This document shows, piece by piece, positions 1 through 64,000 of a DNA stretch of 64,000 nt. The first letter of the stretch is position 1. Each line of letters begins with the position of its first letter. The position numbers were made by a program, and so were the translations under genes. The notes under the pieces were generated by a model. That model searched no databases. It saw only the letters and a list, made by a program, of their open reading frames with translations, and was not told where the DNA came from. Source of the stretch: an uncultured Mycoplasmatota bacterium (GTDB taxonomy: Bacteria > Bacillota_I > Bacilli_A > RF39 > UBA660); contig CAMSCJ010000005.1 of assembly GCA_947056845.1 (NCBI GenBank), positions 1 through 64,000 of the forward strand, in the 5' to 3' direction.

Positions 1-2
1 TA

Positions 3-113
3 AGAGAATATGAATGCCCTAATTGTAAGAGTTATTTAGATAGAGATTATAATGCGGCTATAAATATAATGTTTGAGGGAATAAAGAAATATATGAAAGA
101 AGTTATAATATAG
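3..113 (+). CDS. tnpB: TnpB (IS200/IS605 OrfB) C-terminus, partial
   Basis: Only the last 36 codons lie in the window; the 5' part is outside. The fragment reads REYECPNC, then LDRDYNAAINI, which is the second half of the TnpB zinc finger (CPxC) followed by the RuvC-III motif DRDxNAAxNI. TnpB is the RNA-guided nuclease of IS200/IS605 or IS607 elements and keeps the element in its donor site. The stop at 111-113 leads straight into a structured right end. Whether the complete gene is intact cannot be judged here. Confidence 0.85.
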   Translation, partial: REYECPNCKSYLDRDYNAAINIMFEGIKKYMKEVII

Positions 114-290
114 ACGAACAAATTCAAAAAGACTAAATAAAGAATAATAAATAAAAATTAAGTACGGTAGCGACTATCGGATTTTAAGTCTATGGAGCAG
201 TTAGGTAACGAAGGCGATGAAGTAGAAAACTTTAGGTGCGAACTTAAAGATATTCAAAATTTATTTTGAATTTTGTTCTTTAACAAGGAA
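114..290 (+). ncRNA. probable omega-RNA and right end of the IS element
   Basis: The stretch after the tnpB stop is non-coding and more structured than its surroundings. It contains a hairpin CGGTAG-CGA-CTATCG at 165-179 and a purine-rich block (TATGGAGCAG, AACGAAGGCGATGAAGTAG) of the kind found at the 3' end of tnpB genes, where the guide RNA scaffold is encoded. In this family the guide is the DNA just outside the element's right end, which would fall near 285-310. The RNA assignment and its ends are inference. Confidence 0.5.
252..271. repeat. subterminal hairpin of the IS right end
   Basis: ATTCAAAA and TTTTGAAT form an 8-bp inverted repeat with a 4-nt loop. A subterminal palindrome near the right end is what the single-strand transposase TnpA recognises in IS200/IS605 elements. 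No TnpA gene is visible in the window. Confidence 0.4.
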
Positions 291-333
291 TCTTATCTCT
301 TTTGTTGTATGTTAATAGTAAGGAGGTGAGATA

Positions 334-2436
334 GTGTTAAAAAAATATCCATTTGTTAAACAAAGTGGCGTTAAGGATTGTGGTGTTTCATGTTTACAAA
401 TGATTATTAAATATTATCAGGGTTATATTAGTACTAGACAATTGCAAGAGATGACCAAAACAACCAAAAACGGAACAACAGCTTATCACTTGATTGAAGC
501 TTCTAAGCAAATTGGTTTTGAAGCTAGTGGTGTTAAAGCAACTATTTCCGATATAAATAAACAAAATATGATTTTACCGTGTATTGCGTCTGTTACAATA
601 GATAATATATATAATCATTATATAGTTATTTATAATATCAATTATAAAAGCAAGAAGTTAACAATAGCTGATCCAGCAAACAAAGTTAAAACTATATCTT
701 TGGAAGAATTCGATAAAATATGGAATAATGTTTTTTTGTTTATGTATCCAATAAAGAAAATTCCCTTATATACAAAAGAACATAAACCCTTAAAAATACT
801 TTTAGATATTTTAATGTTAAACAAAAAAATAATTATCAATATAATAATTATTTCCATTTTTTATACTGTTTTTTCTATTGCTGGTTCATATTATTTTAAG
901 TTCATTGGTGATAGTTTTTATTTTACACAATCAAAAAGTTATTTATTTTTTCTATTCAATATATTTTTAGTGTTTACCTTTCTAAAACTTTTATCAGATT
1001 TTTTTCGAAATCAGTTACTAGCTTATTTAAACGAAAAAATAGAATTAATTTTAACTAACAATGTTTTTAAAAACATTATCTTACTTCCGTATAATTATTA
1101 TCGTAATCATACAACAGGTGAGATAGCTTCTAGGATAAATGACTTAGAAAAAATTAGGGATATTATTAGTAAAATAATTGTTTTTATTTTTATTGATTTT
1201 CCTTTATCAGTCATTGCTTGTATTATTTTATATTTTATAAGTAAAGAATTGTTTTTTATTTCAATTATTGTATTCTTGCTTTATATACTAGTAACAACAA
1301 TTTTTATTCCGATGTTTAAACATTATGTCGAATTAGTTCAAAGAAAAAAAGCTGATTATACATCTTATATGATTGAAGCTATTAATGGTTTTGAAGGTAT
1401 TAAGGGCATAAATGGTGAGCATATTGTTATTAATAAGTTTGAGCAAAAATTTATTAGCTTTTTAAAGAAAATATTTAAATTTCAAGTTTTATATAATAAA
1501 CAGAATTTTGTCACAGAAGCTATTAGTGATATAAGCCTTATAATAATTATATTTATTGGTAGTTTACTTATCTTAGAGCAAAAATTAACAATTGGGAATT
1601 TATTGGTATTTAATTCACTATTTTCTTATTTTTTATCTCCGCTTAAGAATACTTTACAGTTCAGCATACAAGTTAAGGAAGCTAAGGAGGCGATAAAAAG
1701 AATTTTAGAAATTATTGAGCCAAATGTTGATAATGGTTTTGTAAAAAAAGAGATAATAGGTAATATATCTTTCAAAAATCTTAGTTATAGTTATGATGAT
1801 CGCAGTTTCGTTTTAAATAATGTAAATTTTTCCATTACTCCATCTGAAAAAATTATGATGATTGGATCTAGTGGTAGTGGCAAAAGCACCTTATTAAAAT
1901 TACTATTGCGTTATTATAAACTAGAAAGAGATAAAATTATGATAGACAGCATTGATATTAATGATTATACTGAATCGTCAATAAGAGAAAATATTGTTTA
2001 TATATCACAACACGAAACTTTATTTAATGATACACTTAAAAATAATATAGATTTGGAAAATAAATCAACAGCAGAGCAATTTTTAGAAATCGCACATTTG
2101 TGTTGTATAGATGAGATTGTCAAAAATAATAACCTTGGATTTAATATGCTAATAGAAGAAAATGGGTTTAATTTATCAGGTGGCGAAGCTCAACGAATTG
2201 TATTAGCTAGAAGTTTAATGCGAGATTTTAAAATTTTAATTATTGATGAGGGGCTTAACCAAGTAGATACTAATTTAGAAAGAAAGATATTAAAAAATAT
2301 CATTAAACGATATTTCGATAAAACTATAATTGTTATTTCACATCGTTTGGAAAATATGGATTTATTTGATAGGATTATTGAATTTTCTAATCATAAAATT
2401 AAAAAGGATGTTTGTAAAAATGATGCCGATAAGTAA
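334..2436 (+). CDS. C39 peptidase-containing ABC exporter (bacteriocin processing and export)
   Basis: A 700-residue inner-membrane transporter that cuts double-glycine leaders and exports the mature peptide. The N-terminal C39 peptidase has Gln10, catalytic Cys16 (KDCGVSC), His95 and Asp113. Several membrane segments lie between about residues 160 and 440. The ATPase has Walker A GSSGSGKST near 513, signature LSGGE near 614, Walker B ILIIDEG near 636 and the H-loop SHR. The start is GTG after AAGGAGGTGAG. The gene begins about 50 bp from the IS right end, so its original promoter may be displaced. It overlaps the next gene and is followed by two double-glycine peptides, its likely substrates. 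Confidence 0.93.
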   Translation: MLKKYPFVKQSGVKDCGVSCLQMIIKYYQGYISTRQLQEMTKTTKNGTTAYHLIEASKQIGFEASGVKATISDINKQNMILPCIASVTIDNIYNHYIVIYNINYKSKKLTIADPANKVKTISLEEFDKIWNNVFLFMYPIKKIPLYTKEHKPLKILLDILMLNKKIIINIIIISIFYTVFSIAGSYYFKFIGDSFYFTQSKSYLFFLFNIFLVFTFLKLLSDFFRNQLLAYLNEKIELILTNNVFKNIILLPYNYYRNHTTGEIASRINDLEKIRDIISKIIVFIFIDFPLSVIACIILYFISKELFFISIIVFLLYILVTTIFIPMFKHYVELVQRKKADYTSYMIEAINGFEGIKGINGEHIVINKFEQKFISFLKKIFKFQVLYNKQNFVTEAISDISLIIIIFIGSLLILEQKLTIGNLLVFNSLFSYFLSPLKNTLQFSIQVKEAKEAIKRILEIIEPNVDNGFVKKEIIGNISFKNLSYSYDDRSFVLNNVNFSITPSEKIMMIGSSGSGKSTLLKLLLRYYKLERDKIMIDSIDINDYTESSIRENIVYISQHETLFNDTLKNNIDLENKSTAEQFLEIAHLCCIDEIVKNNNLGFNMLIEENGFNLSGGEAQRIVLARSLMRDFKILIIDEGLNQVDTNLERKILKNIIKRYFDKTIIVISHRLENMDLFDRIIEFSNHKIKKDVCKNDADK

Positions 2437-2848
2437 ATATAAAGATACTTGTATTTTAAGACATGAACCTTCAAAAATTTATTCATTTACAGTTATCATC
2501 ACAATTACGTTAGCTTTAGTTATAATTTTTGGTTTTTGTTTTAAATACACAAAATATAAACATTATATTGCTAATGTAACATTTAATGATGATGGTTTAT
2601 ATCTTTATACAACTGTGACTAAAGAATATTTTAATAAAATTGAACAAAATAAATTGATAATTGATAATCAAGAATATGCCTTTGAACTTATTGAATTTGA
2701 AAAAAATACTTATGATAATAATTATAATATTATTTTGAAAATTGTCAGCGATGAGATTTTACAAAATAAGCAATATGTTATTTTTAGTTTAAAACATGAA
2801 AATACGACCTTATTTAAAGAAATAAGAGAAAGAATAAAGGAGGATTAG
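2420..2848 (+). CDS. small membrane-anchored accessory protein of the bacteriocin exporter
   Basis: This 142-residue protein begins inside the end of the exporter gene, so translation is probably coupled. It has a short basic N-terminus, one membrane segment (about residues 22-43, YSFTVIITITLALVIIFGF) and a polar, beta-rich extracytoplasmic part. Position and topology suggest a minimal HlyD/ComB-like adaptor, though it is far shorter than those proteins (usually over 400 residues) and lacks their coiled coil. ATGs at 2408 and 2420 are both possible; 2420 was chosen for its spacing from AAGGA. The function is inferred from context only. Confidence 0.6.
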   Translation: MMPISKYKDTCILRHEPSKIYSFTVIITITLALVIIFGFCFKYTKYKHYIANVTFNDDGLYLYTTVTKEYFNKIEQNKLIIDNQEYAFELIEFEKNTYDNNYNIILKIVSDEILQNKQYVIFSLKHENTTLFKEIRERIKED

Positions 2849-2853
2849 AATTA

Positions 2854-2991
2854 GTGCAAAAATTAAATACTAATGAGTTAAAAGAAATCAATGGTGGTGG
2901 AATTGGTACATTATTCTTAATTGGAGGAGGTATCGTTTTTCTAATTGGGGTTATTGATGGATATGTAAGACCACTTGCATGTAATTATTAA
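2854..2991 (+). CDS. class II bacteriocin precursor 1, double-glycine leader
   Basis: A 45-residue peptide starting at GTG (2854) after AAAGGAGGATTAG. The leader MQKLNTNELKEINGG has the class II pattern (Leu and Glu at spaced positions, then Gly-Gly). Cleavage would leave a 30-residue core GIGTLFLIGGG...RPLACNY, which is Gly-rich, strongly hydrophobic and has a single Cys. It sits directly behind the C39 exporter and 13 bp before a second precursor, the usual arrangement of a two-peptide or Blp-type locus. The gene is too short for most gene callers. Confidence 0.8.
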   Translation: MQKLNTNELKEINGGGIGTLFLIGGGIVFLIGVIDGYVRPLACNY

Positions 2992-3004
2992 GGAGGGACG
3001 AAAA

Positions 3005-3163
3005 ATGATTCAATTACAAAAAATGGAGTTACTAAATATTAATGGTGGGAGCATCTCTGGTACTATGATAAATGCTTTCTCCAAAGCATTAAATTCTTTA
3101 TTAGATTTAGGCAGAAGTTTAGGGACTGCTATTCGCCGTATTGTAACTGGAAACTTATGTTAA
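3005..3163 (+). CDS. class II bacteriocin precursor 2, double-glycine leader
   Basis: A 52-residue peptide. The ATG at 3005 follows AAGGAGGGACG, which marks it as the start rather than the upstream in-frame ATG at 2975. The leader MIQLQKMELLNINGG ends in Gly-Gly. The 37-residue core begins SISGTMINAFSKALN and ends RSLGTAIRRIVTGNLC, an amphipathic cationic helix with one C-terminal Cys. It shares leader style with precursor 1, so the two may act together as a two-peptide bacteriocin. Its last bases overlap the start of the next small gene. Confidence 0.82.
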   Translation: MIQLQKMELLNINGGSISGTMINAFSKALNSLLDLGRSLGTAIRRIVTGNLC

Positions 3164-3318
3164 GCAAATTAAAAAGTAGTAAGCAGTTAAAAATATTAAA
3201 TTTATTATTTTCTTTAGTAATTATTTGTATGTTTTGTTTGCCAATTTTGCAAATTTTAATTGAAATAATTTCTAAAGCCGGAAGAATAGTAGGAACTTAT
3301 ATTAGGTTAATTTGTTAA
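3157..3318 (+). CDS. 53-residue membrane peptide, candidate immunity protein
   Basis: The ATG overlaps the last codons of precursor 2, so it is probably translationally coupled. The peptide has a basic N-terminus (MLSKLKSSKQLK) and one long hydrophobic helix, and it has no double-glycine leader. It ends KAGRIVGTYIRLIC, which resembles the end of the precursor 2 core (GRSLGTAIRR...C). Position at the end of the operon and membrane topology fit an immunity protein; the C-terminal likeness could mean it mimics the bacteriocin. A rho-independent terminator follows at once. The role is inference. Confidence 0.55.
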   Translation: MLSKLKSSKQLKILNLLFSLVIICMFCLPILQILIEIISKAGRIVGTYIRLIC

Positions 3319-3320
3319 TG

Positions 3321-3346
3321 AAAAGAGAAATTTTTCTCTTTTTTTA
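3321..3346 (+). terminator. rho-independent terminator of the bacteriocin operon
   Basis: AAAAGAGAAA pairs with TTTCTCTTTT and is followed by a T-run. It lies three bases after the last small gene. Confidence 0.85.
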
Positions 3347-3574
3347 ATAAGAAAGTGTACTTTAATTCAAATATAAACAAAGTTATCAATGATTAATATA
3401 AATAAAAAAGCAACAATACGGATACAACATAAAATACCTTTATAATTATTTTTGATTTTATATAAATTATTTACTAATAATATAGGTAATTTGATTGAGA
3501 AAAATAAATATGATATAATGAAAAAAAATTATCATTTAAATAAAAAGTTACAAAATTGTGAAAGGAATCAACCA

Positions 3575-4543
3575 ATGAAAGCAAATATCTATGATTTTGA
3601 TGGAACGATTTATGATGGTGACTCATCTGTAGATTTTTTTATATTTTGCTTCAAAAAGAAGAAAAGTATATGCCGATGTTTCCCTAAAATGTTTTGGTAT
3701 TTAATATTATATGCTTTAAGCATTAAAACAAAAACAGAAATGAAAGAGGTATTTTTTTCATTTCTAAAATATTTTGATAAGACTGAAGAACTAGTTGATG
3801 AGTTTTGGGATAAAAATTATTATAAAATAAAAAAATGGTATCTAGAAAATAACAGTAAAAATGATATAATAATATCGGCTTCTCCTAATTTTTTATTAAG
3901 CAAAATCTGTAAAAAGATGAAAATTAAGGAATTAATTGCAACTGATGTTGATATAAAAACAGGAAAATTTAATACTTTAAATTGTTATGCTGATGAGAAG
4001 GTGAAAAGATTATTTATTAAATATCCTAATATAGAAATACAAGAAATGTATACTGACAGTACTTCAGATTTACCATTAATTAATTTGTCAGTAAGTGGAT
4101 ATATAGTAAAAAAAGATAAAATAATTAAATATGAAGCTTATAGGCCATCATTAATAAACAAAATTAAACATCTTTTTATAAAGCCTAAGTTTATAAGATT
4201 TTTAATGATAGGGATTATAAATATGATTATCTTAATATTATTTACTTTTTTGTTTTCTAATATTGATAAAAAATTATCTTTTGTAATAGGGTATATAACA
4301 AATTTATTTATTTCTTACATTTTGCATAGTTATCTAACATTTAATAATAAACTAAGTATTGATAAATTTATAAGTTTTTTTATAGCAAATATTCCCAATT
4401 TTGTTATTAACCTAGTATGCCTTTATATTTTTATAGATATATTTTACTTATATAAATTAGTTTCATATATTATAGCATTTATTATAGGTTTACCAATTAC
4501 ATACATACTTCTTAATACGTTTACATTTAAAAAAAGAGGGTGA
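3575..4543 (+). CDS. HAD-family phosphatase fused to a GtrA-like membrane domain
   Basis: A 322-residue protein. The ATG at 3575 follows AAAGGAA and directly precedes the HAD motif I (MKANIYDFDGTIYDGD), so the longer reading frame upstream is not used. Residues 1-200 are a HAD-IB-type phosphatase with motif II SAS (IIISASP) and motif III/IV region YTDSTSDLPL. Residues about 205-320 form four membrane helices typical of GtrA, a polyprenyl-phosphate-sugar translocator family. The next gene is a UbiA prenyltransferase, so the pair resembles decaprenyl-phosphoribose-type systems where a phosphatase removes the 5-phosphate. The fusion of HAD to GtrA is unusual. Confidence 0.82.
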   Translation: MKANIYDFDGTIYDGDSSVDFFIFCFKKKKSICRCFPKMFWYLILYALSIKTKTEMKEVFFSFLKYFDKTEELVDEFWDKNYYKIKKWYLENNSKNDIIISASPNFLLSKICKKMKIKELIATDVDIKTGKFNTLNCYADEKVKRLFIKYPNIEIQEMYTDSTSDLPLINLSVSGYIVKKDKIIKYEAYRPSLINKIKHLFIKPKFIRFLMIGIINMIILILFTFLFSNIDKKLSFVIGYITNLFISYILHSYLTFNNKLSIDKFISFFIANIPNFVINLVCLYIFIDIFYLYKLVSYIIAFIIGLPITYILLNTFTFKKRG

Positions 4544-4548
4544 ATAAT

Positions 4549-5412
4549 ATGAAGAATTATATAAAATTAATGCGACCACAACACTATATAAAAAACTTTT
4601 TAATCTTTTTCCCTTTAATTTTTAGTGGTCAATTTTTTGATTTAAAAAAATTAGTCCCAACTTTATTTGCCTTTTTAGCTTTTAGTTTTTGTTCTTCAGT
4701 AGTTTATATTATAAATGATATTAAAGATAAGGAAAAGGATAAAATTCACGAAAAGAAAAAGAATAGACCAATTGCGTCTGAAATTATAAGTGTTAAAAGT
4801 GCAAGCATTCTCGCTATATTATTATTTATTCTTTCTATTTTCTTTCAATATTTAGCTGTTTATAAAATAATTCACATAAGTTTTATTTATTTGTTAATCT
4901 ATTTAATTATAAATATCTTATATAGTTTTGGACTAAAAGATATACCACTTGTAGATATATTTATCTTATCGATGGGATTTTTAATAAGAGTGATATTTGG
5001 AGCAAGTATACTTAAAATAGAAGTATCAAATTGGTTATACTTAACTATTATGTCAGCAGCTTTTTATTTAGGTTTAGGTAAAAGACGAAATGAGATTAAG
5101 AAATCTGGAAATAAATCAAGAGAAGTTTTAAAATATTATAATGAAGCATTTTTGGATAAAAACATGTATATGTGTTTATCACTTTCAATAATGTTTTATT
5201 CTTTATGGACTGTAGATTCTAACAACATCGTAAAATTTGGTAATAAATTAGTACTAACAGTTCCTTTTGTAATTTTAATATTGATGAAATATAGTTTAAA
5301 TATAGAAGGAGATTGTTTAGGTGATCCTGTTGATTTAGTATTAAATGATAAAGTATTAGCTATTTTAATTTTATTATATGGAATTATTGTAATGACAATA
5401 GTATATATATAA
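4549..5412 (+). CDS. UbiA-family prenyltransferase, decaprenyl-phosphate phosphoribosyltransferase-like
   Basis: A 287-residue integral membrane enzyme with about nine helices. The first Asp motif is YIINDIKDKEKDKIH (NDxxD type) near residues 58-72, and the N-terminus MKNYIKLMRPQHYIKN matches the phosphoribosyl-polyprenol synthase branch more than the quinone branch. It probably transfers phosphoribose to a lipid phosphate for envelope glycan synthesis. ATG 4549 is favoured over GTG 4540 because AGAGGG lies nine bases upstream. It nearly abuts the HAD-GtrA gene and is followed by a terminator, so the two form an operon. Confidence 0.8.
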   Translation: MKNYIKLMRPQHYIKNFLIFFPLIFSGQFFDLKKLVPTLFAFLAFSFCSSVVYIINDIKDKEKDKIHEKKKNRPIASEIISVKSASILAILLFILSIFFQYLAVYKIIHISFIYLLIYLIINILYSFGLKDIPLVDIFILSMGFLIRVIFGASILKIEVSNWLYLTIMSAAFYLGLGKRRNEIKKSGNKSREVLKYYNEAFLDKNMYMCLSLSIMFYSLWTVDSNNIVKFGNKLVLTVPFVILILMKYSLNIEGDCLGDPVDLVLNDKVLAILILLYGIIVMTIVYI

Positions 5413-5462
5413 ATTGAATTAATTTTTATCTTAATTATGTTGTATTGTTTGTTTTTTTATAA

Positions 5463-5501
5463 AAGACTACTGATTATTGTTTGCAGCAGTCTTATTTTTT
5501 T
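5463..5501 (+). terminator. rho-independent terminator after the UbiA gene
   Basis: AAGACTACTG pairs with CAGCAGTCTT (one mismatch) and is followed by ATTTTTTTATT. Confidence 0.75.
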
Positions 5502-5530
5502 ATTATTCAAGGAATAAATAACTTTATATT

Positions 5531-7204
5531 TTATTCTATAATTTCATATCCAACGATATCATTTATAAAATATTTTTTGTCTTTGAGTGTACCATATGGC
5601 ACAACCGTATATTCACAATTTAAATCTTCAAAATTATAATATAATCCTGTAAGGAATTTATTAGCTGGCTCAATATAAATTTTTTTATTTTTTATTTCAT
5701 TTCGAACAACAATAGCGTTTTTACTAACAATTAGTCCTTTATATAGATTAAAACCACATAATAGGGTATTTATTATTATTAATGACATTAAAGCATATCC
5801 CATTAAATTAATAATCTTTTTATTATCTTTTAGTAATAAATATAAAGCAATTAATGAAATAAAAAATATTTGTGGTGAGTATCTAGCCCACCAGCCATCA
5901 CTAATAGTAGTCATAAATCCTAATATTATAATAGTTGGAATTCCTAACATTATTAAAAGATTATAATTTTTATTTTTTAAATTAATTAAAAAGAAAATTC
6001 CTATAACTATAATTGAAATTATAAATATACCGCTAAACCAAACACCAAAACCACCAATACGTGTGTCTTCACTAATTTGATCTAGCTCATATTTATTGAT
6101 TGTAAAGGGAATTTTAAAATATGGTACTTGATTATTAAAGCGACCAATATTAGCTGTATAACTAAATAATGAAATAATACTTTTTTTTATAGCACTTTTG
6201 TTTTCAAAAGTGGCAGGCTCCAATTCTGTCATAATATCTATTTTATCTTCACCAATTAATGGATATAATGGATTTTTATAATCAAAAATGTTTTTAACGT
6301 AAGAATTACTACCAACAAATAAAACTCCTACTAAAACAATAGTTACAAATTTTAAGGTAAATTTTAAGAGTTGATTATATTCTTTGTTTTTTATTTTTAT
6401 TACAAAATAGTAAATATAATATCCTAAACAAAATATCCCAGCATACATAAGCCCAGTATATTTAATATTAATTAATATAATTAAAAGACTACCAATTATA
6501 AAAAAATATTCTTTATTATTATTTTCTTTCGTTAATAAATACATATATATTATAGTTAAAAGCAAAATATAACCCATAAAACCATCCACATAAAGACTGA
6601 GTATTTGTTGCCAAATAATTGGGAAACAACCAACTGCTAATCCCATTATTAAAGATAATTTTTTTTGTTTACTATATTTATTAATTAAATATATCACAAT
6701 TGTTATAGCAACAAATAGAAAAATAAGATTAAATGATTTTGCCGTTTCAATGTTATTAGTTAATTTATACACGTTAGCCCCATATATCCATGTGGCCTTT
6801 GGATATGGTTCAATAAATAAATAATGAATAGTTGATAAGTCAGTTTTTTCGCCAAAATCTTCTAAGGAACCATAAGTAGGATTCCAACCATTTTTTAGTA
6901 ATCCAATAGCTTCCTTATGATAAGCATTGCCATCAAAAGATTTATCGTATATATTTCCACTTATGATAATTGAGATAAGAAAAACTATTATAGTAATTAC
7001 GGAAGAAATTGCTATATTCTTAATTTTATCCTTTTTTATAAAGTATAATTCAACAATTGATAAAATAAAGGCAATAGGCATATTAAAGACAGTTATAGAT
7101 ATTTTAATTAAATATAGACATACCGTAATTATTAATAAATTGGCAAATGTTAAAATAAATAATAACGCACTATTATATAAAGTAGTAAGTGATTTTTTGA
7201 ACAT
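5531..7204 (-). CDS. polytopic membrane protein, GT-C glycosyltransferase-like
   Basis: A 557-residue protein with roughly 11 to 13 membrane helices and one large early extracytoplasmic loop (YDKSFDGNAYHKEAIGLLKNG, then WNPTYGSLEDFGEK). Topology and the acidic loop after the first helices resemble lipid-linked-sugar-dependent GT-C enzymes (GT39/ArnT/PMT type), and a role in cell-surface glycan or teichoic acid decoration would suit the neighbours. I cannot place it in a named family with certainty. It is read opposite to its neighbours and preceded by a GGGGGATT ribosome site. It is a single-gene unit. Confidence 0.6.
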   Translation of the reverse strand: MFKKSLTTLYNSALLFILTFANLLIITVCLYLIKISITVFNMPIAFILSIVELYFIKKDKIKNIAISSVITIIVFLISIIISGNIYDKSFDGNAYHKEAIGLLKNGWNPTYGSLEDFGEKTDLSTIHYLFIEPYPKATWIYGANVYKLTNNIETAKSFNLIFLFVAITIVIYLINKYSKQKKLSLIMGLAVGCFPIIWQQILSLYVDGFMGYILLLTIIYMYLLTKENNNKEYFFIIGSLLIILINIKYTGLMYAGIFCLGYYIYYFVIKIKNKEYNQLLKFTLKFVTIVLVGVLFVGSNSYVKNIFDYKNPLYPLIGEDKIDIMTELEPATFENKSAIKKSIISLFSYTANIGRFNNQVPYFKIPFTINKYELDQISEDTRIGGFGVWFSGIFIISIIVIGIFFLINLKNKNYNLLIMLGIPTIIILGFMTTISDGWWARYSPQIFFISLIALYLLLKDNKKIINLMGYALMSLIIINTLLCGFNLYKGLIVSKNAIVVRNEIKNKKIYIEPANKFLTGLYYNFEDLNCEYTVVPYGTLKDKKYFINDIVGYEIIE

Positions 7205-7534
7205 ATATAATCCCCCATATCCTATATATCATTCTAAACTTAAAATATATATAAAGTCAATAGTGTTTATTTCTATATAAAAATAAATTTATTTAGGTAA
7301 AAAGTTTATTTTAAGATAATAGATTTAAAAATACTTAAAAAATGTGGTGAACGATTATTGAAATGAAAAATAAGACAACAAAGTATAAAGATTGCATTAT
7401 ATTTATATCTCCAAACAGGAAAAACATTAACTAATTTTTACTAAAAATTAAAAAAGTAATAAAATAATTTTAGTCAAACATTGTATTAAATTGATTGTAT
7501 ATTTGCAATTTTTTAATCTTTAATGAAAAAAATG
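7205..7534. other. AT-rich intergenic region without a gene
   Basis: About 330 bases between a leftward gene and rpsU. No reading frame, RNA hairpin series or repeat could be supported here. Both genes must be expressed from promoters in this stretch; only the rpsU promoter at its right edge is clear. Confidence 0.6.
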
Positions 7535-7563
7535 TTGAAAAATAAACACTTAAATGATATAAT
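7535..7563 (+). promoter_or_regulatory. sigma-A promoter of rpsU
   Basis: TTGAAA (7535-7540), 17-bp spacer and TATAAT (7558-7563) with an extended -10 TGA just upstream. It is about 30 bp from the start codon. Confidence 0.8.
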
Positions 7564-7593
7564 AACACTAGTTTTAGAAGGGAGGGATACTAA

Positions 7594-7806
7594 ATGACAA
7601 AAGTTGTTGTCCATGATGGAAAAGTTGATGACGCAATTCGTGTTTTAAAACAAAGAAATGCAAAAAGTGGCCTCCAAAAAGAAATTAGAGAAAGACAAGA
7701 AGGATTTCTAAAACCAGGAGTTAAAAGAAGAAAAGCAAGAGAAGAAGCAATTAAAAATAGCCGTAAAAATAATAGAAGGAATAGAGAATATAATAGAGCC
7801 GCATAA
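7594..7806 (+). CDS. rpsU: 30S ribosomal protein S21
   Basis: A 70-residue, strongly basic protein: MTKVVVHDGKVDDAIRVLKQ at the start, then KPGVKRRKAREEAIKN, the pattern of S21. S21 sits on the 30S platform near the anti-Shine-Dalgarno region and aids initiation. The RBS is GAAGGGAGGG. It is followed 33 bp later by yqeY, the normal order in Firmicutes. The Arg/Asn-rich C-terminal tail is a little longer than in Bacillus. Confidence 0.95.
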   Translation: MTKVVVHDGKVDDAIRVLKQRNAKSGLQKEIRERQEGFLKPGVKRRKAREEAIKNSRKNNRRNREYNRAA

Positions 7807-7839
7807 TGTGGCTTTTTTATCTAAAGAAAGGAAATAAAG

Positions 7840-8283
7840 ATGAAAAATAAAATATTAGAAGATTTAAAATTAGCAATGAAAGCACAAGATAAAGAAAAAT
7901 TATCGGTTGTTAGAATGGTAAAAGGCGCTATTCAGATGGAAGAATTAAATAAAAAGCGTGAATTAAATGATGATGAAGTTATAGCTATTATTTCTAAACA
8001 AATAAAATCTAGAAAAGAAGCAATTGTAGAATTTGAAAAGGCTAATCGAAATGATTTAATTGATCAAAATCAAAAAGAAATTGAAATTTTAAATACTTAT
8101 ATGCCAGAACAATTAAGTGATGAAGAAGTTAATAAAGTTATTGATGAGGCATTTGCTAAAATTAATCCTACTTCAGAACGTGATATGGGTAAAATCATTG
8201 GTTCAATTTCACCAATTTTAAAAGGCAAAACTGATATGGGTAGTGTCAGTAAAATTGTTAAAGAAAAGTTAAGCAATTTATAA
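7840..8283 (+). CDS. yqeY: GatB/YqeY domain protein
   Basis: A 147-residue single-domain protein related to the tRNA-binding tail of the GatB amidotransferase subunit. Conserved features are MKNKILEDLKLAMKAQDKEKLSVVRM at the start (shown here only by its first part, MKNKILEDLK), ELNDDEVIAIISKQIKSR in the middle and the final DMGSVSKIVKEKL. Its biochemical role is unsettled; linkage to rpsU is widespread. A clear terminator follows, so rpsU-yqeY is a two-gene operon. Confidence 0.93.
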   Translation: MKNKILEDLKLAMKAQDKEKLSVVRMVKGAIQMEELNKKRELNDDEVIAIISKQIKSRKEAIVEFEKANRNDLIDQNQKEIEILNTYMPEQLSDEEVNKVIDEAFAKINPTSERDMGKIIGSISPILKGKTDMGSVSKIVKEKLSNL

Positions 8284-8300
8284 ATTATAATTATGTAAAT

Positions 8301-8341
8301 AAAAATCTTTTTATGCTAAAAAGTTATAAAAAGATTTTTTT
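8301..8341 (+). terminator. rho-independent terminator of rpsU-yqeY
   Basis: AAAAATCTTTTTAT pairs with ATAAAAAGATTTTT and ends in a T-run. Confidence 0.85.
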
Positions 8342-8346
8342 ATATA

Positions 8347-8375
8347 TTGACAAGTGTATAAAAAACACTTATAAT
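8347..8375 (+). promoter_or_regulatory. consensus promoter with an embedded operator (NrtR-like)
   Basis: TTGACA (8347-8352), a 17-bp spacer and TATAAT (8370-8375) form a perfect consensus promoter. The spacer carries the inverted repeat AAGTGTATAAAAAACACTT (8352-8370), with half-sites AAGTGT and ACACTT. A regulator bound there would block RNA polymerase. The same 19-bp pattern recurs at 9092-9110 ahead of the next gene, which supports autoregulation by the Nudix-HTH protein that follows. Confidence 0.75.
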
Positions 8376-8391
8376 AAAATTGTGATGATAG

Positions 8392-9066
8392 ATGCAAGTA
8401 AATAAGAGTTATTATAAGAAACAAGGTATACATGCTATAACGGCTATTTTTACAGTCGAAAGAGGAGTACCTAAAGTTTTATTAATTAAAAGAAAGAATG
8501 AACCCTTTATGGGTGAATGGTGCCTAACAGGTGGAGCTATCAGAAATGATGAAGACTTACTTGATGGTGCTAAACGAGAAATTTTTGAAAAATCAGGAAT
8601 TAAAGATATTAATATTTATGAGTTCAAAACTTTCGGTAAAGTTAATCGTTCACCGGTTATGCGCATGGTCGCAGTAGGGTATATAGGCGTTATTGATTGC
8701 AATCGAGTAAACATTTTAAAAGAGACAACTAAAACATCTAATGCCGATTGGTTTAGAATAGATAAAATTCCTTCACTTGCTTATGATCACGAAGAAATAC
8801 TTGCTAGTGCGATTGATTTTTTAAAACAGAAAATAGTCGAATCTAATATTTTATCATCATTATTTCCTAATAATTTTACAATGCCAGAATTACAAAAAGT
8901 TTATGAGGCAATTTTAGGGAAAGAATTTGACCGTAGAAATTTTAGAAAAAAAATTCTTAGTTTAAATATTGTTGAAGATACAAATTTAACAATGAAATTT
9001 GAAGGCAAAAAACCAGCCAAATTATATAAATTTAAAGATAATATTGAAAATAAAAGTGTATTTTAA
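8392..9066 (+). CDS. NrtR-like transcriptional regulator (Nudix domain plus winged helix)
   Basis: A 224-residue protein. Residues about 12-150 are a Nudix fold whose box reads GAIRNDEDLLDGAKREIFEKSGI. The second Glu of the catalytic REUxEE is replaced by Lys (EK), which suggests that it binds a nucleotide without hydrolysing it. The C-terminal part (about 160-215) with KEFDRRNFRKKILSLNIVED and KKPAKLYKF matches the winged helix of NrtR regulators, which sense ADP-ribose or NAD-related nucleotides. Matching inverted repeats lie in its own promoter and before the next operon. No NAD gene is next to it, so the effector may differ. Confidence 0.82.
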   Translation: MQVNKSYYKKQGIHAITAIFTVERGVPKVLLIKRKNEPFMGEWCLTGGAIRNDEDLLDGAKREIFEKSGIKDINIYEFKTFGKVNRSPVMRMVAVGYIGVIDCNRVNILKETTKTSNADWFRIDKIPSLAYDHEEILASAIDFLKQKIVESNILSSLFPNNFTMPELQKVYEAILGKEFDRRNFRKKILSLNIVEDTNLTMKFEGKKPAKLYKFKDNIENKSVF

Positions 9067-9091
9067 TGATACATTTTTCTAATTAAAATAC

Positions 9092-9110
9092 AAGTATAAT
9101 ATTTACACTT
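9092..9110. promoter_or_regulatory. second copy of the NrtR-like operator
   Basis: AAGTATAATATTTACACTT has the same length and half-site layout as the repeat at 8352-8370. A TATAAT at 9095-9100 overlaps its left half, so binding would cover the -10 region of the 9162-11789 operon. Confidence 0.6.
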
Positions 9111-9161
9111 TAATAAACTGTTATTACAAATTTTTAAAGATAATAGAAAGGGCAAAAGTAT

Positions 9162-9530
9162 ATGGCAATAAAAATTGATTCAAATATAGTTATAGCAAAT
9201 TTTTTTATTTCTTCTAAAAGTTATTATTTAACAAGTGATAAAATATATAAATATATGAATATATTTGATAATAAATTAAAAATAAATAAAAGTGAATATT
9301 TTACTAGTGATATAAATATTCAAGGTTTAATTGATGAATTTGGTTTTATTTTTAAACAGGATGATAATGGAATATTCGTAATTCCCAATTATAAAGATAA
9401 AAAATATATTTTAGAAAGATATTTTAGGTTAGGACTTCCAAGAAAAATTGTCATGTTATTTGATGAAACTATAAAAGAATTATTACAACTAAAAAATTAT
9501 TCTAAAACAAAAATGTTAATAAAAAACTAA
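9162..9530 (+). CDS. hypothetical protein, first gene of the tdk operon
   Basis: A 122-residue soluble protein with no motif I recognise. It is rich in Lys, Ile and Tyr and has no membrane segment. It opens MAIKIDSNIVIANFFISSKS and contains INIQGLIDEFGFIF, which looks like a small helical or winged-helix-type fold. It comes 21 bp before tdk and behind the predicted operator, so it is probably cotranscribed with the nucleotide genes. The RBS is GAAAGGGC. The role is unknown. Confidence 0.55.
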   Translation: MAIKIDSNIVIANFFISSKSYYLTSDKIYKYMNIFDNKLKINKSEYFTSDINIQGLIDEFGFIFKQDDNGIFVIPNYKDKKYILERYFRLGLPRKIVMLFDETIKELLQLKNYSKTKMLIKN

Positions 9531-9550
9531 TAGTAATAAGGAGTTTAATA

Positions 9551-10135
9551 ATGGCAAAATTATATTTTAGATATGGAGCAATGAATGCAGGAAAAAGTAC
9601 AGTTCTTTTACAAGTAGCACACAATTATAAAGAAAAAAATATGAAATGTCCAATTATAAAGCCAAAGATTGATACCAAAGGCGATAATAAAGTTGTATCA
9701 CGAATAGGAATTTCATCACCTGTAGATTTATTACTAGATTCTAATGAAAGTTTATTTAGTGATTCGAATTTAAAAGTTTTAAAAGATTCAATTTGTATTT
9801 TAGTTGATGAGGCCCAATTTTTATCTAAGAATCAAGTCGATGAATTATGGACTATTACTAAATATTTTGATATACCTATTATTTGTTATGGTCTTAGGAC
9901 GGATTTTAAAAGTAATTTTTTTACAGGTAGTAAAAGGTTGATGGAAGTAGCTGATGAACTTGAGGAATTAGTAACAATTTGTTCTTGTGGTAAAAAATCA
10001 CGATTTAATGCTAGAATTGTTAATAATAATTATATTACTGATGGTGAATCAATTGCCATTGATGATAATGATTCTATTAGATATGAACCGTTATGTGGTA
10101 ATTGTTATTTACAAAAAGTTTTAAAAAAGTTTTAG
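9551..10135 (+). CDS. tdk: thymidine kinase
   Basis: A 194-residue type II thymidine kinase that phosphorylates salvaged thymidine. The P-loop is GAMNAGKST (residues 9-17), the DEAQF motif (VDEAQFL) is near residue 87, and the lasso region holds the zinc ligands CSCGKK and CGNC. The length is that of the family. It overlaps the next gene's upstream region, with the ribosome site of the next gene lying just after the stop. It is part of the operon behind the operator at 9092. Confidence 0.93.
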   Translation: MAKLYFRYGAMNAGKSTVLLQVAHNYKEKNMKCPIIKPKIDTKGDNKVVSRIGISSPVDLLLDSNESLFSDSNLKVLKDSICILVDEAQFLSKNQVDELWTITKYFDIPIICYGLRTDFKSNFFTGSKRLMEVADELEELVTICSCGKKSRFNARIVNNNYITDGESIAIDDNDSIRYEPLCGNCYLQKVLKKF

Positions 10136-10146
10136 GAGGAATTTTT

Positions 10147-11232
10147 ATGTCACTAAAAAAAATAGTTTTAACTGGTGGTCCTTGTGCTGGTAAATCGACA
10201 GCGATTAATTCAATTAAAAATTATTTTGAAAAACTTGGATTTAACGTAATTATAATTAATGAAAGTGCAACTGAATTAATTAATAGTGGTGTAAAACCTT
10301 TTGGTGAAAATAAAATAGATTCTTTTGAATTTCAAAAAATTATTTTTGATTATCAGTTAATGAAAGAGAAAATTATTGGTAATAGTGTATTTGATAACCA
10401 GAAAGATACGATTGTTATTCATGACAGAGGAATTATGGATAATAAGGCTTATTTAGAAGAACAAGATTTTAATCGTCTTTTGCGTGAAAAGAGGGTGCAA
10501 GAAATATTTTTGTTAGAAAGATATGATGGTGTTATTCATCTTGTAACGGCAGCAAATGGAGCAGAACAGTTTTATACATTATCTAACAATAATGCTAGAA
10601 CGGAAACAATTGATGAGGCAAGAGAGTTGGATTTAAAAACACAATTAGCTTGGCTTGGGCATGATTATTTAAACATTGTCACTAATAGTAATGATTTTAA
10701 TTATAAAATAGAGCAAACATTAAAAATAATTGAAAATATGCTTAAAAAGAAAAAATTAAAACAACAAAAAAAGTTTTTATTAGATTATAAATATATGAGT
10801 AGTTTATTAAACGACTATCCAAATAAAGCCTTCTATATAGAACAACAATATCTACCAACTGAAGATAATTTATATAGAGTTCGTAAAAAAACTTTTAATA
10901 ATTGTAGTTATTATACGATGGCTTTAGAAGAATTAATTGGTACAAGCCAAAAAATAATTTTAGAAAATCATAGGATTGATGAAAAAAATTATTGCGATTT
11001 TATTTTAGATAATTTTGATAATATGTATGAAATAAAAAAGAAAAGAATTTTCTTCCTTTATCAAAATCAGTATTTCAAGGTAGATAGATTTGAAAGTGGT
11101 GTGTGTTTGATGGAAATCGATCCACTATCGTTAAATGAATTACCAAGCAGTATACCAATTATTGAGGATGTAACTAATAAAGACACTTACTATAATTTTA
11201 TGTTATCAAAAAAATTACGTAATCCTTTTTAA
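10147..11232 (+). CDS. AAA_28/CYTH-type ATP-binding protein (Ttd14-like)
   Basis: A 361-residue protein. The ATG at 10147 follows AGGAGGA; longer starts upstream are inside tdk. Residues 5-190 form a P-loop kinase-like domain (GGPCAGKST at 9-17, then IIINESATELI and VIHDRGIMDNKAYL), and the C-terminal 150 residues contain the alternating Glu/Lys/Arg pattern of a CYTH-like tunnel fold (FYIEQQYL, YRVRKK, FFLYQNQYFKVDRF). This architecture is known from the fly protein Ttd14 and bacterial relatives of unclear function, probably nucleotide or phospho-ligand handling. It lies in the tdk operon. Confidence 0.75.
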   Translation: MSLKKIVLTGGPCAGKSTAINSIKNYFEKLGFNVIIINESATELINSGVKPFGENKIDSFEFQKIIFDYQLMKEKIIGNSVFDNQKDTIVIHDRGIMDNKAYLEEQDFNRLLREKRVQEIFLLERYDGVIHLVTAANGAEQFYTLSNNNARTETIDEARELDLKTQLAWLGHDYLNIVTNSNDFNYKIEQTLKIIENMLKKKKLKQQKKFLLDYKYMSSLLNDYPNKAFYIEQQYLPTEDNLYRVRKKTFNNCSYYTMALEELIGTSQKIILENHRIDEKNYCDFILDNFDNMYEIKKKRIFFLYQNQYFKVDRFESGVCLMEIDPLSLNELPSSIPIIEDVTNKDTYYNFMLSKKLRNPF

Positions 11233-11261
11233 AATAATTAGCAAGAAAAGAGGAACTTTAT

Positions 11262-11789
11262 ATGAATGTTCAAAATATTACTAATGATAAAAAAGCACTT
11301 ATCGAAATTTATAGATTATTTTATGGTTCAAACCCAAATTTTACTGATAAAAATATAAATATTCAAATCCAAGCAATGATGGTGATATTATTCTATTTTG
11401 GACTACCATTTGGAAACGATTATGGATTCCATTTTTTACATAGTAAAATGATGCCCATTTCGTTTTCATTACAAGATGATATTGAAAGTTTATTTTTGCT
11501 AGGAACAGTTAATGATACTAAATTTATTAAACTTTTAGAATGTGAGATAAGAAGAATTGAAACTGTAAGAAATTTTCTTTTTCAGGATGTTGTAGTTGAT
11601 AGTACAATTGATGAATTAATAATTAGTATTAGTAAAATTATTTACACTAAAGAATATTGTCTTCCATCAAAATCAGGAATATTAGAAATCGCGGATTTTC
11701 TAAAATGTCCTATAGAAGAGGTCGCATCAGGGTTACAACTAGTTAAAAAAATTGAAAATCAATTTGGTGCAATGTTTAAGAATAATTAG
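11262..11789 (+). CDS. hypothetical protein, last gene of the tdk operon
   Basis: A 175-residue soluble protein without a confident family. It contains LPFGNDYGFHFLHSKMMPISF and a later helix-turn-helix-like segment (SKSGILEIADFLKCPIEEV). The NYGFxFxxxxxxPxSxxL pattern faintly resembles SocA/YwgA-type proteins (antitoxin-like, DUF4065 relatives), but I would not assign it on that alone. It closes the operon and is followed by a terminator. Confidence 0.5.
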   Translation: MNVQNITNDKKALIEIYRLFYGSNPNFTDKNINIQIQAMMVILFYFGLPFGNDYGFHFLHSKMMPISFSLQDDIESLFLLGTVNDTKFIKLLECEIRRIETVRNFLFQDVVVDSTIDELIISISKIIYTKEYCLPSKSGILEIADFLKCPIEEVASGLQLVKKIENQFGAMFKNN

Positions 11790-11827
11790 AAATAAAAATA
11801 ATCAAATTAAAATCTTTTTAATTAATT

Positions 11828-11858
11828 AAAAATCGTAAATCTAATTTATGATTTTTTT
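11828..11858 (+). terminator. rho-independent terminator of the tdk operon
   Basis: AAAATCGTAAAT pairs with ATTTATGATTTT (one G-T pair), followed by Ts. Confidence 0.8.
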
Positions 11859-11903
11859 GGTTGTTTAAAAATTAAATTTAATATTATAAAACTGTAACAA
11901 TTA

Positions 11904-11932
11904 TTGAAATAATCATTAAATAAGAGTATAAT
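11904..11932 (+). promoter_or_regulatory. promoter of the ABC-2 exporter operon
   Basis: TTGAAA (11904-11909), a 17-bp spacer and TATAAT (11927-11932) lie 24 bp before the start codon. Confidence 0.75.
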
Positions 11933-11956
11933 TTAGGCTAGTTATAGGAGGAATAT

Positions 11957-12856
11957 ATGTTAAAGGTAGATAAGATTACAAAATATTATGATGATTTTAA
12001 AGCGGTTGACAACTTATCATTTACCGTTAAACCAGGTGAAATATTTGGTCTTCTTGGTGTAAATGGAGCCGGAAAAACAACAACTTTTAGAATGATTATG
12101 GGACTTTTAGAGCCAACAAGTGGGAATGTTACATTAGATGGTAAAAAAATTGACTATAGTGTTACTGACCAAATTGGTTTCTTAACTGAAGAAAGAAGTT
12201 TATTAACAAAAATGACAGTTAAGGAACAATGTTTATTTTATGGAACATTAAAAGGAATGGCTGAAAGTGATATTTTAGCTAAATTGGATACTTTACTTGA
12301 AAGATTTGGAATTAGTGAATATAAAGATAAAAAAATAAAAGAATTATCAAAGGGAAATCAACAAAAAATTCAGTTTATAACAGCACTTATTAATGATCCT
12401 AAATTACTTATTTTAGATGAACCATTTTCTGGATTGGATCCTATTAATATTGAATTATTTAAAGAAATGATTCTAGAAATGGCTTCTCGTGGTAGCATGA
12501 TTATTTTCTCATCACATCAAATGAACCATGTTGAATTATTTTGTAAAAAAATTGTTGTAATGTTAAGAGGAAAAGCCGTAATTGATGGCTACATTAGTGA
12601 TATTAAAGAACAGTATCGTAAGAAAAATATTTTAATTAAGGGTGATATTTCTAAAGATGCTTTAGAAAAAATTGATGGTGTTTTAGAAGTTACTGAGAAA
12701 TCTGACGAATTTGAAGTTAAAATTGAAAGTATTGATAGTGTAGATAAAGTATTTAAAGTTGTAAGTAAAAATAAAAATATTACTAAATTTGTCGTTGAGG
12801 AACCTTCATTAAATGAAATTTTTGTATCGAAAGTAGGTGAAGCTTATGAGAAGTAA
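11957..12856 (+). CDS. ABC transporter ATP-binding protein (NatA/YhaQ-like)
   Basis: A 299-residue ATPase with Walker A GVNGAGKTTTF near residue 36, signature LSKGNQQK near 134, Walker B LLILDEPFSGLDP near 153 and H-loop SSHQ near 187. The tail of about 80 residues beyond the core is common in NatA/YhaQ-type exporters. It overlaps the permease gene and shares its promoter. The substrate cannot be told; the family includes sodium and drug or peptide exporters. Confidence 0.9.
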   Translation: MLKVDKITKYYDDFKAVDNLSFTVKPGEIFGLLGVNGAGKTTTFRMIMGLLEPTSGNVTLDGKKIDYSVTDQIGFLTEERSLLTKMTVKEQCLFYGTLKGMAESDILAKLDTLLERFGISEYKDKKIKELSKGNQQKIQFITALINDPKLLILDEPFSGLDPINIELFKEMILEMASRGSMIIFSSHQMNHVELFCKKIVVMLRGKAVIDGYISDIKEQYRKKNILIKGDISKDALEKIDGVLEVTEKSDEFEVKIESIDSVDKVFKVVSKNKNITKFVVEEPSLNEIFVSKVGEAYEK

Positions 12857-14171
12857 ACTAAATTATTTAATAGGTGCTAGTTTAAAAAGAAAAGTAAAAA
12901 CCAAATGGTTTTTAGTTGCTAATATCATAATTGCTTTGGTTGTTGTTGGCATTATTAATATCGATAGTATTATTACTTTTTTTGGTGGCGATTTTGATGA
13001 TGCCCAAAAAGTATATGTAATTGATGATACTAATCGTGCTTATGATATTTTAGAAGAACAATTGAATGCTTCTAGTTTGCAAATTGTTGATTCGGATGAA
13101 TCGGCTTTTGAAGTAACAAAATACGAAGATGATATTGATAAAGTTAATGATTTAATAGAAGAAGATAATGATATTATTGTTATTCACTTAAAAGAATTAG
13201 AAGAAAAGGGTTTGAGTGCTAAAATTATTAGTCAAAGTTTTATTGATACAATGGATTATCAATTAATAACTAATGCTTTAACAAATACTAAAGTGAGCTT
13301 AAATATCTTAGATTCTAATATATCAATTGAAGATTTTAATAAAATTTATGATCCAATCGAAATTGAACGAGAAATTTTAAATGAAAATGAAAAATCAGAA
13401 GACGAAAATACGAATATGATTATGACAACGGTCTTCCCAGTTATCATTTTACCATTCTTCATGTTGTCAATTTTCTTAGTTCAAATGATTGGTGCTGAAG
13501 TTAATGATGAAAAAACAACTAGAGGTATGGAAATTATCATTTCGAATGTCTCTCCAAAGACACACTTTTTCTCGAAAGTTATTGCTGGTAATTTATTTGT
13601 ATTAATCCAAGGTGTTTTACTAGTAGCTTATGCTGTTGTTGGTTTTGTTATAAGAAATATGGTTGGTGGTAATTCTATTGTTAATGGACTAGGTTCAGAA
13701 GTAGGAGATATCTTAAATCAGATTATGAGTTCTAATCTTGGTAGTCAACTAATATACATAATACCTATGATATTAGTATTAATGATTTTAACTTTTATTG
13801 CTTATTCACTTTTAGCTGGTGTTTTAGCTTCCATGACAACAAATACGGAAGATTTTCAACAATTACAAACACCTATTATGATTATTTCCTTAGTTGGTTA
13901 TTATTTAGCTATGATGGCATCGGTTTTTGATGGAGCATTGTTTATCAAAATATTTGCTTTTGTACCATTTATTTCAGCTATTTTAGCGCCATCACTATTA
14001 ATTCTAGGACAAATTGGTATTATTGAAACAATTATTTCAATTCTTATTATGGTAGCAACTAATTATTTATTAATTAAATATGGTATGCGCATTTATAAAG
14101 TTGGGATTTTAAACTATTCTTCAAAAGGTTTATGGAAGAAAATGTTTAAAGCGGCTAGAAAGAGTGAGTAA
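12846..14171 (+). CDS. ABC-2 family permease (NatB/YhaP-like)
   Basis: A 441-residue membrane protein with one N-terminal helix, a large extracytoplasmic domain (residues about 45-190) and five to six C-terminal helices beginning at VFPVIILPFFMLSIF. The motif NDEKTTRGMEIIISNVSP after the second helix is the hallmark of NatB/YhaP permeases. ATG 12846 was chosen over GTG 12837 because AGGTGA is well spaced from it. It is the partner of the ATPase upstream and is followed within two bases by a lipoprotein gene. Confidence 0.88.
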   Translation: MRSKLNYLIGASLKRKVKTKWFLVANIIIALVVVGIINIDSIITFFGGDFDDAQKVYVIDDTNRAYDILEEQLNASSLQIVDSDESAFEVTKYEDDIDKVNDLIEEDNDIIVIHLKELEEKGLSAKIISQSFIDTMDYQLITNALTNTKVSLNILDSNISIEDFNKIYDPIEIEREILNENEKSEDENTNMIMTTVFPVIILPFFMLSIFLVQMIGAEVNDEKTTRGMEIIISNVSPKTHFFSKVIAGNLFVLIQGVLLVAYAVVGFVIRNMVGGNSIVNGLGSEVGDILNQIMSSNLGSQLIYIIPMILVLMILTFIAYSLLAGVLASMTTNTEDFQQLQTPIMIISLVGYYLAMMASVFDGALFIKIFAFVPFISAILAPSLLILGQIGIIETIISILIMVATNYLLIKYGMRIYKVGILNYSSKGLWKKMFKAARKSE

Positions 14172-14172
14172 A

Positions 14173-14586
14173 ATGAAACAAAAATTAATTTTAGGATTAT
14201 TTCTTACCACATTACTTTTAACAAGCTGTGGTAAAAGTTATGAACAAGATTTAGATGTTGGAGAATTATGCCATTGTAATAAAATTGATAATTGCGAGTG
14301 TGTTGGAATGTATCAAAGCGTTGATTATGAACAAGCTAAAAATTTAATTTACAATGGGAATACTTTCTTAGTTGATGTTAGAAGTGAGGCCGAATATAAC
14401 GGTGGTCATATTGAAGGCGCTATTTCTGTTCCATTAGAAAAAATTGACGATATTAAGCTTGCCAAAAATCTTAATTTAATCGTTTATTGCAGAAGTGGTA
14501 GTCGTAGTAAAAGTGCTGCTTTAAAACTTTTAGAACTAGGCTATGTTAATGTTTATGATTTAGGTAGTATGGATAATTGGAGGTAA
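14173..14586 (+). CDS. rhodanese-domain lipoprotein
   Basis: A 137-residue protein with a lipoprotein signal peptide and lipobox LLTSC near residues 16-20, so it is anchored outside the membrane. The rest is a rhodanese domain: FLVDVRSEAEYNGGHIEGA and the active-site loop CRSGSRS with catalytic Cys, followed by LLELGYVNVYDLGSM. A Cys-rich linker (ELCHCNKIDNCECVG) precedes the domain and could bind metal or form disulfides. It starts two bases after the permease stop, so it is in the same operon. Its role may be extracytoplasmic sulfur transfer. Confidence 0.85.
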   Translation: MKQKLILGLFLTTLLLTSCGKSYEQDLDVGELCHCNKIDNCECVGMYQSVDYEQAKNLIYNGNTFLVDVRSEAEYNGGHIEGAISVPLEKIDDIKLAKNLNLIVYCRSGSRSKSAALKLLELGYVNVYDLGSMDNWR

Positions 14587-14592
14587 TTTAGT

Positions 14593-15192
14593 ATGGAAAT
14601 AAAAACAAAATATATGTCTAGAAGTTCTTGGTCTAGAGTAACTTCTAGAGAATATTCAGTCATAGATATCGAAGATAATAATTTAAAGGGTAAAGCAGGA
14701 CTATTATATATGAAAGAGGTAAGAGAGCCCTTAACAAAGGTTTATGATAATAGTCAAATTATTATAGCAAATAATGGATATTATTGGTTACAAATTGGAT
14801 TAGAAAATAAAAATTATTGGATTACAGCTATGTATGATAATAATAAGAAATTGATTCAATATTATATCGATATTACTAAGGAAAATCATGTTAATAATGA
14901 TAATCCATGTTTTGAGGATTTATTTATTGATATAGTTATTTTGCCGAATGACCAAAAATTTTGTTTAGATATGAATGAATTAAAACAAGCATTTGATGAA
15001 AGGGTCATTACACAAGATGAATACAATTTAGCTATCAATCAAGCTGATTATATTTCAACTTCAATTTTAAGTAATAAAGAAGAGTTTGATAATTTTTGTC
15101 TTAAATATTTTAATCTTTGTAAAAATAAATTTAACTCTGATTGTAAAGATAATTCATGTGAAGCGGAGCATATTAAGAAAAAGAGTATATAA
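14593..15192 (+). CDS. DUF402-family protein
   Basis: A 199-residue soluble protein. The DUF402 (FomD-like) signature is visible: YYWLQIGLENKNYWITAMY, then IQYYIDITKEN, FEDLFIDIVILPNDQ and the helix ELKQAFDERVITQDEYNLAI. Members of this family are nucleotide phosphatases or RNA-linked proteins. A Cys-rich tail (CNLCKN..., DCKDNSC) is added at the end. It follows the lipoprotein gene by six bases and may be the last gene of the exporter operon. Confidence 0.78.
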   Translation: MEIKTKYMSRSSWSRVTSREYSVIDIEDNNLKGKAGLLYMKEVREPLTKVYDNSQIIIANNGYYWLQIGLENKNYWITAMYDNNKKLIQYYIDITKENHVNNDNPCFEDLFIDIVILPNDQKFCLDMNELKQAFDERVITQDEYNLAINQADYISTSILSNKEEFDNFCLKYFNLCKNKFNSDCKDNSCEAEHIKKKSI

Positions 15193-15318
15193 TAATTAAA
15201 AATTTTTATATGATATTTAAGGTATTGAGAACCTAATTTTTGGAAATAAATGTCTAATTATTACGAAAAAGTAATCAAAAGAAATAATTTTTGTAGTATA
15301 ATTATAAAAGGTGGTTAT

Positions 15319-16029
15319 ATGAAAAAGATTATTTTTTTTATTGGTTTATTTATATTAATAATTAGTATTTCTATAGGTGTTATTATTTTAAAAAGAACTA
15401 AGAAAGCTGATCCAGAGGAGCTAAGAAATTTTGATGTCGATTTAACAAACGTAAGCAAGGTTATGTTTGTAGCCCATCCAGATGATGATATGATTTGGGG
15501 TGGAGCGCATTTAATTAATGATGATTATTTAGTTGTTTGTATTACTTGTGGTTCTAGAGCTGATAGAGTAGAAGAGTTTAAAAATGTTATGACTGCAACT
15601 AAAGACAAATATATTATGCTTGATTATCCTGATAAAACTAATGGTGAAAGAGATAATTGGGATACTGTCTATGATGATATTACAAAAGATGTAGAAAAAA
15701 TATTAGCTATGAAGGATTGGGAGTTGATTGTAACCCACAACGAAAATGGTGAGTATGGTCATATTCATCATAAGATGACCCATAGTATTGTTACTGGTGT
15801 TTATGAAAATAATTATTTAGACAAAGATAATTTATATTTTTTTGGCAAGTATTATAAAAAAGAAAATCTTGATAAAGTAAAAGATAAATTACCAGAAATA
15901 TCTGAAGAAAACTACAATAAGAAAAATGATATTATTTATAAGTATTATACAAGTCAAAAATCTGTAGCTGATGGATTAAGTCACATGTTTAAATATGAAA
16001 ATTGGGATAAATATCATAGTGAGGTATAG
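15319..16029 (+). CDS. membrane-anchored PIG-L family deacetylase
   Basis: A 236-residue protein. ATG 15319 follows AAAGGTGG and opens with a membrane anchor (MKKIIFFIGLFILIISISIG). The PIG-L/LmbE fold carries the zinc motif AHPDDDMIWGG near residue 53 and the downstream HIHH motif (GEYGHIHHKMTHS). These enzymes remove acetyl groups from N-acetylhexosamines on lipids or small glycosides. It overlaps or abuts the YfhO-GtrA gene (stop 16029, start 16031), so a shared role in cell-surface sugar metabolism is likely. Confidence 0.88.
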   Translation: MKKIIFFIGLFILIISISIGVIILKRTKKADPEELRNFDVDLTNVSKVMFVAHPDDDMIWGGAHLINDDYLVVCITCGSRADRVEEFKNVMTATKDKYIMLDYPDKTNGERDNWDTVYDDITKDVEKILAMKDWELIVTHNENGEYGHIHHKMTHSIVTGVYENNYLDKDNLYFFGKYYKKENLDKVKDKLPEISEENYNKKNDIIYKYYTSQKSVADGLSHMFKYENWDKYHSEV

Positions 16030-16030
16030 A

Positions 16031-18991
16031 ATGAATAAGAAGTTTACTAAAAAAGATTATTTAAATATAACTATTTTAACATTATTTGTAATCGTACTTG
16101 TTTTAATTTTAACAAGAGGAAAATATATATATGGTTCAACTACAGATTGGAAAGATCAACATTATATCTTAGCTGAATATTTTAGAAATCTATTTTATCA
16201 TACTGGTGAATTAATTCCTGAATTTGCTTTAAATATTGGAAGCGGACAAAATATTTTTAATTTTGCTTATTATGGATTATTAAACCCAATTATTTTAATT
16301 TCTTATTTATTACCATTTATTGATATGATGCATTATGTTATTATATCAAGCATTTTAATTGTTATTATAAGTATGATTTTATTTTATAAATGGCTTAAAA
16401 ATAATCAGATGAGTACAAATATCTGCTTTTTAACATCATTTATTTTTGTTGCTTCTTCACCATTACTTTTTCATAGTCATAGGCATATTATGTTTATGAA
16501 TTATATGCCTTTTTTATTATTGGGTTTGATTGGAATTGATAAATACTTTAAGGACAAGAAGTTTTTCTTAATTACAATATCTACAACTCTTATGATTTTT
16601 ACTAGCTATTATTATAGTGTGTCAGGTATAGTGGTTTTAGGTATTTATTTCATTTATAAATATTTATCATCAAATAAGAAATTTAATTTGAAAGACTTTT
16701 GTTTAAATTTAGTTAAGTTTATTTATTTTATTATATTAGGTATTTTAATTGCGGCAGTTTTATTATTACCCGTTTTTTCAACTATCTTAACTGGAAGAAA
16801 TGCTACAACTAGGTCGTTAAATATTTTATCTCTAATTATTCCTAAGTTTGATATTGGATATATATTATATAATAGTTATGGTATAGGATTAACTAGTATT
16901 GCTATCATTTCCCTTATTAATATATTATTCTTTAAAGATAAAGCTAAAAGATTTTTGGGTTGTTGCTTAAGCTTAATTTTTTGTATTCCATTATGTCTAT
17001 ACTTATTAAATGGAACTTTATATATAAATGCTAAAGTATTAATTCCTTTTTTACCGTTAATGTGCTATATAATAAGTATTAATATAAAGAAAATATTGGA
17101 ACGTGAAATACCATTAAAAAAAACAATTATATCTATTATTATTCTAACTATTATTAGCTATTTTATGAATTCCAAAGATGTTTTCTGCTTATTTATCGTA
17201 GATAATTTAATTATTATGACTAGTATTATAATTTATACTTATAAAAATAAAAAGGTTTTATTTTATATTCCATTAATTATTGTTAGCTTTTTAAGTTGTA
17301 TAATTTGTAATCTTGATGATACTTTATATTTAAAAGAAGCATATAACCAAGAATTTAATAAAAATATAGATCATGATATAGATTATCTAATTGAAAATGA
17401 TCAAAACTTTTATCGAATTAATAATAATTTGAGTCCATTATCCACAAGTAATAAAGTTTATAATAATCATCATTATCAAACTAGTCTTTATTCTTCAACT
17501 TATAATGGTCACTATAATAATTTTTATGTTAATATTTTTGAAAACGAAATACCTTACCGTAATTCGGTTATTAATGGTTCAACAAATAATCTTTTATATC
17601 AGATGTATATAGGAGAAAAATATATTATAACAAGAAATGCTCCTAATTTAGGTTATAAATTGATTAAAGATACAAAAGATTATCAAATCTATGAAAACAC
17701 AAATGTCTTACCAATCGGTTATGCTAGTGATAAATTATTAAACTACGATTCTTATAAAAAATTAAGCTATCCATATAATATTGAATCATTACTAAATTTT
17801 ATAGTGGTTAATAGTGAAAGTACAAGTGACTATGTATCAAATATTAAGACTTATGATCTTTCGCAATTAGAAACAAAATTTTATGATTTAGAATTTACAA
17901 AAGATGAGGGGGCTTATCATTTTGAATTAGAACGAAATAAAACTTTTAATATTCCTTTAAATAATAAATTAAACAATAAAATATTAATTATTTCTTTTGA
18001 TATGAAATTATCACAACGTTGTTCTAGAGGCGATACTTATATTACAATTAATGGTATTAAAAATAAATTGACTTGTAAAAGTTGGAAATATCATAATAAT
18101 AATTATACATTTAATTATGTGTTATCAACACCTAATATCGATGAGCTAAATATTGAATTTAGCAAGGGCGAATTTATTGTTGATAATATTAGAGCATATA
18201 CTTTAGACTATGATATGATCAAAGATTTAAAAGATAGTGTTCAACCATTAAATATCGATTATGAAAAAACTAAGGGTAATAAAATTATTGGAGACATTAA
18301 TGTGGAGAATGATGGCTATTTAATTTTAAAAATCCCTTATGATAAAGGCTTTGAAATTTATATTGATGGTTATAAAAATGAATTAGAAAATGTTAATGAT
18401 GGATTTATTGGAACGAAAATAAAAAAAGGTGAACACAATATTGAAATTATTTATCACACACCATTTTTATTACTTGGTAAAATTATTTCCTTAATAGGTA
18501 TAATATTATTTATAATTTCCTTAATAATTAATAAACATTTTAATTCAATAAAAATAGCCTTTTTGAATAATAAATTAGTACAATTTGGGATAAAAATGTA
18601 TAAGAAATATGAAGAAATTATTAATTATCTATTTATGGGTGGCTGTACAACAATTGTTAGTATTGGAACTTACGCAATTTGTACTAGTTTATTTAATATA
18701 CATTATCAAGTAAGTAATGTTATATCTTGGTTTTTTGCTGTAGCTTTCGCTTTTATCACAAATAAATTATTTGTTTTTAAAGTTAAAAATAATGATAAAT
18801 TATTTTATGAGATATATCAATTTGTAAAATTTAGGATTTTATCGTTACTTATTGATATGGCTTGCATGTATATTTTAGTTGATTTGTTTTCTATAAATGA
18901 TATAATCTCTAAAATATTAGTACAATTTATAGTTGTCGCTTTAAATTATATTTTTAGTAAACTATTTATCTTTAAAAAGAAAAGTGACTAG
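16031..18991 (+). CDS. YfhO-type glycosyltransferase fused to a GtrA flippase domain
   Basis: A 986-residue membrane protein. Residues 1-840 are YfhO-like: about 12 helices after the loop TDWKDQHYILAEYF, then a large extracytoplasmic domain and a final helix. YfhO enzymes transfer sugars from lipid carriers to teichoic acids outside the cell. The last 120 residues (from EIINYLFMGGCTTIVSIGTY) are a four-helix GtrA domain, which moves the lipid-linked sugar across the membrane. In Bacillus these are separate proteins (CsbB-YfhO-GtcA); here donor flipping and transfer appear joined. The CsbB-type donor synthase is not in the window. Confidence 0.85.
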   Translation: MNKKFTKKDYLNITILTLFVIVLVLILTRGKYIYGSTTDWKDQHYILAEYFRNLFYHTGELIPEFALNIGSGQNIFNFAYYGLLNPIILISYLLPFIDMMHYVIISSILIVIISMILFYKWLKNNQMSTNICFLTSFIFVASSPLLFHSHRHIMFMNYMPFLLLGLIGIDKYFKDKKFFLITISTTLMIFTSYYYSVSGIVVLGIYFIYKYLSSNKKFNLKDFCLNLVKFIYFIILGILIAAVLLLPVFSTILTGRNATTRSLNILSLIIPKFDIGYILYNSYGIGLTSIAIISLINILFFKDKAKRFLGCCLSLIFCIPLCLYLLNGTLYINAKVLIPFLPLMCYIISINIKKILEREIPLKKTIISIIILTIISYFMNSKDVFCLFIVDNLIIMTSIIIYTYKNKKVLFYIPLIIVSFLSCIICNLDDTLYLKEAYNQEFNKNIDHDIDYLIENDQNFYRINNNLSPLSTSNKVYNNHHYQTSLYSSTYNGHYNNFYVNIFENEIPYRNSVINGSTNNLLYQMYIGEKYIITRNAPNLGYKLIKDTKDYQIYENTNVLPIGYASDKLLNYDSYKKLSYPYNIESLLNFIVVNSESTSDYVSNIKTYDLSQLETKFYDLEFTKDEGAYHFELERNKTFNIPLNNKLNNKILIISFDMKLSQRCSRGDTYITINGIKNKLTCKSWKYHNNNYTFNYVLSTPNIDELNIEFSKGEFIVDNIRAYTLDYDMIKDLKDSVQPLNIDYEKTKGNKIIGDINVENDGYLILKIPYDKGFEIYIDGYKNELENVNDGFIGTKIKKGEHNIEIIYHTPFLLLGKIISLIGIILFIISLIINKHFNSIKIAFLNNKLVQFGIKMYKKYEEIINYLFMGGCTTIVSIGTYAICTSLFNIHYQVSNVISWFFAVAFAFITNKLFVFKVKNNDKLFYEIYQFVKFRILSLLIDMACMYILVDLFSINDIISKILVQFIVVALNYIFSKLFIFKKKSD

Positions 18992-19075
18992 TATTAATAC
19001 TTTAAATGTTTTAATTTATAATTTAAAAATCAAATTGTGATAAAATATCACGTATATTTAGAAGATAGTTATAAA

Positions 19076-19199
19076 ATGTATGACAATAAACCTGTAGAGG
19101 TCATAAACAAATTTGAAAAATGTTAGATAAAAAATATATATTGAATTAATATCTAAATTAACTAATTTAATTATAGAACAAATAGAATCTTTAAGTTAA
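19076..19199 (+). pseudogene. possible decayed small reading frame
   Basis: Reading from ATG 19076 gives MYDNKPVEVINKFEK before a stop; one frame shift later the sequence continues as YIELISKLTNLIIEQIESLS and stops at 19199. The two halves read as one small helical protein broken by a one-base indel. There is no good ribosome site, so this may be chance. It is the only thing seen in the 310-bp gap before obg apart from a terminator and a -10 box (TATAAT, 19277-19282). Confidence 0.25.
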
Positions 19200-19214
19200 T
19201 CTTAGGGATTTTTT
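19186..19214 (+). terminator. probable rho-independent terminator before obg
   Basis: AATCTTTAAG pairs with CTTAGGGATT (two G-T pairs), with a five-base loop and TTTT after it. Confidence 0.6.
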
Positions 19215-19304
19215 AAATTTTAGTTAGAAACAAACTAAATTTGGTTAAATAGGATACAATTTCTATTTATTTCATGTATAATATAAATAGAAAAAGGTGA
19301 TTAT

Positions 19305-20579
19305 ATGTTTATAGATGAGGTAACAGTTGAATTAATGGCTGGTGATGGTGGAAATGGTTGTATGGCCTTTAGAAGGGAAAAATATATTGAAATGGGTGGA
19401 CCATTTGGTGGAAATGGCGGACGAGGATCAAATATTATTTTTAAAGTTGATGAAGGCTTGAATACTCTTTTAGATTTACGATATAGACGTGTTATTAAAG
19501 GCAAAAAGGGGGAGAATGGTCTTGGTAAAGGTAAAAATGGTTCTGGTGCTGATGATATTATTGTCAAGGTACCAATTGGTACAATTATAACAGATTATGA
19601 GACTAATTTAGTTATTGCCGATTTAACGAAAAAAGATGAGGAAGTAATAGTAGCCTATGGTGGTCGAGGTGGGCGAGGAAATATAGCGCTTGCTACTAGA
19701 TCTAACCCAGCTCCTAGTTACTGTGAAAATGGTGAACCTGGTGAGGTAAGAAAAATTAAAGTTGAATTAAAATTATTAGCTGACGTTGGTCTTGTTGGTT
19801 TACCTAGTGTTGGGAAATCAACATTTATAAGTAAAATATCAGCAGCCAAACCCAAAATTGCCGCTTATCATTTTACAACAATTACACCTAATTTAGGAGT
19901 AGTTAGAGCTAGTGGTAATCGTTCATTTGTTGTTGCTGATCTACCCGGTTTAATTGAAGGTGCATCTTTAGGAGAAGGATTAGGCGATAAATTTTTACGC
20001 CATATTGAAAGAACGCGTGTTATTGCGCATATTGTTGATATGAGTGCTTATGAGGGTAGAAATCCCTATGAAGATTATTTAATTATAAATAAGGAACTAG
20101 AAAATTTTAATCCTAAATTATTGACTAAACCCCAAATTATTTTAGCTAATAAAATGGACATGCCAACATCTATAGAAAATTTAAAAAATTTTAAAGAGAA
20201 ATTACCTAATGTAGATATCTATCCTATTTCTGGTATGACAGGTGATGGTATTAACATAGTTGTTGATAAACTAGCGGATATGTTAGATATGATAAAAAGA
20301 GAACCACTTTATGAGGAAGAAAAATTTGAAAGCCATATTTTGTATAAATTTGAGCGTGAACAACCATTCACAATTACTCATGTTAATAATGAATGGGTAA
20401 TTAGAGGAAAAGAAATTGAAAAAATTTTACGTATGACAAAATTTCAAACTGACGAATCGGTTATGCGCTTTGCTAATAAATTAAGAAAATTAGGAATTGA
20501 TGATAAATTGCGAGAACTAGGCGCTAATGATGGCGATACTATTAGAATTCTTGATTTTGAATTTGAATATAAATTATAG
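19305..20579 (+). CDS. obg: GTPase Obg
   Basis: A 424-residue ribosome-assembly GTPase. The N-terminal glycine-rich Obg fold (residues 1-158; GGDGGNGCMAFRRE, GGNGGRGSN, GGRGGRGN) is followed by the G domain with GLPSVGKST (G1), FTTITPN (G2), DLPGLIEGA (G3), NKMD (G4) and ISG (G5). The last 90 residues are the OCT domain found in Gram-positive Obg. The length matches Bacillus Obg. The RBS is AAAGGTGATT. It may be transcribed with the following peptidase pair, since no terminator separates them. Confidence 0.97.
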   Translation: MFIDEVTVELMAGDGGNGCMAFRREKYIEMGGPFGGNGGRGSNIIFKVDEGLNTLLDLRYRRVIKGKKGENGLGKGKNGSGADDIIVKVPIGTIITDYETNLVIADLTKKDEEVIVAYGGRGGRGNIALATRSNPAPSYCENGEPGEVRKIKVELKLLADVGLVGLPSVGKSTFISKISAAKPKIAAYHFTTITPNLGVVRASGNRSFVVADLPGLIEGASLGEGLGDKFLRHIERTRVIAHIVDMSAYEGRNPYEDYLIINKELENFNPKLLTKPQIILANKMDMPTSIENLKNFKEKLPNVDIYPISGMTGDGINIVVDKLADMLDMIKREPLYEEEKFESHILYKFEREQPFTITHVNNEWVIRGKEIEKILRMTKFQTDESVMRFANKLRKLGIDDKLRELGANDGDTIRILDFEFEYKL

Positions 20580-20644
20580 TATATATTTCTATGTTTAGTT
20601 AATTATAATAAAAAACTAACAATAGTGTAGAAAGAAGGAATAAT

Positions 20645-21925
20645 ATGAATTATACCAATTATAATATGGGACCATTTAATCTACATGTTATAAAAAATGA
20701 TCATTTTAAAACTGTAAAAGTTAAAGTTAATTTTAAAAGTAAATTAGTTAAGGATGAGATTACTATAAGAAATCTCTTAAGATTAATTTTAATTAATGGA
20801 ACTAAAAAGTATCCTAGTGAGCGCTTACTAAGTATTGAAAGTGAGAACCTATATGATCTAGGATATAGTTCCGTAGGTATTATATCCGGAAATTTTTCGA
20901 TTTTATCATTTGAGCTAAGCTTCTTAAATCCTAAATATACTGATGATGTTAGTCTTAATGACTATATTGATTTTTTGTGTGAAATCTTATTTAATCCTAA
21001 TATTCATGGCAAAAAATTTGATACAGAAAGTTTTGATTTAGTAAAGGAAAAACTAAAAAATACTATTGAATCAGAAGTAGAAAATCCAAGAAAATATGCT
21101 TTAAATCGTCTTTTAGAAGAAATGGATAAAAAAGCAAATTATTCATTTAAACCAGATGGTTATCTTTCAGATTTAGAAAAAATTACAGAACATGACTTAT
21201 ATAAAGCGTATGAAAAAATGTTAAATAGAGATATTGTAGATATTTTTGTAATTGGGGATGTTCAAGCTAGTGATATTAAAAATATATTTAATCAAAAATT
21301 TTTGATAAATACTATTAAAAAACCAGTTGATACTCATTTTATTGAACATAAAAAATTTCGTGTTAGACCAAAAACTATTAAAGAAAAAAGAGATATTAGT
21401 CAAAGTAAACTATATATAGGATTTAAATGTGATAATTTGAGTCTATTTGAAAAACAATATGTTTCAAATATTTATTCATTTATTTTAGGTGGTGGACCAG
21501 ACTCAAAATTATTTAAATCCGTTAGAGAAAAAAATAGTTTGTGTTATTATGTTTCTTCTTCATTTAAAAGTGTAAGCAATCTGCTGATTATTACATCTGG
21601 TATTGATAAAAACGATTACCGAAAAGCCGTTAATTTAATAAAAAAAGAAGTTAAGAATATGTCAAATGGCGATTTTGATGATAATGACATCAAAAAAGCC
21701 GTTATTACTTACATAAATAGTTTAGAAGCATCCCTAGATTCCCCATCATCAATTATTAGTAGTTATGTTAGTAATGAATATTTAGGTTTTGACTTAATGG
21801 ATGAGCGAATTAAAAAAATCGAAACTGTAACTAAAGATATGATTATAAATTTTTCTAAAAAAATTCATTTAGATACAATCTTTTTATTAGAAGGAGGCGA
21901 TATGAATGAAACAGAAGAAATTTAG
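20645..21925 (+). CDS. yfmF: M16 peptidase-like protein, YfmF type (inactive partner)
   Basis: A 426-residue M16-family protein. It keeps the two-domain fold (RVRPKTIKEKRDISQSKLYIG in the linker, RE-like FKSVREKNSLCYYVSS near residue 300) but has no HxxEH zinc motif at its N-terminus, so it is probably the non-catalytic partner. It overlaps the next gene, which has the zinc motif. YfmF and YfmH pairs are widespread in Firmicutes and may degrade peptides inside the cell. Confidence 0.87.
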   Translation: MNYTNYNMGPFNLHVIKNDHFKTVKVKVNFKSKLVKDEITIRNLLRLILINGTKKYPSERLLSIESENLYDLGYSSVGIISGNFSILSFELSFLNPKYTDDVSLNDYIDFLCEILFNPNIHGKKFDTESFDLVKEKLKNTIESEVENPRKYALNRLLEEMDKKANYSFKPDGYLSDLEKITEHDLYKAYEKMLNRDIVDIFVIGDVQASDIKNIFNQKFLINTIKKPVDTHFIEHKKFRVRPKTIKEKRDISQSKLYIGFKCDNLSLFEKQYVSNIYSFILGGGPDSKLFKSVREKNSLCYYVSSSFKSVSNLLIITSGIDKNDYRKAVNLIKKEVKNMSNGDFDDNDIKKAVITYINSLEASLDSPSSIISSYVSNEYLGFDLMDERIKKIETVTKDMIINFSKKIHLDTIFLLEGGDMNETEEI

Positions 21926-23198
21926 TGGTATAAATTTAGAAGTTTTTAGCGAAACTTTAGATAATGGCTTAAAAATATATGTCGTTCCTATGAATGATAA
22001 ACATAATATCCATGCAACTTTTTCGACAAATTTTGGTTCTATTATAAATGAATTTATTCCAATTGGTGAAAATAAGATGGCACGTGTTCCAGATGGAGTT
22101 GCTCATTTTTTAGAACACAAATTATTTGAACAAAAGGATGGTATTGATCCGTTTACTTTTTTTAGTGACAATGGAGCGGATGCTAATGCTAATACAACAT
22201 ATTTTAAAACAACATATTTATTTTCTGGATTAAAAAGTTTTAAAGAAAATTTAAATTATTTACTTAATTATGTTCAAGAACCGTACTTTACTGATGAAAA
22301 TGTCGAAAAGGAAAAGGGTATCATCGATCAGGAGAGAAGTATGTATCAAGACGATCCTATTTGGCGTATGTATGAAGGAAGTCTTTATAATTTAATTAAC
22401 AATCATCCTATTAAATATCCAATTATCGGTACTAAAAAAAGTATTTATGATATTACTAAAGAAGATTTATATAAATGTTATAATACTTTTTATCATCCAA
22501 GTAATATGTTTGTTGTAGTTACAGGAAATGTTGATCCAATTGAAACTATCAATATTATTAAAGAAAATCAAGCACAAAAGAAATTTCCTGCTAAACCCAA
22601 AATTGAGGTCAAAAAATATAAAGAGGATAGAAATGTAGCGGTTAAAAAACAGGAAATTGAAATGGATATTAATATTTCGAAGGTTGCTTTATCTTATAAA
22701 ATATGTATTGATAATTTAAAAAATTATAGCCTATATGAAATATATAATTATATTTTATATTATTTTAATATTAAGATTGGTCAAACCTCATTAATTGCTG
22801 AACAGTTAAAGAAAGATAATTTAATATATGATGATTTTGGCTTTGAAATAAACGATATTGAAAATTATTTATTAATAAATATTTTTGCTGAGACTCATGA
22901 TCCAAATAAAGTGGTTAATATTCTAAAAAAAGAAGTTAATAATAAATTGATTATAGAAGAAGAATTTGAAAGAAAAAAGAAATGCTCTATTAGCTTACTT
23001 TTAGCTTCTGGTGATAACTTATATCGCATTAATAATAAAATTATGGATAATATTATAAAGTATGATGATATTATATATGATGATTATGAGCGAATTAAAA
23101 ATCTTAATTATAAAGATTTGAATAATATTATTGATAATATATCATTTGATGAATATTCTATTTTTATAATTAATCCCAAGAAAAAGGATGCACAATAA
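21906..23198 (+). CDS. yfmH: M16 zinc peptidase, YfmH type
   Basis: A 430-residue protein with the inverted zinc motif HFLEH (VAHFLEHKLFE, near residue 70) and the downstream Glu in EKGIIDQERSMY. The start ATG overlaps the end of the previous gene by 20 bases and follows GAAGGAGG, so the two are coupled. It is a predicted cytoplasmic oligopeptidase acting as a heterodimer with the YfmF-type protein. A terminator overlaps its stop codon. Confidence 0.9.
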   Translation: MKQKKFSGINLEVFSETLDNGLKIYVVPMNDKHNIHATFSTNFGSIINEFIPIGENKMARVPDGVAHFLEHKLFEQKDGIDPFTFFSDNGADANANTTYFKTTYLFSGLKSFKENLNYLLNYVQEPYFTDENVEKEKGIIDQERSMYQDDPIWRMYEGSLYNLINNHPIKYPIIGTKKSIYDITKEDLYKCYNTFYHPSNMFVVVTGNVDPIETINIIKENQAQKKFPAKPKIEVKKYKEDRNVAVKKQEIEMDINISKVALSYKICIDNLKNYSLYEIYNYILYYFNIKIGQTSLIAEQLKKDNLIYDDFGFEINDIENYLLINIFAETHDPNKVVNILKKEVNNKLIIEEEFERKKKCSISLLLASGDNLYRINNKIMDNIIKYDDIIYDDYERIKNLNYKDLNNIIDNISFDEYSIFIINPKKKDAQ

Positions 23199-23209
23199 TC
23201 CTTTTTTTG
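23181..23209 (+). terminator. rho-independent terminator after yfmH
   Basis: AAAAAGGAT pairs with ATCCTTTTT and a T-run follows. The stem spans the yfmH stop codon. Confidence 0.8.
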
Positions 23210-23285
23210 TATAGATTCCATCAAATTAAATATAATTAATTGATAAATTAATGAATAATATATATTACATGTTTTAATTAAATAC

Positions 23286-23314
23286 TTGATTTTATAGTAT
23301 TTTTATGATAAATT
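23286..23314 (+). promoter_or_regulatory. putative promoter of secG
   Basis: TTGATT (23286-23291), a 17-bp spacer and TAAATT (23309-23314) lie 24 bp before the GTG start. Confidence 0.55.
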
Positions 23315-23338
23315 AATATAAGTCGAGGAGGAATAATC

Positions 23339-23551
23339 GTGGAGATATTATTAATTACTGTATCAATTTTACTTATTGCCATTGCCCTTTTGCAAAGTGG
23401 TAAATCAGAAGGTGCTTCCAATGTAATTTCTGGTGGTAATGACAATTTGTTTGCTAATAGAAAAGAACGTGGTGGGGAATTATTTATAACTAGGTTTACA
23501 GCTATTTTAGGCGTTGCCTTCTTCGTAATCTGTATCATTATGGGAAAATAG
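23339..23551 (+). CDS. secG: preprotein translocase subunit SecG
   Basis: A 70-residue protein with two membrane helices and the conserved loop LLQSGKSEGASNVISGG between them, followed by LFANRKERG. SecG assists the SecYEG channel. The start is GTG after GAGGAGG. It is transcribed alone here; in Firmicutes rnr and smpB often follow, but here a convergent YfhO gene follows. Confidence 0.93.
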   Translation: MEILLITVSILLIAIALLQSGKSEGASNVISGGNDNLFANRKERGGELFITRFTAILGVAFFVICIIMGK

Positions 23552-23605
23552 TTTGTTACACATATATTTGTATTATTGCAGTTAATGACTAACATTAACT
23601 ATTAT

Positions 23606-23637
23606 AAAAAAGAAAATCTAACTGGATTTTCTTTTTA
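23606..23637. terminator. bidirectional terminator between secG and the YfhO gene
   Basis: AAAAAGAAAATC and GATTTTCTTTTT form a stem flanked by A- and T-runs, so it can work for both convergent genes. The last codon of the leftward gene lies in it. Confidence 0.75.
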
Positions 23638-26158
23638 TTATATTAATCACTATTAATACAATTAATGATAAAGTTGAAATAATTGCTCCCAATTTTAGAT
23701 GTGGTATTTTATAAATTATTTTGATATTATGTGTACCACTATTTATATCAAATCCTAAAAAGCTATTAGCTAATTTGAAGGTTTCAACTTCCTTTTCATC
23801 TATATAAACTTTCAAACCTGGATCAAAACTTAGTGAAGTAAAGACTGTTTTATCACTTTCAACTTCCATAATTCCCTCAATAAAATCACTACCGAAGTTT
23901 GTAATTTGTAAGGCATTATTATTTGTAGCGTGATAGAACTGTTCAAACTTTTCACTATCCATTTGATAGGCTAAAATAATTACATTATTAATATCAGACT
24001 CAAGATAAAATTCTAACTCAACTTTTTGATTTTGCTCAAAATATCCAGCATCTACAACATAGGGTTCATTAGTTGTTATGGAATATGATTTATTATTAAA
24101 TATAAAACTACTTAAATCATAGTTATAAAGATATAGATAAACATTACTATTTTTAAGAGTATTAACATTTATGATAACACTATTAGTTCCTTCACTATTT
24201 AAATTAGTAACAAAATCCCCTAATAAATGATAATTGTTTTGATTATCATCAATAGAAAGCGGTAATTTAATTAACACATCATCAATTCCTGCTGCCTTTT
24301 GGACAAAGTCTTGCTGATTTAAAAAGGGACTAAAATTATTATTGTTCCAATTTTTAATATCCATTTCAACAGCAAAAGCAAGTGGTAAAAAATATTTATT
24401 TTTATAAATTTCATAATAATTAATCGTATCAATTTGTTCATAAAAGCGATTTTGATTTTCTAAACCGACTAAATATTTGATTGACATTATACTATTATAG
24501 ATAGGTGTATTTTGCTTATAGTAATAACTATTTACATTATTACCAGGTAAGCCCAACTCTTTTTGATTTTTAGCCATTTGTTCATAAGCAACTGACGAGA
24601 AAGCTGATATACCATTATAGTTATACCAAGCACCATCATTTAAAGTTTGATTAAAGCTTTTTCCAATTCTATAAAAACTATTATCACGTTCTTTAATACT
24701 TTGGATAGCCGAAGTTACAGATACATAATTGTCCATAAAGGTATTTTTATTATGATTTATTGACCAATTTTCATTGATATTTAAAATTATATCAATAAAG
24801 ATTATAAAAAGGAGTATATATTTTGTAATATCATTATGATTAAATTTATATGTTATAAACATTGTAAGCATTACTAAAAGAATTAACATATTTACTTCAA
24901 AGGAAAAATTGGATAAAAACTTAATATGTTCTAAATAAAATAAAGATATACTTATCAATCCAAAAATAATTAAAGCATATTTAATTTTTAAATGATTAAT
25001 TTTATTTAGTGAATAGAAGGCAATAATATTGATAATAAAAACATAAATAAAGGAATAGCGAAATGGTAAATCATTTGGTGTATGAAAACCATGCCAAATA
25101 AAGTCAAGGGGAACATATAGAAAACTAAAAAACATAAATAATATAAAAATTGAAGCCATTATTTTATGTTTTAATTTAATACCACTATTGAAATAAAAAG
25201 CTATTAATAAAATGAAAATAGCAATACCACTAGATATATTAGGGATGTAATAATCTCGCGAAGAAAAAACAATTGACTCAGTTAAAGAAAAATGGTTAGC
25301 AAGAAAATATAAAGGGTTGAAATTAAAAGTTTTATAAAATGTAAAACTGTCTCCAGTTGCTGATATGGTATTTAAAGAACTTACGTAAGGTAGTAACATA
25401 AAACTGGCTAGGCCCCCAGCAATAAGTGAACTAAGGGCAAATAGTAATATTTTTTTTAATAATTCTTTTCTAGAAATATCATTTTTAAAAATAATATAAA
25501 CAATAAAAAATAGACAAGAGAAGATACAAATCATATAAGTAATAAAATAGTTAGCTAAGATACTTAAAAATAATGATAATATATAAAGATTAATTTTATC
25601 TTCATCAATTAGTTTTTTAATACCTAATATAACTAATGGCAAGAAAACTAAACTGTCTAACCACATTATATTCCAGTAGAAGGCTACAAAATAACTAGAG
25701 AAGGCATAGGCTAGTCCAAATATAGTGGTTCCAATAGAATTTTTATTAAAAAATTTATTTAGAAAATAAGTCATAATTGAGCTAGCTATAATTATTTTTA
25801 AAGCAATGATAATAGAAAAAGCTGTAACAATATTTTCGCGATTAAATAAGAACATTATAATATTAAAAGGACTAGATAAATAATTATAAAAATTTCTAAA
25901 AAAAGGTAATCCTAATCCCGTATTAAAGGAATAAATTAAACTATCCCCTGATATAACTTTATCATATAATTCTGCAAGTAATGGTCCATATTGATGATAA
26001 AAATCTACTGTTAATAAAGTATTTTTACCAATTGGAATAATACTTTTTAAAGCATAAATAATTAAAAATAAAAAAATAGAAATACCAAATGTTAACCATA
26101 CATACTTATTGTTTTTTAAACTTTCTTTAATTTTCTTTTTTAAATTATTCATAAGCAC
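23618..26158 (-). CDS. YfhO family membrane glycosyltransferase
   Basis: An 846-residue protein with about 12 N-terminal helices, the early loop LLTVDFYHQYGPLLAELYDKV and the later IGLGLPFFRNFYNYLSSPFN-like segment typical of YfhO, then a large extracytoplasmic domain and one C-terminal helix with a short basic tail. It probably transfers a sugar from a lipid carrier to wall or lipoteichoic acid. Unlike the 16031 gene it has no GtrA domain, so it would need a separate flippase. It forms a single-gene unit and is convergent with secG. Confidence 0.83.
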   Translation of the reverse strand: MLMNNLKKKIKESLKNNKYVWLTFGISIFLFLIIYALKSIIPIGKNTLLTVDFYHQYGPLLAELYDKVISGDSLIYSFNTGLGLPFFRNFYNYLSSPFNIIMFLFNRENIVTAFSIIIALKIIIASSIMTYFLNKFFNKNSIGTTIFGLAYAFSSYFVAFYWNIMWLDSLVFLPLVILGIKKLIDEDKINLYILSLFLSILANYFITYMICIFSCLFFIVYIIFKNDISRKELLKKILLFALSSLIAGGLASFMLLPYVSSLNTISATGDSFTFYKTFNFNPLYFLANHFSLTESIVFSSRDYYIPNISSGIAIFILLIAFYFNSGIKLKHKIMASIFILFMFFSFLYVPLDFIWHGFHTPNDLPFRYSFIYVFIINIIAFYSLNKINHLKIKYALIIFGLISISLFYLEHIKFLSNFSFEVNMLILLVMLTMFITYKFNHNDITKYILLFIIFIDIILNINENWSINHNKNTFMDNYVSVTSAIQSIKERDNSFYRIGKSFNQTLNDGAWYNYNGISAFSSVAYEQMAKNQKELGLPGNNVNSYYYKQNTPIYNSIMSIKYLVGLENQNRFYEQIDTINYYEIYKNKYFLPLAFAVEMDIKNWNNNNFSPFLNQQDFVQKAAGIDDVLIKLPLSIDDNQNNYHLLGDFVTNLNSEGTNSVIINVNTLKNSNVYLYLYNYDLSSFIFNNKSYSITTNEPYVVDAGYFEQNQKVELEFYLESDINNVIILAYQMDSEKFEQFYHATNNNALQITNFGSDFIEGIMEVESDKTVFTSLSFDPGLKVYIDEKEVETFKLANSFLGFDINSGTHNIKIIYKIPHLKLGAIISTLSLIVLIVINIIKRKSS

Positions 26159-26231
26159 TACCTACCTTAACTTTAATTTTATATTAATATTTTTTTATTG
26201 TAAAGAATAATATGCTAGTTTTTTAATTTGC

Positions 26232-26260
26232 TTGCTAAAATAGGTGAAGTATATTATAAT
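26232..26260 (+). promoter_or_regulatory. promoter of the LRR_5 gene
   Basis: TTGCTA (26232-26237), a 17-bp spacer and TATAAT (26255-26260) sit about 50 bp before the start codon. Confidence 0.65.
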
Positions 26261-26310
26261 ATTAAATAAATTTTGATTAATATATATTAGAAATACTATG
26301 GTGGTGATAT

Positions 26311-27414
26311 ATGCCTAAAATAAATAAAAGATCTTATCATATAGTAAAAAATCGAGATTTAGAAGATACTATTTGGAATTTTATAAAAAGACAGCAATAT
26401 GAAAGTATTACCTTTGCTACTGATGTAGATAAAATTAAAATGCTTCATCATTCTGAGAATCTTAAATATGTTATTGTCCCAAGTACCGTTGACACGATAG
26501 ATAAAAGTTGTTTTTTCGGTTGTAGTAACATTGAAGAAGTTATTTTAAATGAGGGAATACGGATACTTGATGGCTACGTTTTTTCAGAGTGTAAGAACTT
26601 AAAAAATATTATTATTCCTAAAAGCGTTCGCTCGATAGGGATGTGCTGTTTTTCCGATTGTAGTAATCTTGAAGAAGTAATATTACAAGATGGATTAGGA
26701 TATATAGGTACCTTTAGTTTTAAGAACTGTATCAATTTAAAAAAAATAGATATTCCTAGTAGTGTTAAGGAAATTAAAATGAGTTGCTTTAAGGATTGTT
26801 TAAATTTAGAAAGAATTGTTTTACCAATTAATATGGAATATATAAACCCAAATGTTTTTGACGGTTGTAATAATATAAAATATGTTAATTATCGATCTTT
26901 AAATGTTAAATTTTTAAAGGAAATAGAGGAAAGATTAAAAAATGAAAAGAGAACAAAAATAAATAAACGATTAAATAAAGAGATAATGGAAAAACTATTT
27001 TATTTTGGCAAATGTAAATTATTTGGAATTGATTATAAACAAGAATATGAAGAATTTATTGAATACTATATAAATACTTATAGCGTTCCTAATAAAGATA
27101 TAGTATCTTTAGATAAAGGTAGTTACTTAAAAAAGCAAGATAATAAGGAAACTAAGTTGATACCTTGGTATTATCAATGTATACCTGGTTTTGTCATTTT
27201 AGAAGATGAAAGCTCTGTTTCTAATAAAACAATAAAACCAATAGATAGAATAGGAAAAGGCATAAAAAATAATTTACTGCCAAATGTAATAGAGGCTGAA
27301 AATTATGTATTTGATAAAAATGGTAACTTGTGGTTAAAAGGTAAAAATGGTTTAGAAGATGATATAATGCCCAAAGCTTTTGTTAAAGAGTTTATTCAAA
27401 AAAATGCAAAATAG
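26311..27414 (+). CDS. BspA-like leucine-rich repeat protein (LRR_5)
   Basis: A 367-residue protein with no signal peptide. Residues about 40-200 hold six 23-residue repeats of the BspA/LRR_5 type: (C)F..C.NLE.V.L...(V/I).I, for example CFFGCSNIEEVILNEGIRIL and CFSDCSNLEEVILQDGLGYI. The remaining 160 residues have no recognised domain (a Lys-rich linker, then IPWYYQCIPGFVIL). LRR_5 proteins bind other proteins and are often surface adhesins, but the lack of a signal peptide suggests a cytoplasmic role. It is a single-gene unit with its own promoter and terminator. Confidence 0.82.
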   Translation: MPKINKRSYHIVKNRDLEDTIWNFIKRQQYESITFATDVDKIKMLHHSENLKYVIVPSTVDTIDKSCFFGCSNIEEVILNEGIRILDGYVFSECKNLKNIIIPKSVRSIGMCCFSDCSNLEEVILQDGLGYIGTFSFKNCINLKKIDIPSSVKEIKMSCFKDCLNLERIVLPINMEYINPNVFDGCNNIKYVNYRSLNVKFLKEIEERLKNEKRTKINKRLNKEIMEKLFYFGKCKLFGIDYKQEYEEFIEYYINTYSVPNKDIVSLDKGSYLKKQDNKETKLIPWYYQCIPGFVILEDESSVSNKTIKPIDRIGKGIKNNLLPNVIEAENYVFDKNGNLWLKGKNGLEDDIMPKAFVKEFIQKNAK

Positions 27415-27417
27415 TTT

Positions 27418-27446
27418 AATAGATAATGAATTTTATCTATTTTTTT
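27418..27446 (+). terminator. rho-independent terminator after the LRR_5 gene
   Basis: AATAGATAA pairs with TTATCTATT, followed by a T-run. Confidence 0.8.
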
Positions 27447-27472
27447 GATACAATAAATATAGGTGATTAAAA

Positions 27473-28201
27473 TTGTTGTATTCTTCAATAGATAATAAAA
27501 AAATTAAAGAAATAAAAAAATTAAATATCAAAAAGTATCGAGATAAAACTAATTTATTTTTAGTTGAAGGTGAACATCTTGTAATGGAAGCTTATAAAAC
27601 TGGTCATTTAAAAGAATTAATATTAGAAGAAGATACTAATTTTTCGTTAGATGTTGAAACAAATTATGTGACAACTAATGTTTTAAAATATATAACTAAT
27701 TTAGATACGCCACAAAATATCTTAGGTATTTGTACTAAAGATAAAAATTTAAAAATAATAGGTGATCGTTTACTTATTTTAGATGATATTCAAGATCCTG
27801 GGAATTTAGGAACAATTGTGCGAAGTGCCGTAGCTTTTAATATTGATACAATTATTCTAAGTAAAAATACGGTTGATTTATACAACTCTAAAGTTATTAG
27901 AGCCTCGCAAGGATTACTTTTTCATATTAATATTGTTACTGATGATTTAGAATTTATTGTTCCCAAATTAAAAAAAGAGGGATACAAAATTATTGGAACA
28001 AAAGTAACTGATGGAAAAAGTTTAAAAAGTATTGAAAAAACGAAAAAATTTGCTATAATAATGGGCAATGAAGGTAGTGGGGTATCTAGTAGCATGCTAT
28101 CACTTTGTGATGAATATCTTTATATAGACATGAATAAAAATTGTGAGAGTTTAAATGTTGGTGTAGCTACAAGTATTATTCTTTATGAATTAGATAAGTA
28201 G
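27473..28201 (+). CDS. TrmH/SpoU family RNA 2'-O-methyltransferase
   Basis: A 242-residue SPOUT methyltransferase. The N-terminal substrate-binding part (KYRDKTNLFLVEGEHLV) precedes motif 1 LDDIQDPGNLGTIVRSA near residue 105, motif 2 IIMGNEGSGVS near 195 and motif 3 ESLNVGVATSIILYEL at the end. It methylates a ribose in rRNA or tRNA. The start is TTG (27473 or 27476) after AGGTGA; no ATG fits. It is the first gene of the trmH-rimM-trmD block. Confidence 0.9.
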   Translation: MLYSSIDNKKIKEIKKLNIKKYRDKTNLFLVEGEHLVMEAYKTGHLKELILEEDTNFSLDVETNYVTTNVLKYITNLDTPQNILGICTKDKNLKIIGDRLLILDDIQDPGNLGTIVRSAVAFNIDTIILSKNTVDLYNSKVIRASQGLLFHINIVTDDLEFIVPKLKKEGYKIIGTKVTDGKSLKSIEKTKKFAIIMGNEGSGVSSSMLSLCDEYLYIDMNKNCESLNVGVATSIILYELDK

Positions 28202-28209
28202 GTGATATA

Positions 28210-28704
28210 ATGAATTATATTTATGTTGGTGAGATTGTTAATACACATGGTATAAAAGGGGAAGTTAGACTAGTATCTAATTTTGAAAGAAAAGATTTAG
28301 TTTTTAAAAATGGGTTTAATATTTATATTGGTAATAATAAAGAAAAGATGATAATAAATACTTATCGTGTTCATAAAAATTTTGATATGTTAACATTTAT
28401 TGGTTTAAATGATATAAATGATGTTATTATATATAAAGGTGAAAAGGTATATATTTTAAGAGAAGATTTAAAAGAAGAAGTTCATCTTAAAAATGATTTA
28501 ATAGATTTTAATGTTATTTATAATGAAAAAAATATTGGAAGAGTTACAGGTTTTTTTAATAATAGTGCTTACGATATTATGACTATAAAGGGTTCTTTAA
28601 AAGATAATTTTGTTCCATATTTAGATAAGTTTATTGAGAATATTGATTATGATAAAAAGAATATTTATATTATTAATATGGAAGGTTTAATTGATGAAGA
28701 TTGA
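28210..28704 (+). CDS. rimM: 16S rRNA processing protein RimM
   Basis: A 164-residue protein needed for 30S maturation. The RimM N-terminal barrel (YVGEIVNTHGIKGEVRLVSNF) is followed by a PRC-barrel (DLIDFNVI..., GRVTGFFNNSAYDIMTIKG, VPYLDKFIENID). The overlap with trmD is conserved in many bacteria. The RBS is TAGGTGATATA. Confidence 0.95.
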   Translation: MNYIYVGEIVNTHGIKGEVRLVSNFERKDLVFKNGFNIYIGNNKEKMIINTYRVHKNFDMLTFIGLNDINDVIIYKGEKVYILREDLKEEVHLKNDLIDFNVIYNEKNIGRVTGFFNNSAYDIMTIKGSLKDNFVPYLDKFIENIDYDKKNIYIINMEGLIDED

Positions 28705-29362
28705 TATATTGACTCTTTTTCCTAATATGTTTGATGGTTTTTTATCAGAGTCAATTATCAAAAGAGCAATTGAGCAAACTAAAGTTGAAATTAATATTCA
28801 TGATATTAGAAAATATTCTAAAGATCCTCATAAAAAGGTTGACGATTATTCTTATGGTGGCGGAGCTGGTATGGTTTTAATGCCACAACCTATTTTTGAC
28901 GCCGTTGAAGATTTAAGAAAAAGTAATTCGTTTGTTATTTTAGTGACACCGCAAGGTATTCCATATAAGCAATCAATTGCCTATGATTTAAAGGAAAAGG
29001 AACATATAATTATTATATGTGGTCATTATGAAGGATTCGATGAACGAATCAGAACTTTAGCTGATGTTGAAATTAGTATTGGCGATTACATTTTGACAGG
29101 TGGAGAATTAGCAAGTATGGTTATTAGCGATAGTGTTATTCGTCTTATTGATGGCGTAATTACTCGTGAATCTTACGAAAATGATTCATTCACAAACAAT
29201 TTATTAGATTATCCTGTTTATACGAAACCAAGTGATTTTAGAGGTATGAAAGTTCCTGATATTTTATTAAGCGGTCATCATGAAAATATTAATGCTTGGA
29301 GATTAGAACAGCAAATAAAGAAAACTAGTGAAAAACGTCCCGATTTATTAGAAAAGAGTTGA
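28694..29362 (+). CDS. trmD: tRNA (guanine-N1-)-methyltransferase TrmD
   Basis: A 222-residue enzyme that methylates G37 of tRNAs. Visible motifs are DILTLFPNMFDGFLSESI at the start, DDYSYGGGAGMVLMP, ICGHYEGFDERI and the trefoil-knot ISIGDYILTGGELASMV. ATG 28694 is favoured over the upstream TTG. The C-terminal part is a little short but complete (WRLEQQIKKTSEKRPDLL). It overlaps rimM. Confidence 0.96.
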   Translation: MKIDILTLFPNMFDGFLSESIIKRAIEQTKVEINIHDIRKYSKDPHKKVDDYSYGGGAGMVLMPQPIFDAVEDLRKSNSFVILVTPQGIPYKQSIAYDLKEKEHIIIICGHYEGFDERIRTLADVEISIGDYILTGGELASMVISDSVIRLIDGVITRESYENDSFTNNLLDYPVYTKPSDFRGMKVPDILLSGHHENINAWRLEQQIKKTSEKRPDLLEKS

Positions 29363-29366
29363 GTTT

Positions 29367-29873
29367 ATGAAAAGTGAACAATTTGTATTAATTAAATCTC
29401 ATAAGACTAAGGATATTTATATCGATTATAAAAATATGGCTGGCTTTAAAGTAAAACCTAAGAACGGTAAAAGATATGGTGGCGTTGAAGTAAATGAAAT
29501 GCTTATTATTAAACCAGATTTTATCGATTTAATTTTAAAAAGGAAAATTGGAAAAAAATTAGAGGGTTATATTAATTATCTAATAGAAGTAATTGATGAT
29601 GATGGCGATGGTACAGATGGTGCTAAATTGGCGCAAACTTTAAACGATATTGATCGCTATCGTACAACTATTAATAACACTTATAGAAAATATTTAGATG
29701 AAAAATATTTAGATATATTATTACGTAAATTGAAAATGGTTGAAGTAAAGTTAAATGAAAAAATGCAAATATTTTATGAACGAATGCAAAGACAAATTGA
29801 AGAAAAAATTAGACAAGAACAAATGAATTATAATTATAGTGAAGAAGAAAAAACAAGTAGAAGAAGTAGATAA
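29367..29873 (+). CDS. conserved hypothetical protein between trmD and rplS
   Basis: A 168-residue soluble protein of unknown function. The first part has short beta-like segments (FVLIKSHKTKDIYIDYKNMAG), the middle contains an acidic run (VIDDDGDGTDGAKLAQTLNDI) and the C-terminal 70 residues are a predicted coiled coil (LLRKLKMVEVKLNEKMQIFY onwards). Its end is Glu/Arg-rich. It starts four bases after trmD, so it belongs to the same operon. Position suggests an RNA- or ribosome-linked role, but I see no motif for it. Confidence 0.55.
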   Translation: MKSEQFVLIKSHKTKDIYIDYKNMAGFKVKPKNGKRYGGVEVNEMLIIKPDFIDLILKRKIGKKLEGYINYLIEVIDDDGDGTDGAKLAQTLNDIDRYRTTINNTYRKYLDEKYLDILLRKLKMVEVKLNEKMQIFYERMQRQIEEKIRQEQMNYNYSEEEKTSRRSR

Positions 29874-29914
29874 AAATTATTGTTTTAAAATTATAGAAAA
29901 AATGTATATTTTTA

Positions 29915-29943
29915 TTGTCAAATTGTTTATTTTATGATAAAAT
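29915..29943 (+). promoter_or_regulatory. promoter and leader of rplS
   Basis: TTGTCA (29915-29920), a 17-bp spacer and TAAAAT (29938-29943). The roughly 60-nt leader that follows (29950-30012) is richer in G and C than its surroundings (GTTGTGATCCGCTGA, then CGTCATGATCAT) and may fold. Firmicutes often carry an L19-binding autoregulatory leader here, but I cannot confirm one from the sequence alone. Confidence 0.6.
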
Positions 29944-30012
29944 TACTTATGTTGTGATCCGCTGATATTTAAGTTTCGTCATGATCATATATTTATAGAG
30001 GAGAGTGAAATC

Positions 30013-30351
30013 GTGAATTTAGTTGAAAAAATAACTAAAAAGCAAATTCGTACAGATTTACCTAATTTTCAAGTAGGAGATACTATTAGAGTAGATTTAA
30101 AAATTGTGGAAGGAAATACACATAGAATTCAAGCATTTGAAGGAATTGTTATGTCTATTCAAGGATCTGGAATTTCTAAAAACTTTATCGTTAGAAAAAT
30201 ATCTGGTGGTATTGGTGTCGAAAGAACTATTCCATTTAATTCACCAACTATTGATAAAATTGTCGTAGTAAGAAAAGGTAAAGTTAGACAAGCAAAATTA
30301 GGTTATTTAAGAAATTTGAAAAAACAAGCTAAAATTAAGGAAAGAAATTAA
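30013..30351 (+). CDS. rplS: 50S ribosomal protein L19
   Basis: A 112-residue ribosomal protein with the L19 signature: [35 protein letters not shown] and [16 protein letters not shown], ending in the basic [16 protein letters not shown]. The start is GTG after AGGAGAGTG. It follows trmD in the usual block but seems to have its own promoter. A weak hairpin follows before lepB. Confidence 0.97.
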
Positions 30352-30376
30352 TAGGACATTTTTGTCTTATTTTTCG
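30352..30376 (+). terminator. weak terminator or attenuator between rplS and lepB
   Basis: AGGACA pairs with TGTCTT around a short T loop, followed by ATTTTTC. The stem is only six pairs long with one G-T, so read-through into lepB is likely. Confidence 0.5.
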
Positions 30377-30394
30377 TAATTGGGGTAAAAAAAT

Positions 30395-30946
30395 ATGGAT
30401 GAACAAATAAATAATAATATGGAAAGTCAGCATAAACAAGGTAAATTCATGGTTTTTATGAAAGAATTTTTCATTTATTTTCTAATTATTATAACTGTTA
30501 TTTTAATTAGAACGTTTTTAGTAACGCCAATTAGAGTAGATGGTGATTCTATGAATGATACTTTAACAAATGGCGAAATTTTATTATTAAAAAAATATGA
30601 TAAATCGTATGAGCGTTTTGAAGTAGTAGTTTTTAATTATAAAAATGAAAAATTAATTAAAAGAATTATTGGGGTACCTGGTGATCATATTGCTTATAAA
30701 GATAATAAATTGTATATTAATAATAAATACATAGAAGAACCTATGATAGATAAAAAAACTTATGATTTTGATTTAAATCAATTAGGTTTTGATATAATTC
30801 CAGAACATTATTACTTTGTTATGGGGGATAATCGAACTAATTCCAAAGATAGTAGAATGATTGGTCTAATTAGTGAAAAAGATATATTAGGAACAACAAA
30901 CTTTATACTTTTTCCTTTTAACAAGTTAGGAAGTATTAATAAATAA
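30395..30946 (+). CDS. lepB: signal peptidase I
   Basis: A 183-residue membrane enzyme that removes signal peptides. One N-terminal helix (FFIYFLIIITVILIRTFL) is followed by the catalytic Ser in GDSMNDTL (near residue 52), the catalytic Lys in LIKRIIGVPGD (near 90) and the conserved MGDNRTNSKDSR. It is Gram-positive type with a single anchor. It overlaps the next gene by one base. Confidence 0.95.
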   Translation: MDEQINNNMESQHKQGKFMVFMKEFFIYFLIIITVILIRTFLVTPIRVDGDSMNDTLTNGEILLLKKYDKSYERFEVVVFNYKNEKLIKRIIGVPGDHIAYKDNKLYINNKYIEEPMIDKKTYDFDLNQLGFDIIPEHYYFVMGDNRTNSKDSRMIGLISEKDILGTTNFILFPFNKLGSINK

Positions 30947-32490
30947 TGAAGCAATCAAAAAACATTTCTGAACGAATTAAACTTTATCATATTAATTTAC
31001 TTAGAAATAAAAATAAATTGCAAAAAAATTCAAAAAAATTAGACAAAAAATCTAATAACTATGTTAAGAAACAGTCTAAATTAAAAATATTTTTTAAATT
31101 TGTTATTGGGTTTATTGCTGGTTTTTTTGAATATCTAGTTATGAAGAGCAATAGAAAAAATTCGAATCAGTTGGTGGAGTCCTTAACTACTCAAGAAAAA
31201 AATTCAACTGATAAAGATAAAGTTACCAATAATATACAAGAGAAATTAGATAAAAATAGCATTGAACCAATAATTACTTTAGAACCGGTAAAAATTGATA
31301 ATAATATAATAGAAAAAGTTAATGAGACTAATCGAAAAACTGAAGAAAATAATAAAACTCTAACTAAAAAGCTTGACAATTACAAAAGCGATTTTATTAT
31401 GATTGAAAATAATGAACTAGAACATACAAAAAATCAATTAATACTTATTGAGGAACAAATCATTTATGCAGATAATTATGAAGAATTAGATATGGCTAAG
31501 AATAAAGTATTACAAACTAAAAAGGAATTACAATTAAAAAAAAGTAATAATTTAATAGCTGTTAAAAATCTAGAAGAAGATAAACAACAAGTAACCCAAA
31601 ATACTGCAAATGATATTATTAAGGATACATACGTTGAAATAAAATCAAATGAACTACCACAAGAAGAATCAAATAACAATTTAATAAGCAATGAAGAAAA
31701 TGTATTAGAACCAATAAAATATAATCAACAATTAAATGAAAAAAACCAAACATTAATTACTCAAAATATCACAAAGACAGAGCAAAGTATTATTGATAGT
31801 AATAAAGAAATTGATAAATTGATAGAACGTTGTGATGAAGATTTAACTTTAGTAGAGGATAAGAAGGAATATATTGATTTACAAGAAAAATATGAAGAAC
31901 AACTAAATAGTGTAGAAGCTAATTCCCAAGATTTTAAATTAACTAAAAAAGATTTAAAACACATAAAAAATAATGTTAAAGATATATTAGCTCAACAACA
32001 AAGTAATTTTAATCAATTAAATAGATATATGAATATGCCACATGATAGTCAAATGTTTATAGCTAAAGTTAGTAATTTTTTTAGAAGTACAGCAAAATTA
32101 TCTTTTAGTTTTGTTCCATTTTTTGTTTTTCCAAATAAATTGTTTGGATTAACAACAAGTGCGATTATGTTTAATAATTCTTTAAAAAGCTATCGAATGC
32201 AACCGAATACTAATTATATAAATCAAAATATTAAAATGATGGTTAATAATAATGAATTATGTTTAAGAGTTGGAATAAATGCCTCAGAAGATGCTTTGAG
32301 TGAAATTGATAATATTAAGTATTATTTAAATAATGTACCTAACGAGGTTAAAGACACTTTAGAATATCGTAAATATTTAGTTGATGTTTATTCAACTGAA
32401 AAAATAATCAAAAAACAAATAGAAACTTTGCAGAAAATGTCGAAAAATTATCAAGATATTAAAGTAAAAGTAAAAAGAAGAGATTATTAA
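30946..32490 (+). CDS. large coiled-coil protein with two hydrophobic segments, function unknown
   Basis: A 514-residue protein that overlaps lepB by one base. A basic N-terminus is followed by a hydrophobic stretch (FFKFVIGFIAGFFEYLVM, about 47-64), then some 330 residues rich in Glu, Lys, Asn and Gln with long coiled-coil pattern. A second hydrophobic patch (LSFSFVPFFVFPNKLFGLTT) lies near 385-404, and a helical tail ends the protein. It could tether structures at the membrane. No family was recognised. After its stop the same frame stays open for another 27 codons. Confidence 0.6.
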   Translation: MKQSKNISERIKLYHINLLRNKNKLQKNSKKLDKKSNNYVKKQSKLKIFFKFVIGFIAGFFEYLVMKSNRKNSNQLVESLTTQEKNSTDKDKVTNNIQEKLDKNSIEPIITLEPVKIDNNIIEKVNETNRKTEENNKTLTKKLDNYKSDFIMIENNELEHTKNQLILIEEQIIYADNYEELDMAKNKVLQTKKELQLKKSNNLIAVKNLEEDKQQVTQNTANDIIKDTYVEIKSNELPQEESNNNLISNEENVLEPIKYNQQLNEKNQTLITQNITKTEQSIIDSNKEIDKLIERCDEDLTLVEDKKEYIDLQEKYEEQLNSVEANSQDFKLTKKDLKHIKNNVKDILAQQQSNFNQLNRYMNMPHDSQMFIAKVSNFFRSTAKLSFSFVPFFVFPNKLFGLTTSAIMFNNSLKSYRMQPNTNYINQNIKMMVNNNELCLRVGINASEDALSEIDNIKYYLNNVPNEVKDTLEYRKYLVDVYSTEKIIKKQIETLQKMSKNYQDIKVKVKRRDY

Positions 32491-32574
32491 TATAAGAAGA
32501 TTAAATTTGGAGGGTTTAAAAAAGCAATATCTTTATTAGGAACGCGTTTAAAATTAGAAGATACAGGGGAATAG
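32491..32574 (+). other. in-frame extension after the coiled-coil gene, possible remnant
   Basis: The frame of the coiled-coil gene continues for 27 codons after its TAA, including GGFKKAISLLGTRLKLEDTGE-like sequence (shown here only by KKAISLLGTRLKLEDTGE), then ends at TAG 32574. Composition is protein-like rather than intergenic. It could be the lost end of a longer gene or a decayed fragment of another one. Confidence 0.25.
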
Positions 32575-32584
32575 TGAGAAAAAT

Positions 32585-33667
32585 ATGGAAAAGATGAATA
32601 TAATATGGAATTACACCAATAAAATAGTAAATGGCTTATTAAAAATTAATCGTGCAAAAGAAGTAGTTGATTTATTAGAACTTCCAATATCTATCGAAGA
32701 GGAAATAAAAAAAGAATCGATTGCCAAAAGAGTTCATTATTCTACTAAAATAGAGGGAAATAACTTAAACCTGAACGAAGTAAAAGAAATACTAGAAAAT
32801 AATAAAGAATCTCATGAAAGAAATGTTTTAGAGGTTAGGAATTATTATAATGCTTTAATGTATTTAAATAAGGAAGCAGAAAATAATAATACCATAACAG
32901 AAGATTTAATCTTTAAAGTACATAATTTAGTTTCAGGCAAACATTTAACATACAAAAATAGTTATAGGAAAGATCAGAATGTCGTAGCAGATTCTGTAAC
33001 GGGAACAATTGTATATATGCCACCAGAAGCTAAAGATGTTGAAAGTTTAATTAGGCAAATGATTAAAGAGTTTCATTCTAAAGATTCGAATGATATTCCT
33101 ATTCCAATAAAAGCAGGTATTTTTGCTTATGAATTTGTTACAATACATCCATTTTGGGATGGAAATGGTCGTTGTTCGAGATTGCTTGCTACTTACATTT
33201 TAAAAGCTTACAATTATGATTTAAAAGGATTTTATGTGGTGGAAGAATTTTACGATAAAAATATAGATGAGTATTATAATTCATTACAAATGGGATTACA
33301 CCATAACTTCTACTTTGGAAGAAATGAGGTAGATATTACAGAGTGGCTAGAACATTTTATATCTACTATGGCTAATACTTTTGAAGCAGTAGAAAATAGA
33401 GTAAAAGAAATTTATAAAAATAGTAAAGAAGAAATAAATATCATAGATACTTTAGACAAAAGAGAAAGATGGGTAGCAAATTACATTATTAATAATAATA
33501 AAATTAAGGCTAAAGGTATTGCTGATCATTTTAAAATCAATTTAGATACTGCTAACAATTGGATTAAAAAGTGGATTGAAAAAGGATTTTTAATTAGATA
33601 TGATGATAAACAGATAAGAAATATCGATTATGTTTTAACAGAAAAATATTTTAAAAATTTAAAATAA
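32585..33667 (+). CDS. Fic family AMP transferase with built-in inhibitory helix
   Basis: A 360-residue protein. The Fic motif HPFWDGNGRCSR (about 188-199) contains catalytic His and the nucleotide-binding loop. The N-terminal helix carries STKIEGN (about 53-59), the (S/T)xxxE(G/N) inhibitory motif whose Glu blocks ATP binding in class II Fic proteins. A C-terminal winged helix (IKAKGIADHFKINLDTANNW) is typical of the Fic-wHTH group that may regulate itself. Targets are unknown. There is no antitoxin gene next to it, which fits self-inhibition. Confidence 0.9.
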   Translation: MEKMNIIWNYTNKIVNGLLKINRAKEVVDLLELPISIEEEIKKESIAKRVHYSTKIEGNNLNLNEVKEILENNKESHERNVLEVRNYYNALMYLNKEAENNNTITEDLIFKVHNLVSGKHLTYKNSYRKDQNVVADSVTGTIVYMPPEAKDVESLIRQMIKEFHSKDSNDIPIPIKAGIFAYEFVTIHPFWDGNGRCSRLLATYILKAYNYDLKGFYVVEEFYDKNIDEYYNSLQMGLHHNFYFGRNEVDITEWLEHFISTMANTFEAVENRVKEIYKNSKEEINIIDTLDKRERWVANYIINNNKIKAKGIADHFKINLDTANNWIKKWIEKGFLIRYDDKQIRNIDYVLTEKYFKNLK

Positions 33668-33736
33668 GCCAAAAATAAGCCGATTTAATAGTAGAAATAA
33701 TAAAATGGGTGTATAAAATTTTTGAGGTGAAAATAT

Positions 33737-34276
33737 ATGAAAAATGAACAAATAAAAGCAATAGAAAAAATTTTATTAAGCGACGATATTTTAAAATCAA
33801 TAAATGATAATATAAATATTTTATTTAAGTATATTCCAGAAATTAAATTTATGATAGGTTTTGCTCATAATCATCCTCATCATCATTTAGATGTTTGGAA
33901 TCATACTTTATATGCCTTAAGTTTATCACAATGTGATTTTGATATTAGATTAACTTTATTATTACACGATATTGGTAAACCATTTTCCTATCAAGATGGG
34001 GAGGTTAGGCATTTTAAAGGACATCCAAAAGTTTCTTCTTATATTTCAAGGTTAATTTTAAATCGTCTTGGTTTTGAATTTCAATATATTAATAAAATTT
34101 GTTATTTAGTTGAAAATCATGATAATCCAATTACCGATAAAGATATTGTAGATGATTATAATTTACAAATAAAAAGATTTGAAGTCCAACGATGTGATTG
34201 TTTAGCGCATCATCCTGATAAATTAGAGAAAAGAAAAAGTTATTTAGATAAAACAAGGATGTTATTAAAGATTTGA
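33737..34276 (+). CDS. HD-domain phosphohydrolase
   Basis: A 179-residue single-domain protein with HNHPHHHLDVWNHTLYAL, the metal-binding LLLHDIGKP (HD near residue 78), FKGHPKVSS and a final Asp-containing helix. The order resembles the HD domain attached to CCA-adding enzymes, so nucleotide or 2',3'-cyclic phosphate hydrolysis is plausible. TGA is the stop codon here. It stands apart from the next gene, and a 9-bp inverted repeat (TATTCTTTA) lies after the stop. Confidence 0.85.
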   Translation: MKNEQIKAIEKILLSDDILKSINDNINILFKYIPEIKFMIGFAHNHPHHHLDVWNHTLYALSLSQCDFDIRLTLLLHDIGKPFSYQDGEVRHFKGHPKVSSYISRLILNRLGFEFQYINKICYLVENHDNPITDKDIVDDYNLQIKRFEVQRCDCLAHHPDKLEKRKSYLDKTRMLLKI

Positions 34277-34356
34277 TTAATAAATTAGATTATTCTTTAT
34301 TTGTATAATTAAAGAATAAAAAGATTGAAAATATATCGATTTAGAAGGTGATTTAG

Positions 34357-34815
34357 ATGCGATTAACTAGGAGGTTTATTTTAAAATCATTTGATAATAT
34401 TCCTTTAAGTAATCCAATTAGATATGAAAGGTATTATATAGATGATACCGTTAGAATTCAAAAAAAAGGTAATTGTTATGAAAAAGAAATTTTAAATGAA
34501 GAAAATATCTTAATTCAAAAAATTGCTATTACTAAGGAAGAATTTTTGGAATTAAAAGAGAGTGCCTATTCAAAAATTATAAGAGATAGCTATTTATATT
34601 TAAAAGATAAAAGTGTTTCCATAAAAAAATATTATGGTGATTATGAAGGATTAAATCGAATTGAAGTAAAATTTTTGACAATCGATGAAATGAATTCATA
34701 TATAAAAGAAATATGGATGGGTAATGAAATTACATCTAGCCCTTTAGCGTTTGATAAAGATTTAAGTAAACTTAATAGAAAAGAATTTTTACAAGAATTA
34801 AGAAAATATTTATAA
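34357..34815 (+). CDS. CYTH domain protein (triphosphate tunnel enzyme)
   Basis: A 152-residue protein matching the tunnel-forming CYTH fold: RYERYYIDDTVRIQKKGN, YEKEIL, QKIAITKEEFLELKESA, IIRDSYLYL, SIKKYYGDYEGLNRIEVKF and a final helix LAFDKDLSKLNRKEFLQEL. Charged residues alternate along each strand, as needed to hold a triphosphate and metal. Substrates in this family include inorganic triphosphate, thiamine triphosphate and polyphosphate. The canonical N-terminal ExExK is replaced by RYERYY, so activity is uncertain. Confidence 0.75.
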   Translation: MRLTRRFILKSFDNIPLSNPIRYERYYIDDTVRIQKKGNCYEKEILNEENILIQKIAITKEEFLELKESAYSKIIRDSYLYLKDKSVSIKKYYGDYEGLNRIEVKFLTIDEMNSYIKEIWMGNEITSSPLAFDKDLSKLNRKEFLQELRKYL

Positions 34816-34829
34816 GAAAAGAGGACTTT

Positions 34830-35333
34830 ATGGACTATATTATAAGAAGACGAGAAAAAAGTGATTGCAAAGAAATAGCGCATGTCATAACTATGGCTTG
34901 GAACGAAACTTATAAAGGAATAGTACCGGATGATTTTTTAAATAATCTATATAAAAATGAAGAAGAACGAGCTATAAGTTTGCTTAATGATTTTGAAGAA
35001 AATGATAATCATCAATTTGTTTTAGTAGTTAATCATAAAATTATCGGTTTTATTAATGTTGGTGGATCAGAAGATAAAGATTATTTAGATTATGGTGAGA
35101 TATATGCCTTATATATTATAAGTGATTATAAGGGTAATGGATACGGTAGAAGCCTTGTAAAGATAGGTATGGATGAATTAAAAAATATGGGCTTTAATAA
35201 AATCGTAGTTGGTTGTTTAGATGGAAATAAATCAAATGAGTTTTATAAACATATTGGTGGTAAGTTTGCTAAAACTAGGATATTTGAAAAGTTAAATTTA
35301 TTAGAGAATGTTTATATATTTGATAAAATATAA
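34830..35333 (+). CDS. GNAT family N-acetyltransferase
   Basis: A 167-residue acetyltransferase. The N-terminus YIIRRREKSDCKEIAHVITMAW, the beta4 segment YGEIYALYIISDYKGNGYGR (acetyl-CoA loop with GNGYGR) and VVGCLDGNKSNEFYKHIGGK are typical. It starts 15 bases after the CYTH gene behind GAAAAGAGGAC. The substrate cannot be told. Confidence 0.88.
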   Translation: MDYIIRRREKSDCKEIAHVITMAWNETYKGIVPDDFLNNLYKNEEERAISLLNDFEENDNHQFVLVVNHKIIGFINVGGSEDKDYLDYGEIYALYIISDYKGNGYGRSLVKIGMDELKNMGFNKIVVGCLDGNKSNEFYKHIGGKFAKTRIFEKLNLLENVYIFDKI

Positions 35334-35387
35334 ATATACTTAGTAACAAATTTAAATTAATTTAAAAAAAGATAAGGAGTAACTATT

Positions 35388-36095
35388 ATGGATGAATGCT
35401 TAGTATTATTTTCTAGCGGGAAAGATTCATTACTAAGTACCATATTATTAATTGAGCAAGGGTACAAAGTTAAATTGGTTCATTATGATAATATGTGTTC
35501 TATAGGGTGTAGTAATGTTAAAATTGGTTATAATCGACTAGTAAAAAAATATGGTAGTGATAAGGTTGATTATATTGGTATAAAAAATATTAGTTATTTT
35601 TTTAGAAAATTTATTAGTGAAATGTATAGTATGCCTATTGATAAAATAAAAGAAAAATATGGTAATATTTCTATATCAGAATTAAATTGCTTATCATGCA
35701 GATTATCTATGTATATAGCATCGATTATTATTTGTAAGCAAATGAATATAAAATATGTTGCAGATGGTGCTAGAAATAGCCAATTATTTGCGATTGAACA
35801 GGATGAAATGCTTACTTTATTTAAAGAATTATTTAAGAAATATGATATAGAATTATTACTTCCTGTTAAAAATATAACTGATGATTTTGATGAAAAAAAT
35901 CAGCTTATTTTAAGAGGCATTATTCCTAAAGTAAATGAAGCACAATGCTTATTAGGAATGCCTATTAAAAGTGGCGTTGTAGATAAAGAATCCCTTAAAA
36001 CTTGCATTAATATTTATGAGAAAACATTTAAAAAGATGGCGAAAGAAATGATTGAAAATTTTTCTAATATTGAACTAGGTGAAAAGTTTATATGA
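35388..36095 (+). CDS. PP-loop ATPase, 7-cyano-7-deazaguanine synthase/thiolase-like
   Basis: A 235-residue adenine nucleotide alpha hydrolase. The PP-loop SSGKDS is at residues 9-14 (LFSSGKDSLLS). Two Cys pairs are visible, MCSIGCSN near 45 and NCLSCRLSMY near 105, followed by YVADGARNSQ. The enzyme should adenylate a carbonyl or thiol-carrying substrate. It overlaps the next gene by four bases; that gene is a Cys-based DUF523-like protein. The pair suggests sulfur handling on a nucleobase or cofactor. Confidence 0.75.
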   Translation: MDECLVLFSSGKDSLLSTILLIEQGYKVKLVHYDNMCSIGCSNVKIGYNRLVKKYGSDKVDYIGIKNISYFFRKFISEMYSMPIDKIKEKYGNISISELNCLSCRLSMYIASIIICKQMNIKYVADGARNSQLFAIEQDEMLTLFKELFKKYDIELLLPVKNITDDFDEKNQLILRGIIPKVNEAQCLLGMPIKSGVVDKESLKTCINIYEKTFKKMAKEMIENFSNIELGEKFI

Positions 36096-36607
36096 TGGAT
36101 AATAGAAGTAAAAGGTTTATTTTTGTTCCTTTTTGTTTAATGGCTCAAGCTTACCAAGCTCAAGGAATCGTAAAATATGATTGGAAAGGAACAATCAAAC
36201 CTATAATGCAATTATTAATAGATAATGAGATAAATATTATTCAAATGCCTTGTGCTGAAAGTTTATATAATGATAACCTAATAAGGGAACCTAAAGGATT
36301 ATCAAAATATGATACATTAGAATTTAATAATCATTGTGATTATTTAGCGGAAATTGGTTTCAAGCAAATAAAAAATATAATAGATGCAGGATATGAAGTA
36401 ATGGCTATATTAGGCATAGAACATTCACCATCTTGTTGTATTAATTATATATATACTAATAAAGGTATGGAAAAAAGAAAAGGTTTATTTATTGATAAAT
36501 TATTTAATAAATTACAAAAGGAAAATATAAAAATCCCTATGATTGGTATTAATAGAAAGTATATAAAAAAATCATTAGATGAGTTAAGTAAAATTATTTG
36601 TAAATAA
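36092..36607 (+). CDS. DUF523/TudS-like cysteine protein
   Basis: A 171-residue protein. Three cysteine sites correspond to those of DUF523 (2-thiouracil desulfurase, TudS): FCLMAQAYQ near residue 15, MPCAE near 52 and GIEHSPSCCINYIY near 110. In TudS three Cys hold a [4Fe-4S] cluster that removes sulfur from a thiolated base. The start ATGA overlaps the PP-loop gene's stop, so the two are coupled. The first motif differs from the classic CLxGxxxRYDG, so it may be a divergent subfamily. Confidence 0.65.
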   Translation: MMDNRSKRFIFVPFCLMAQAYQAQGIVKYDWKGTIKPIMQLLIDNEINIIQMPCAESLYNDNLIREPKGLSKYDTLEFNNHCDYLAEIGFKQIKNIIDAGYEVMAILGIEHSPSCCINYIYTNKGMEKRKGLFIDKLFNKLQKENIKIPMIGINRKYIKKSLDELSKIICK

Positions 36608-36764
36608 CGATATTTTAGATGCTATCATTGAAGAAGAAAAGAAGGGTAATATCATTTTATATAGATATCCTAGTAGTCCAGCTGATGTTCCGCTTGATAG
36701 CTTAGATTTAATCAAAAAATATATTGAAATAGAAATAGAAATAGTATTAACAAAAGATATATAA
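36603..36764 (+). pseudogene. possible gene fragment, N-terminus missing
   Basis: An open frame of 53 codons without an ATG, GTG or TTG start: NNDILDAIIEEEKKGN, then IILYRYPSSPADVPLDSLDL and a final helix, ending TAA at 36764. It overlaps the end of the DUF523-like gene. The composition looks like real protein, so it is probably the tail of a lost gene, or a small gene with a non-standard start. Confidence 0.35.
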
Positions 36765-36791
36765 ATAATGTTAGTAAAGGAGATTAATATA

Positions 36792-37223
36792 GTGGGAATT
36801 ATTATATGTGGTGGCATAGTAGAAAAAGATGGTAAATTTTTATTAGTACAAGAAGCCAAAAAAATGGTTAAGGGCAAGTGGAATCTTCCTGCTGGTAGAT
36901 TAGAGAATAATGAGACATTGTTTGATGGAGCTAAAAGAGAAATATTTGAAGAATGTGGATGTAGAGTAGAACTAACTGGTGTCTTACAAATAGGAAATAA
37001 GATGCTTGAAAATGATTCATTGATAAGTGTTATATTTGCTACTAAATTATTAGATGATAATATAATATTTAATAAAAAAGAAATATTAGATGTTAAATGG
37101 TTTACCTATGAAGAAATTCTTAATATGAAAGATTACTTAAGGTCTTATGGTTTAGTAGTTGGCGCTATTACAAATTATATAAATAATAGAATTTCTAATA
37201 TTGATATTGTGAAAATAATTTAA
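36792..37223 (+). CDS. Nudix hydrolase
   Basis: A 143-residue hydrolase with a full Nudix box GRLENNETLFDGAKREIFEE plus CG (GX5EX7REUXEEXG), so catalytic Glu residues are intact. GTG 36792 is the likely start because AAAGGAG lies nine bases upstream; an ATG 24 bases earlier would sit before that ribosome site. Substrate probably a nucleoside diphosphate derivative. It abuts the next gene's upstream region. Confidence 0.87.
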   Translation: MGIIICGGIVEKDGKFLLVQEAKKMVKGKWNLPAGRLENNETLFDGAKREIFEECGCRVELTGVLQIGNKMLENDSLISVIFATKLLDDNIIFNKKEILDVKWFTYEEILNMKDYLRSYGLVVGAITNYINNRISNIDIVKII

Positions 37224-37273
37224 TGATTAATCACTATTTATATGAATTTGAAAACATAATTGGAGATATTAAA

Positions 37274-38272
37274 ATGAAAAAATTAAAAATAGCAACTCTT
37301 AATGGGAATGGATATGAACTTGGTTGGCAATTTTCACAATTATTTGATAATGTAGATAATGATTTTTCATATTTTAGAAATTTACTTGAAGATAAAAATA
37401 TCAGAGAAAATTTAGATAAAGTAAAGGAAAAAATAAAAGTTAGATATCCAAGTTATTTAGAGGAAATGTATGCAAGAGCTGATGGTTTTAATGTAAATAG
37501 GGATGTTTATTTATTAAATATTTGTTTTGAAATATATGAGTCAAAAGAAGCTTGTACTGATATTATCGTTAAAGTCGATGACGAATGTATGTTATTAGGA
37601 CATAATGAGGATATATCTGAAAATCTTGATCAGATAGCTTTAGTCAAATATAATTGTCATAATGGTTATTTTTGTGAGTTATCATTATACAATTGTCCAC
37701 AAGGTACGACATTTGGTTGGAATAGTTATGGAATTATTTATAGTGTAAATAGTATATCTTTAAAAGAAGTAAATGAACTGGGCATTCCTGTTTGGTTTAT
37801 CTTAAGAGATATTGTTGAATGTAAAAGTATTGAAGAAGTAATTGATAAGATTAATATAGCAGATTGCGCTTCATCATTTAGTTTAAATATTATTGATTCT
37901 CATAAAAATAAAGCATATTCTATTGAGAAAGTTTTAGATAAATTAGATGTTTTAGAAATAAAAGATAAATATATTCATACCAATCATATAATACATCCTA
38001 ATATGAAATCAAAAATTTGTGAAATATATAATTCATCATTAATTAGAATTGATACTGGGACTAAGTTGCTTAATAATCTAGATATAAAAAATATTAATTT
38101 AGACAATATAAGAAAAATTTTACAATTTAATGATAGTGATACTGCCTATGTATATCAGAACACCGATATAGATGATAGTTTGACAGTTGCTACATTTTTA
38201 TTTAATAGTTATACAAAAGAAATACAAATATATAGTTATTATGATGGAACTATAGTTAAAGATATTTTATAG
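37274..38272 (+). CDS. C45-family acyltransferase/amidase (Ntn hydrolase)
   Basis: A 332-residue protein of the acyl-CoA:6-aminopenicillanic acid acyltransferase type. The nucleophile is likely Cys in SKEACTDIIVK near residue 97, followed by the family's LGHNEDI and the strand FGWNSYGIIYSVNSIS. Such enzymes cut themselves before the Cys and hydrolyse or move acyl groups. ATG 37274 was chosen with TGGAGA upstream. No signal peptide is visible, so it acts inside the cell. Confidence 0.8.
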   Translation: MKKLKIATLNGNGYELGWQFSQLFDNVDNDFSYFRNLLEDKNIRENLDKVKEKIKVRYPSYLEEMYARADGFNVNRDVYLLNICFEIYESKEACTDIIVKVDDECMLLGHNEDISENLDQIALVKYNCHNGYFCELSLYNCPQGTTFGWNSYGIIYSVNSISLKEVNELGIPVWFILRDIVECKSIEEVIDKINIADCASSFSLNIIDSHKNKAYSIEKVLDKLDVLEIKDKYIHTNHIIHPNMKSKICEIYNSSLIRIDTGTKLLNNLDIKNINLDNIRKILQFNDSDTAYVYQNTDIDDSLTVATFLFNSYTKEIQIYSYYDGTIVKDIL

Positions 38273-38371
38273 TTAAGAATTTTAAAAGATTACTATTAGT
38301 ATTTAAAGTTATCTAGTTTAAAATTAGTTAAAAATAAATGATAATAATATTAATTTATAGGAGGTAATTCC

Positions 38372-38920
38372 ATGGCAAAATTATTTTTTATTAGACATGG
38401 ACAAACAGAAGCAAATGTTGCTGGTATTTTAACTGGTACGTTAGAAACTAATTTGACAAAAAAGGGAATTGAAGATGCGAAAAAATTATCATTGCCTTTA
38501 ACAGATAAATTTGATTTCTATTATTGTGCACTGTTAAAAAGAACCCATCAGACTTTAATTGCAATAAAGGGTAATGTAGAATTTATTGTTGATGAAAGGT
38601 TAACAGAGGTTTTCTCTGGATACTGGCAAGGAAAATTTAAATATGAATTACCAAAAGATGAATATGAGTTATATAAAAAAGGCTTACTAAATCCTCCTGG
38701 AGGAGAAGAATTACAAGATGTTGATAAAAGAATAAATTCTTTTTTAAATGATATGTTTAGTAAATATAAAAAAGATGATAAAATTTTAATAGTAACGCAT
38801 AATGCTTTTATAAGAAATCTTAAAAGACTATTTATTGATAGTGATAAAGTTGTAGAACCTAAAAATTTAGAAGTTTTTATTGTTAATGATGATATGTACA
38901 ATCAAATTATAAAAAAGTAA
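38372..38920 (+). CDS. histidine phosphatase family protein
   Basis: A 182-residue phosphoglycerate mutase-like phosphatase. The catalytic RHG motif is FIRHGQTEAN at residues 6-15, with TEVFSGYWQGK holding the acidic residue and VTHNAFIRNL the second His. A strong TAGGAGG precedes the start. The substrate is unknown. A second histidine phosphatase lies at 42607. Confidence 0.9.
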   Translation: MAKLFFIRHGQTEANVAGILTGTLETNLTKKGIEDAKKLSLPLTDKFDFYYCALLKRTHQTLIAIKGNVEFIVDERLTEVFSGYWQGKFKYELPKDEYELYKKGLLNPPGGEELQDVDKRINSFLNDMFSKYKKDDKILIVTHNAFIRNLKRLFIDSDKVVEPKNLEVFIVNDDMYNQIIKK

Positions 38921-38987
38921 TAATCAAAAATTATTTAATAAATTAAAATATTTATAAAAATGTATTTAAATAAAGGGGTGTGTGTAT

Positions 38988-39503
38988 ATGCAAAAGATAG
39001 ATGTATCAAAAGTTATTTTAGGGACAGGAAGCTATAATAATGTTAAAGGTGGTAATACCGTTTCAGTAACTTGTGATGGTGGTAATGCGTGGGGGTATTA
39101 TGGGCCTTCTTATAAAAAATTGGCTCCTAGGTTAGTAACATATATACCATATTCCGAAAAATATGAATATCTTTTAGAACTAAAAAAAGATGCTTCAAAA
39201 TTAAAAGAGTACATTCAGCTTAGAAAGCAAATAGAAGATGAATATATTGCTAGTTATTATGAAATACGATTAAAAGATTTAAATATAGAAGAGTTATTTT
39301 ATACATTAGAAAGTAAATTTAATGATACTATAATTTTATTATGTCATGAGCCTATTGATGAATTTTGTCATAGAAGATTGATAGCTGATTATATTGAAAT
39401 TAAAACTGGTATATATATTCCTGAAGTACAAGTAGATACAGATGGCATTGTTACAAAATTGAACCCAATTAGATATAAAAATAGATTAAGGAAAGTTATA
39501 TGA
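38988..39503 (+). CDS. DUF488 family protein
   Basis: A 171-residue protein with the DUF488 C-terminal signature LLCHEPIDEFCHRRLIADYI near residue 115. The N-terminus VILGTGSYNNVKGGNTVSVT and GNAWGYYGPSYKKLAPR match the longer DUF488 form. The Cys and His cluster (CHEP...CHRR) may bind metal or act in catalysis; no activity is established. ATG 38988 was chosen because AAAGGGG is nine bases upstream. Confidence 0.82.
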   Translation: MQKIDVSKVILGTGSYNNVKGGNTVSVTCDGGNAWGYYGPSYKKLAPRLVTYIPYSEKYEYLLELKKDASKLKEYIQLRKQIEDEYIASYYEIRLKDLNIEELFYTLESKFNDTIILLCHEPIDEFCHRRLIADYIEIKTGIYIPEVQVDTDGIVTKLNPIRYKNRLRKVI

Positions 39504-39571
39504 AAAAAAGTGAAATAGATAAATAAATTAATTAAATATAAAAAAATAACTTTAGAAGGAGTCAAGATTAT

Positions 39572-40498
39572 ATGAATAAAATTGTAGTAACTTATAATAA
39601 CGCTGATTTAGATTGTGTTGCTAGTGCATACGCATATACTGAATATTTAAATAAGACGGGAATTATGGCAACATACTATATTAGTGGTATGGTTCAAGAT
39701 GAAGTAAATATTGTGTGCCAATTGTTTAATATTTTACTAAATAATAAAATAGATAAAATTCAAGATGAGGATATAATAGTTGTTGATACAAATACTTTAT
39801 CCTCTGTTGATTATGTGAAACCTAAAAATATCGTGGAATTTATTGATCATCATCCAAATTCCGGTGATATTAAATATTGTGAAAATGCGACCTTAAGATT
39901 ATATGATGTAGGTGCTGTTTGTACTATAATTGCTGAAATGTTTAAAGAAAATAAACTTGTTATATCTAGGGAAGCGGCCATTTTGTTATATTATGGTATA
40001 ATTTCTAATACGATTAATTTAAAAGCCAAAACAACAACAGAAAAGGATATTTCAATATTATCATGGTTAAAGAAAAATTGTTTAGCTATTGATGAATCAT
40101 TAATTACTAAGATTTTTGAAGAAAAAAGTAAAATTAATATTAAATATTTAAGAAGATTCATGGAAGTAGAGGAAAAATTTATAGTTAATAATGATGAAAT
40201 GATAATTGGCCAATTAGAAATAACAAATGCCATAGACTTTTTAAATAAATACAGAAATAATATTGATAAAATTATTTTTGATGTATATGATGAATATAAA
40301 GTAAAATATGTTTTTTTAAATATTATTGATATATTAAAAGGTTATCATTTGTTATACACGCCTGATAAAAAATGTATTTCTTTTTTGGAAGAAAAATTAG
40401 ATGTTGTATTTAATGATGATATTTATAAAGAAGATGAAATAGTATTAAGAAAAGAAATTAAAAAAATTTTAAAAAATTTAATGTCAAATAAAAAATAA
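39572..40498 (+). CDS. DHH-family phosphoesterase, PpaC-like
   Basis: A 308-residue protein. The motif order YNNADLDCVASAYAY, VVDTNT, EFIDHHPNSGD (DHH), then AAILLYYGIISNT is that of manganese-dependent inorganic pyrophosphatases and related DHH phosphoesterases. The first motif lacks the usual GHxxPD His, so its metal site differs from classic PpaC. The C-terminal DHHA-type domain seems short. It may act on a different phosphoanhydride. Confidence 0.75.
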   Translation: MNKIVVTYNNADLDCVASAYAYTEYLNKTGIMATYYISGMVQDEVNIVCQLFNILLNNKIDKIQDEDIIVVDTNTLSSVDYVKPKNIVEFIDHHPNSGDIKYCENATLRLYDVGAVCTIIAEMFKENKLVISREAAILLYYGIISNTINLKAKTTTEKDISILSWLKKNCLAIDESLITKIFEEKSKINIKYLRRFMEVEEKFIVNNDEMIIGQLEITNAIDFLNKYRNNIDKIIFDVYDEYKVKYVFLNIIDILKGYHLLYTPDKKCISFLEEKLDVVFNDDIYKEDEIVLRKEIKKILKNLMSNKK

Positions 40499-40618
40499 GT
40501 TAAGTAAATTGATTAATTTTTCATCATGGGAAATACTTATAAGTATTTTTATGAGTAACTAATTAATATATATATTATATAAGCAAAAGAACTGTATATA
40601 ATATAAATAGGTGACATT

Positions 40619-42394
40619 ATGAATAAATATGAGTGGGATTTTAGTAAATATTATGGAAATATTCAAAAGTGTTATGAGGAATTACATGCTATAGAGAAGA
40701 AATTAAAAGATTATGACTTTTATAAAAATCATCTTTTAGATTCTGCACAAAATTTATATGACGGAATTAAGTTGGATTTGGATATAACACAACAACTTGA
40801 TAATTTAAAATTTTACATTAATCGTAAATATGATGTGGATATAACTAATGGCGATGTAAAAAAATTAAAAGATGCAATTGCCTTTTTAGAAAATAGAAAA
40901 ATGGAGCAAACAGCTTTTATTTATCATGAATTATCTATATTAAAATTAACAGATTTAGAAAATTATATAAAAGATAATCAGAAATTGGAAAAACTACGTT
41001 TATATTTAAAAAGAATTATAAAAAATAATTCTCATATTGTTGACTTGAAGGATAAAGATTTGGAAAAAGAGTTAAACTATTTTTTAGATTTATTTGTTAC
41101 AAATGCAAACTTATTAAGGAATAAGCAAATCGATTTTGGCAGTATTGAGTTTGAAGGCGAAAATATTGAAATATCAAATCATAATTATAAAAAATATATG
41201 AGTAATCCTTGCCGTGAATTAAGAAAAAAGTATTTCGAAAGATTTTATAAGAAGTATGCAGAGTTTAGTGAATTATTTGGCATTAATTTAAAGGAAAATA
41301 TTCGAATTAATACTAAATTATCTATACTAAAAAAATATAATAATCCTATAGAATATTATTTATCTAAAGAAGAAATTGATTATCAAATATATGACAATTT
41401 AATTGAATCTACTAATGAAAACTTAGATATTTTACATGAATATTATAGACTGCGAAAGGAAATTTTAAATTATAATCATCTACATATTTATGATTTATAT
41501 ATTCCATTAGTAACAGAGTATATCAAATCATATTCTATTGAAGAAGCTAGAGTAATTGTTTTATCTTCACTAAGTATATTAGGAGAAGATTATATTAAAA
41601 TAATAGAGGAAGCGTTTGATAAAAATTGGATTGATTGTTTCCCTAAAAAAAATAAGGTATCTGGCGCTTATGGTGGAGGCGTTTATGGGCAACATCCTTA
41701 TGTTTTATTAAATTATAATGAAAGTATTTGGGATGTGAAAACATTAATTCATGAATTGGGACACGCGGCCAATGCTTATTTGTCATTTGGAAATCAGGAT
41801 TATCCGTATGCGTATTATTCTACATTTGTCGAGGAAATTCCTTCTATAGTAAATGAATTTATTTTATATAATTATTTAAAAACGAATAGTAAATCATCAA
41901 AAGAAAAGCTTTTTTATGCTAGTATGGAAATAGAGATTTTTATAGAAAAATATTTTCGAGCAACTATGCAAGCTGAGTATGAAAAAAAGATATATGATTT
42001 AGTTTTAACTAATCAATTTATTGATTATAATATATTAAATGAATTGTATTATGATTTACAAAAAAAATATTATGGGAAATCTGTTTTTGTAGATAAAGAA
42101 ATATCTACTGAATGGGAACGCATTCTACAATATTTTGAATATCCTTTATATACTTATCAATATGCTACATCTGTATGTTCAGCATTTTATATTTCTAAAA
42201 AGTTAATTAGTGGAGATTTATCATATAGAGACAAGTATTTAAATTTTTTGGCTTTGGGAAATAGCACCTCACCAGTGGAGGCTTTAAAATTAGTAGAATT
42301 TGATTTAAATGATAAGAATATGTTTGTTCAAATCATTGAAGAATTTAAAAAGATGTTAAATGAATTTATTGAGAATATTAAAAATGATTTTTAA
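40619..42394 (+). CDS. M3 family oligoendopeptidase (PepF-like)
   Basis: A 591-residue cytoplasmic zinc peptidase. The HExxH motif is TLIHELGHAANAYLSFGN near residue 380, with the third ligand Glu in STFVEEIPSIVNE downstream. The length matches PepF, which cuts short peptides. The second M3 peptidase at 44292 shares only the fold. A -10-like TATAAT lies about 25 bp upstream. Confidence 0.92.
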   Translation: MNKYEWDFSKYYGNIQKCYEELHAIEKKLKDYDFYKNHLLDSAQNLYDGIKLDLDITQQLDNLKFYINRKYDVDITNGDVKKLKDAIAFLENRKMEQTAFIYHELSILKLTDLENYIKDNQKLEKLRLYLKRIIKNNSHIVDLKDKDLEKELNYFLDLFVTNANLLRNKQIDFGSIEFEGENIEISNHNYKKYMSNPCRELRKKYFERFYKKYAEFSELFGINLKENIRINTKLSILKKYNNPIEYYLSKEEIDYQIYDNLIESTNENLDILHEYYRLRKEILNYNHLHIYDLYIPLVTEYIKSYSIEEARVIVLSSLSILGEDYIKIIEEAFDKNWIDCFPKKNKVSGAYGGGVYGQHPYVLLNYNESIWDVKTLIHELGHAANAYLSFGNQDYPYAYYSTFVEEIPSIVNEFILYNYLKTNSKSSKEKLFYASMEIEIFIEKYFRATMQAEYEKKIYDLVLTNQFIDYNILNELYYDLQKKYYGKSVFVDKEISTEWERILQYFEYPLYTYQYATSVCSAFYISKKLISGDLSYRDKYLNFLALGNSTSPVEALKLVEFDLNDKNMFVQIIEEFKKMLNEFIENIKNDF

Positions 42395-42606
42395 TATTTT
42401 TTTTGTATACATAAATAGTTAAATAAAATATGTTTTATTTTAAGTGTGTATAGTGAACTATTAAGATAAAATGTTCAGTAAATATCTAAAAAAATAATAT
42501 AATATGTTATAATATATAGTAGGATATTTTAATTTTAGAAATGAAATTTTTATGCGCTCTTTTGGTTTAAAGATATTTATAAGTATTTATAGGAGATGTA
42601 TATAAT

Positions 42607-43242
42607 ATGACAATATTATATTTGATTAGGCATTCATTGAAAAATAGAAGTTATGGAATTTGTGATACAAATGATTCTTTTCAAATAAGAAATGAAAAGA
42701 TGGTTTTGAGTTGTGAAGGAGAAAAATTGGCGTTAAAATTATCAAAGCATAAGGAATTACAAAATATTGATGAAGTTTGGACAAGCAATTATGTAAGAGC
42801 TATAGAAACAGCTAAATATATATGTGCTAATAACAATAAAAACCTAAATATATCTTCATCATTTGATGAAAGATATTATGGTATGTGGAATAATGCTGTG
42901 GATAAAGAAGCATTTTGGATTAACCAATTTTTAGAACCTAATTTAAAAAATTTAAACGGAGAATCACAAAAAGATGTTCAATTGAGAGTTGATCAAAAAA
43001 TAAAAGAAATTTTAAATAACCAGAAAAATAAAAAAATTGCCATTATATGTCATAATGCTTGTATATTATTTTATTTATTAAAATATTGTGAATTAATAAA
43101 AGCTGAGATTAATAAAAAGTTAACAATAAAATTTAAAGATAAAATTTTGATTGAAAATAATATTATGAAATCTCCATCAATAATGAAATTAGAATTTGAT
43201 AATGATAAGTTAATTGATATTTCATATATAGAAATAGAATAA
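42607..43242 (+). CDS. histidine phosphatase family protein
   Basis: A 211-residue phosphatase with YLIRHSLKNRSYG (RH motif, with Ser where Gly is usual), SNYVRAIETAKYIC, FDERYYGMWNN and the second His in IICHNACILFYLL. The family fold is clear though motif I is divergent. It sits between the two M3 peptidases with long AT-rich spacers. Confidence 0.82.
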   Translation: MTILYLIRHSLKNRSYGICDTNDSFQIRNEKMVLSCEGEKLALKLSKHKELQNIDEVWTSNYVRAIETAKYICANNNKNLNISSSFDERYYGMWNNAVDKEAFWINQFLEPNLKNLNGESQKDVQLRVDQKIKEILNNQKNKKIAIICHNACILFYLLKYCELIKAEINKKLTIKFKDKILIENNIMKSPSIMKLEFDNDKLIDISYIEIE

Positions 43243-43249
43243 ATAAAAA

Positions 43250-43462
43250 GTAAGTTATTACATTATCTTTTTACATTGGTCAAAAATTTTAGATAATGAT
43301 AATATTAAGTTTTATTATGATTATGTTGAAAATAGTGTTTTATCATATAATAAAATAATAAATAATCAAGAATTAGTGGAATTGCTAAAATCGCAGATAG
43401 AAAAAACGAGAAAATTTATTAATGCTGGTAAATATATGGATATGGATATTAAAGATAAGTAG
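43250..43462 (+). pseudogene. gene fragment without a start codon
   Basis: An open frame of about 70 codons ending TAG at 43460-43462 reads HWSKILDNDNIKFYYDYVEN, then SVLSYNKIINNQELVELLKS and KTRKFINAGKYMDMDIKDK. No start codon with a ribosome site fits. It looks like the C-terminal remnant of a helical protein and is the only coding trace in the 370-bp gap between 43243 and 43614. Confidence 0.35.
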
Positions 43463-43614
43463 GCAAAAGTTGTTGTAATAATTCGGGAAAATAAAGAATT
43501 GAAAAGTTTATATTTTTACTGATAAACTGGTTGTTCAAAATTTAATAAAATTATCTATATAAATAGATAATAATTAAATGAAAAAATAAGACATTATAAA
43601 GATGGTGATTAAAA

Positions 43615-44160
43615 ATGGAAAAACTTTTTTTAGAGACTCCTACAATAGATAGAAAACAAGATGCACTAGATTATTTAGAAGAGAATATTAAATATAATTC
43701 AGATTTAAATGGCACCGGAAATATGGATAGGTGTTTAAATGAACTAATAAATAGATGTCCTTCTAAAACTTATTTTGTAGTAAGAGAAAATGATGAAAAA
43801 ATAGTTGGGATGATAAACATTAGGTATAACATATCAAGTGAAAAATTAAAAAGTTGGGCCTCTCATATTGGCTATGGCATTAGACCCACTGAAAGGCAAA
43901 AGGGATATGATAAAACAGCATTATTTTTAGGCTTATTAGAAGAACAAAGACTTGGTGAAAAAAGAGTATTATTAGTTTGTGATATTGATAATATTGGCTC
44001 AAATAAAACAATTTTAGCATTAGGAGGAGAACTAGAAAAAACAGAATTATATAAATTTGATAATACAATGACCAATTACTATTGGATAAATGTTGATGAT
44101 GCAATTGAAAAGTATTATGAACAATATAAATGTTATATAAAAAATGTTTCTAAAAAATAG
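43615..44160 (+). CDS. GNAT family N-acetyltransferase
   Basis: A 181-residue acetyltransferase: YFVVRENDEKIVGMINIRYN, the acetyl-CoA motif HIGYGIRPTERQKGYDKTAL and LLVCDIDNIGSNKTILALGG. This layout (IGYGIRPSER..G) matches the subgroup that follows predicted acetyltransferase COG3981. The substrate is unknown. Ribosome site AAGATGGTGATT. Confidence 0.87.
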   Translation: MEKLFLETPTIDRKQDALDYLEENIKYNSDLNGTGNMDRCLNELINRCPSKTYFVVRENDEKIVGMINIRYNISSEKLKSWASHIGYGIRPTERQKGYDKTALFLGLLEEQRLGEKRVLLVCDIDNIGSNKTILALGGELEKTELYKFDNTMTNYYWINVDDAIEKYYEQYKCYIKNVSKK

Positions 44161-44291
44161 CGAGTTAACTTATGCAATAAAAAATAGTAAAAAAGTGTTT
44201 CCATTTGTTTAGATAAATTTAGGTATTATAATAAATGAATTACTCATAATTTTACACGTTTAAATAAAATTAGTGAAATAGAGGTGGAATA

Positions 44292-45986
44292 ATGATTGAA
44301 TTTAATAAAATTAAATATGAAAGAATAGATTTTGATAAAACTAAATTAGTTTTAGAAGAATTAATTAAACAATTAAAAGAAGAGAATAATTATAAAGCAT
44401 ATTTATCTATAGTCAAAGAAATAAATAATATTCAAAATCATATTGAAGAAATGTTTGATTATGCAGATATAAGAAATATGCGCAATTTAAATGATTCTTA
44501 CTATAAAGAGGAAATAGAATACTGGAATTCATTCAAACCTAAATTTGATTTATTATTTCTACCTTTTTATGATGAAATGAATAATTCTAAATTTAAAGAT
44601 TTATTATTAAAGAGTATACCTAATAATTTTTTTAAATTAATTGAATATCAAATAAAAATAACATCAGATAAAAATATCGAATTATTAAAAAGAGAGAACG
44701 AGTTAAAAACACAATATAGGAATTTAAATAAGACTAAAATATTATATGATGGAGAAGAAAGGACTATAGGATATATTAGCGGTTTTTTCAGTAATAAAAA
44801 GAGGGTTATTAGAAAAAACGCTCACGATACAATAAATGATTTTTATTATGAACATAAAGAGGAATATACTAGTATATTGTATGAACTTATAAGTATAAGA
44901 AATAAAATTGCTAAAAATTTAGGGTTTAATAATTATGTTGAATATAGTTTAATTAAACTGAAAAGGTTTGGATATGATTATAGTAATATAAGTGAATTTA
45001 GAACAAATATTATTGAATATGTAGTTCCTTTATGTATGAAAATAAGTGAATGGCAAAAAGAAGAATTAGAGTTAACAAATTTAGAATACTTTGATACTGT
45101 ATTCTTTGAAGAAATGCCTAAATTAAAAGTATATGGAAATGACTTATTAAATGAACTAAAAAAATCTTTTAAAGAAGTAGATGCTGATTTATCAAACTTA
45201 TTTAATAATATGTTAGATAATAATTATATTGATTTGATTCAAAGAGATAATAAAGTAAATTTTTCTATTACAAACTATTTAACAGAAACGGGTTTACCAG
45301 TAGTAACAGGTAATTATAAAAATTCCTATTTAGATGTCTCAACAACTACACATGAGATGGGACATTCTTATCAAAAATATTGTGCTTCATTAAAGGATAG
45401 AGAATATGTTGTATCTCCATTATTAAAATATCCAACAATGGAGATAGCCGAAATGTTTTCTTATAGTATGGAATTGATAATGATGAAGCATATTAATCAT
45501 TTATTTACAGAAGATGATTATAAAAAATATTGTTTTATGAAAATATATACTTTAATAGTAAATTTACCATATATATGCTTGGTTGATGAATTTCAGCAAA
45601 TAATTTATTCTAAAGAAAATTTAAAAATGGAAGATATTACAAGGATTTGGCTAGAATTGGTTGATAAGTATCATTTAGAAAAAGACAATAGTGGACATAT
45701 TAATCTAGATAATGGTGGATATTTTTATAGGCAATCGCATATTTATTTAGACCCATTCTATTATATCGATTATGCGTTGTCTTATTTTGGGGCTTTTGCT
45801 ATATGGAGTAATTGTGAAAGTGATATAGAACTATTTAAAAAAATAGGTAAAGTAGCATCCTATTATACATTTAGTGATTTGATAGATAAATATAATATGC
45901 CAAACCCCTTTATTAAGGATACAGTAAAAAATATTGTTATAAAATTAGAAAAAGAGTTAATCAGTAAAAAAATATTAAGAAAGTGA
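44292..45986 (+). CDS. M3 family oligoendopeptidase
   Basis: A 564-residue zinc peptidase. The metal motif is TTTHEMGHSYQKYCASL near residue 355 and the third ligand lies in PTMEIAEMFSYSMELI. The subgroup (YVVSPLLKYPTMEIAEM, VDEFQQIIY) is distinct from PepF at 40619. It is a cytoplasmic peptidase of unknown target and stands alone. Confidence 0.9.
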   Translation: MIEFNKIKYERIDFDKTKLVLEELIKQLKEENNYKAYLSIVKEINNIQNHIEEMFDYADIRNMRNLNDSYYKEEIEYWNSFKPKFDLLFLPFYDEMNNSKFKDLLLKSIPNNFFKLIEYQIKITSDKNIELLKRENELKTQYRNLNKTKILYDGEERTIGYISGFFSNKKRVIRKNAHDTINDFYYEHKEEYTSILYELISIRNKIAKNLGFNNYVEYSLIKLKRFGYDYSNISEFRTNIIEYVVPLCMKISEWQKEELELTNLEYFDTVFFEEMPKLKVYGNDLLNELKKSFKEVDADLSNLFNNMLDNNYIDLIQRDNKVNFSITNYLTETGLPVVTGNYKNSYLDVSTTTHEMGHSYQKYCASLKDREYVVSPLLKYPTMEIAEMFSYSMELIMMKHINHLFTEDDYKKYCFMKIYTLIVNLPYICLVDEFQQIIYSKENLKMEDITRIWLELVDKYHLEKDNSGHINLDNGGYFYRQSHIYLDPFYYIDYALSYFGAFAIWSNCESDIELFKKIGKVASYYTFSDLIDKYNMPNPFIKDTVKNIVIKLEKELISKKILRK

Positions 45987-46068
45987 AAATAATAAAGAAA
46001 CGTTAAAATTTGGTAAATATAAACAAAATGTTTAAAATAAGTTTTCAAATTTTTAGAAAAGGTAGGTA

Positions 46069-46662
46069 ATGATTAATAATATGAAAAATATTATAATTAC
46101 ATCATGCGGTATTATAAAAGAAGATTTTAAAAATAGTTTTTATAAAATTATAAATAAGGATGAACTTAAATATAAAAAAGTTTTATATATTACAACTGCA
46201 GTAGATGGCGAAGATGATGGCGATAAATCATGGATGGCTAGAGAATATAAAACAATTTTAGATTTAGGGATTAATGAAAGCAATATTACTGAATATAAAA
46301 TTGGTGACAACGATATAGATATTAATAACTTTGATATTATTTATATGATGGGTGGGAATACATTTTATTTACTTGATATGATTAGAAAATATAATTTTGA
46401 TGATAGTATTAGAAACTTTATTAGTAAAGGAAAAATATATATTGGATCTAGTGCTGGAAGTGAAATATTAGGAAGCTCGATTGAACCAGCTTTACCATAC
46501 GATGAGAACAAAGTAAATATGTATGATTTTTCTGGGCTTAAATTAGTAAATGGATTAATAATACCACATTCAAATAAGAAAGAAGAATTTATAAATAACT
46601 TAAAAAATAATTCAAGTGAAGAATTATACTTATTATATGATGGTGATGGTATAATTATTTAA
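46069..46662 (+). CDS. S51 peptidase (dipeptidase E-like)
   Basis: A 197-residue protein. The nucleophile elbow is IYIGSSAGSEILGSS (Ser) near residue 128, preceded by YMMGGNTFYLLDMI, and followed by LIIPHSNKKEEF. These match peptidase E-like proteins that hydrolyse Asp-X dipeptides or cyanophycin-type bonds. A second ATG at 46081 is possible. Two further S51 proteins follow at 46817 and 48980. Confidence 0.85.
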   Translation: MINNMKNIIITSCGIIKEDFKNSFYKIINKDELKYKKVLYITTAVDGEDDGDKSWMAREYKTILDLGINESNITEYKIGDNDIDINNFDIIYMMGGNTFYLLDMIRKYNFDDSIRNFISKGKIYIGSSAGSEILGSSIEPALPYDENKVNMYDFSGLKLVNGLIIPHSNKKEEFINNLKNNSSEELYLLYDGDGIII

Positions 46663-46695
46663 GGAATTTTAGATAACTTAATAATCAACAAAATT

Positions 46696-46805
46696 GTGAA
46701 AACATCAACTGTGGTATCGGGATTTAAAGACAACTTTTAACAAAGCTTTATAATTAAAGGGATTAAGTTAGAAAAGTTTTTACACATTTCATCAAAAATT
46801 GAAAG
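46696..46805 (+). repeat. array element, type II, copy 1
   Basis: Contains ATCAACTG, the type II core GGTATCGGGATT and AAAGACAAC, then TTTATAATTAAAGGGATT and AAAAGTTTTTACACATTT. The same blocks in the same order occur at 49899-50040. This is the first element of the array and it lies 12 bp before the second S51 gene. It includes a GTG-started 14-codon frame (KTSTVVSGFKDNF). Confidence 0.7.
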
Positions 46806-46816
46806 GGAAGATGATT

Positions 46817-47368
46817 ATGAATATATATTTAACTTCTTATGGAATTGATACAAGATATAAAGATTATATGAATTCTTATGATGATATTATTCAACTGCTT
46901 AAAAATAAAAGAGTAGCAATTATTCCAAATGCAAAATTAATAACAGAGGATAGAACTACTTCTATTGTTGCAAATGAAGAATTAACTAAAAATGGGATTA
47001 CCTCTAAAATAATAGATCTAGATATAGACAATTTAAATATAAATAAATATGATGCTTTATACCTAAGTGGTGGTGAACCTAAAAATTTAATGGATTCAAT
47101 TATTAATTCAAATAATTATGATTCTATAAGCAAATTTATTAATAATGGCGGTATAGTAATTGGACAATCAGCTGGTGCTATGATTTTTAATAAAGAGTAT
47201 TTAGATACTACTACGGGAGAGTTATTAACTATGAGTAACGGATATGATTACTGTGATAAAATTATTGTTCCTCATTATAATAATTTGCCAAAAGAATTAT
47301 TATATAAAATACCTGATAATGTTTTACAAATAAATGATAATGAAAAATTATTAAAATTAGATATATAA
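46817..47368 (+). CDS. S51 peptidase (dipeptidase E-like), short form
   Basis: A 183-residue protein with YLSGGEPKNLMDSI and the nucleophile motif VIGQSAGAMIFN (Ser near residue 116), then KIIVPHYNNLPKEL. ATG 46817 follows AAAGGGAAG at good spacing. It is shorter than typical members (about 200-235 residues), mostly at the C-terminus. A type II array element lies directly upstream. Confidence 0.83.
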   Translation: MNIYLTSYGIDTRYKDYMNSYDDIIQLLKNKRVAIIPNAKLITEDRTTSIVANEELTKNGITSKIIDLDIDNLNINKYDALYLSGGEPKNLMDSIINSNNYDSISKFINNGGIVIGQSAGAMIFNKEYLDTTTGELLTMSNGYDYCDKIIVPHYNNLPKELLYKIPDNVLQINDNEKLLKLDI

Positions 47369-47381
47369 GGTTGTGATTTAT

Positions 47382-47471
47382 ATGAAAAAAGAATTGAATA
47401 AAAGTACAGAAAAAAGTTGTTCATCTGTGGGGATAAACTTGTTGATTACGATTTATTTAACCCTCTCATAA
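47382..47471 (+). CDS. short conserved leader peptide of array element A
   Basis: A 29-residue frame ending GINLLITIYLTLS that overlaps the left direct repeat of the element. Other copies read INWLITIYLTP or INWLITIYCNP from an ATG behind a ribosome site. Translation is unproven; the DNA is conserved beyond the stop, so the peptide may be incidental. Confidence 0.3.
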   Translation: MKKELNKSTEKSCSSVGINLLITIYLTLS

Positions 47472-47630
47472 ATACTTTATTTATAAGTATTTCTACGATT
47501 TAACATCTTACATATTTTAATCACACATTGGTTAAAAGTAGCTAAAAATGATAAAATATTATTGAAATTGAATAATTTTGGGGTAAGAATTATCAAGGTG
47601 ATTACACTGTTTAACCCCTGGTAGTAAAAT
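47382..47630 (+). repeat. array element, type I, copy A
   Basis: Left direct repeat GTTGATTACGATTTATTTAA at 47441-47460, right repeat GGTGATTACA...TTTAACCCC at 47597-47619. The 135 bases between them match copies C-F loosely (GATTTAACATCTTACATATTTT). This is the most diverged copy. It lies 26 bp before the RhuM pseudogene. Confidence 0.75.
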
Positions 47631-47655
47631 ATAAAAAGAACAGGAGATGATTGAA

Positions 47656-48685
47656 ATGAATAATTTAAGAAATCAGCAGCAGGATATAGTATTTTATAGT
47701 GACGAAGATGAAACATTTAATGTTGAAGTGCTTGTAAAAAATGAAGATGTTTGGCTAAATTCTGAATCGATTGCTAAACTCTTTAAAGTTGGAAGACCTG
47801 CTATTACTAAACAGATTAATAACATTTACGATGATCAAGAATTAGAAGAAAATAGCACATGTTCTATTTTGGAACATATGGGGAATAATGGTAATCAGAA
47901 GTATAAAACAAAATATTATAATTTAGATATGATCATTTCTTTAGGCTTTAGGGTAAATTCTAAAACTGCTATAAAATTCAGAACTTGGGCTAACAAATTG
48001 TTAAAAGATTATATTATTAAAGGATATAATTTAAACGAAGATAGATTTTTAAAAACAAATAAAAGTGATTTAGAATATTTTGATGAATTACTTGAAAAAA
48101 TAAAATTAATCAGAACAAGTGAAAGAATGTTTTATCAAAAAATTACAGATATATTTGCGGAGTGTAGTATAGATATGTAAAAGATAGTGAAGTAGCAAAT
48201 ACTTTTTATAAAACTATCCAAAATAAATTTCACTATGCTATAACCCATCAAACTGCAGCAGAAATTATATATAATAGAGCAGATTCAAATAAAGAATATA
48301 TGGGACTTACAAATTGGAAAAATTAACCAAATGGAAAAATATTAAAAAGTGATGTAAGCATTGCTAAAAATTATTTAGATAAAGAAGAACTAGATGAATT
48401 AAATGATTTATAGTTAATATGTATTTAGATACCGCTGAAAACAGGGCAAAAAGACATATACCAATGAAAATGGAAGATTGGATTAAATCTGTAGAAGATA
48501 TATTTAAAATAAATTTCTATGATAATTTAACTAATAAAGGTACTATAAGTCATAAAGAGGCAGTAGATAAAGCCGAAAATGAATATGAAAAATATAAAGT
48601 TATACAAGATAAAAATTATGTATCTGATTTTGATAAATTACTATTGGATACTGAAAAAATAAAAAGTGGTGGTATGAATGAATAA
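47656..48685 (+). pseudogene. RhuM family protein, broken
   Basis: Aligned with the intact RhuM at 50044, this copy keeps the N-terminal domain (WLNSESIAKLFKVGRPAITK, YNLDMIISLGFRVNSKTA) but shifts frame near 48170, then reads NTFYKTIQNKFHYAI, meets in-frame stops near 48326 and 48413, and resumes in another frame for DWIKSVEDIFKIN and AENEYEKYKVIQDKNYVSDF. At least three lesions make it non-functional as one protein. A 170-residue N-terminal product could still be made. A palindrome at 47849-47870 marks the variable site. Confidence 0.85.
47849..47870. repeat. palindrome in the RhuM pseudogene
   Basis: AATAGCACATGTTCTATT (47851-47868) plus two flanking A/T pairs on each side is symmetric except for one pair. 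It codes residues around NSTCSILE, at the place where the other four array genes also carry a palindrome. Confidence 0.7.
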
Positions 48686-48956
48686 ACATAATATCGAAGA
48701 AATTAAAGAAAAACTAGATAGATGCAAAAATATGAAATTAGAAGATGTAACTTTAGATGAAGTAGATGAAATAAGTTCTATAAAAATAGATAGAAGAAAA
48801 CCAAGTGGGGAGAGAATATTAGATTTTTTAACAAAAGTTAAAAATCCATATATATTTAAAGTAAATGGAAAGTTAGTTAGAATGAGATTTTCAGAAGATA
48901 CCGATTTAACAGCAGATGATTGTTTAACTAGAGTATTGGAAAATTTGTATAGATAG
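48678..48956 (+). CDS. DUF6870-like small protein, copy 1
   Basis: A 92-residue acidic protein: MNKHNIEEIKEKLDRCKNMK, VDEISSIKIDRRKPSGERIL, DFLTKVKNPYIFKVNGKLVR and a tail ending TRVLENLYR. It matches small proteins of Firmicutes mobile elements that I recall as DUF6870 (name moderately sure). No function is known. It overlaps the end of the RhuM pseudogene. Near-identical copies lie at 52946 and, decayed, at 54877, each as cargo of a different cassette. Confidence 0.75.
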   Translation: MNKHNIEEIKEKLDRCKNMKLEDVTLDEVDEISSIKIDRRKPSGERILDFLTKVKNPYIFKVNGKLVRMRFSEDTDLTADDCLTRVLENLYR

Positions 48957-48979
48957 TATTAATATAGGATGGTGATAAA

Positions 48980-49735
48980 ATGATAAGAATGCTTACAAGT
49001 GATTTTAAAAATTATGAAAAAAGAGATGGTGTAAAAATAACTCAACCAATGAATAATGAGAATGGGATAGTAGACCAATTAAAGGATACTTTAAAGAAAA
49101 AGAAAAAGGTAGTATATATTTCTTCTGATATTAATAGTACACCAGATTCAGTTGCAGAATATGCTAGAATATTTTTTGATAGTATGAAAATGGTTGATAT
49201 CTTATTTGAACAATATTATATATTAGATGGAACAAAAGTTGATAAAGCAAAAGAATATATTGAAAATGCTGATTTAGTTTTCTTATGTGGTGGAGATACT
49301 TATAATCAACATTTATTGTTTGAAAAAATGAGATTAAAAGAAATATTATCTACTTATTCTGGTATTGTAATGGGACAAAGTGCGGGTGCTATAAATATGG
49401 CTGAACATTGTTTTAATAGTCCAGAAGAATTGGAAGAATTAGAACCAGTATTTTTTGATGGACTAGGTTTAACAAATATAAATGTTGAACCACATTTTGT
49501 GTATGACAGTTCTAATTTTGATGCAAAGGAAATATATCAAAGAAATGCAATAATTAATGAATCTTTTAAAAGACCAATATATGGACAATGTAATGGTAGT
49601 CATATATTTATAGATGAAGATGATATTGCAACAATATATGGTGAAACCTACTTGATAATAAATGGTAATATTGAGAAAATTTGTGAAAATAATCAAAATT
49701 TATTGATTAAAAATGGAATTAGTAAGCATATTTAA
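48980..49735 (+). CDS. S51 peptidase-like protein
   Basis: A 251-residue protein with VFLCGGDTYNQHLLFEKM, the nucleophile motif GIVMGQSAGAINMAEHC (Ser near residue 136) and VEPHFVYDS. It is longer than the other two S51 proteins and belongs to a different branch (Lmo0363-like). It is cargo in the cassette that begins with repeat A. Ribosome site GGATGGTGAT. Confidence 0.82.
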   Translation: MIRMLTSDFKNYEKRDGVKITQPMNNENGIVDQLKDTLKKKKKVVYISSDINSTPDSVAEYARIFFDSMKMVDILFEQYYILDGTKVDKAKEYIENADLVFLCGGDTYNQHLLFEKMRLKEILSTYSGIVMGQSAGAINMAEHCFNSPEELEELEPVFFDGLGLTNINVEPHFVYDSSNFDAKEIYQRNAIINESFKRPIYGQCNGSHIFIDEDDIATIYGETYLIINGNIEKICENNQNLLIKNGISKHI

Positions 49736-49803
49736 TTACCAAAGTTAAATTAAGTATCAAACAAATAAAGTGTTTGCCATATGTCTTGGTGGTTTATATA
49801 AAA

Positions 49804-50035
49804 ACTTGATTACAATTTAATTAACCCATCAATTTTTAGGCAAAACTATAAAAAAATAAGATATTTATATAAAATTATGCAAAAAGGGAGTGCAACAAAT
49901 GAAAAATCGACAAAATTCGACAAATAATATCAACTGAGGTATCGGGATTAAAGACAACCACTAACAAACCCTTATAAATAAATGATTTGCTCAAAAAAAG
50001 TTTTTACACATTTTACGAAAATTAATGAAAAAGAG
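49804..50035 (+). repeat. array element, type II, copy 2 with type I arm
   Basis: 49804-49829 resembles the type I left repeat (TTGATTACAATTTAATTAAC). 49899-49934 is the type I left arm (TCGACAAAATTCGACAA, then ATCAACTG), but the core that follows is type II (GGTATCGGGATTAAAGACAA). From CAAACCCTTATAAATAAA onward it matches type I again briefly, then the type II end (AAAGTTTTTACACATTTTAC). A 12-codon frame MKNRQNSTNNIN starts at 49899. It lies just before an intact RhuM gene. Confidence 0.7.
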
Positions 50036-50043
50036 GTGACAAA

Positions 50044-51060
50044 ATGAATGATTTAAAAGAACAAAATGATCTATTAATTTATAAAAATAAAGATGGAGAT
50101 GTAGTAGTTGATGCAATATATAAAGATGAGACCTTATGGTTAACACAAAAGGCTATGTCAAAAGTTTTTGATTGTAGTGTTGATAATATTTCCTTACATT
50201 TAAAAAATATTTTTAAAGATAAAGAATTAGATGAATGTTCAGTTGCCGAGGAATCCTCGATAACTGCTTCTGACGGAAAAAAATATAAAACTAAGATGTA
50301 TAATTTAGATGCAATTATTGCAGTTGGATATAGAATTAATTCTAAAAAAGCAACTGAATTTAGAATATGGGCAACAAAAATATTAAAAGAGTATATGACT
50401 AAAGGATTTACATTAAATGATGAAAGATTTATTAAGGGTAATAAATATGACATGAAATATTTTGATGAATTACTTGAAAGAATAAAAACAATTCGGGTAA
50501 GTGAAAGAATGTCTTATCAAAAGATAACAGATTTATTTATTGCCACAGCAACAGATTATAATCCTAAATCAGAAGAAGCTTATACTTTTTTTAAGATTGT
50601 TCAAAACAAACTCCATTTTGCCATTTCAGGACATACAGCAGCTGAACTCATATATAGTCGAGTAGATTCAAATAAAAAAAATATGGGCCTCACAAATTGG
50701 AAAAATTCACCTGATGGGTTAATATATAAATATGATGTATCTATTGCTAAAAATTATTTAAATGAGGAAGAATTAAATAAGTTAAATGATTTAACGAATA
50801 TGTTTTTAGTTTTTGCAGAAGATGAAGCGAAAGAAAGACGTGTTATGACGATGCAAGATTGGATTGATGCAACAGATGATTTGTTGAAATTTAGAAGAAA
50901 AAGCATTTTAAAACATAGCGGAAATATAAGTCACAGAGAAGCAGTAGAGAAAGCTGAAAATGAATATGAAAAATATAGAATAATTCAAGATCAGAAATAT
51001 ATTTCTTCTATGGATGAATTTTATAATAAATATTTAGAAGAAAGTGAAAAAGGAGAATAA
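50044..51060 (+). CDS. RhuM family protein
   Basis: A 338-residue protein of the virulence RhuM family, common in accessory regions and phage-like islands; its biochemical role is unknown. The N-terminal wHTH-like domain reads ETLWLTQKAMSKVFDCSVDN, then YNLDAIIAVGYRINSKKATE, then EYMTKGFTLNDERF. The helical second half includes KVVQNKLHF-like FKIVQNKLHFAISGHTAAEL and ends SHREAVEKAENEYEKY. A 27-bp palindrome at 50240-50266 codes SVAEESSITA. It is followed three bases later by a DUF6650-like gene. Confidence 0.88.
   Translation: MNDLKEQNDLLIYKNKDGDVVVDAIYKDETLWLTQKAMSKVFDCSVDNISLHLKNIFKDKELDECSVAEESSITASDGKKYKTKMYNLDAIIAVGYRINSKKATEFRIWATKILKEYMTKGFTLNDERFIKGNKYDMKYFDELLERIKTIRVSERMSYQKITDLFIATATDYNPKSEEAYTFFKIVQNKLHFAISGHTAAELIYSRVDSNKKNMGLTNWKNSPDGLIYKYDVSIAKNYLNEEELNKLNDLTNMFLVFAEDEAKERRVMTMQDWIDATDDLLKFRRKSILKHSGNISHREAVEKAENEYEKYRIIQDQKYISSMDEFYNKYLEESEKGE
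50240..50266. repeat. palindrome in the intact RhuM gene
   Basis: Outer arms CAGTT and AACTG, two unpaired positions, then a perfect CGAGGAATCCTCG with a single central base. It is far more G+C-rich than the gene around it. Confidence 0.8.
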
Positions 51061-51062
51061 AA

Positions 51063-51569
51063 ATGAAATTTGAACAGATTGTAAAAAATATTACTGGCAT
51101 AAGTTGTCCTATATTTGGAATTTCATGGAATCCACCAAAAACTGAAATTCAAAGCGCGAAAGAAATTATCATTTATTTAGAAGCTCGTAGAGTATTGTAT
51201 ATTCCTAGTGAAATGGAAGTTCCAGAACATTGTATTATGTCTGTGATAGAAATTAAAAACTTTCTTACAAATCAAATGATGAATATTAATCAAAATTCTG
51301 AGTTGTATAAATATGTTAGTGCAATGCGAAAATCTTGTAATAAGTTTTTGTGTAAATGTGATTTGAAGAGACAAGATGTGATTGATTTTGGAGGAAGTTG
51401 GGGGCACTGGGCTAGTTGGTATTTTGCTGCTGCATTAGGGGAAATGAGAGGCGTATTTGGTGTTATGGTTTTACAAATAGCCAGTTGTTATGGATTAAAT
51501 GTTGAAGATGATTTAGCTTCAATAATGCCAAATTATGAAAAAGACTTGGAGTGTGAAGTAAATGAATGA
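51063..51569 (+). CDS. DUF6650-like protein
   Basis: A 168-residue protein: KNITGISCPIFGISWNPPKT, IIYLEARRVLYIPSEMEVPE, SVIEIKNFLTNQM and FAAALGEMRGVFGVMVLQIA. It matches a family I recall as DUF6650, often found beside other accessory genes; no function is known. It follows RhuM by three bases, so it is cargo of the same cassette. Its stop overlaps the first ATG of the next array element. Confidence 0.72.
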   Translation: MKFEQIVKNITGISCPIFGISWNPPKTEIQSAKEIIIYLEARRVLYIPSEMEVPEHCIMSVIEIKNFLTNQMMNINQNSELYKYVSAMRKSCNKFLCKCDLKRQDVIDFGGSWGHWASWYFAAALGEMRGVFGVMVLQIASCYGLNVEDDLASIMPNYEKDLECEVNE

Positions 51570-51627
51570 TAATAATCGACAAAATTCGACAATCAACTGG
51601 TTGATTACGATTTATTGCAACCCCTAA
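51562..51627 (+). CDS. short conserved leader peptide of array element C
   Basis: A 21-residue frame with NRQNST and INWLITIYCNP from ATG 51562. The same peptide with the same ribosome-site spacing occurs in copies D and F. Translation is unproven. Confidence 0.35.
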   Translation: MNDNNRQNSTINWLITIYCNP

Positions 51628-51790
51628 GCAAATCCTTATAAATAAAGGAAATTATCAATTTTAGATCTTGCATATTTTCATAATAGAAGAGAAAAAAACA
51701 ATCAAATTAACAAAAATATAGCAAATTTAATGAATTTTATTATAGGAATTAGAAAGGTGATTACGACATTGTAACTCCTTTTATAAAACC
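51562..51790 (+). repeat. array element, type I, copy C
   Basis: TCGACAAAATTCGACAA (51575-51591), left repeat GGTTGATTACGATTTATT at 51599-51616, TCCTTATAAATAAAGGA (51633-51649), TTTTAGATCTTGCATATTTT (51659-51678), TAATGAATTTTATTATAGGA and right repeat GGTGATTACGACATT at 51756-51770. Elements C to F agree over almost their whole length. It lies 19 bp before the DUF1016 gene. Confidence 0.85.
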
Positions 51791-51808
51791 AAAAAGAAGG
51801 TGATAATA

Positions 51809-52873
51809 TTGAAAAATAAAAATGAAATAATAGTAAATAATGCTAATGAGCCCGTGGATGTTGAAAATATTTATCAGGATATACGAAATAAAATTATAAC
51901 TGCTAGAGAAAAAATGTTTAAACATATTGATACCACAATGACGGAAGTATATTGGTATGTTGGTAAGATAACTTATGAATTATCTGAAAATAGTACAAAA
52001 GCAAGTTATGGAAAAAAGATAATAGATGTTTTATCTTCTAAATTAACTAATGAATTCGGAAGCGGTTTTTCATCTGTTAGTATAAGAAGAATGCGTAGAT
52101 TTTATGAAATGTATCCAATTTGGTCGACAGTGTCGACCGAATTGTCTTGGGCACATTTTCAAGAATTAATTAAAATTGATAGAAAAGAAGAAAGAGATTT
52201 TTATGAAAGCGAGTCAATTAAGTCTAACTGGGGCTGCAGAGAACTACGTAGACAAATAAATACTAAATTATATGATAGATATTTAATTTCACCAGATAAA
52301 AAAATAATTTTAGATGAATCAAAAAAAGGATTAATTGAGCGCCAACCAGAAGAACTCTTAAAATCTCCATATATTTTTGAGTTTGCAGGATTAAAAGAAA
52401 ATAAAAATTATTTAGAAACAGATTTAGAAAGGGCATTGCTATCTCATTTAACAGAATTTTTACTAGAACTTGGGAGAGGCTTTTCTTTTGTCGCAAGTCA
52501 ACAACGAATAAAAATAGGCTCTGAATATTATTATCCTGATTTGATATTTTATAATCGTTTGGCCAAATGTTTTATAATAATAGATTTGAAGATAGGTAAA
52601 CTTACTCATCAAGATATTGGTCAAATGCAGATGTATGTAAATTATTATAAAAAGACACAAATGATAGATGGTGAAAATGAACCTATTGGAATACTATTAT
52701 GTGCTGATAAAGACGATGCAGTAGTGGAAATGACTTTAGGAGATAATGTAAGGAATGTATATGCTTCAAAATATTTAACATATTTGCCAACAAAAGAGGA
52801 ATTAATTAAGATAATTAAAGACGAAAAAGAACTTTATGAATTAGCAAAAGAAGATATTGATAATAATAAGTAA
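51809..52873 (+). CDS. DUF1016 (YhcG) PDDEXK nuclease
   Basis: A 354-residue protein. The N-terminal DUF1016 half (TEVYWYVGKITYELSENSTK, SSVSIRRMRRFYEMYP, LSWAHFQELI) is followed by a PDDEXK nuclease: YYPDLIFYNRLAKCFIIIDL near residues 240-259, KIGKLTHQDIGQMQMYVNYY after it, with PD and DLK as the metal core. The start is TTG at 51809 with AAGAAGG eight bases upstream. A near-perfect 29-bp palindrome codes the variable PIWSTVSTEL. Proteins of this type occur in defence islands and mobile elements. Confidence 0.9.
   Translation: MKNKNEIIVNNANEPVDVENIYQDIRNKIITAREKMFKHIDTTMTEVYWYVGKITYELSENSTKASYGKKIIDVLSSKLTNEFGSGFSSVSIRRMRRFYEMYPIWSTVSTELSWAHFQELIKIDRKEERDFYESESIKSNWGCRELRRQINTKLYDRYLISPDKKIILDESKKGLIERQPEELLKSPYIFEFAGLKENKNYLETDLERALLSHLTEFLLELGRGFSFVASQQRIKIGSEYYYPDLIFYNRLAKCFIIIDLKIGKLTHQDIGQMQMYVNYYKKTQMIDGENEPIGILLCADKDDAVVEMTLGDNVRNVYASKYLTYLPTKEELIKIIKDEKELYELAKEDIDNNK
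52116..52144. repeat. palindrome in the DUF1016 gene
   Basis: Outer arms CAATT and AATTG, one unpaired position, then a perfect GGTCGACAGTGTCGACC. Thirteen of 14 base pairs match around a single central G. It contains TCGACA twice in opposite orientation. Confidence 0.88.
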
Positions 52874-52945
52874 ATATAATAATCAAAAATTGCACATTTA
52901 ACATTCATTATATTTGAATATATAATTAGTTTGGGGTGTGATTTA

Positions 52946-53224
52946 ATGAATAAATATAATATCGAAGAAATAAAAGAGAAGTTAGATAGATGTAAGAATA
53001 TGAACTTAGAAGATGTAACTTTAGATGATGTAGATGAAATAAGTTCTATCAAAATAGATAGAAGAAAACCGAGTAATGAGAGAATATTAGATTTTCTAGC
53101 AAAAGTTAAAAATCCATATATCTTTAAAGTTAATGGTAAATTAGTTAGGATTAGGTTTTCAGAAGACACGAATTTAACAGCAGATGATTGTTTAACTAGA
53201 GTATTAGAAAATTTATATAGATGA
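52946..53224 (+). CDS. DUF6870-like small protein, copy 2
   Basis: A 92-residue protein differing from copy 1 at only a handful of positions (NKYNIEEIKEKLDRCKNMN, RRKPSNERILDFLAKVKNPY). ATG 52946 follows GGGGTGTG. It is preceded by a short stretch also found before copy 3 (CACATTTAACATT...), so gene and promoter region were copied together. Cargo of the DUF1016 cassette. Confidence 0.75.
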   Translation: MNKYNIEEIKEKLDRCKNMNLEDVTLDDVDEISSIKIDRRKPSNERILDFLAKVKNPYIFKVNGKLVRIRFSEDTNLTADDCLTRVLENLYR

Positions 53225-53243
53225 TTTTAAGTGAGGAAATTAT

Positions 53244-53684
53244 ATGATAAAAATAAAAGTAGACAATGATAAGGAATTAAAAAAAGAAATAGATATTAGA
53301 TTAACTAAATTTAACAGAAAAGAGTGTGAATGGCTAAAAAATAAATCTAATTTAGTTGAAGATGAGTATGAAGAGATAGAATATAATTTTTTAGTGTTTG
53401 ATGAGGATAAATTGGTAGGAGGTTCCATTGGATTCATTAAATATAATTGGTACTTTTTAGATATGTTATATATTGATGAAGAATATAGAAGAAGAAATAT
53501 TGGAACTAATTTAATAAATGAACTTGAAAATTTTGCCAAAAAAGAAAATCTAACAGGAATAAGAACTGATACATGGGATTTTCAAGCAAAAGAGTTTTAT
53601 GAAAAAATGGGTTTTAATTTATTTGGAGAAATAAAAGATTGCCCACTAGGAACAATAAATTACTTTTTTGAAAAGAAATTATAA
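53244..53684 (+). CDS. GNAT family N-acetyltransferase
   Basis: A 146-residue acetyltransferase with FLVFDEDKLVGGSIGFIKYN, LDMLYIDEEYRRRNIGTNLI (acetyl-CoA loop RRRNIG) and IRTDTWDFQAKEFYEKMGFN. This is a small, common GNAT branch. It is the last cargo gene before array element D. The substrate is unknown. Confidence 0.88.
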   Translation: MIKIKVDNDKELKKEIDIRLTKFNRKECEWLKNKSNLVEDEYEEIEYNFLVFDEDKLVGGSIGFIKYNWYFLDMLYIDEEYRRRNIGTNLINELENFAKKENLTGIRTDTWDFQAKEFYEKMGFNLFGEIKDCPLGTINYFFEKKL

Positions 53685-53709
53685 AATGTTTAAAAAGGAA
53701 GTGAAGTAA

Positions 53710-53781
53710 ATGAATAATGATAATCGACAAAATTCGACAAATAATATCAACTGGTTGATTACGATTTATTGCAACCCCTAG
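53710..53781 (+). CDS. short conserved leader peptide of array element D
   Basis: A 23-residue frame (MNNDNRQNSTNNINWLITIY, then CNP) behind GAAGTGAAG. Nearly the same peptide as in element C. Translation is unproven. Confidence 0.35.
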   Translation: MNNDNRQNSTNNINWLITIYCNP

Positions 53782-53945
53782 CAAATCCTTATAAATAAAG
53801 GAATTTAGCGAAATTAGATCTTGCATATATTTGATAAAAAAGAGCAAAAATTACTAAAAAATCATAAAATCATAGTAAATTTAATGAATTTTATTATAGG
53901 AATTTAAAAGGTGATTACGACATTTAAACCCCTTAATAAAAAAGA
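53710..53945 (+). repeat. array element, type I, copy D
   Basis: Same blocks and order as copy C: TCGACAAAATTCGACAA (53723-53739), left repeat GGTTGATTACGATTTATT at 53753-53770, TCCTTATAAATAAAGGA, TTAGATCTTGCATAT, TAATGAATTTTATTATAGGA and right repeat GGTGATTACGACATTTAA at 53910-53927. It lies just before the broken Bro-N gene. Confidence 0.85.
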
Positions 53946-53959
53946 GAGATGGTGTGAAT

Positions 53960-54818
53960 TTGAATAATAAATTAGAGACGATATCAAATCTATTTGAAGA
54001 TATGGAAATAAGAAGTATATGTGATAGTGATAAGGAAGAATACTTTTTTAGTGTGGTTGATGTTATTGTTGCTTTAACTAAATCAGATAGACCACGTAAA
54101 TATTGGAATGATTTAAAGAAAAATTAGAAAATGAGGGAAGTGAGTTGTCCGAAAGAATCGGACAACTGAAATTAAAATCAAAAGATGGTAAATTTTATAA
54201 TCAAGATGTGCTTGATACAAAAGGAATTTTAAGACTTATAGAATCGGTACCAAGTCCAAAAGCTGAGCCTTTTAAATTATGGTTAGCAAATCTTGGTAGT
54301 GAAAGAATAGATGAAGTATTTGATCCTGAAATTGCCATTAATCGTGCAGTAAATTATTATCGTAATAAAGGATATTCTAATGAATGGATTAAGGCTAGAT
54401 TAACAGGAATTGTAGATAGATTTAAACTTACGGACATTTGGAAAGAAGGTGGAATAGAAAAACCAGTTGAGTATGCACTATTAACAAATGAGATTTATAA
54501 AAGTTGGTCTAATATGAAAGCTTCTGAATACAAAGCATATAAAGGCTTAAGAAAAGAATCTTTAAGAGATAATATGACAGATATCAAGGTTCTTTTAACA
54601 GATTTAGGTGAAATTGCTACTCGTGATATAGCAAGAAGCGAACATCCTAAAGGATTGAAAGAAAACTTGAAAGTAGCAAAAAAGGTGGAGAGGTTGCAAA
54701 AGATGCTAGAAAGTCTTATGAAAAGGCAACAAATAAATCTGCAATATCTAAAGACAATGCACTCAATTATCAATATGCCCACGAACAACAAAAAATAGAA
54801 AGTAAAGTTAATGAGTAA
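53960..54818 (+). pseudogene. Bro-N antirepressor-like gene with two one-base deletions
   Basis: TTG start at 53960. Compared with the intact gene at 55965, one A is missing in an A-run near 54117 (frame change after WNDLKKN) and one A is missing in an A-run near 54682 (after ENLKVAK). Restoring both gives a full-length protein ending KIESKVNE at 54818. Everything else is well kept, including GILRLIESVPSPKAEPFKLW and the C-terminal DARKSYEKATNKSA. This could be recent decay, phase variation or a sequencing error in homopolymers. Confidence 0.85.
54143..54167. repeat. palindrome in the broken Bro-N gene
   Basis: Perfect 10-bp arms AGTTGTCCGA and TCGGACAACT around AAGAA. It codes LSERIGQ, the position where the intact Bro-N copy reads LSTKCRQ with a different palindrome. 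Confidence 0.88.
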
Positions 54819-54876
54819 ATTCACACATTTAACATTAATTACGTTTTAATTTATAATTAATTCGGAGTGTGATTTT

Positions 54877-55088
54877 ATGGCTAAATATAATATTGAAGAA
54901 TTAGCAGAGAAATTAGAACGTTGTAAAAATGTAAATTTTGATGATGTAAAATTGGAAGATGTAGATGAATTAACTTCTATAAAAATAGATAGAAGAAAAC
55001 CTAGCAACGAAAGAATATTAGATTTTTTGATACCGATAAAACTGCAGAAGATTGTTTAACTAGAGTTTTAGAAAATCTATATCGATAA
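54877..55088 (+). pseudogene. DUF6870-like small protein, copy 3, internal deletion
   Basis: Begins MAKYNIEELAEKLERCKNVN and runs to ERILDFL, then changes frame. The other frame continues DTDKTAEDCLTRVLENLYR to a stop at 55088, which is the normal end of the family. About 70 bases coding the segment equivalent to KNPYIFKVNGKLVRMRF are gone. Copies 1 and 2 are intact. Confidence 0.85.
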
Positions 55089-55129
55089 AAAAGAGGTATA
55101 ATATAAGTAATTTATTTATGGAGGATAGA

Positions 55130-55678
55130 ATGAGTAAATATGTAAGAGTTATGGATGGAGAAAAATCTAATGCTGGTGGTTTCAAGTATAAATTGGATAA
55201 AGTAAATATAGCAGATTTGTGGAATCCCAATACAATGGAACCTGATAAAATGGGTGGATTTAATTTTGGAACCGAAGATAAAATTTTAAGATGGTTACAT
55301 AGAGGAGATACAATTTATGATGTAGATATTCCAGAAGATGCCGAAGTGATTTTGTGTGATGAAAGTAAAGGCATTTATAGATCAAATAAAATCATAGTAT
55401 CAAACCCTAAAAAAATAACAGATGATTTAGTAATGTATTTATACAAAAAAACGACATTATCAAATAAAATATTAGCGGATTGCTTAGTAACGCTAATTTG
55501 GAAAGATAGAATTAAAATAAGTAAATATATTATAAACGATAGAGTTAATAAAAATAATGTTGATGAATTTTATACGGAATTTATGAATTATTCTTCTAAG
55601 AATAATTTTGAGAATGATGAATTAAAATCAAAATATAAAGAGTTAGAAGATATACTATTAAAAATAAAAATGAATTAG
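55130..55678 (+). CDS. hypothetical protein, cassette D cargo
   Basis: A 182-residue soluble protein of unknown function. It opens MSKYVRVMDGEKSNAGGFKY, contains LHRGDTIYDVDIPEDAEVIL and IYRSNKIIVSNPKKITDDLV, and ends in helices. The GDTIYDVxIPxDAEV part resembles a small beta domain seen in phage-type proteins, but I cannot name the family. ATG 55130 follows GGAGGA and is preferred to ATG 55118. Confidence 0.6.
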   Translation: MSKYVRVMDGEKSNAGGFKYKLDKVNIADLWNPNTMEPDKMGGFNFGTEDKILRWLHRGDTIYDVDIPEDAEVILCDESKGIYRSNKIIVSNPKKITDDLVMYLYKKTTLSNKILADCLVTLIWKDRIKISKYIINDRVNKNNVDEFYTEFMNYSSKNNFENDELKSKYKELEDILLKIKMN

Positions 55679-55717
55679 TAATATTTTATTTAGTAAAAAA
55701 CAGAGGAGTGATTATAT

Positions 55718-55945
55718 AGACAATCGACAAAATTCGACAAATATAAATTGGTTGATTACGATTTATTTAACCCCTCTAGCAACCCCCCCCCTTATAAATA
55801 AAGGAATTGAGCGATTTTAGATCTTGCATATTTTCATTAAAAAATAACGAAAATCACTAAAAAATATAAAATCACAGCAATTTTAGTTAAATTTATTGTA
55901 TGAATTAGAAAGGTGATTACGACGTTTAACCCATTAATAAAAATA
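55718..55945 (+). repeat. array element, type I, copy E, with a C9 tract
   Basis: Same blocks as C and D: TCGACAAAATTCGACAA (55724-55740), left repeat GGTTGATTACGATTTATT at 55750-55767, TTTTAGATCTTGCATATTTT and right repeat GGTGATTACGACGTTTAA at 55912-55929. A run of nine Cs (55783-55791) replaces the AACCC or AATCC of other copies. The leader frame has ATA where others have ATG. It lies 19 bp before the intact Bro-N gene. Confidence 0.85.
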
Positions 55946-55964
55946 AGAAAGAAGGTGTTATATT

Positions 55965-56834
55965 TTGAACAATAAACTAGAAACTATTTCAAATTTATTT
56001 GAAGGGAATGAAATAAGAAGTATTTGGGATGCTGAAAATGAAGACTATTATTTTAGTGTGATAGATGTTATTGCCACTTTAACAGAAAGTAAAAATCCAA
56101 ATGATTATTGGTATAGATTAAAAACAAGAATGTCTGCGGAAGAAAAAAGTGAACTATCGACAAAATGTCGACAATTGAAATTGAAATCTAAGGATGGTAA
56201 ATTCCGAGAAACGGATACATTGGATACAAAAGGAATTTTAAGATTAATTGAGTCTGTTCCTAGTCCAAAAGCAGAGCCTTTCAAATTGTGGTTAGCATCT
56301 TTAGGAAGTGAGAGAATTGATGAAGTATTTGATCCTGAAATAGCAGTCAATAGAGCAATAGATTATTATCGAAAAAAGGGATATAGTGATAAATGGATTT
56401 CAGAGAGATTAAATGGGATTTTAAATAGAAAAAAATTAACAGATACTTGGAAAGAAAATGGAATTAATGGAAATTATGAATATGCTATGCTAACAAATGA
56501 AATATATAAAGGATGGTCAGGCATGAAAGCAAGTGAATACAAAGCCTATAAAGGTTTAAGAAAAGAATCTTTAAGAGATAATATGACAGATATTGAAATT
56601 GCTTTGACTAATATTGGTGAAATTGCTGCTCGTGATATTGCTACCTCTGAACGCCCACAAGGTTTAAAAGAAAATATGAATGTAGCCAAACGTGGAGGAA
56701 AAGTTGCAAATGATGCAAGACTTTCTTATGAACAGGAAACAAAAAAATCTGCAATCTCTAATCAAAATGCACTAGGTTATCAATATATAGATGAACAACA
56801 AAAAATAGAAAGCGATGTCTATGATGGAATATAA
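55965..56834 (+). CDS. Bro-N family protein (phage antirepressor-like)
   Basis: A 289-residue protein with a Bro-N domain in the first 110 residues: IRSIWDAENEDYYFSVIDVI, ATLTESKNPNDYWYRLKTRM, then GILRLIESVPSPKAEPFKLW. The C-terminal half (EYAMLTNEIYKGWSGMKASE, YKGLRKESLRDNMTDIEIAL, GEIAARDIATSERPQG) is the usual partner domain of accessory Bro proteins. The start is TTG with GAAGGTG eight bases upstream. A palindrome at 56157-56171 codes LSTKCRQ. It overlaps the recombinase remnant by 14 bases. Confidence 0.9.
   Translation: MNNKLETISNLFEGNEIRSIWDAENEDYYFSVIDVIATLTESKNPNDYWYRLKTRMSAEEKSELSTKCRQLKLKSKDGKFRETDTLDTKGILRLIESVPSPKAEPFKLWLASLGSERIDEVFDPEIAVNRAIDYYRKKGYSDKWISERLNGILNRKKLTDTWKENGINGNYEYAMLTNEIYKGWSGMKASEYKAYKGLRKESLRDNMTDIEIALTNIGEIAARDIATSERPQGLKENMNVAKRGGKVANDARLSYEQETKKSAISNQNALGYQYIDEQQKIESDVYDGI
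56157..56171. repeat. palindrome in the intact Bro-N gene
   Basis: TCGACAAAATGTCGA: perfect 6-bp arms around AAA, with a few more pairs outside. Apart from one inserted G it equals the TCGACAAAATTCGACAA motif of the array elements. Confidence 0.8.
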
Positions 56835-57917
56835 AGTTGGTTCATATATAAGACTTTCTAGAAATGAGAGTTATAGTAATTCTGATAGTATAGATAATCA
56901 AATAAAACTGACTGATTTTTATTGTGAAGAAAATAAGTTAGAAGTAATTGATAAATATATTGATAATGGCTATAGTGGAACAACCTTTGATAGGCCTGCT
57001 TTTAAACAACTTTTAAAAGATATTGATGATGAATATGATAGTTTAAAACATAGTAACATTATGGAAAGGTTAGATGTTCCATTAAAAAATATGATGTATG
57101 ATCACATTGCATATGAAACATCTAATAAAATAAAAAAGTCACTAAGAATAAGTAAAGAAAATGGAAGTTTTGTTGGTTCTTCAGTAATATATGGTTATAG
57201 AAAAGATCCAAACGATTCTCATAAACTAGTTATAGATAATGAAGCTGCGAATGTTGTTAAAGAAATATTTAATATGTATTTGCTTGGTATGACTAAATCT
57301 AAAATTGCAGATGAATTAAATAAAAGAGGAATATTAACTCCAGCATTATATAAAAAATTAATGGTTTGGGTTATACAAAAACTAAAAAAGATAATAAATG
57401 GAATTATGAAATAATAAACAGAATACTTAAAGATGAAAACTATACAGGTACTTTAGTTCAGGGAAAACGAAGAAACGAAAGTTATATTTCTCATAAGGAG
57501 GTTAAAAATTCAGAGGCAGATTGGATTAAGTATGAAAACCATCATGAACCAATTATTGATAAAGAAAAGTTAAAAATCCAAAGAAGAAAAAGTAATAAAA
57601 ATGATATTTTAGATGGATATTTATTTTGTGCTGATTGTGGAGCTCCCATGACACTAGTAAAAGGGAAAAATAAAGAATATTATTATTGTCGAAATAGTTT
57701 AAATAAAAAGATATGTACTAAGCATAGTATTAGAAAAGATTATTTATATGCTGAATTATTAAGATTAATTAATTTAAAGAAATTAAAAAAAGGTAAAATA
57801 AAAGAAATAGATCGAGAATTTCTCGCTAACTTAGTAAATAGTATTATTGTTTACGAGAATAACAAAGTAAATTTGATTTTAAAGCATGAAAGTGATTTTA
57901 TTCAAAATGAAGGGTGA
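56821..57917 (+). pseudogene. large serine recombinase, internally deleted and frame-shifted
   Basis: The N-terminus YKVGSYIRLSRNESYSNSDS keeps the catalytic Ser (YIRLSR), but the text jumps from RPAFKQLLKDIDDEYDSL to the resolvase end (AYETSNKIKKSLRISKENGS), so the segment with the catalytic Arg residues (DLSRLGR) is missing. The frame then shifts near 57360; the other frame continues YEIINRILKDENYTGTLVQG, a zinc ribbon (CADCG...YYCRN) and the C-terminal coiled part. It cannot be active as it stands. It may once have moved the cassette or the neighbouring element. Confidence 0.88.
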
Positions 57918-57923
57918 TGCAAT

Positions 57924-59576
57924 ATGAGATTAAATTATTATTATAATTTTAAAAATACAATAAGATTCTTTATTGATATAGAAAATTTAGATTTTTCTAA
58001 AATTCAACAAGATAAATCATCATGGGTAGAACCTTTTAAATTTAGATTAAGAAAGGATGAAAAATCTTTTAGAACACTACAAATACCAAATATTTATAAC
58101 TTTAAACTAGCCTATGATTATTACAGTAATAGTATTTCCCAATTTGGATATGATTTTGAAAATTTTGAATCTTTAGATTTACACAAAAGAATGAGAATTT
58201 CATATGAGTTAGGGGAATTCAAAGAAAATAGTTATGATGAGTGGCAACTAATAGATTATAATCAATTAATTGATTATGATTTACTTATAAGATGTGATAT
58301 AAAATCTTTTTATGATAATATTTATACACATTATATTTTTAATGATGTTACAAGTGATTTGCATATTGATAAACCATTATCTCATATGAATCATGGGCGT
58401 ACTGGTGGAATAATAATGGGAAATTACATTTCTTTATTTGTTGCTGAATTATTATCTAAAAAAATTAGTTCTAGATTTGAAAAGAGAATTAATGAGTTAG
58501 GTCTTGATTGTAATTTTTCATATTTTTCTGATGATTTTTATATTTTTACTTCTAAGGATAACAAGGATAAGGTGATAAAGTTATTTGACGAAGTATTAGA
58601 AGAATTTGGTCTGGAAAAAAACGAAGATAAACTTGAAGTATTTGATTATTTAAAATATACAAATGAAGATGTTATTGAAAAATATTGGAAAATAATAACA
58701 AGAGAATGTAAGAATCAGCAATATAAACAGGGAATAGAGATTGCTAAAGGTGTACGTAAGTACAATAATAATTTGTTTTTTACTAACCAACTAATATATA
58801 GATTAAATAAACTTGGAGATTATAGAAAAAAAAGAGTATTTATTGTTAATTTTTTCAAAAGTGCCTTTTTTAGAACTATAGATTTTAGGAGTACATACTT
58901 TAATGAGTATAATTATCACCAACTATTATATTTGATTAAAGAATTTCCAGAAATTTCCTTGTATATTGACAATATTTTGGATTCTTTCGATGAGTTTAAA
59001 AGTTTGGATTTTATAAATAAGATTATAAATTTTTATGATAGAAGTTTATCTTCAAATTACCACGATGAACAGTTATATCTTTACTATTTGTTATATAAGC
59101 TTGGTGTAACAGAAAAAGTAAAAAATGATGAAATGAATAAAAAAGTTTTAGATAGTAAGAATTATATTTTAATTTCTTATTACATAGCTAATAGTATGTT
59201 TAACATAGACGAAATAAATACTATCAAAGGTTATTATGATGAGTCTTATTGGTTAGTATATTATTACTTAATATTAAATGATCAAGCACTGTTTAGTGAT
59301 TTAGAAAATTCGGTTAATCAATATTTAATACCTAATTCTGCAACAACTGCTGATGTAAAAAATGCATATAAAGATTTTTACATGGATAATTTAATTGCTA
59401 AAAATGAGATCCTTGTTCCCTTAGGGAATGTCATTAATAATTTAGAAGATTATTTTAATGAAAAATATAAGAAAGAAGACACAGACAAAGAAGCAGAAAT
59501 AGTAGAAACAGAAGAAGTAGTAGAAGCATCAGAAGAAATAGAAGTAGTAGAAGAATTAGAAAATGAACACGTATGA
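57924..59576 (+). CDS. Abi-type reverse transcriptase (AbiK/AbiA/Abi-P2-like)
   Basis: A 550-residue reverse transcriptase with motif A IRCDIKSFYDNIYTHYI (Asp125), motif B TGGIIMGNYISLFVAEL (160-176) and motif C YFSDDFYIF (Asp203, Asp204; FSDD in place of YxDD). The palm resembles AbiK in IxTHxI after motif A and GNxxS in motif B. No maturase, endonuclease or DGR features are present. The C-terminal 300 residues are helical repeats, as in abortive-infection RTs, and a Glu-rich tail (about 515-545) ends the protein. ATG 57924 follows GAAGGGTGA. It probably protects against phage. Confidence 0.85.
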   Translation: MRLNYYYNFKNTIRFFIDIENLDFSKIQQDKSSWVEPFKFRLRKDEKSFRTLQIPNIYNFKLAYDYYSNSISQFGYDFENFESLDLHKRMRISYELGEFKENSYDEWQLIDYNQLIDYDLLIRCDIKSFYDNIYTHYIFNDVTSDLHIDKPLSHMNHGRTGGIIMGNYISLFVAELLSKKISSRFEKRINELGLDCNFSYFSDDFYIFTSKDNKDKVIKLFDEVLEEFGLEKNEDKLEVFDYLKYTNEDVIEKYWKIITRECKNQQYKQGIEIAKGVRKYNNNLFFTNQLIYRLNKLGDYRKKRVFIVNFFKSAFFRTIDFRSTYFNEYNYHQLLYLIKEFPEISLYIDNILDSFDEFKSLDFINKIINFYDRSLSSNYHDEQLYLYYLLYKLGVTEKVKNDEMNKKVLDSKNYILISYYIANSMFNIDEINTIKGYYDESYWLVYYYLILNDQALFSDLENSVNQYLIPNSATTADVKNAYKDFYMDNLIAKNEILVPLGNVINNLEDYFNEKYKKEDTDKEAEIVETEEVVEASEEIEVVEELENEHV

Positions 59577-59607
59577 TATAATTAAATAGTAAAAGGAAGT
59601 GATTTTA

Positions 59608-59700
59608 ATGAGTGAAAATCAAGACAAGGTGTTTAGTAAAACGAGTATCAATTGGTTGATTACGATTTATTTAACCCCTCTATCAAACCCTTATAAATAA
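59608..59700 (+). CDS. short conserved leader peptide of array element F
   Basis: A 30-residue frame (MSENQDKVFSKTSINWLITI, then YLTPLSNPYK) behind AAAAGGAAGTG. The N-terminal part differs from other copies, whereas INWLITIYLTP is kept. Translation is unproven. Confidence 0.35.
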   Translation: MSENQDKVFSKTSINWLITIYLTPLSNPYK

Positions 59701-59840
59701 AGGATTTCTTCGATTTTAGATCTTGCATATTTTTAATAAAAAAGCCCCAAAATCAATAAAAATTGATAAAAACATAGTAATTTTAATGATATTTATAGTA
59801 GGAATTAGAAAGGTGATTACGACATTTAACCCCTACTAAT
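59608..59840 (+). repeat. array element, type I, copy F (last)
   Basis: Left repeat GGTTGATTACGATTTATT at 59654-59671, CCTTATAAATAAAGGA, TTTTAGATCTTGCATATTTT (59715-59734) and right repeat GGTGATTACGACATTTAA at 59812-59829. Unlike the other copies it is not followed by a RhuM, Bro-N, DUF1016 or S51 gene; a promoter-like TATATTATACTATA region and a small gene follow. Confidence 0.85.
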
Positions 59841-59933
59841 TTTTGAATATAATTCAATTAAAATAATTTGCACACTTCTATTTTAATACAATTTATATTA
59901 TACTATATTTATTAGATAAGTTGGTGATTTTTT

Positions 59934-60086
59934 ATGAAAAAAATTAAATTAAAATTAGACCAAGCAGAATTTGGACTAATAATAAATGGATTAGTAGAAT
60001 TTAAAAATAAGTTAATAAGAGAAAAGGAAGATACTGACCTTATTGATGACTTATTGTTAAAACTATTAAAAGATAAAAATAAATAA
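59934..60086 (+). CDS. 50-residue helical protein of the conjugative element
   Basis: A small protein, MKKIKLKLDQAEFGLIINGL, then EFKNKLIREKEDTDLIDDLL. Such 50-60-residue proteins with (L)xxxEYGLIIxALxxxRNxLI occur at the edge of Tn916/Tn1549-type elements; the function is unknown. The gene is followed by its own terminator. Ribosome site GTTGGTGATT. Confidence 0.6.
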   Translation: MKKIKLKLDQAEFGLIINGLVEFKNKLIREKEDTDLIDDLLLKLLKDKNK

Positions 60087-60102
60087 TTAAATAACATACT
60101 TT

Positions 60103-60132
60103 GAACTGATTATAATGGTCAGTTCTTTTTTT
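60103..60132 (+). terminator. rho-independent terminator before parA
   Basis: GAACTGA pairs with TCAGTTC around a nine-base loop, followed by seven Ts. Confidence 0.85.
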
Positions 60133-60198
60133 ATGCCCATACATAGTCATCTTGTTTATATAAGGTGGCTAGAGTTTAAAAGAAAGGAGGAAATGTTT

Positions 60199-61023
60199 AT
60201 GTCGCAATGCAAAGTAATTGCAGTGGCAAATCAAAAAGGTGGAGTGGGCAAGACCACCACAACTTTTAGTCTAGGTGTTGCTTTAGCAAAGGAAGGCAAA
60301 AAGGTATTGTTAGTAGATACAGACCCACAGGGTAGTCTAACTTTATATATGGGTTGGCGAGATCAAGATAAGTTGCCAATAACAGTAGCAGACTTATTAG
60401 AGCAGTCAGCAGAGGGTAGAAATATTGAAGTAGAAGAATCAATACTTCATCATAACGAAAATGTTTCTTTGATACCATCTAATTTAAGACTGTCAGTATT
60501 AGAGCCAGTTTTGTATAGTGCTATGAGTAGAGAATATTTACTAAAGAATTGTCTGGAAAAAGTAAAGGATAACTATGACTATATTCTTATAGACTGTCCA
60601 CCATCACTAGGAACTTTAACAGTTAATGCTTTAGCAAGTGCAGATAGTGTTATAATCCCAATGCAAAGTCAGTATTTATCAGCAGTTGGAATGACCGAGT
60701 TATTAAAGTCTGTTAATAAAGCAAGAACTAAATTAAATCCACAATTAAAAATAGATGGTGTATTACTAACTTTAGTAGATAAAAGAACTAATCTATCAAG
60801 AGAAATGAAAGTACAATTACAAGAGAACTATGGTAGAGTTATAAAAATTTACGATACACAAATACCTTTAGCAATAAAAACAGCAGAATCAACTTCTACT
60901 GGACAAAGTATTTTTGATTATGACAAAAATGGAAAAGTGGCAGAAGCATATTCTTCATTTGCAAAGGAGGTGCTTGAAAGTGGCAAAGAGCGAAATAAAA
61001 ATGCCTCTACCAAAGTTAGATGA
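60199..61023 (+). CDS. parA: ParA family partition ATPase
   Basis: A 274-residue ATPase with the deviant Walker A KGGVGKTTTT at residues 13-22, DTDPQGSLTLYMG, and IDCPPSLGTLTVNALASAD. ATG 60199 is chosen because AAAGGAGG lies eight bases upstream. It works with ParB to segregate or stabilise an extrachromosomal or excised element. The next gene overlaps it, the usual parAB order. Codon use has more G and C than the array genes, which suggests a separate origin. Confidence 0.93.
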   Translation: MSQCKVIAVANQKGGVGKTTTTFSLGVALAKEGKKVLLVDTDPQGSLTLYMGWRDQDKLPITVADLLEQSAEGRNIEVEESILHHNENVSLIPSNLRLSVLEPVLYSAMSREYLLKNCLEKVKDNYDYILIDCPPSLGTLTVNALASADSVIIPMQSQYLSAVGMTELLKSVNKARTKLNPQLKIDGVLLTLVDKRTNLSREMKVQLQENYGRVIKIYDTQIPLAIKTAESTSTGQSIFDYDKNGKVAEAYSSFAKEVLESGKERNKNASTKVR

Positions 61024-61918
61024 TTTATTTACAACAGAACAAGAAAGGCAAGAAGCCAATTTAGAGAAAGTTGTAGATATTTCAATAGCAGATATTCAAG
61101 ACTTTCCCAACCACCCATTTAAGGTAATTGTAAATGAAGAATTAAATGATATGGCAGACAGTATCAAAAAAGATGGTGTCCAAGAACCTGCATTAGTTAG
61201 ACCACTTGCAAATGGAAAATATCAAATGATTTCTGGACATAGAAGAAAAAAGGCTAGTGAAATAGCCAATAAAGAAACTATGCCCTGTCTTGTTCGAGAT
61301 TTAACGGATGAACAAGCAGCAATTATAATGGTAGATAGTAACTTACAACAAAGACAAAAAATACTATATAGTGAAAAAGCATTTGCCTATAAAATGAAAT
61401 TAGAAGCAATGACTCATCAAGGTAAAAGAAATGATTTAACTTCTGACCAAGTTGGGGAGAAGTTGACATCAGTAGAAAAGTTATCTGCAAAAAGTCCAGA
61501 TAGTAAATCACAAATACAAAGATATATAAGACTTACAGAATTAACAGATAAATTGCTTGATATGGTAGATAATGAAGAAATTGCATTTAGTCCGGCAGTA
61601 GAACTTTCGTATCTTACTGAAGAAGAACAAAAATGGCTTTTAAATAGTATGAGTTGTAATGTTGCTACACCAACTTTATCTCAAGCCCAAGAAATGAAAA
61701 GATTAAGTCAAAGTGGGAAGTTAGATGAAGATAAGATTGAAGAAATTATGAGCCGTGAAAAACCTAATCAAGTTGAAAAACTAAAATTAGATTTTAAAGA
61801 TTTACAACCTAAAATGCCTAAAGGTATGTCGATTACTAATTATGCAGACCATATTTTTAAAGCATTGGACTTTTACAATAGGTATCTTGAAAAACAAAGA
61901 CAACAGGGTGCTAGATAG
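60980..61918 (+). CDS. parB: ParB/RepB-like partition protein
   Basis: A 312-residue DNA-binding protein. The ParB N-domain contains HPFKVIVNEELNDMADSIKK, DGVQEPALVRP and ISGHRRKKASEIA (the GxRR box), followed by the HTH part (KLSAKSPDSKSQIQRYIRL). The start is GTG 60980, with AAAGGAGG nine bases upstream, inside the end of parA. ParB proteins of this length are typical of integrative conjugative elements. No parS-like palindrome was recognised. Confidence 0.9.
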   Translation: MAKSEIKMPLPKLDDLFTTEQERQEANLEKVVDISIADIQDFPNHPFKVIVNEELNDMADSIKKDGVQEPALVRPLANGKYQMISGHRRKKASEIANKETMPCLVRDLTDEQAAIIMVDSNLQQRQKILYSEKAFAYKMKLEAMTHQGKRNDLTSDQVGEKLTSVEKLSAKSPDSKSQIQRYIRLTELTDKLLDMVDNEEIAFSPAVELSYLTEEEQKWLLNSMSCNVATPTLSQAQEMKRLSQSGKLDEDKIEEIMSREKPNQVEKLKLDFKDLQPKMPKGMSITNYADHIFKALDFYNRYLEKQRQQGAR

Positions 61919-61972
61919 TGGGAGTTATTATTCCATTATTCCCCTTCCTACAACCTACCCCTAGTATTTATA

Positions 61973-61994
61973 TACTAACTGTTATTACTAACTG
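61973..61994. repeat. tandem TACTAACTG repeats after parB
   Basis: TACTAACTG occurs at 61973-61981 and again at 61986-61994, and ATACTAAC recurs at 62049-62056. Spacing of 13 bp between the first two could suit a DNA-binding protein. They lie in the region that must hold the promoter of the next gene. Confidence 0.45.
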
Positions 61995-62086
61995 AAAAAA
62001 AATATATATTAGAAATTTACACAAATGCAAAAGAAAATACTTTAGTTTATACTAACATCAACAAATCAAGAAAGGGATGAATTTGT

Positions 62087-62785
62087 ATGAAAAAATTATT
62101 GATTTTAATTAGCATTTTAATTTCTATGACAGGAGGTACAGTTTTCTATTTGCAAGACAAACAAGAAAAGCCAAAACCAGAACAGGTTAATGTTAGTGAG
62201 AAAATCACAGAAGAAAAAGTGGCAGAAGAATCTAAAGGCGAAGAAAACAAAGTAGCAGAAAGTGAAACAATACCAGAAGAAAAGGTTGATGAAGTAAAAG
62301 AAAACAAAAAAGAAGTTAAGTCAGATTCTAAACCAGAAAACAAGAATATTTCTTCGGCTAGTAAAAATGAAGTGAAACAAGAGAAAAAACAAAATAATTC
62401 TGTTTCAAATGAAGTTCCAAAGGAAACTCCGAAAGAAACACCAAAACCAAAAGAAAATAACAATACTACTCCTAGTCAAAAGCCAAGTAATCAACCACAA
62501 AACGGTGGAGCAACTACAAAGTTTTATGAATCAATAACTGGTGGTAAAAAAGAGTTTGCTTCTGATAGTGAAGCGACTGCTCGTGGTAATGAAATTAAGA
62601 GCAAAGAACTGGATTATGTTTTAGATTATAACGAACAACACCCAGAAGCACCGATAAAACCAGATATAAATTATTTTAGGGTGTATCCATCTGTGATAGA
62701 TGAAAACGGTAAAACTTGGTATTATTTGCATTTCTTTTGTGCGAGTGGAGAGGGAAATGACGCAAAATTAAAAAGTATGTATTAG
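62087..62785 (+). CDS. secreted or membrane-anchored Lys/Glu-rich protein
   Basis: A 232-residue protein with an N-terminal membrane segment (MKKLLILISILISMTGGTVF). Residues 22-145 are a low-complexity stalk of Glu, Lys, Pro and Ser (EKVAEESKGEENKVAESETI; PKETPKETPKPKENN). The last 85 residues form a small folded domain (KFYESITGGKKEFASDSEAT, YFRVYPSVIDENGKTWYYLH). It probably spans the wall in the donor cell surface. It lies before the adhesin, with a terminator between. Confidence 0.7.
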   Translation: MKKLLILISILISMTGGTVFYLQDKQEKPKPEQVNVSEKITEEKVAEESKGEENKVAESETIPEEKVDEVKENKKEVKSDSKPENKNISSASKNEVKQEKKQNNSVSNEVPKETPKETPKPKENNNTTPSQKPSNQPQNGGATTKFYESITGGKKEFASDSEATARGNEIKSKELDYVLDYNEQHPEAPIKPDINYFRVYPSVIDENGKTWYYLHFFCASGEGNDAKLKSMY

Positions 62786-62810
62786 TGGCTCTATAAAAGA
62801 GTCATTTTTT
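62786..62810 (+). terminator. rho-independent terminator
   Basis: TGGCTCT pairs with AGAGTCA (one G-T) around ATAAA, then six Ts. Confidence 0.8.
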
Positions 62811-62849
62811 ATGCCCTAATTTTAGGAGCAAGAAAGGAGAAAAACAAAA

Positions 62850-64000
62850 ATGAAAAAAGTATGTATGTGCCTAGCCTTAACGCTAGGTCTTTTAGTTGGC
62901 TTTACTGTTAATGCTCAAGCAGTAAGTGCAGCAACTTTAACAAAAACAAAATCGGGCTATTATTATGACCGAGCAAGAGCAGATGGAACTGACCATCATT
63001 CTTGGTATTTTATGCAATATGAAATGGATGGCGAAGTATCATATTGTATCGAGCCAAATATTCCAGAGGGAACTACTTATAATCCCGGAAGTTGGGAAGC
63101 AACTGGACTTCCAAATGAAATTAAAGAAAGATTATTGTTAATTGGTTACTACGGATATACTTATCCCGGACACCAAACATTACAATATCGTGCTGCTACA
63201 CAAGGAATGATATGGGATATTATCATTGGTCACGGAGCAAACACAACTTTCTCAACAGAAAGATGGGGAGCAGGTACTAACTTTGATGTGTCAGCAGAAA
63301 AAGCAGAAATCAATAGACTAATTGAACACCATTATGATAGACCAAGTTTTGATGGTGGTGTATATAAAGCACAAGTAGGAGAAACAATTACACTAACAGA
63401 TACTAACAATGTATTAGGAAATTATAGTGTAAGTGTAAGTGGTGCTGAATATAGTGTTAATGGAAATACACTAACAATTAAACCTACAAAAAGTGGAAAA
63501 ATTGATTTAACTTTAACAAAAAATATGCCTTATGCTAGTGGCTATAAGTTATTTGTTGGTAATGAAATTCAAAATATGTTCGTTCCGGGAACAACTGATC
63601 CAGTTATGGCAAGAGTTAGAGTAAATAGTTATACAACACCAGTAGAGGGCTATAAACAAGATAACGAAACTGGAACTGCACAGGGACAAGCAACTTTAAA
63701 GGGTGCTGAATACGGTATATACGAAACTGCAACAGGAAGATTAGTAACAACTGTTGTTACAGATGAAAACGGTTACTTTAAAAGTGACGCAGTATTATCT
63801 TGGAATGACTACTATTTACAAGAAATCAAACCAAGCGAGGGTTACGAATTAGATAAAACTCGTTATAATGTAGATGTAAAAGGAAAAGAATCTGCAAGAG
63901 TAGATGTTGTAGAAAAAGTAATTAAAAACTATATTTCTATCTTAAAACAATATGAATATGTTGAGGGAGAAACAAAATTCTTAAATGCAGAAAAAGGTAT
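62850..64000 (+). CDS. thioester/Cna-B-like surface adhesin, partial
   Basis: Starts at ATG 62850 behind AAAGGAGA and runs off the window, with 383 codons visible. The signal peptide is MKKVCMCLALTLGLLVGFTV with an Ala-X-Ala site. The next part is a thioester (TQXA) domain: Cys in VSYCIEPNIPEG near residue 69 and Gln in ATQGMIWDIIIG near 119 can form an internal thioester that bonds covalently to host targets. Beta-sandwich domains follow, including a Cna-B/SpaA-like one (GATLKGAEYGIYETATGRLV-like, SDAVLSWNDYYLQEIKPSEG). Base composition is clearly richer in G and C than the genome before 60 kb. Confidence 0.85.
   Translation, partial: MKKVCMCLALTLGLLVGFTVNAQAVSAATLTKTKSGYYYDRARADGTDHHSWYFMQYEMDGEVSYCIEPNIPEGTTYNPGSWEATGLPNEIKERLLLIGYYGYTYPGHQTLQYRAATQGMIWDIIIGHGANTTFSTERWGAGTNFDVSAEKAEINRLIEHHYDRPSFDGGVYKAQVGETITLTDTNNVLGNYSVSVSGAEYSVNGNTLTIKPTKSGKIDLTLTKNMPYASGYKLFVGNEIQNMFVPGTTDPVMARVRVNSYTTPVEGYKQDNETGTAQGQATLKGAEYGIYETATGRLVTTVVTDENGYFKSDAVLSWNDYYLQEIKPSEGYELDKTRYNVDVKGKESARVDVVEKVIKNYISILKQYEYVEGETKFLNAEKG

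Follow-up and report, generated by a model that had tools for sequence, protein, structure and literature searches.

A predicted UG31-group reverse transcriptase, probably cargo of serial integration at rbgA, in an uncultured Mycoplasmatota bacterium

In an uncultured Mycoplasmatota gut bacterium, a reverse transcriptase (RT) gene stands inside an array of short repeats, and the locus raises the question of what kind of polymerase the gene encodes and how it came to lie there. We analysed positions 1 to 64,000 of the forward strand of contig CAMSCJ010000005.1, a stretch of 64,000 nucleotides that we call the window. The best overall explanation, which we consider likely, is that an intact class 1 UG31 polymerase was brought in as cargo of a serial integration at the gene rbgA, and that this series ends in an ICE. 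The RT gene and its catalytic codons are the following.

57924-59576, + strand: UG31-type Abi/DRT RT of 550 aa, by its RVT_1 match, the RT_UG31 model and a tree, with palm residues D125 and D203-D204 and a C-terminal helical domain
58296-58298, + strand: codon of catalytic Asp125, in motif A CDIKSFYDNIYTH
58530-58535, + strand: codons of catalytic Asp203-Asp204, in motif C YFSDD

In the ORF list the frame runs uninterrupted between exactly these boundaries, and its match to Pfam RVT_1 exceeds the curated cut-off. The product has an RT palm with the catalytic aspartates in motif A (CDIKSFYDNIYTH, residues 124-136, containing D125) and motif C (YFSDDFYIF, residues 200-208, containing D203-D204); a motif D-like stretch, EKNEDKLEVF, occupies residues 231-240. 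When the protein was aligned with seven relatives, D125, D203, D204, N233 and K236 were invariant. A preliminary description made from the letters of the DNA had stated that motifs A and C with FSDD are kept, and this held.

We compared the protein with the PADLOC models, taking the definitions of the UG/Abi classes from PMC13174585 and PMC12632851. RT_UG31 was the best match by a wide margin (E = 1.1e-74, 250 bits, residues 1-489), followed by Drt6 (3.7e-21), Drt3b (6e-15) and Abi-P2 (3e-11). The AbiK model scored 30.6 bits (E = 5e-8), far below UG31, and the protein does not belong to it. An RT-domain tree took in the RTs of relatives, including group II introns, St85-type retrons, a DGR-like set, Abi-P2, Drt3b and Drt8; the introns and St85-type retrons were identified with NCBIfam, and the DGR-like set was labelled by eye. 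The window RT fell in a clade with UG31, Abi-P2 and Drt3b (support 97/90), in agreement with the earlier designation as an Abi-type RT, and apart from the intron, retron and DGR RTs; a position among intron or DGR RTs had been named beforehand as the result that would speak against that designation. Inside the clade it belongs to UG31 subsets supported at 100/99 and 96/86, the latter an inner set of six, while the UG31 group as a whole was recovered with support of only 84/76. We rejected an intron, retron or DGR identity on the basis of the tree, and a group II intron RT also on the NCBIfam group II model, which gave 26 bits against a cut-off of 300. The host genome contains two further RT genes (G000:C2:38069-38758 and C2:17916-18467), the first of which groups with the DGR-like RTs in the tree.

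A profile of seven UG31 sequences, searched against PDB sequences, matched Abi-P2 (1.4e-19), AbiK (6e-16) and Drt3b (1e-14), with retron and intron RTs reaching only 4e-6 or weaker. It aligned to AbiK over positions 34-480 of 513 and to Drt3b over 37-508 of the profile, the helical domain being included in both cases. A profile of the four closest RTs found no relative in the PDB, although the broader one did, and a single-sequence phmmer search with the RT gave only a chance match. The AlphaFold2 model, built from five sequences, was poor (pLDDT 57); it was helical in the C-terminal half, at residues 247-529, where pLDDT was mostly 55-89, and offers sequence and secondary structure rather than a reliable fold. 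Foldseek returned no significant match for it, and we base no structural claim on the model or on Foldseek. The course of the profile through the helical domains of AbiK and Drt3b, together with the helical stretch at 247-529, points to the C-terminal alpha-helical repeat domain that replaces the thumb. The helical half had been called AbiK-like; the likeness in layout stands, but the best assignment is UG31.

Three comparisons define this assignment. The window RT has the domain layout and motifs of RT_UG31 (PADLOC PDLC03770, a UG/Abi (DRT) RT group), but it lies on a divergent branch with the RTs of loci L003, L004 and L005 and is only about 20% identical to the UG31 RT of L027, which lies in a type I restriction-modification locus. 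With the class 1 enzymes AbiK (PDB 7r06) and Abi-P2 (7r08) it has in common the palm motifs D..FY...YTH, G..(x)GN..S...E and xxDD; the N-terminal loop with Tyr44 of AbiK does not align. Drt3b (9z6y) is the class 1 RT of the two-RT system DRT3, but neither a Drt3a partner nor an ncRNA was recognised beside the window gene. We conclude from these comparisons that the predicted product of the gene is an intact UG31 polymerase of UG/Abi class 1, a relative of AbiK and Abi-P2 but distinct from AbiK.

Compared with its homologue in L003 (71-72% identical), the RT shows dN 0.20 and dS 1.8 (near saturation), a dN/dS of about 0.11. The ratio averages over the whole divergence, so that a very recent loss of function would stay invisible. 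It indicates that the gene has been maintained by purifying selection. The C-terminal tail is acidic, with 14 Glu among the last 35 residues, as had been remarked on as unusual. Since the L003 homologue lacks it, the other relatives in the alignment ending short or differently, the tail is a peculiarity of the window copy, and we dropped the idea of a functional domain there.

The polypeptide of class 1 UG/Abi enzymes combines an RT domain with an alpha-helical repeat domain. These enzymes synthesise DNA with no nucleic-acid template, in many cases from a tyrosine of their own as primer; the priming residues are Tyr44 in AbiK and Tyr666 in Drt3b (PMC9508834, PMC13174585). The most likely function of the window RT is accordingly defence of the class 1 Abi/DRT type, with template-free and probably protein-primed DNA synthesis. 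By analogy with AbiK, Abi-P2 and Drt3b, the protein would oligomerise and, upon phage infection, make DNA without a nucleic-acid template, and this synthesis would stop phage growth, probably by abortive infection. The primer could be one of the tyrosines Y5-Y7 in the N-terminal NYYYNFKN, which is among the best conserved stretches in close relatives; these candidates are a guess, because the Tyr44 loop of AbiK does not align. No experimental work on UG31 RTs came up among the papers searched; the group is a candidate for an initial experimental test of class 1 Abi chemistry, for which the window supplies an intact member under selection. Two other UG31-type RTs lie inside or beside type I restriction-modification loci (L027, 7973-9466; L101, 1919-3670, on the Pediococcus plasmid pP134), as expected of a defence gene. 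Searches of viral contigs with the RT yielded one relative (L103). In more distant UG31-like RTs (L025 and L061, genomes G464 and G480), TGA interrupts the frame under the standard code; because the frames are open under code 4, their hosts probably read TGA as Trp.

The array in which the gene lies turned out to consist of small mobile segments stacked one behind another, each of which has integrated where the housekeeping gene rbgA starts. The border of the zone and the junctions are as follows.

30013-30946, + strand: rplS and lepB, the chromosomal left border of the rbgA integration zone, as judged from gene order in relatives
46707-46797, + strand: junction r0, of the type with TG followed by TGGTATCGGG (repeat alignment, junction table)
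47435-47618, + strand: junction rA, worn, AAACTTGTTGATTACG (repeat alignment)
49932-50021, + strand: junction rB, TG followed by AGGTATCGGG, ahead of RhuM (junction table)
51595-51777, + strand: junction rC, TG followed by GTTGATTACG, ahead of DUF1016/YhcG (junction table)
53749-53931, + strand: junction rD, ahead of a broken BRO gene (junction table)
55746-55935, + strand: junction rE, rbgA 5' remnant ...ATAAATTG joined to the left end GTTGATTACGATTTATTTAACCCC...GGTGATTACGACGTTTAACCC (junction table)
59650-59833, + strand: junction rF and the left end of the adjoining ICE (junction table)

Each repeated element of the array is a junction at which the 5' end of rbgA (ylqF, a GTPase gene) is joined to the conserved left end of a mobile element. 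In the repeat alignment a short ORF ends ...NRQNSTNINW LITIY..., and the N-terminus MDNRQNSTNINW YPGHMAKTKR, with which rbgA/ylqF opens in relatives, matches this ORF ahead of the Trp; rbgA is cut within the Trp codon, between INW and YPGHM. When the junctions of the window and of relatives were tabulated, the rbgA start (for example AATCGACAAAATTCGACAAATATAAACTG) stood to the left of a TG. To its right, intact rbgA reads GTATCCTGG, and the array elements read GTTGATTACG, CTTGATACC, AGGTATCGGG, TGGTATCGGG or CTTGCC, the TG being the sole stretch common to all junctions. Serine recombinases have a two-base core, and we infer that the shared TG is such a core. This TG and the position of serine recombinase genes suggest that these enzymes perform the integration. 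A 16-nt motif of the rbgA start, CGACAAAATTCGACAA, has four copies in the window, all within the array, with none expected by chance. Seven junctions follow one another in tandem from 46.7 to 59.8 kb. What had been described as palindromes are thus element ends, and the repeats may have a regulatory role besides.

The same arrangement was found in relatives, where junctions lie directly upstream of an intact rbgA in six loci (L135, which has six of them, L136, L137, L143, L144 and L145). Serine recombinase genes lie immediately upstream of rbgA in L002, L145, L154 and L166 and in the host genome itself, where contig C21 has three in succession. L145 appears to hold a complete element, in the order left end, BRO gene, two genes with no assigned role, recombinase and rbgA. 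A second complete-looking element is that of L002, with a left end, a TPR gene, an RT 72% identical to the window RT, an AAA ATPase (PADLOC candidate PDC-S06), an intact recombinase and rbgA; this RT segment recurs in L003, where a RhuM segment with a left end of its own comes before it. Each incoming element would supply a replacement rbgA start that keeps the gene whole, and the old start would stay behind as a short "leader" ahead of the next element. By repeated integration, at least seven junctions would have accumulated in tandem, with the ICE at the end of the row. The rbgA start ahead of the Trp codon varies widely among genomes, which fits repeated replacement by incoming elements. 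The zone may reach as far as lepB (30.9 kb) through junctions that are now worn, because relatives carry, immediately ahead of rbgA, counterparts of genes that lie here between lepB and the array. Such counterparts, in L136 and L180, were seen for peptidase S51 genes and for an ATP-pyrophosphatase-like gene with its neighbour (46.8-49.8 kb and 35.4-36.6 kb).

Accretion of ICEs, IMEs and CIMEs is known from streptococci, where ICEs integrate at the rbgA 5' end (PMC4701971, PMC7563491) by means of tyrosine integrases and preserve the N-terminus of rbgA (PMC4701971). The array resembles this in its tandem elements with shared att sites, its decayed members, its target at the rbgA 5' end and a gene left in frame. 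It differs in that serine recombinases stand beside rbgA in the window genome and its relatives, in that the junction lies inside a Trp codon of the coding sequence, and in having seven junctions in a row.

The RT lies between the last two junctions, rE and rF, in a segment with the following parts.

55749-59654, + strand: mobile segment with the RT, CIME-like, from junction rE to junction rF
55965-56834, + strand: BRO-N family protein, PADLOC candidate PDC-S13, first gene of the segment (Pfam, PADLOC)
56815-57917, + strand: serine recombinase pseudogene with Resolvase, Recombinase and Zn-ribbon pieces (domain matches, comparison with the recombinases of relatives)
59608-59654, + strand: remnant rbgA 5' end, ATGAGTGAAAATC...ATCAATTG, with its ATG at 59608, apparently once the rbgA start and stranded by the next integration
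60115-64000, + strand: start of the integrated ICE, with ParA, ParB and an adhesin-like surface protein, running past the window end (ORF list, Pfam)

From rE to rF the order is left end, BRO gene, recombinase remnant, RT and old rbgA start. The recombinase had rightly been called decayed: an internal deletion has removed the catalytic-arginine segment and a frameshift lies near 57.4 kb. Its nearest relatives are the intact recombinases of 410 aa that adjoin rbgA in L145 (38%) and L002. The RT had also been placed correctly between the last two elements, but these are integration junctions (at 55746 and 59650) and not palindromes of unknown role. Both junctions match the rbgA start, and the segment, in which the recombinase is a pseudogene, lacks working recombinase and transfer genes. 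With att-type ends, no working recombinase and an apparent tandem position with an ICE, it resembles a CIME as defined in PMC7563491. Site-specific recombination at the Trp codon close to the start of rbgA would have inserted it; its own serine recombinase being dead, the segment would now be mobile only with the help of an intact one, for instance that of the ICE. Behind rF the ICE carries genes for ParA, ParB, a relaxase and a coupling protein. The array lies on contig C5 and the host rbgA with its serine recombinases on contig C21; the link between the two probably runs through the ICE.

We looked at how common such cargo is. RT_UG31 was present in 2 of 196 relatives and BRO relatives in 69, which makes the RT an occasional cargo. 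Most other cargo scanned had no match to named defence systems; defence-like genes were sparse, namely the RT, the AAA ATPase and one TIR-domain protein (L181, by Pfam only). The preliminary description had taken the RT for cassette cargo and the array for a carrier of defence genes. That the RT is mobile cargo is borne out by the second element in L002, but it travels in a serial island at the rbgA 5' end and not in a palindrome-cassette array, and the general movement of defence genes is only weakly supported by a UG31 RT found this rarely. The first gene past the left end was RhuM, BRO-N or DUF1016/YhcG at 21 of 38 left-end-like sites (window 47.4-57 kb, L003 and L135-L145), a count biased by some chance matches among the sites and by loci that were partly fetched via BRO genes. 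This gene started 197-215 nt from the junction at TGATTACG ends and 108-109 nt from it at GGTATCGGG ends. The rbgA arrays could represent an undescribed family of small integrative elements with serine recombinases. They would insert at the Trp codon of the rbgA start and bring a new 5' end for rbgA; in very many cases their first gene would be RhuM, BRO-N or DUF1016/YhcG, set at a constant distance from the element end, and they would gain cargo such as a UG31 defence RT. We propose this tentatively, as a reading that is quite possible but falls short of probable. If it is true, these first genes are often element-maintenance or regulatory genes and not defence genes. RhuM, BRO-N and DUF1016/YhcG are listed by PADLOC as defence candidates (PDC-S05, PDC-S13 and PDC-S02), and a warning is in order that genes listed for their island location may be parts of integrating elements.

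Several other explanations were weighed against this account. The RT might be intact but functionless here, a stranded passenger of a decaying segment, as the dead recombinase beside it and the extra acidic tail of the window copy could suggest; we regard this as unlikely in view of the full-length frame, the retention of all catalytic residues, the dN/dS of 0.11 and the ribosome-binding-like GGGTGAT that precedes the ATG. We judge it quite improbable that the repeats serve the BRO, RhuM and DUF1016 genes as regulatory leader peptides or attenuators instead of being integration junctions. Every repeat does have a short ORF (INWLITIY), and its distance to these genes is nearly constant. However, that ORF is the rbgA start, identical up to the TG and different beyond it, where rbgA goes on with YPGHM; the frame past the TG is not conserved among the copies (rC, rD and rE compared with rF), and elements with other ends (CTTGATACC, AGGTATCGGG, CTTGCC) have only the rbgA side in common.

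The readings that give the RT an RNA template or a part in building the array are weaker. The RT gene has an element left end 74 nt downstream of it, and in L002 and L003 a similar one stands one gene upstream of the RT, which would suit a templated, class 2-like DRT copying a nearby ncRNA, possibly the repeated element of about 200 nt. We hold this to be very improbable. The conserved cis ncRNA of class 2 DRTs was not seen: an Rfam scan of 46-61 kb gave no match, hence no known ncRNA near the RT, and a comparison of its flanks with L002 and L003, which covers few relatives and is not exhaustive, showed no shared element specific to the RT. The only element-sized similarity came from the left end of the mobile element that follows (1e-14); a 47-nt AT-rich match lay upstream and nothing else was significant, so that the conserved flanking ncRNA suggested earlier was not recovered. 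Moreover, the left ends fold as RNA no better than shuffled sequence and occur at many loci without a UG31 RT, and both profile and tree group the RT with class 1 enzymes. It is hardly credible that the RT helps make or move the array as the element's recombination or retrohoming enzyme, even though only 7 bp separate it from the recombinase remnant ahead of it, a junction is close by, and UG31 RTs are found in two independent rbgA elements (the window; L002/L003). Loci without a UG31 RT have arrays with the very same junctions, and most relatives lack such an RT; intact elements have serine recombinases, the RT falls outside the intron and DGR clades, and other UG31 RTs lie in restriction-modification loci, on a plasmid or on a viral contig. 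The earlier notion that the RT acts on the palindromes is not supported, given the same left ends at loci without a UG31 RT and the folding result.

If the RT is an intact class 1 UG31 polymerase carried as cargo, its setting is an example of how genes of this kind are kept and passed on, in segments serially integrated at rbgA with the essential gene kept whole. A small ORF of about 100 aa recurs in the array, with copies at 48618-48969, 52886-53237 and 54817-55087, after the first RhuM gene, the DUF1016 gene and the broken BRO gene. The ICE, past the window (L146, 4386-6308; G000:C5:83385-85307), carries a gene that, judged by eye, may encode a TetM/TetO-type ribosomal protection protein.
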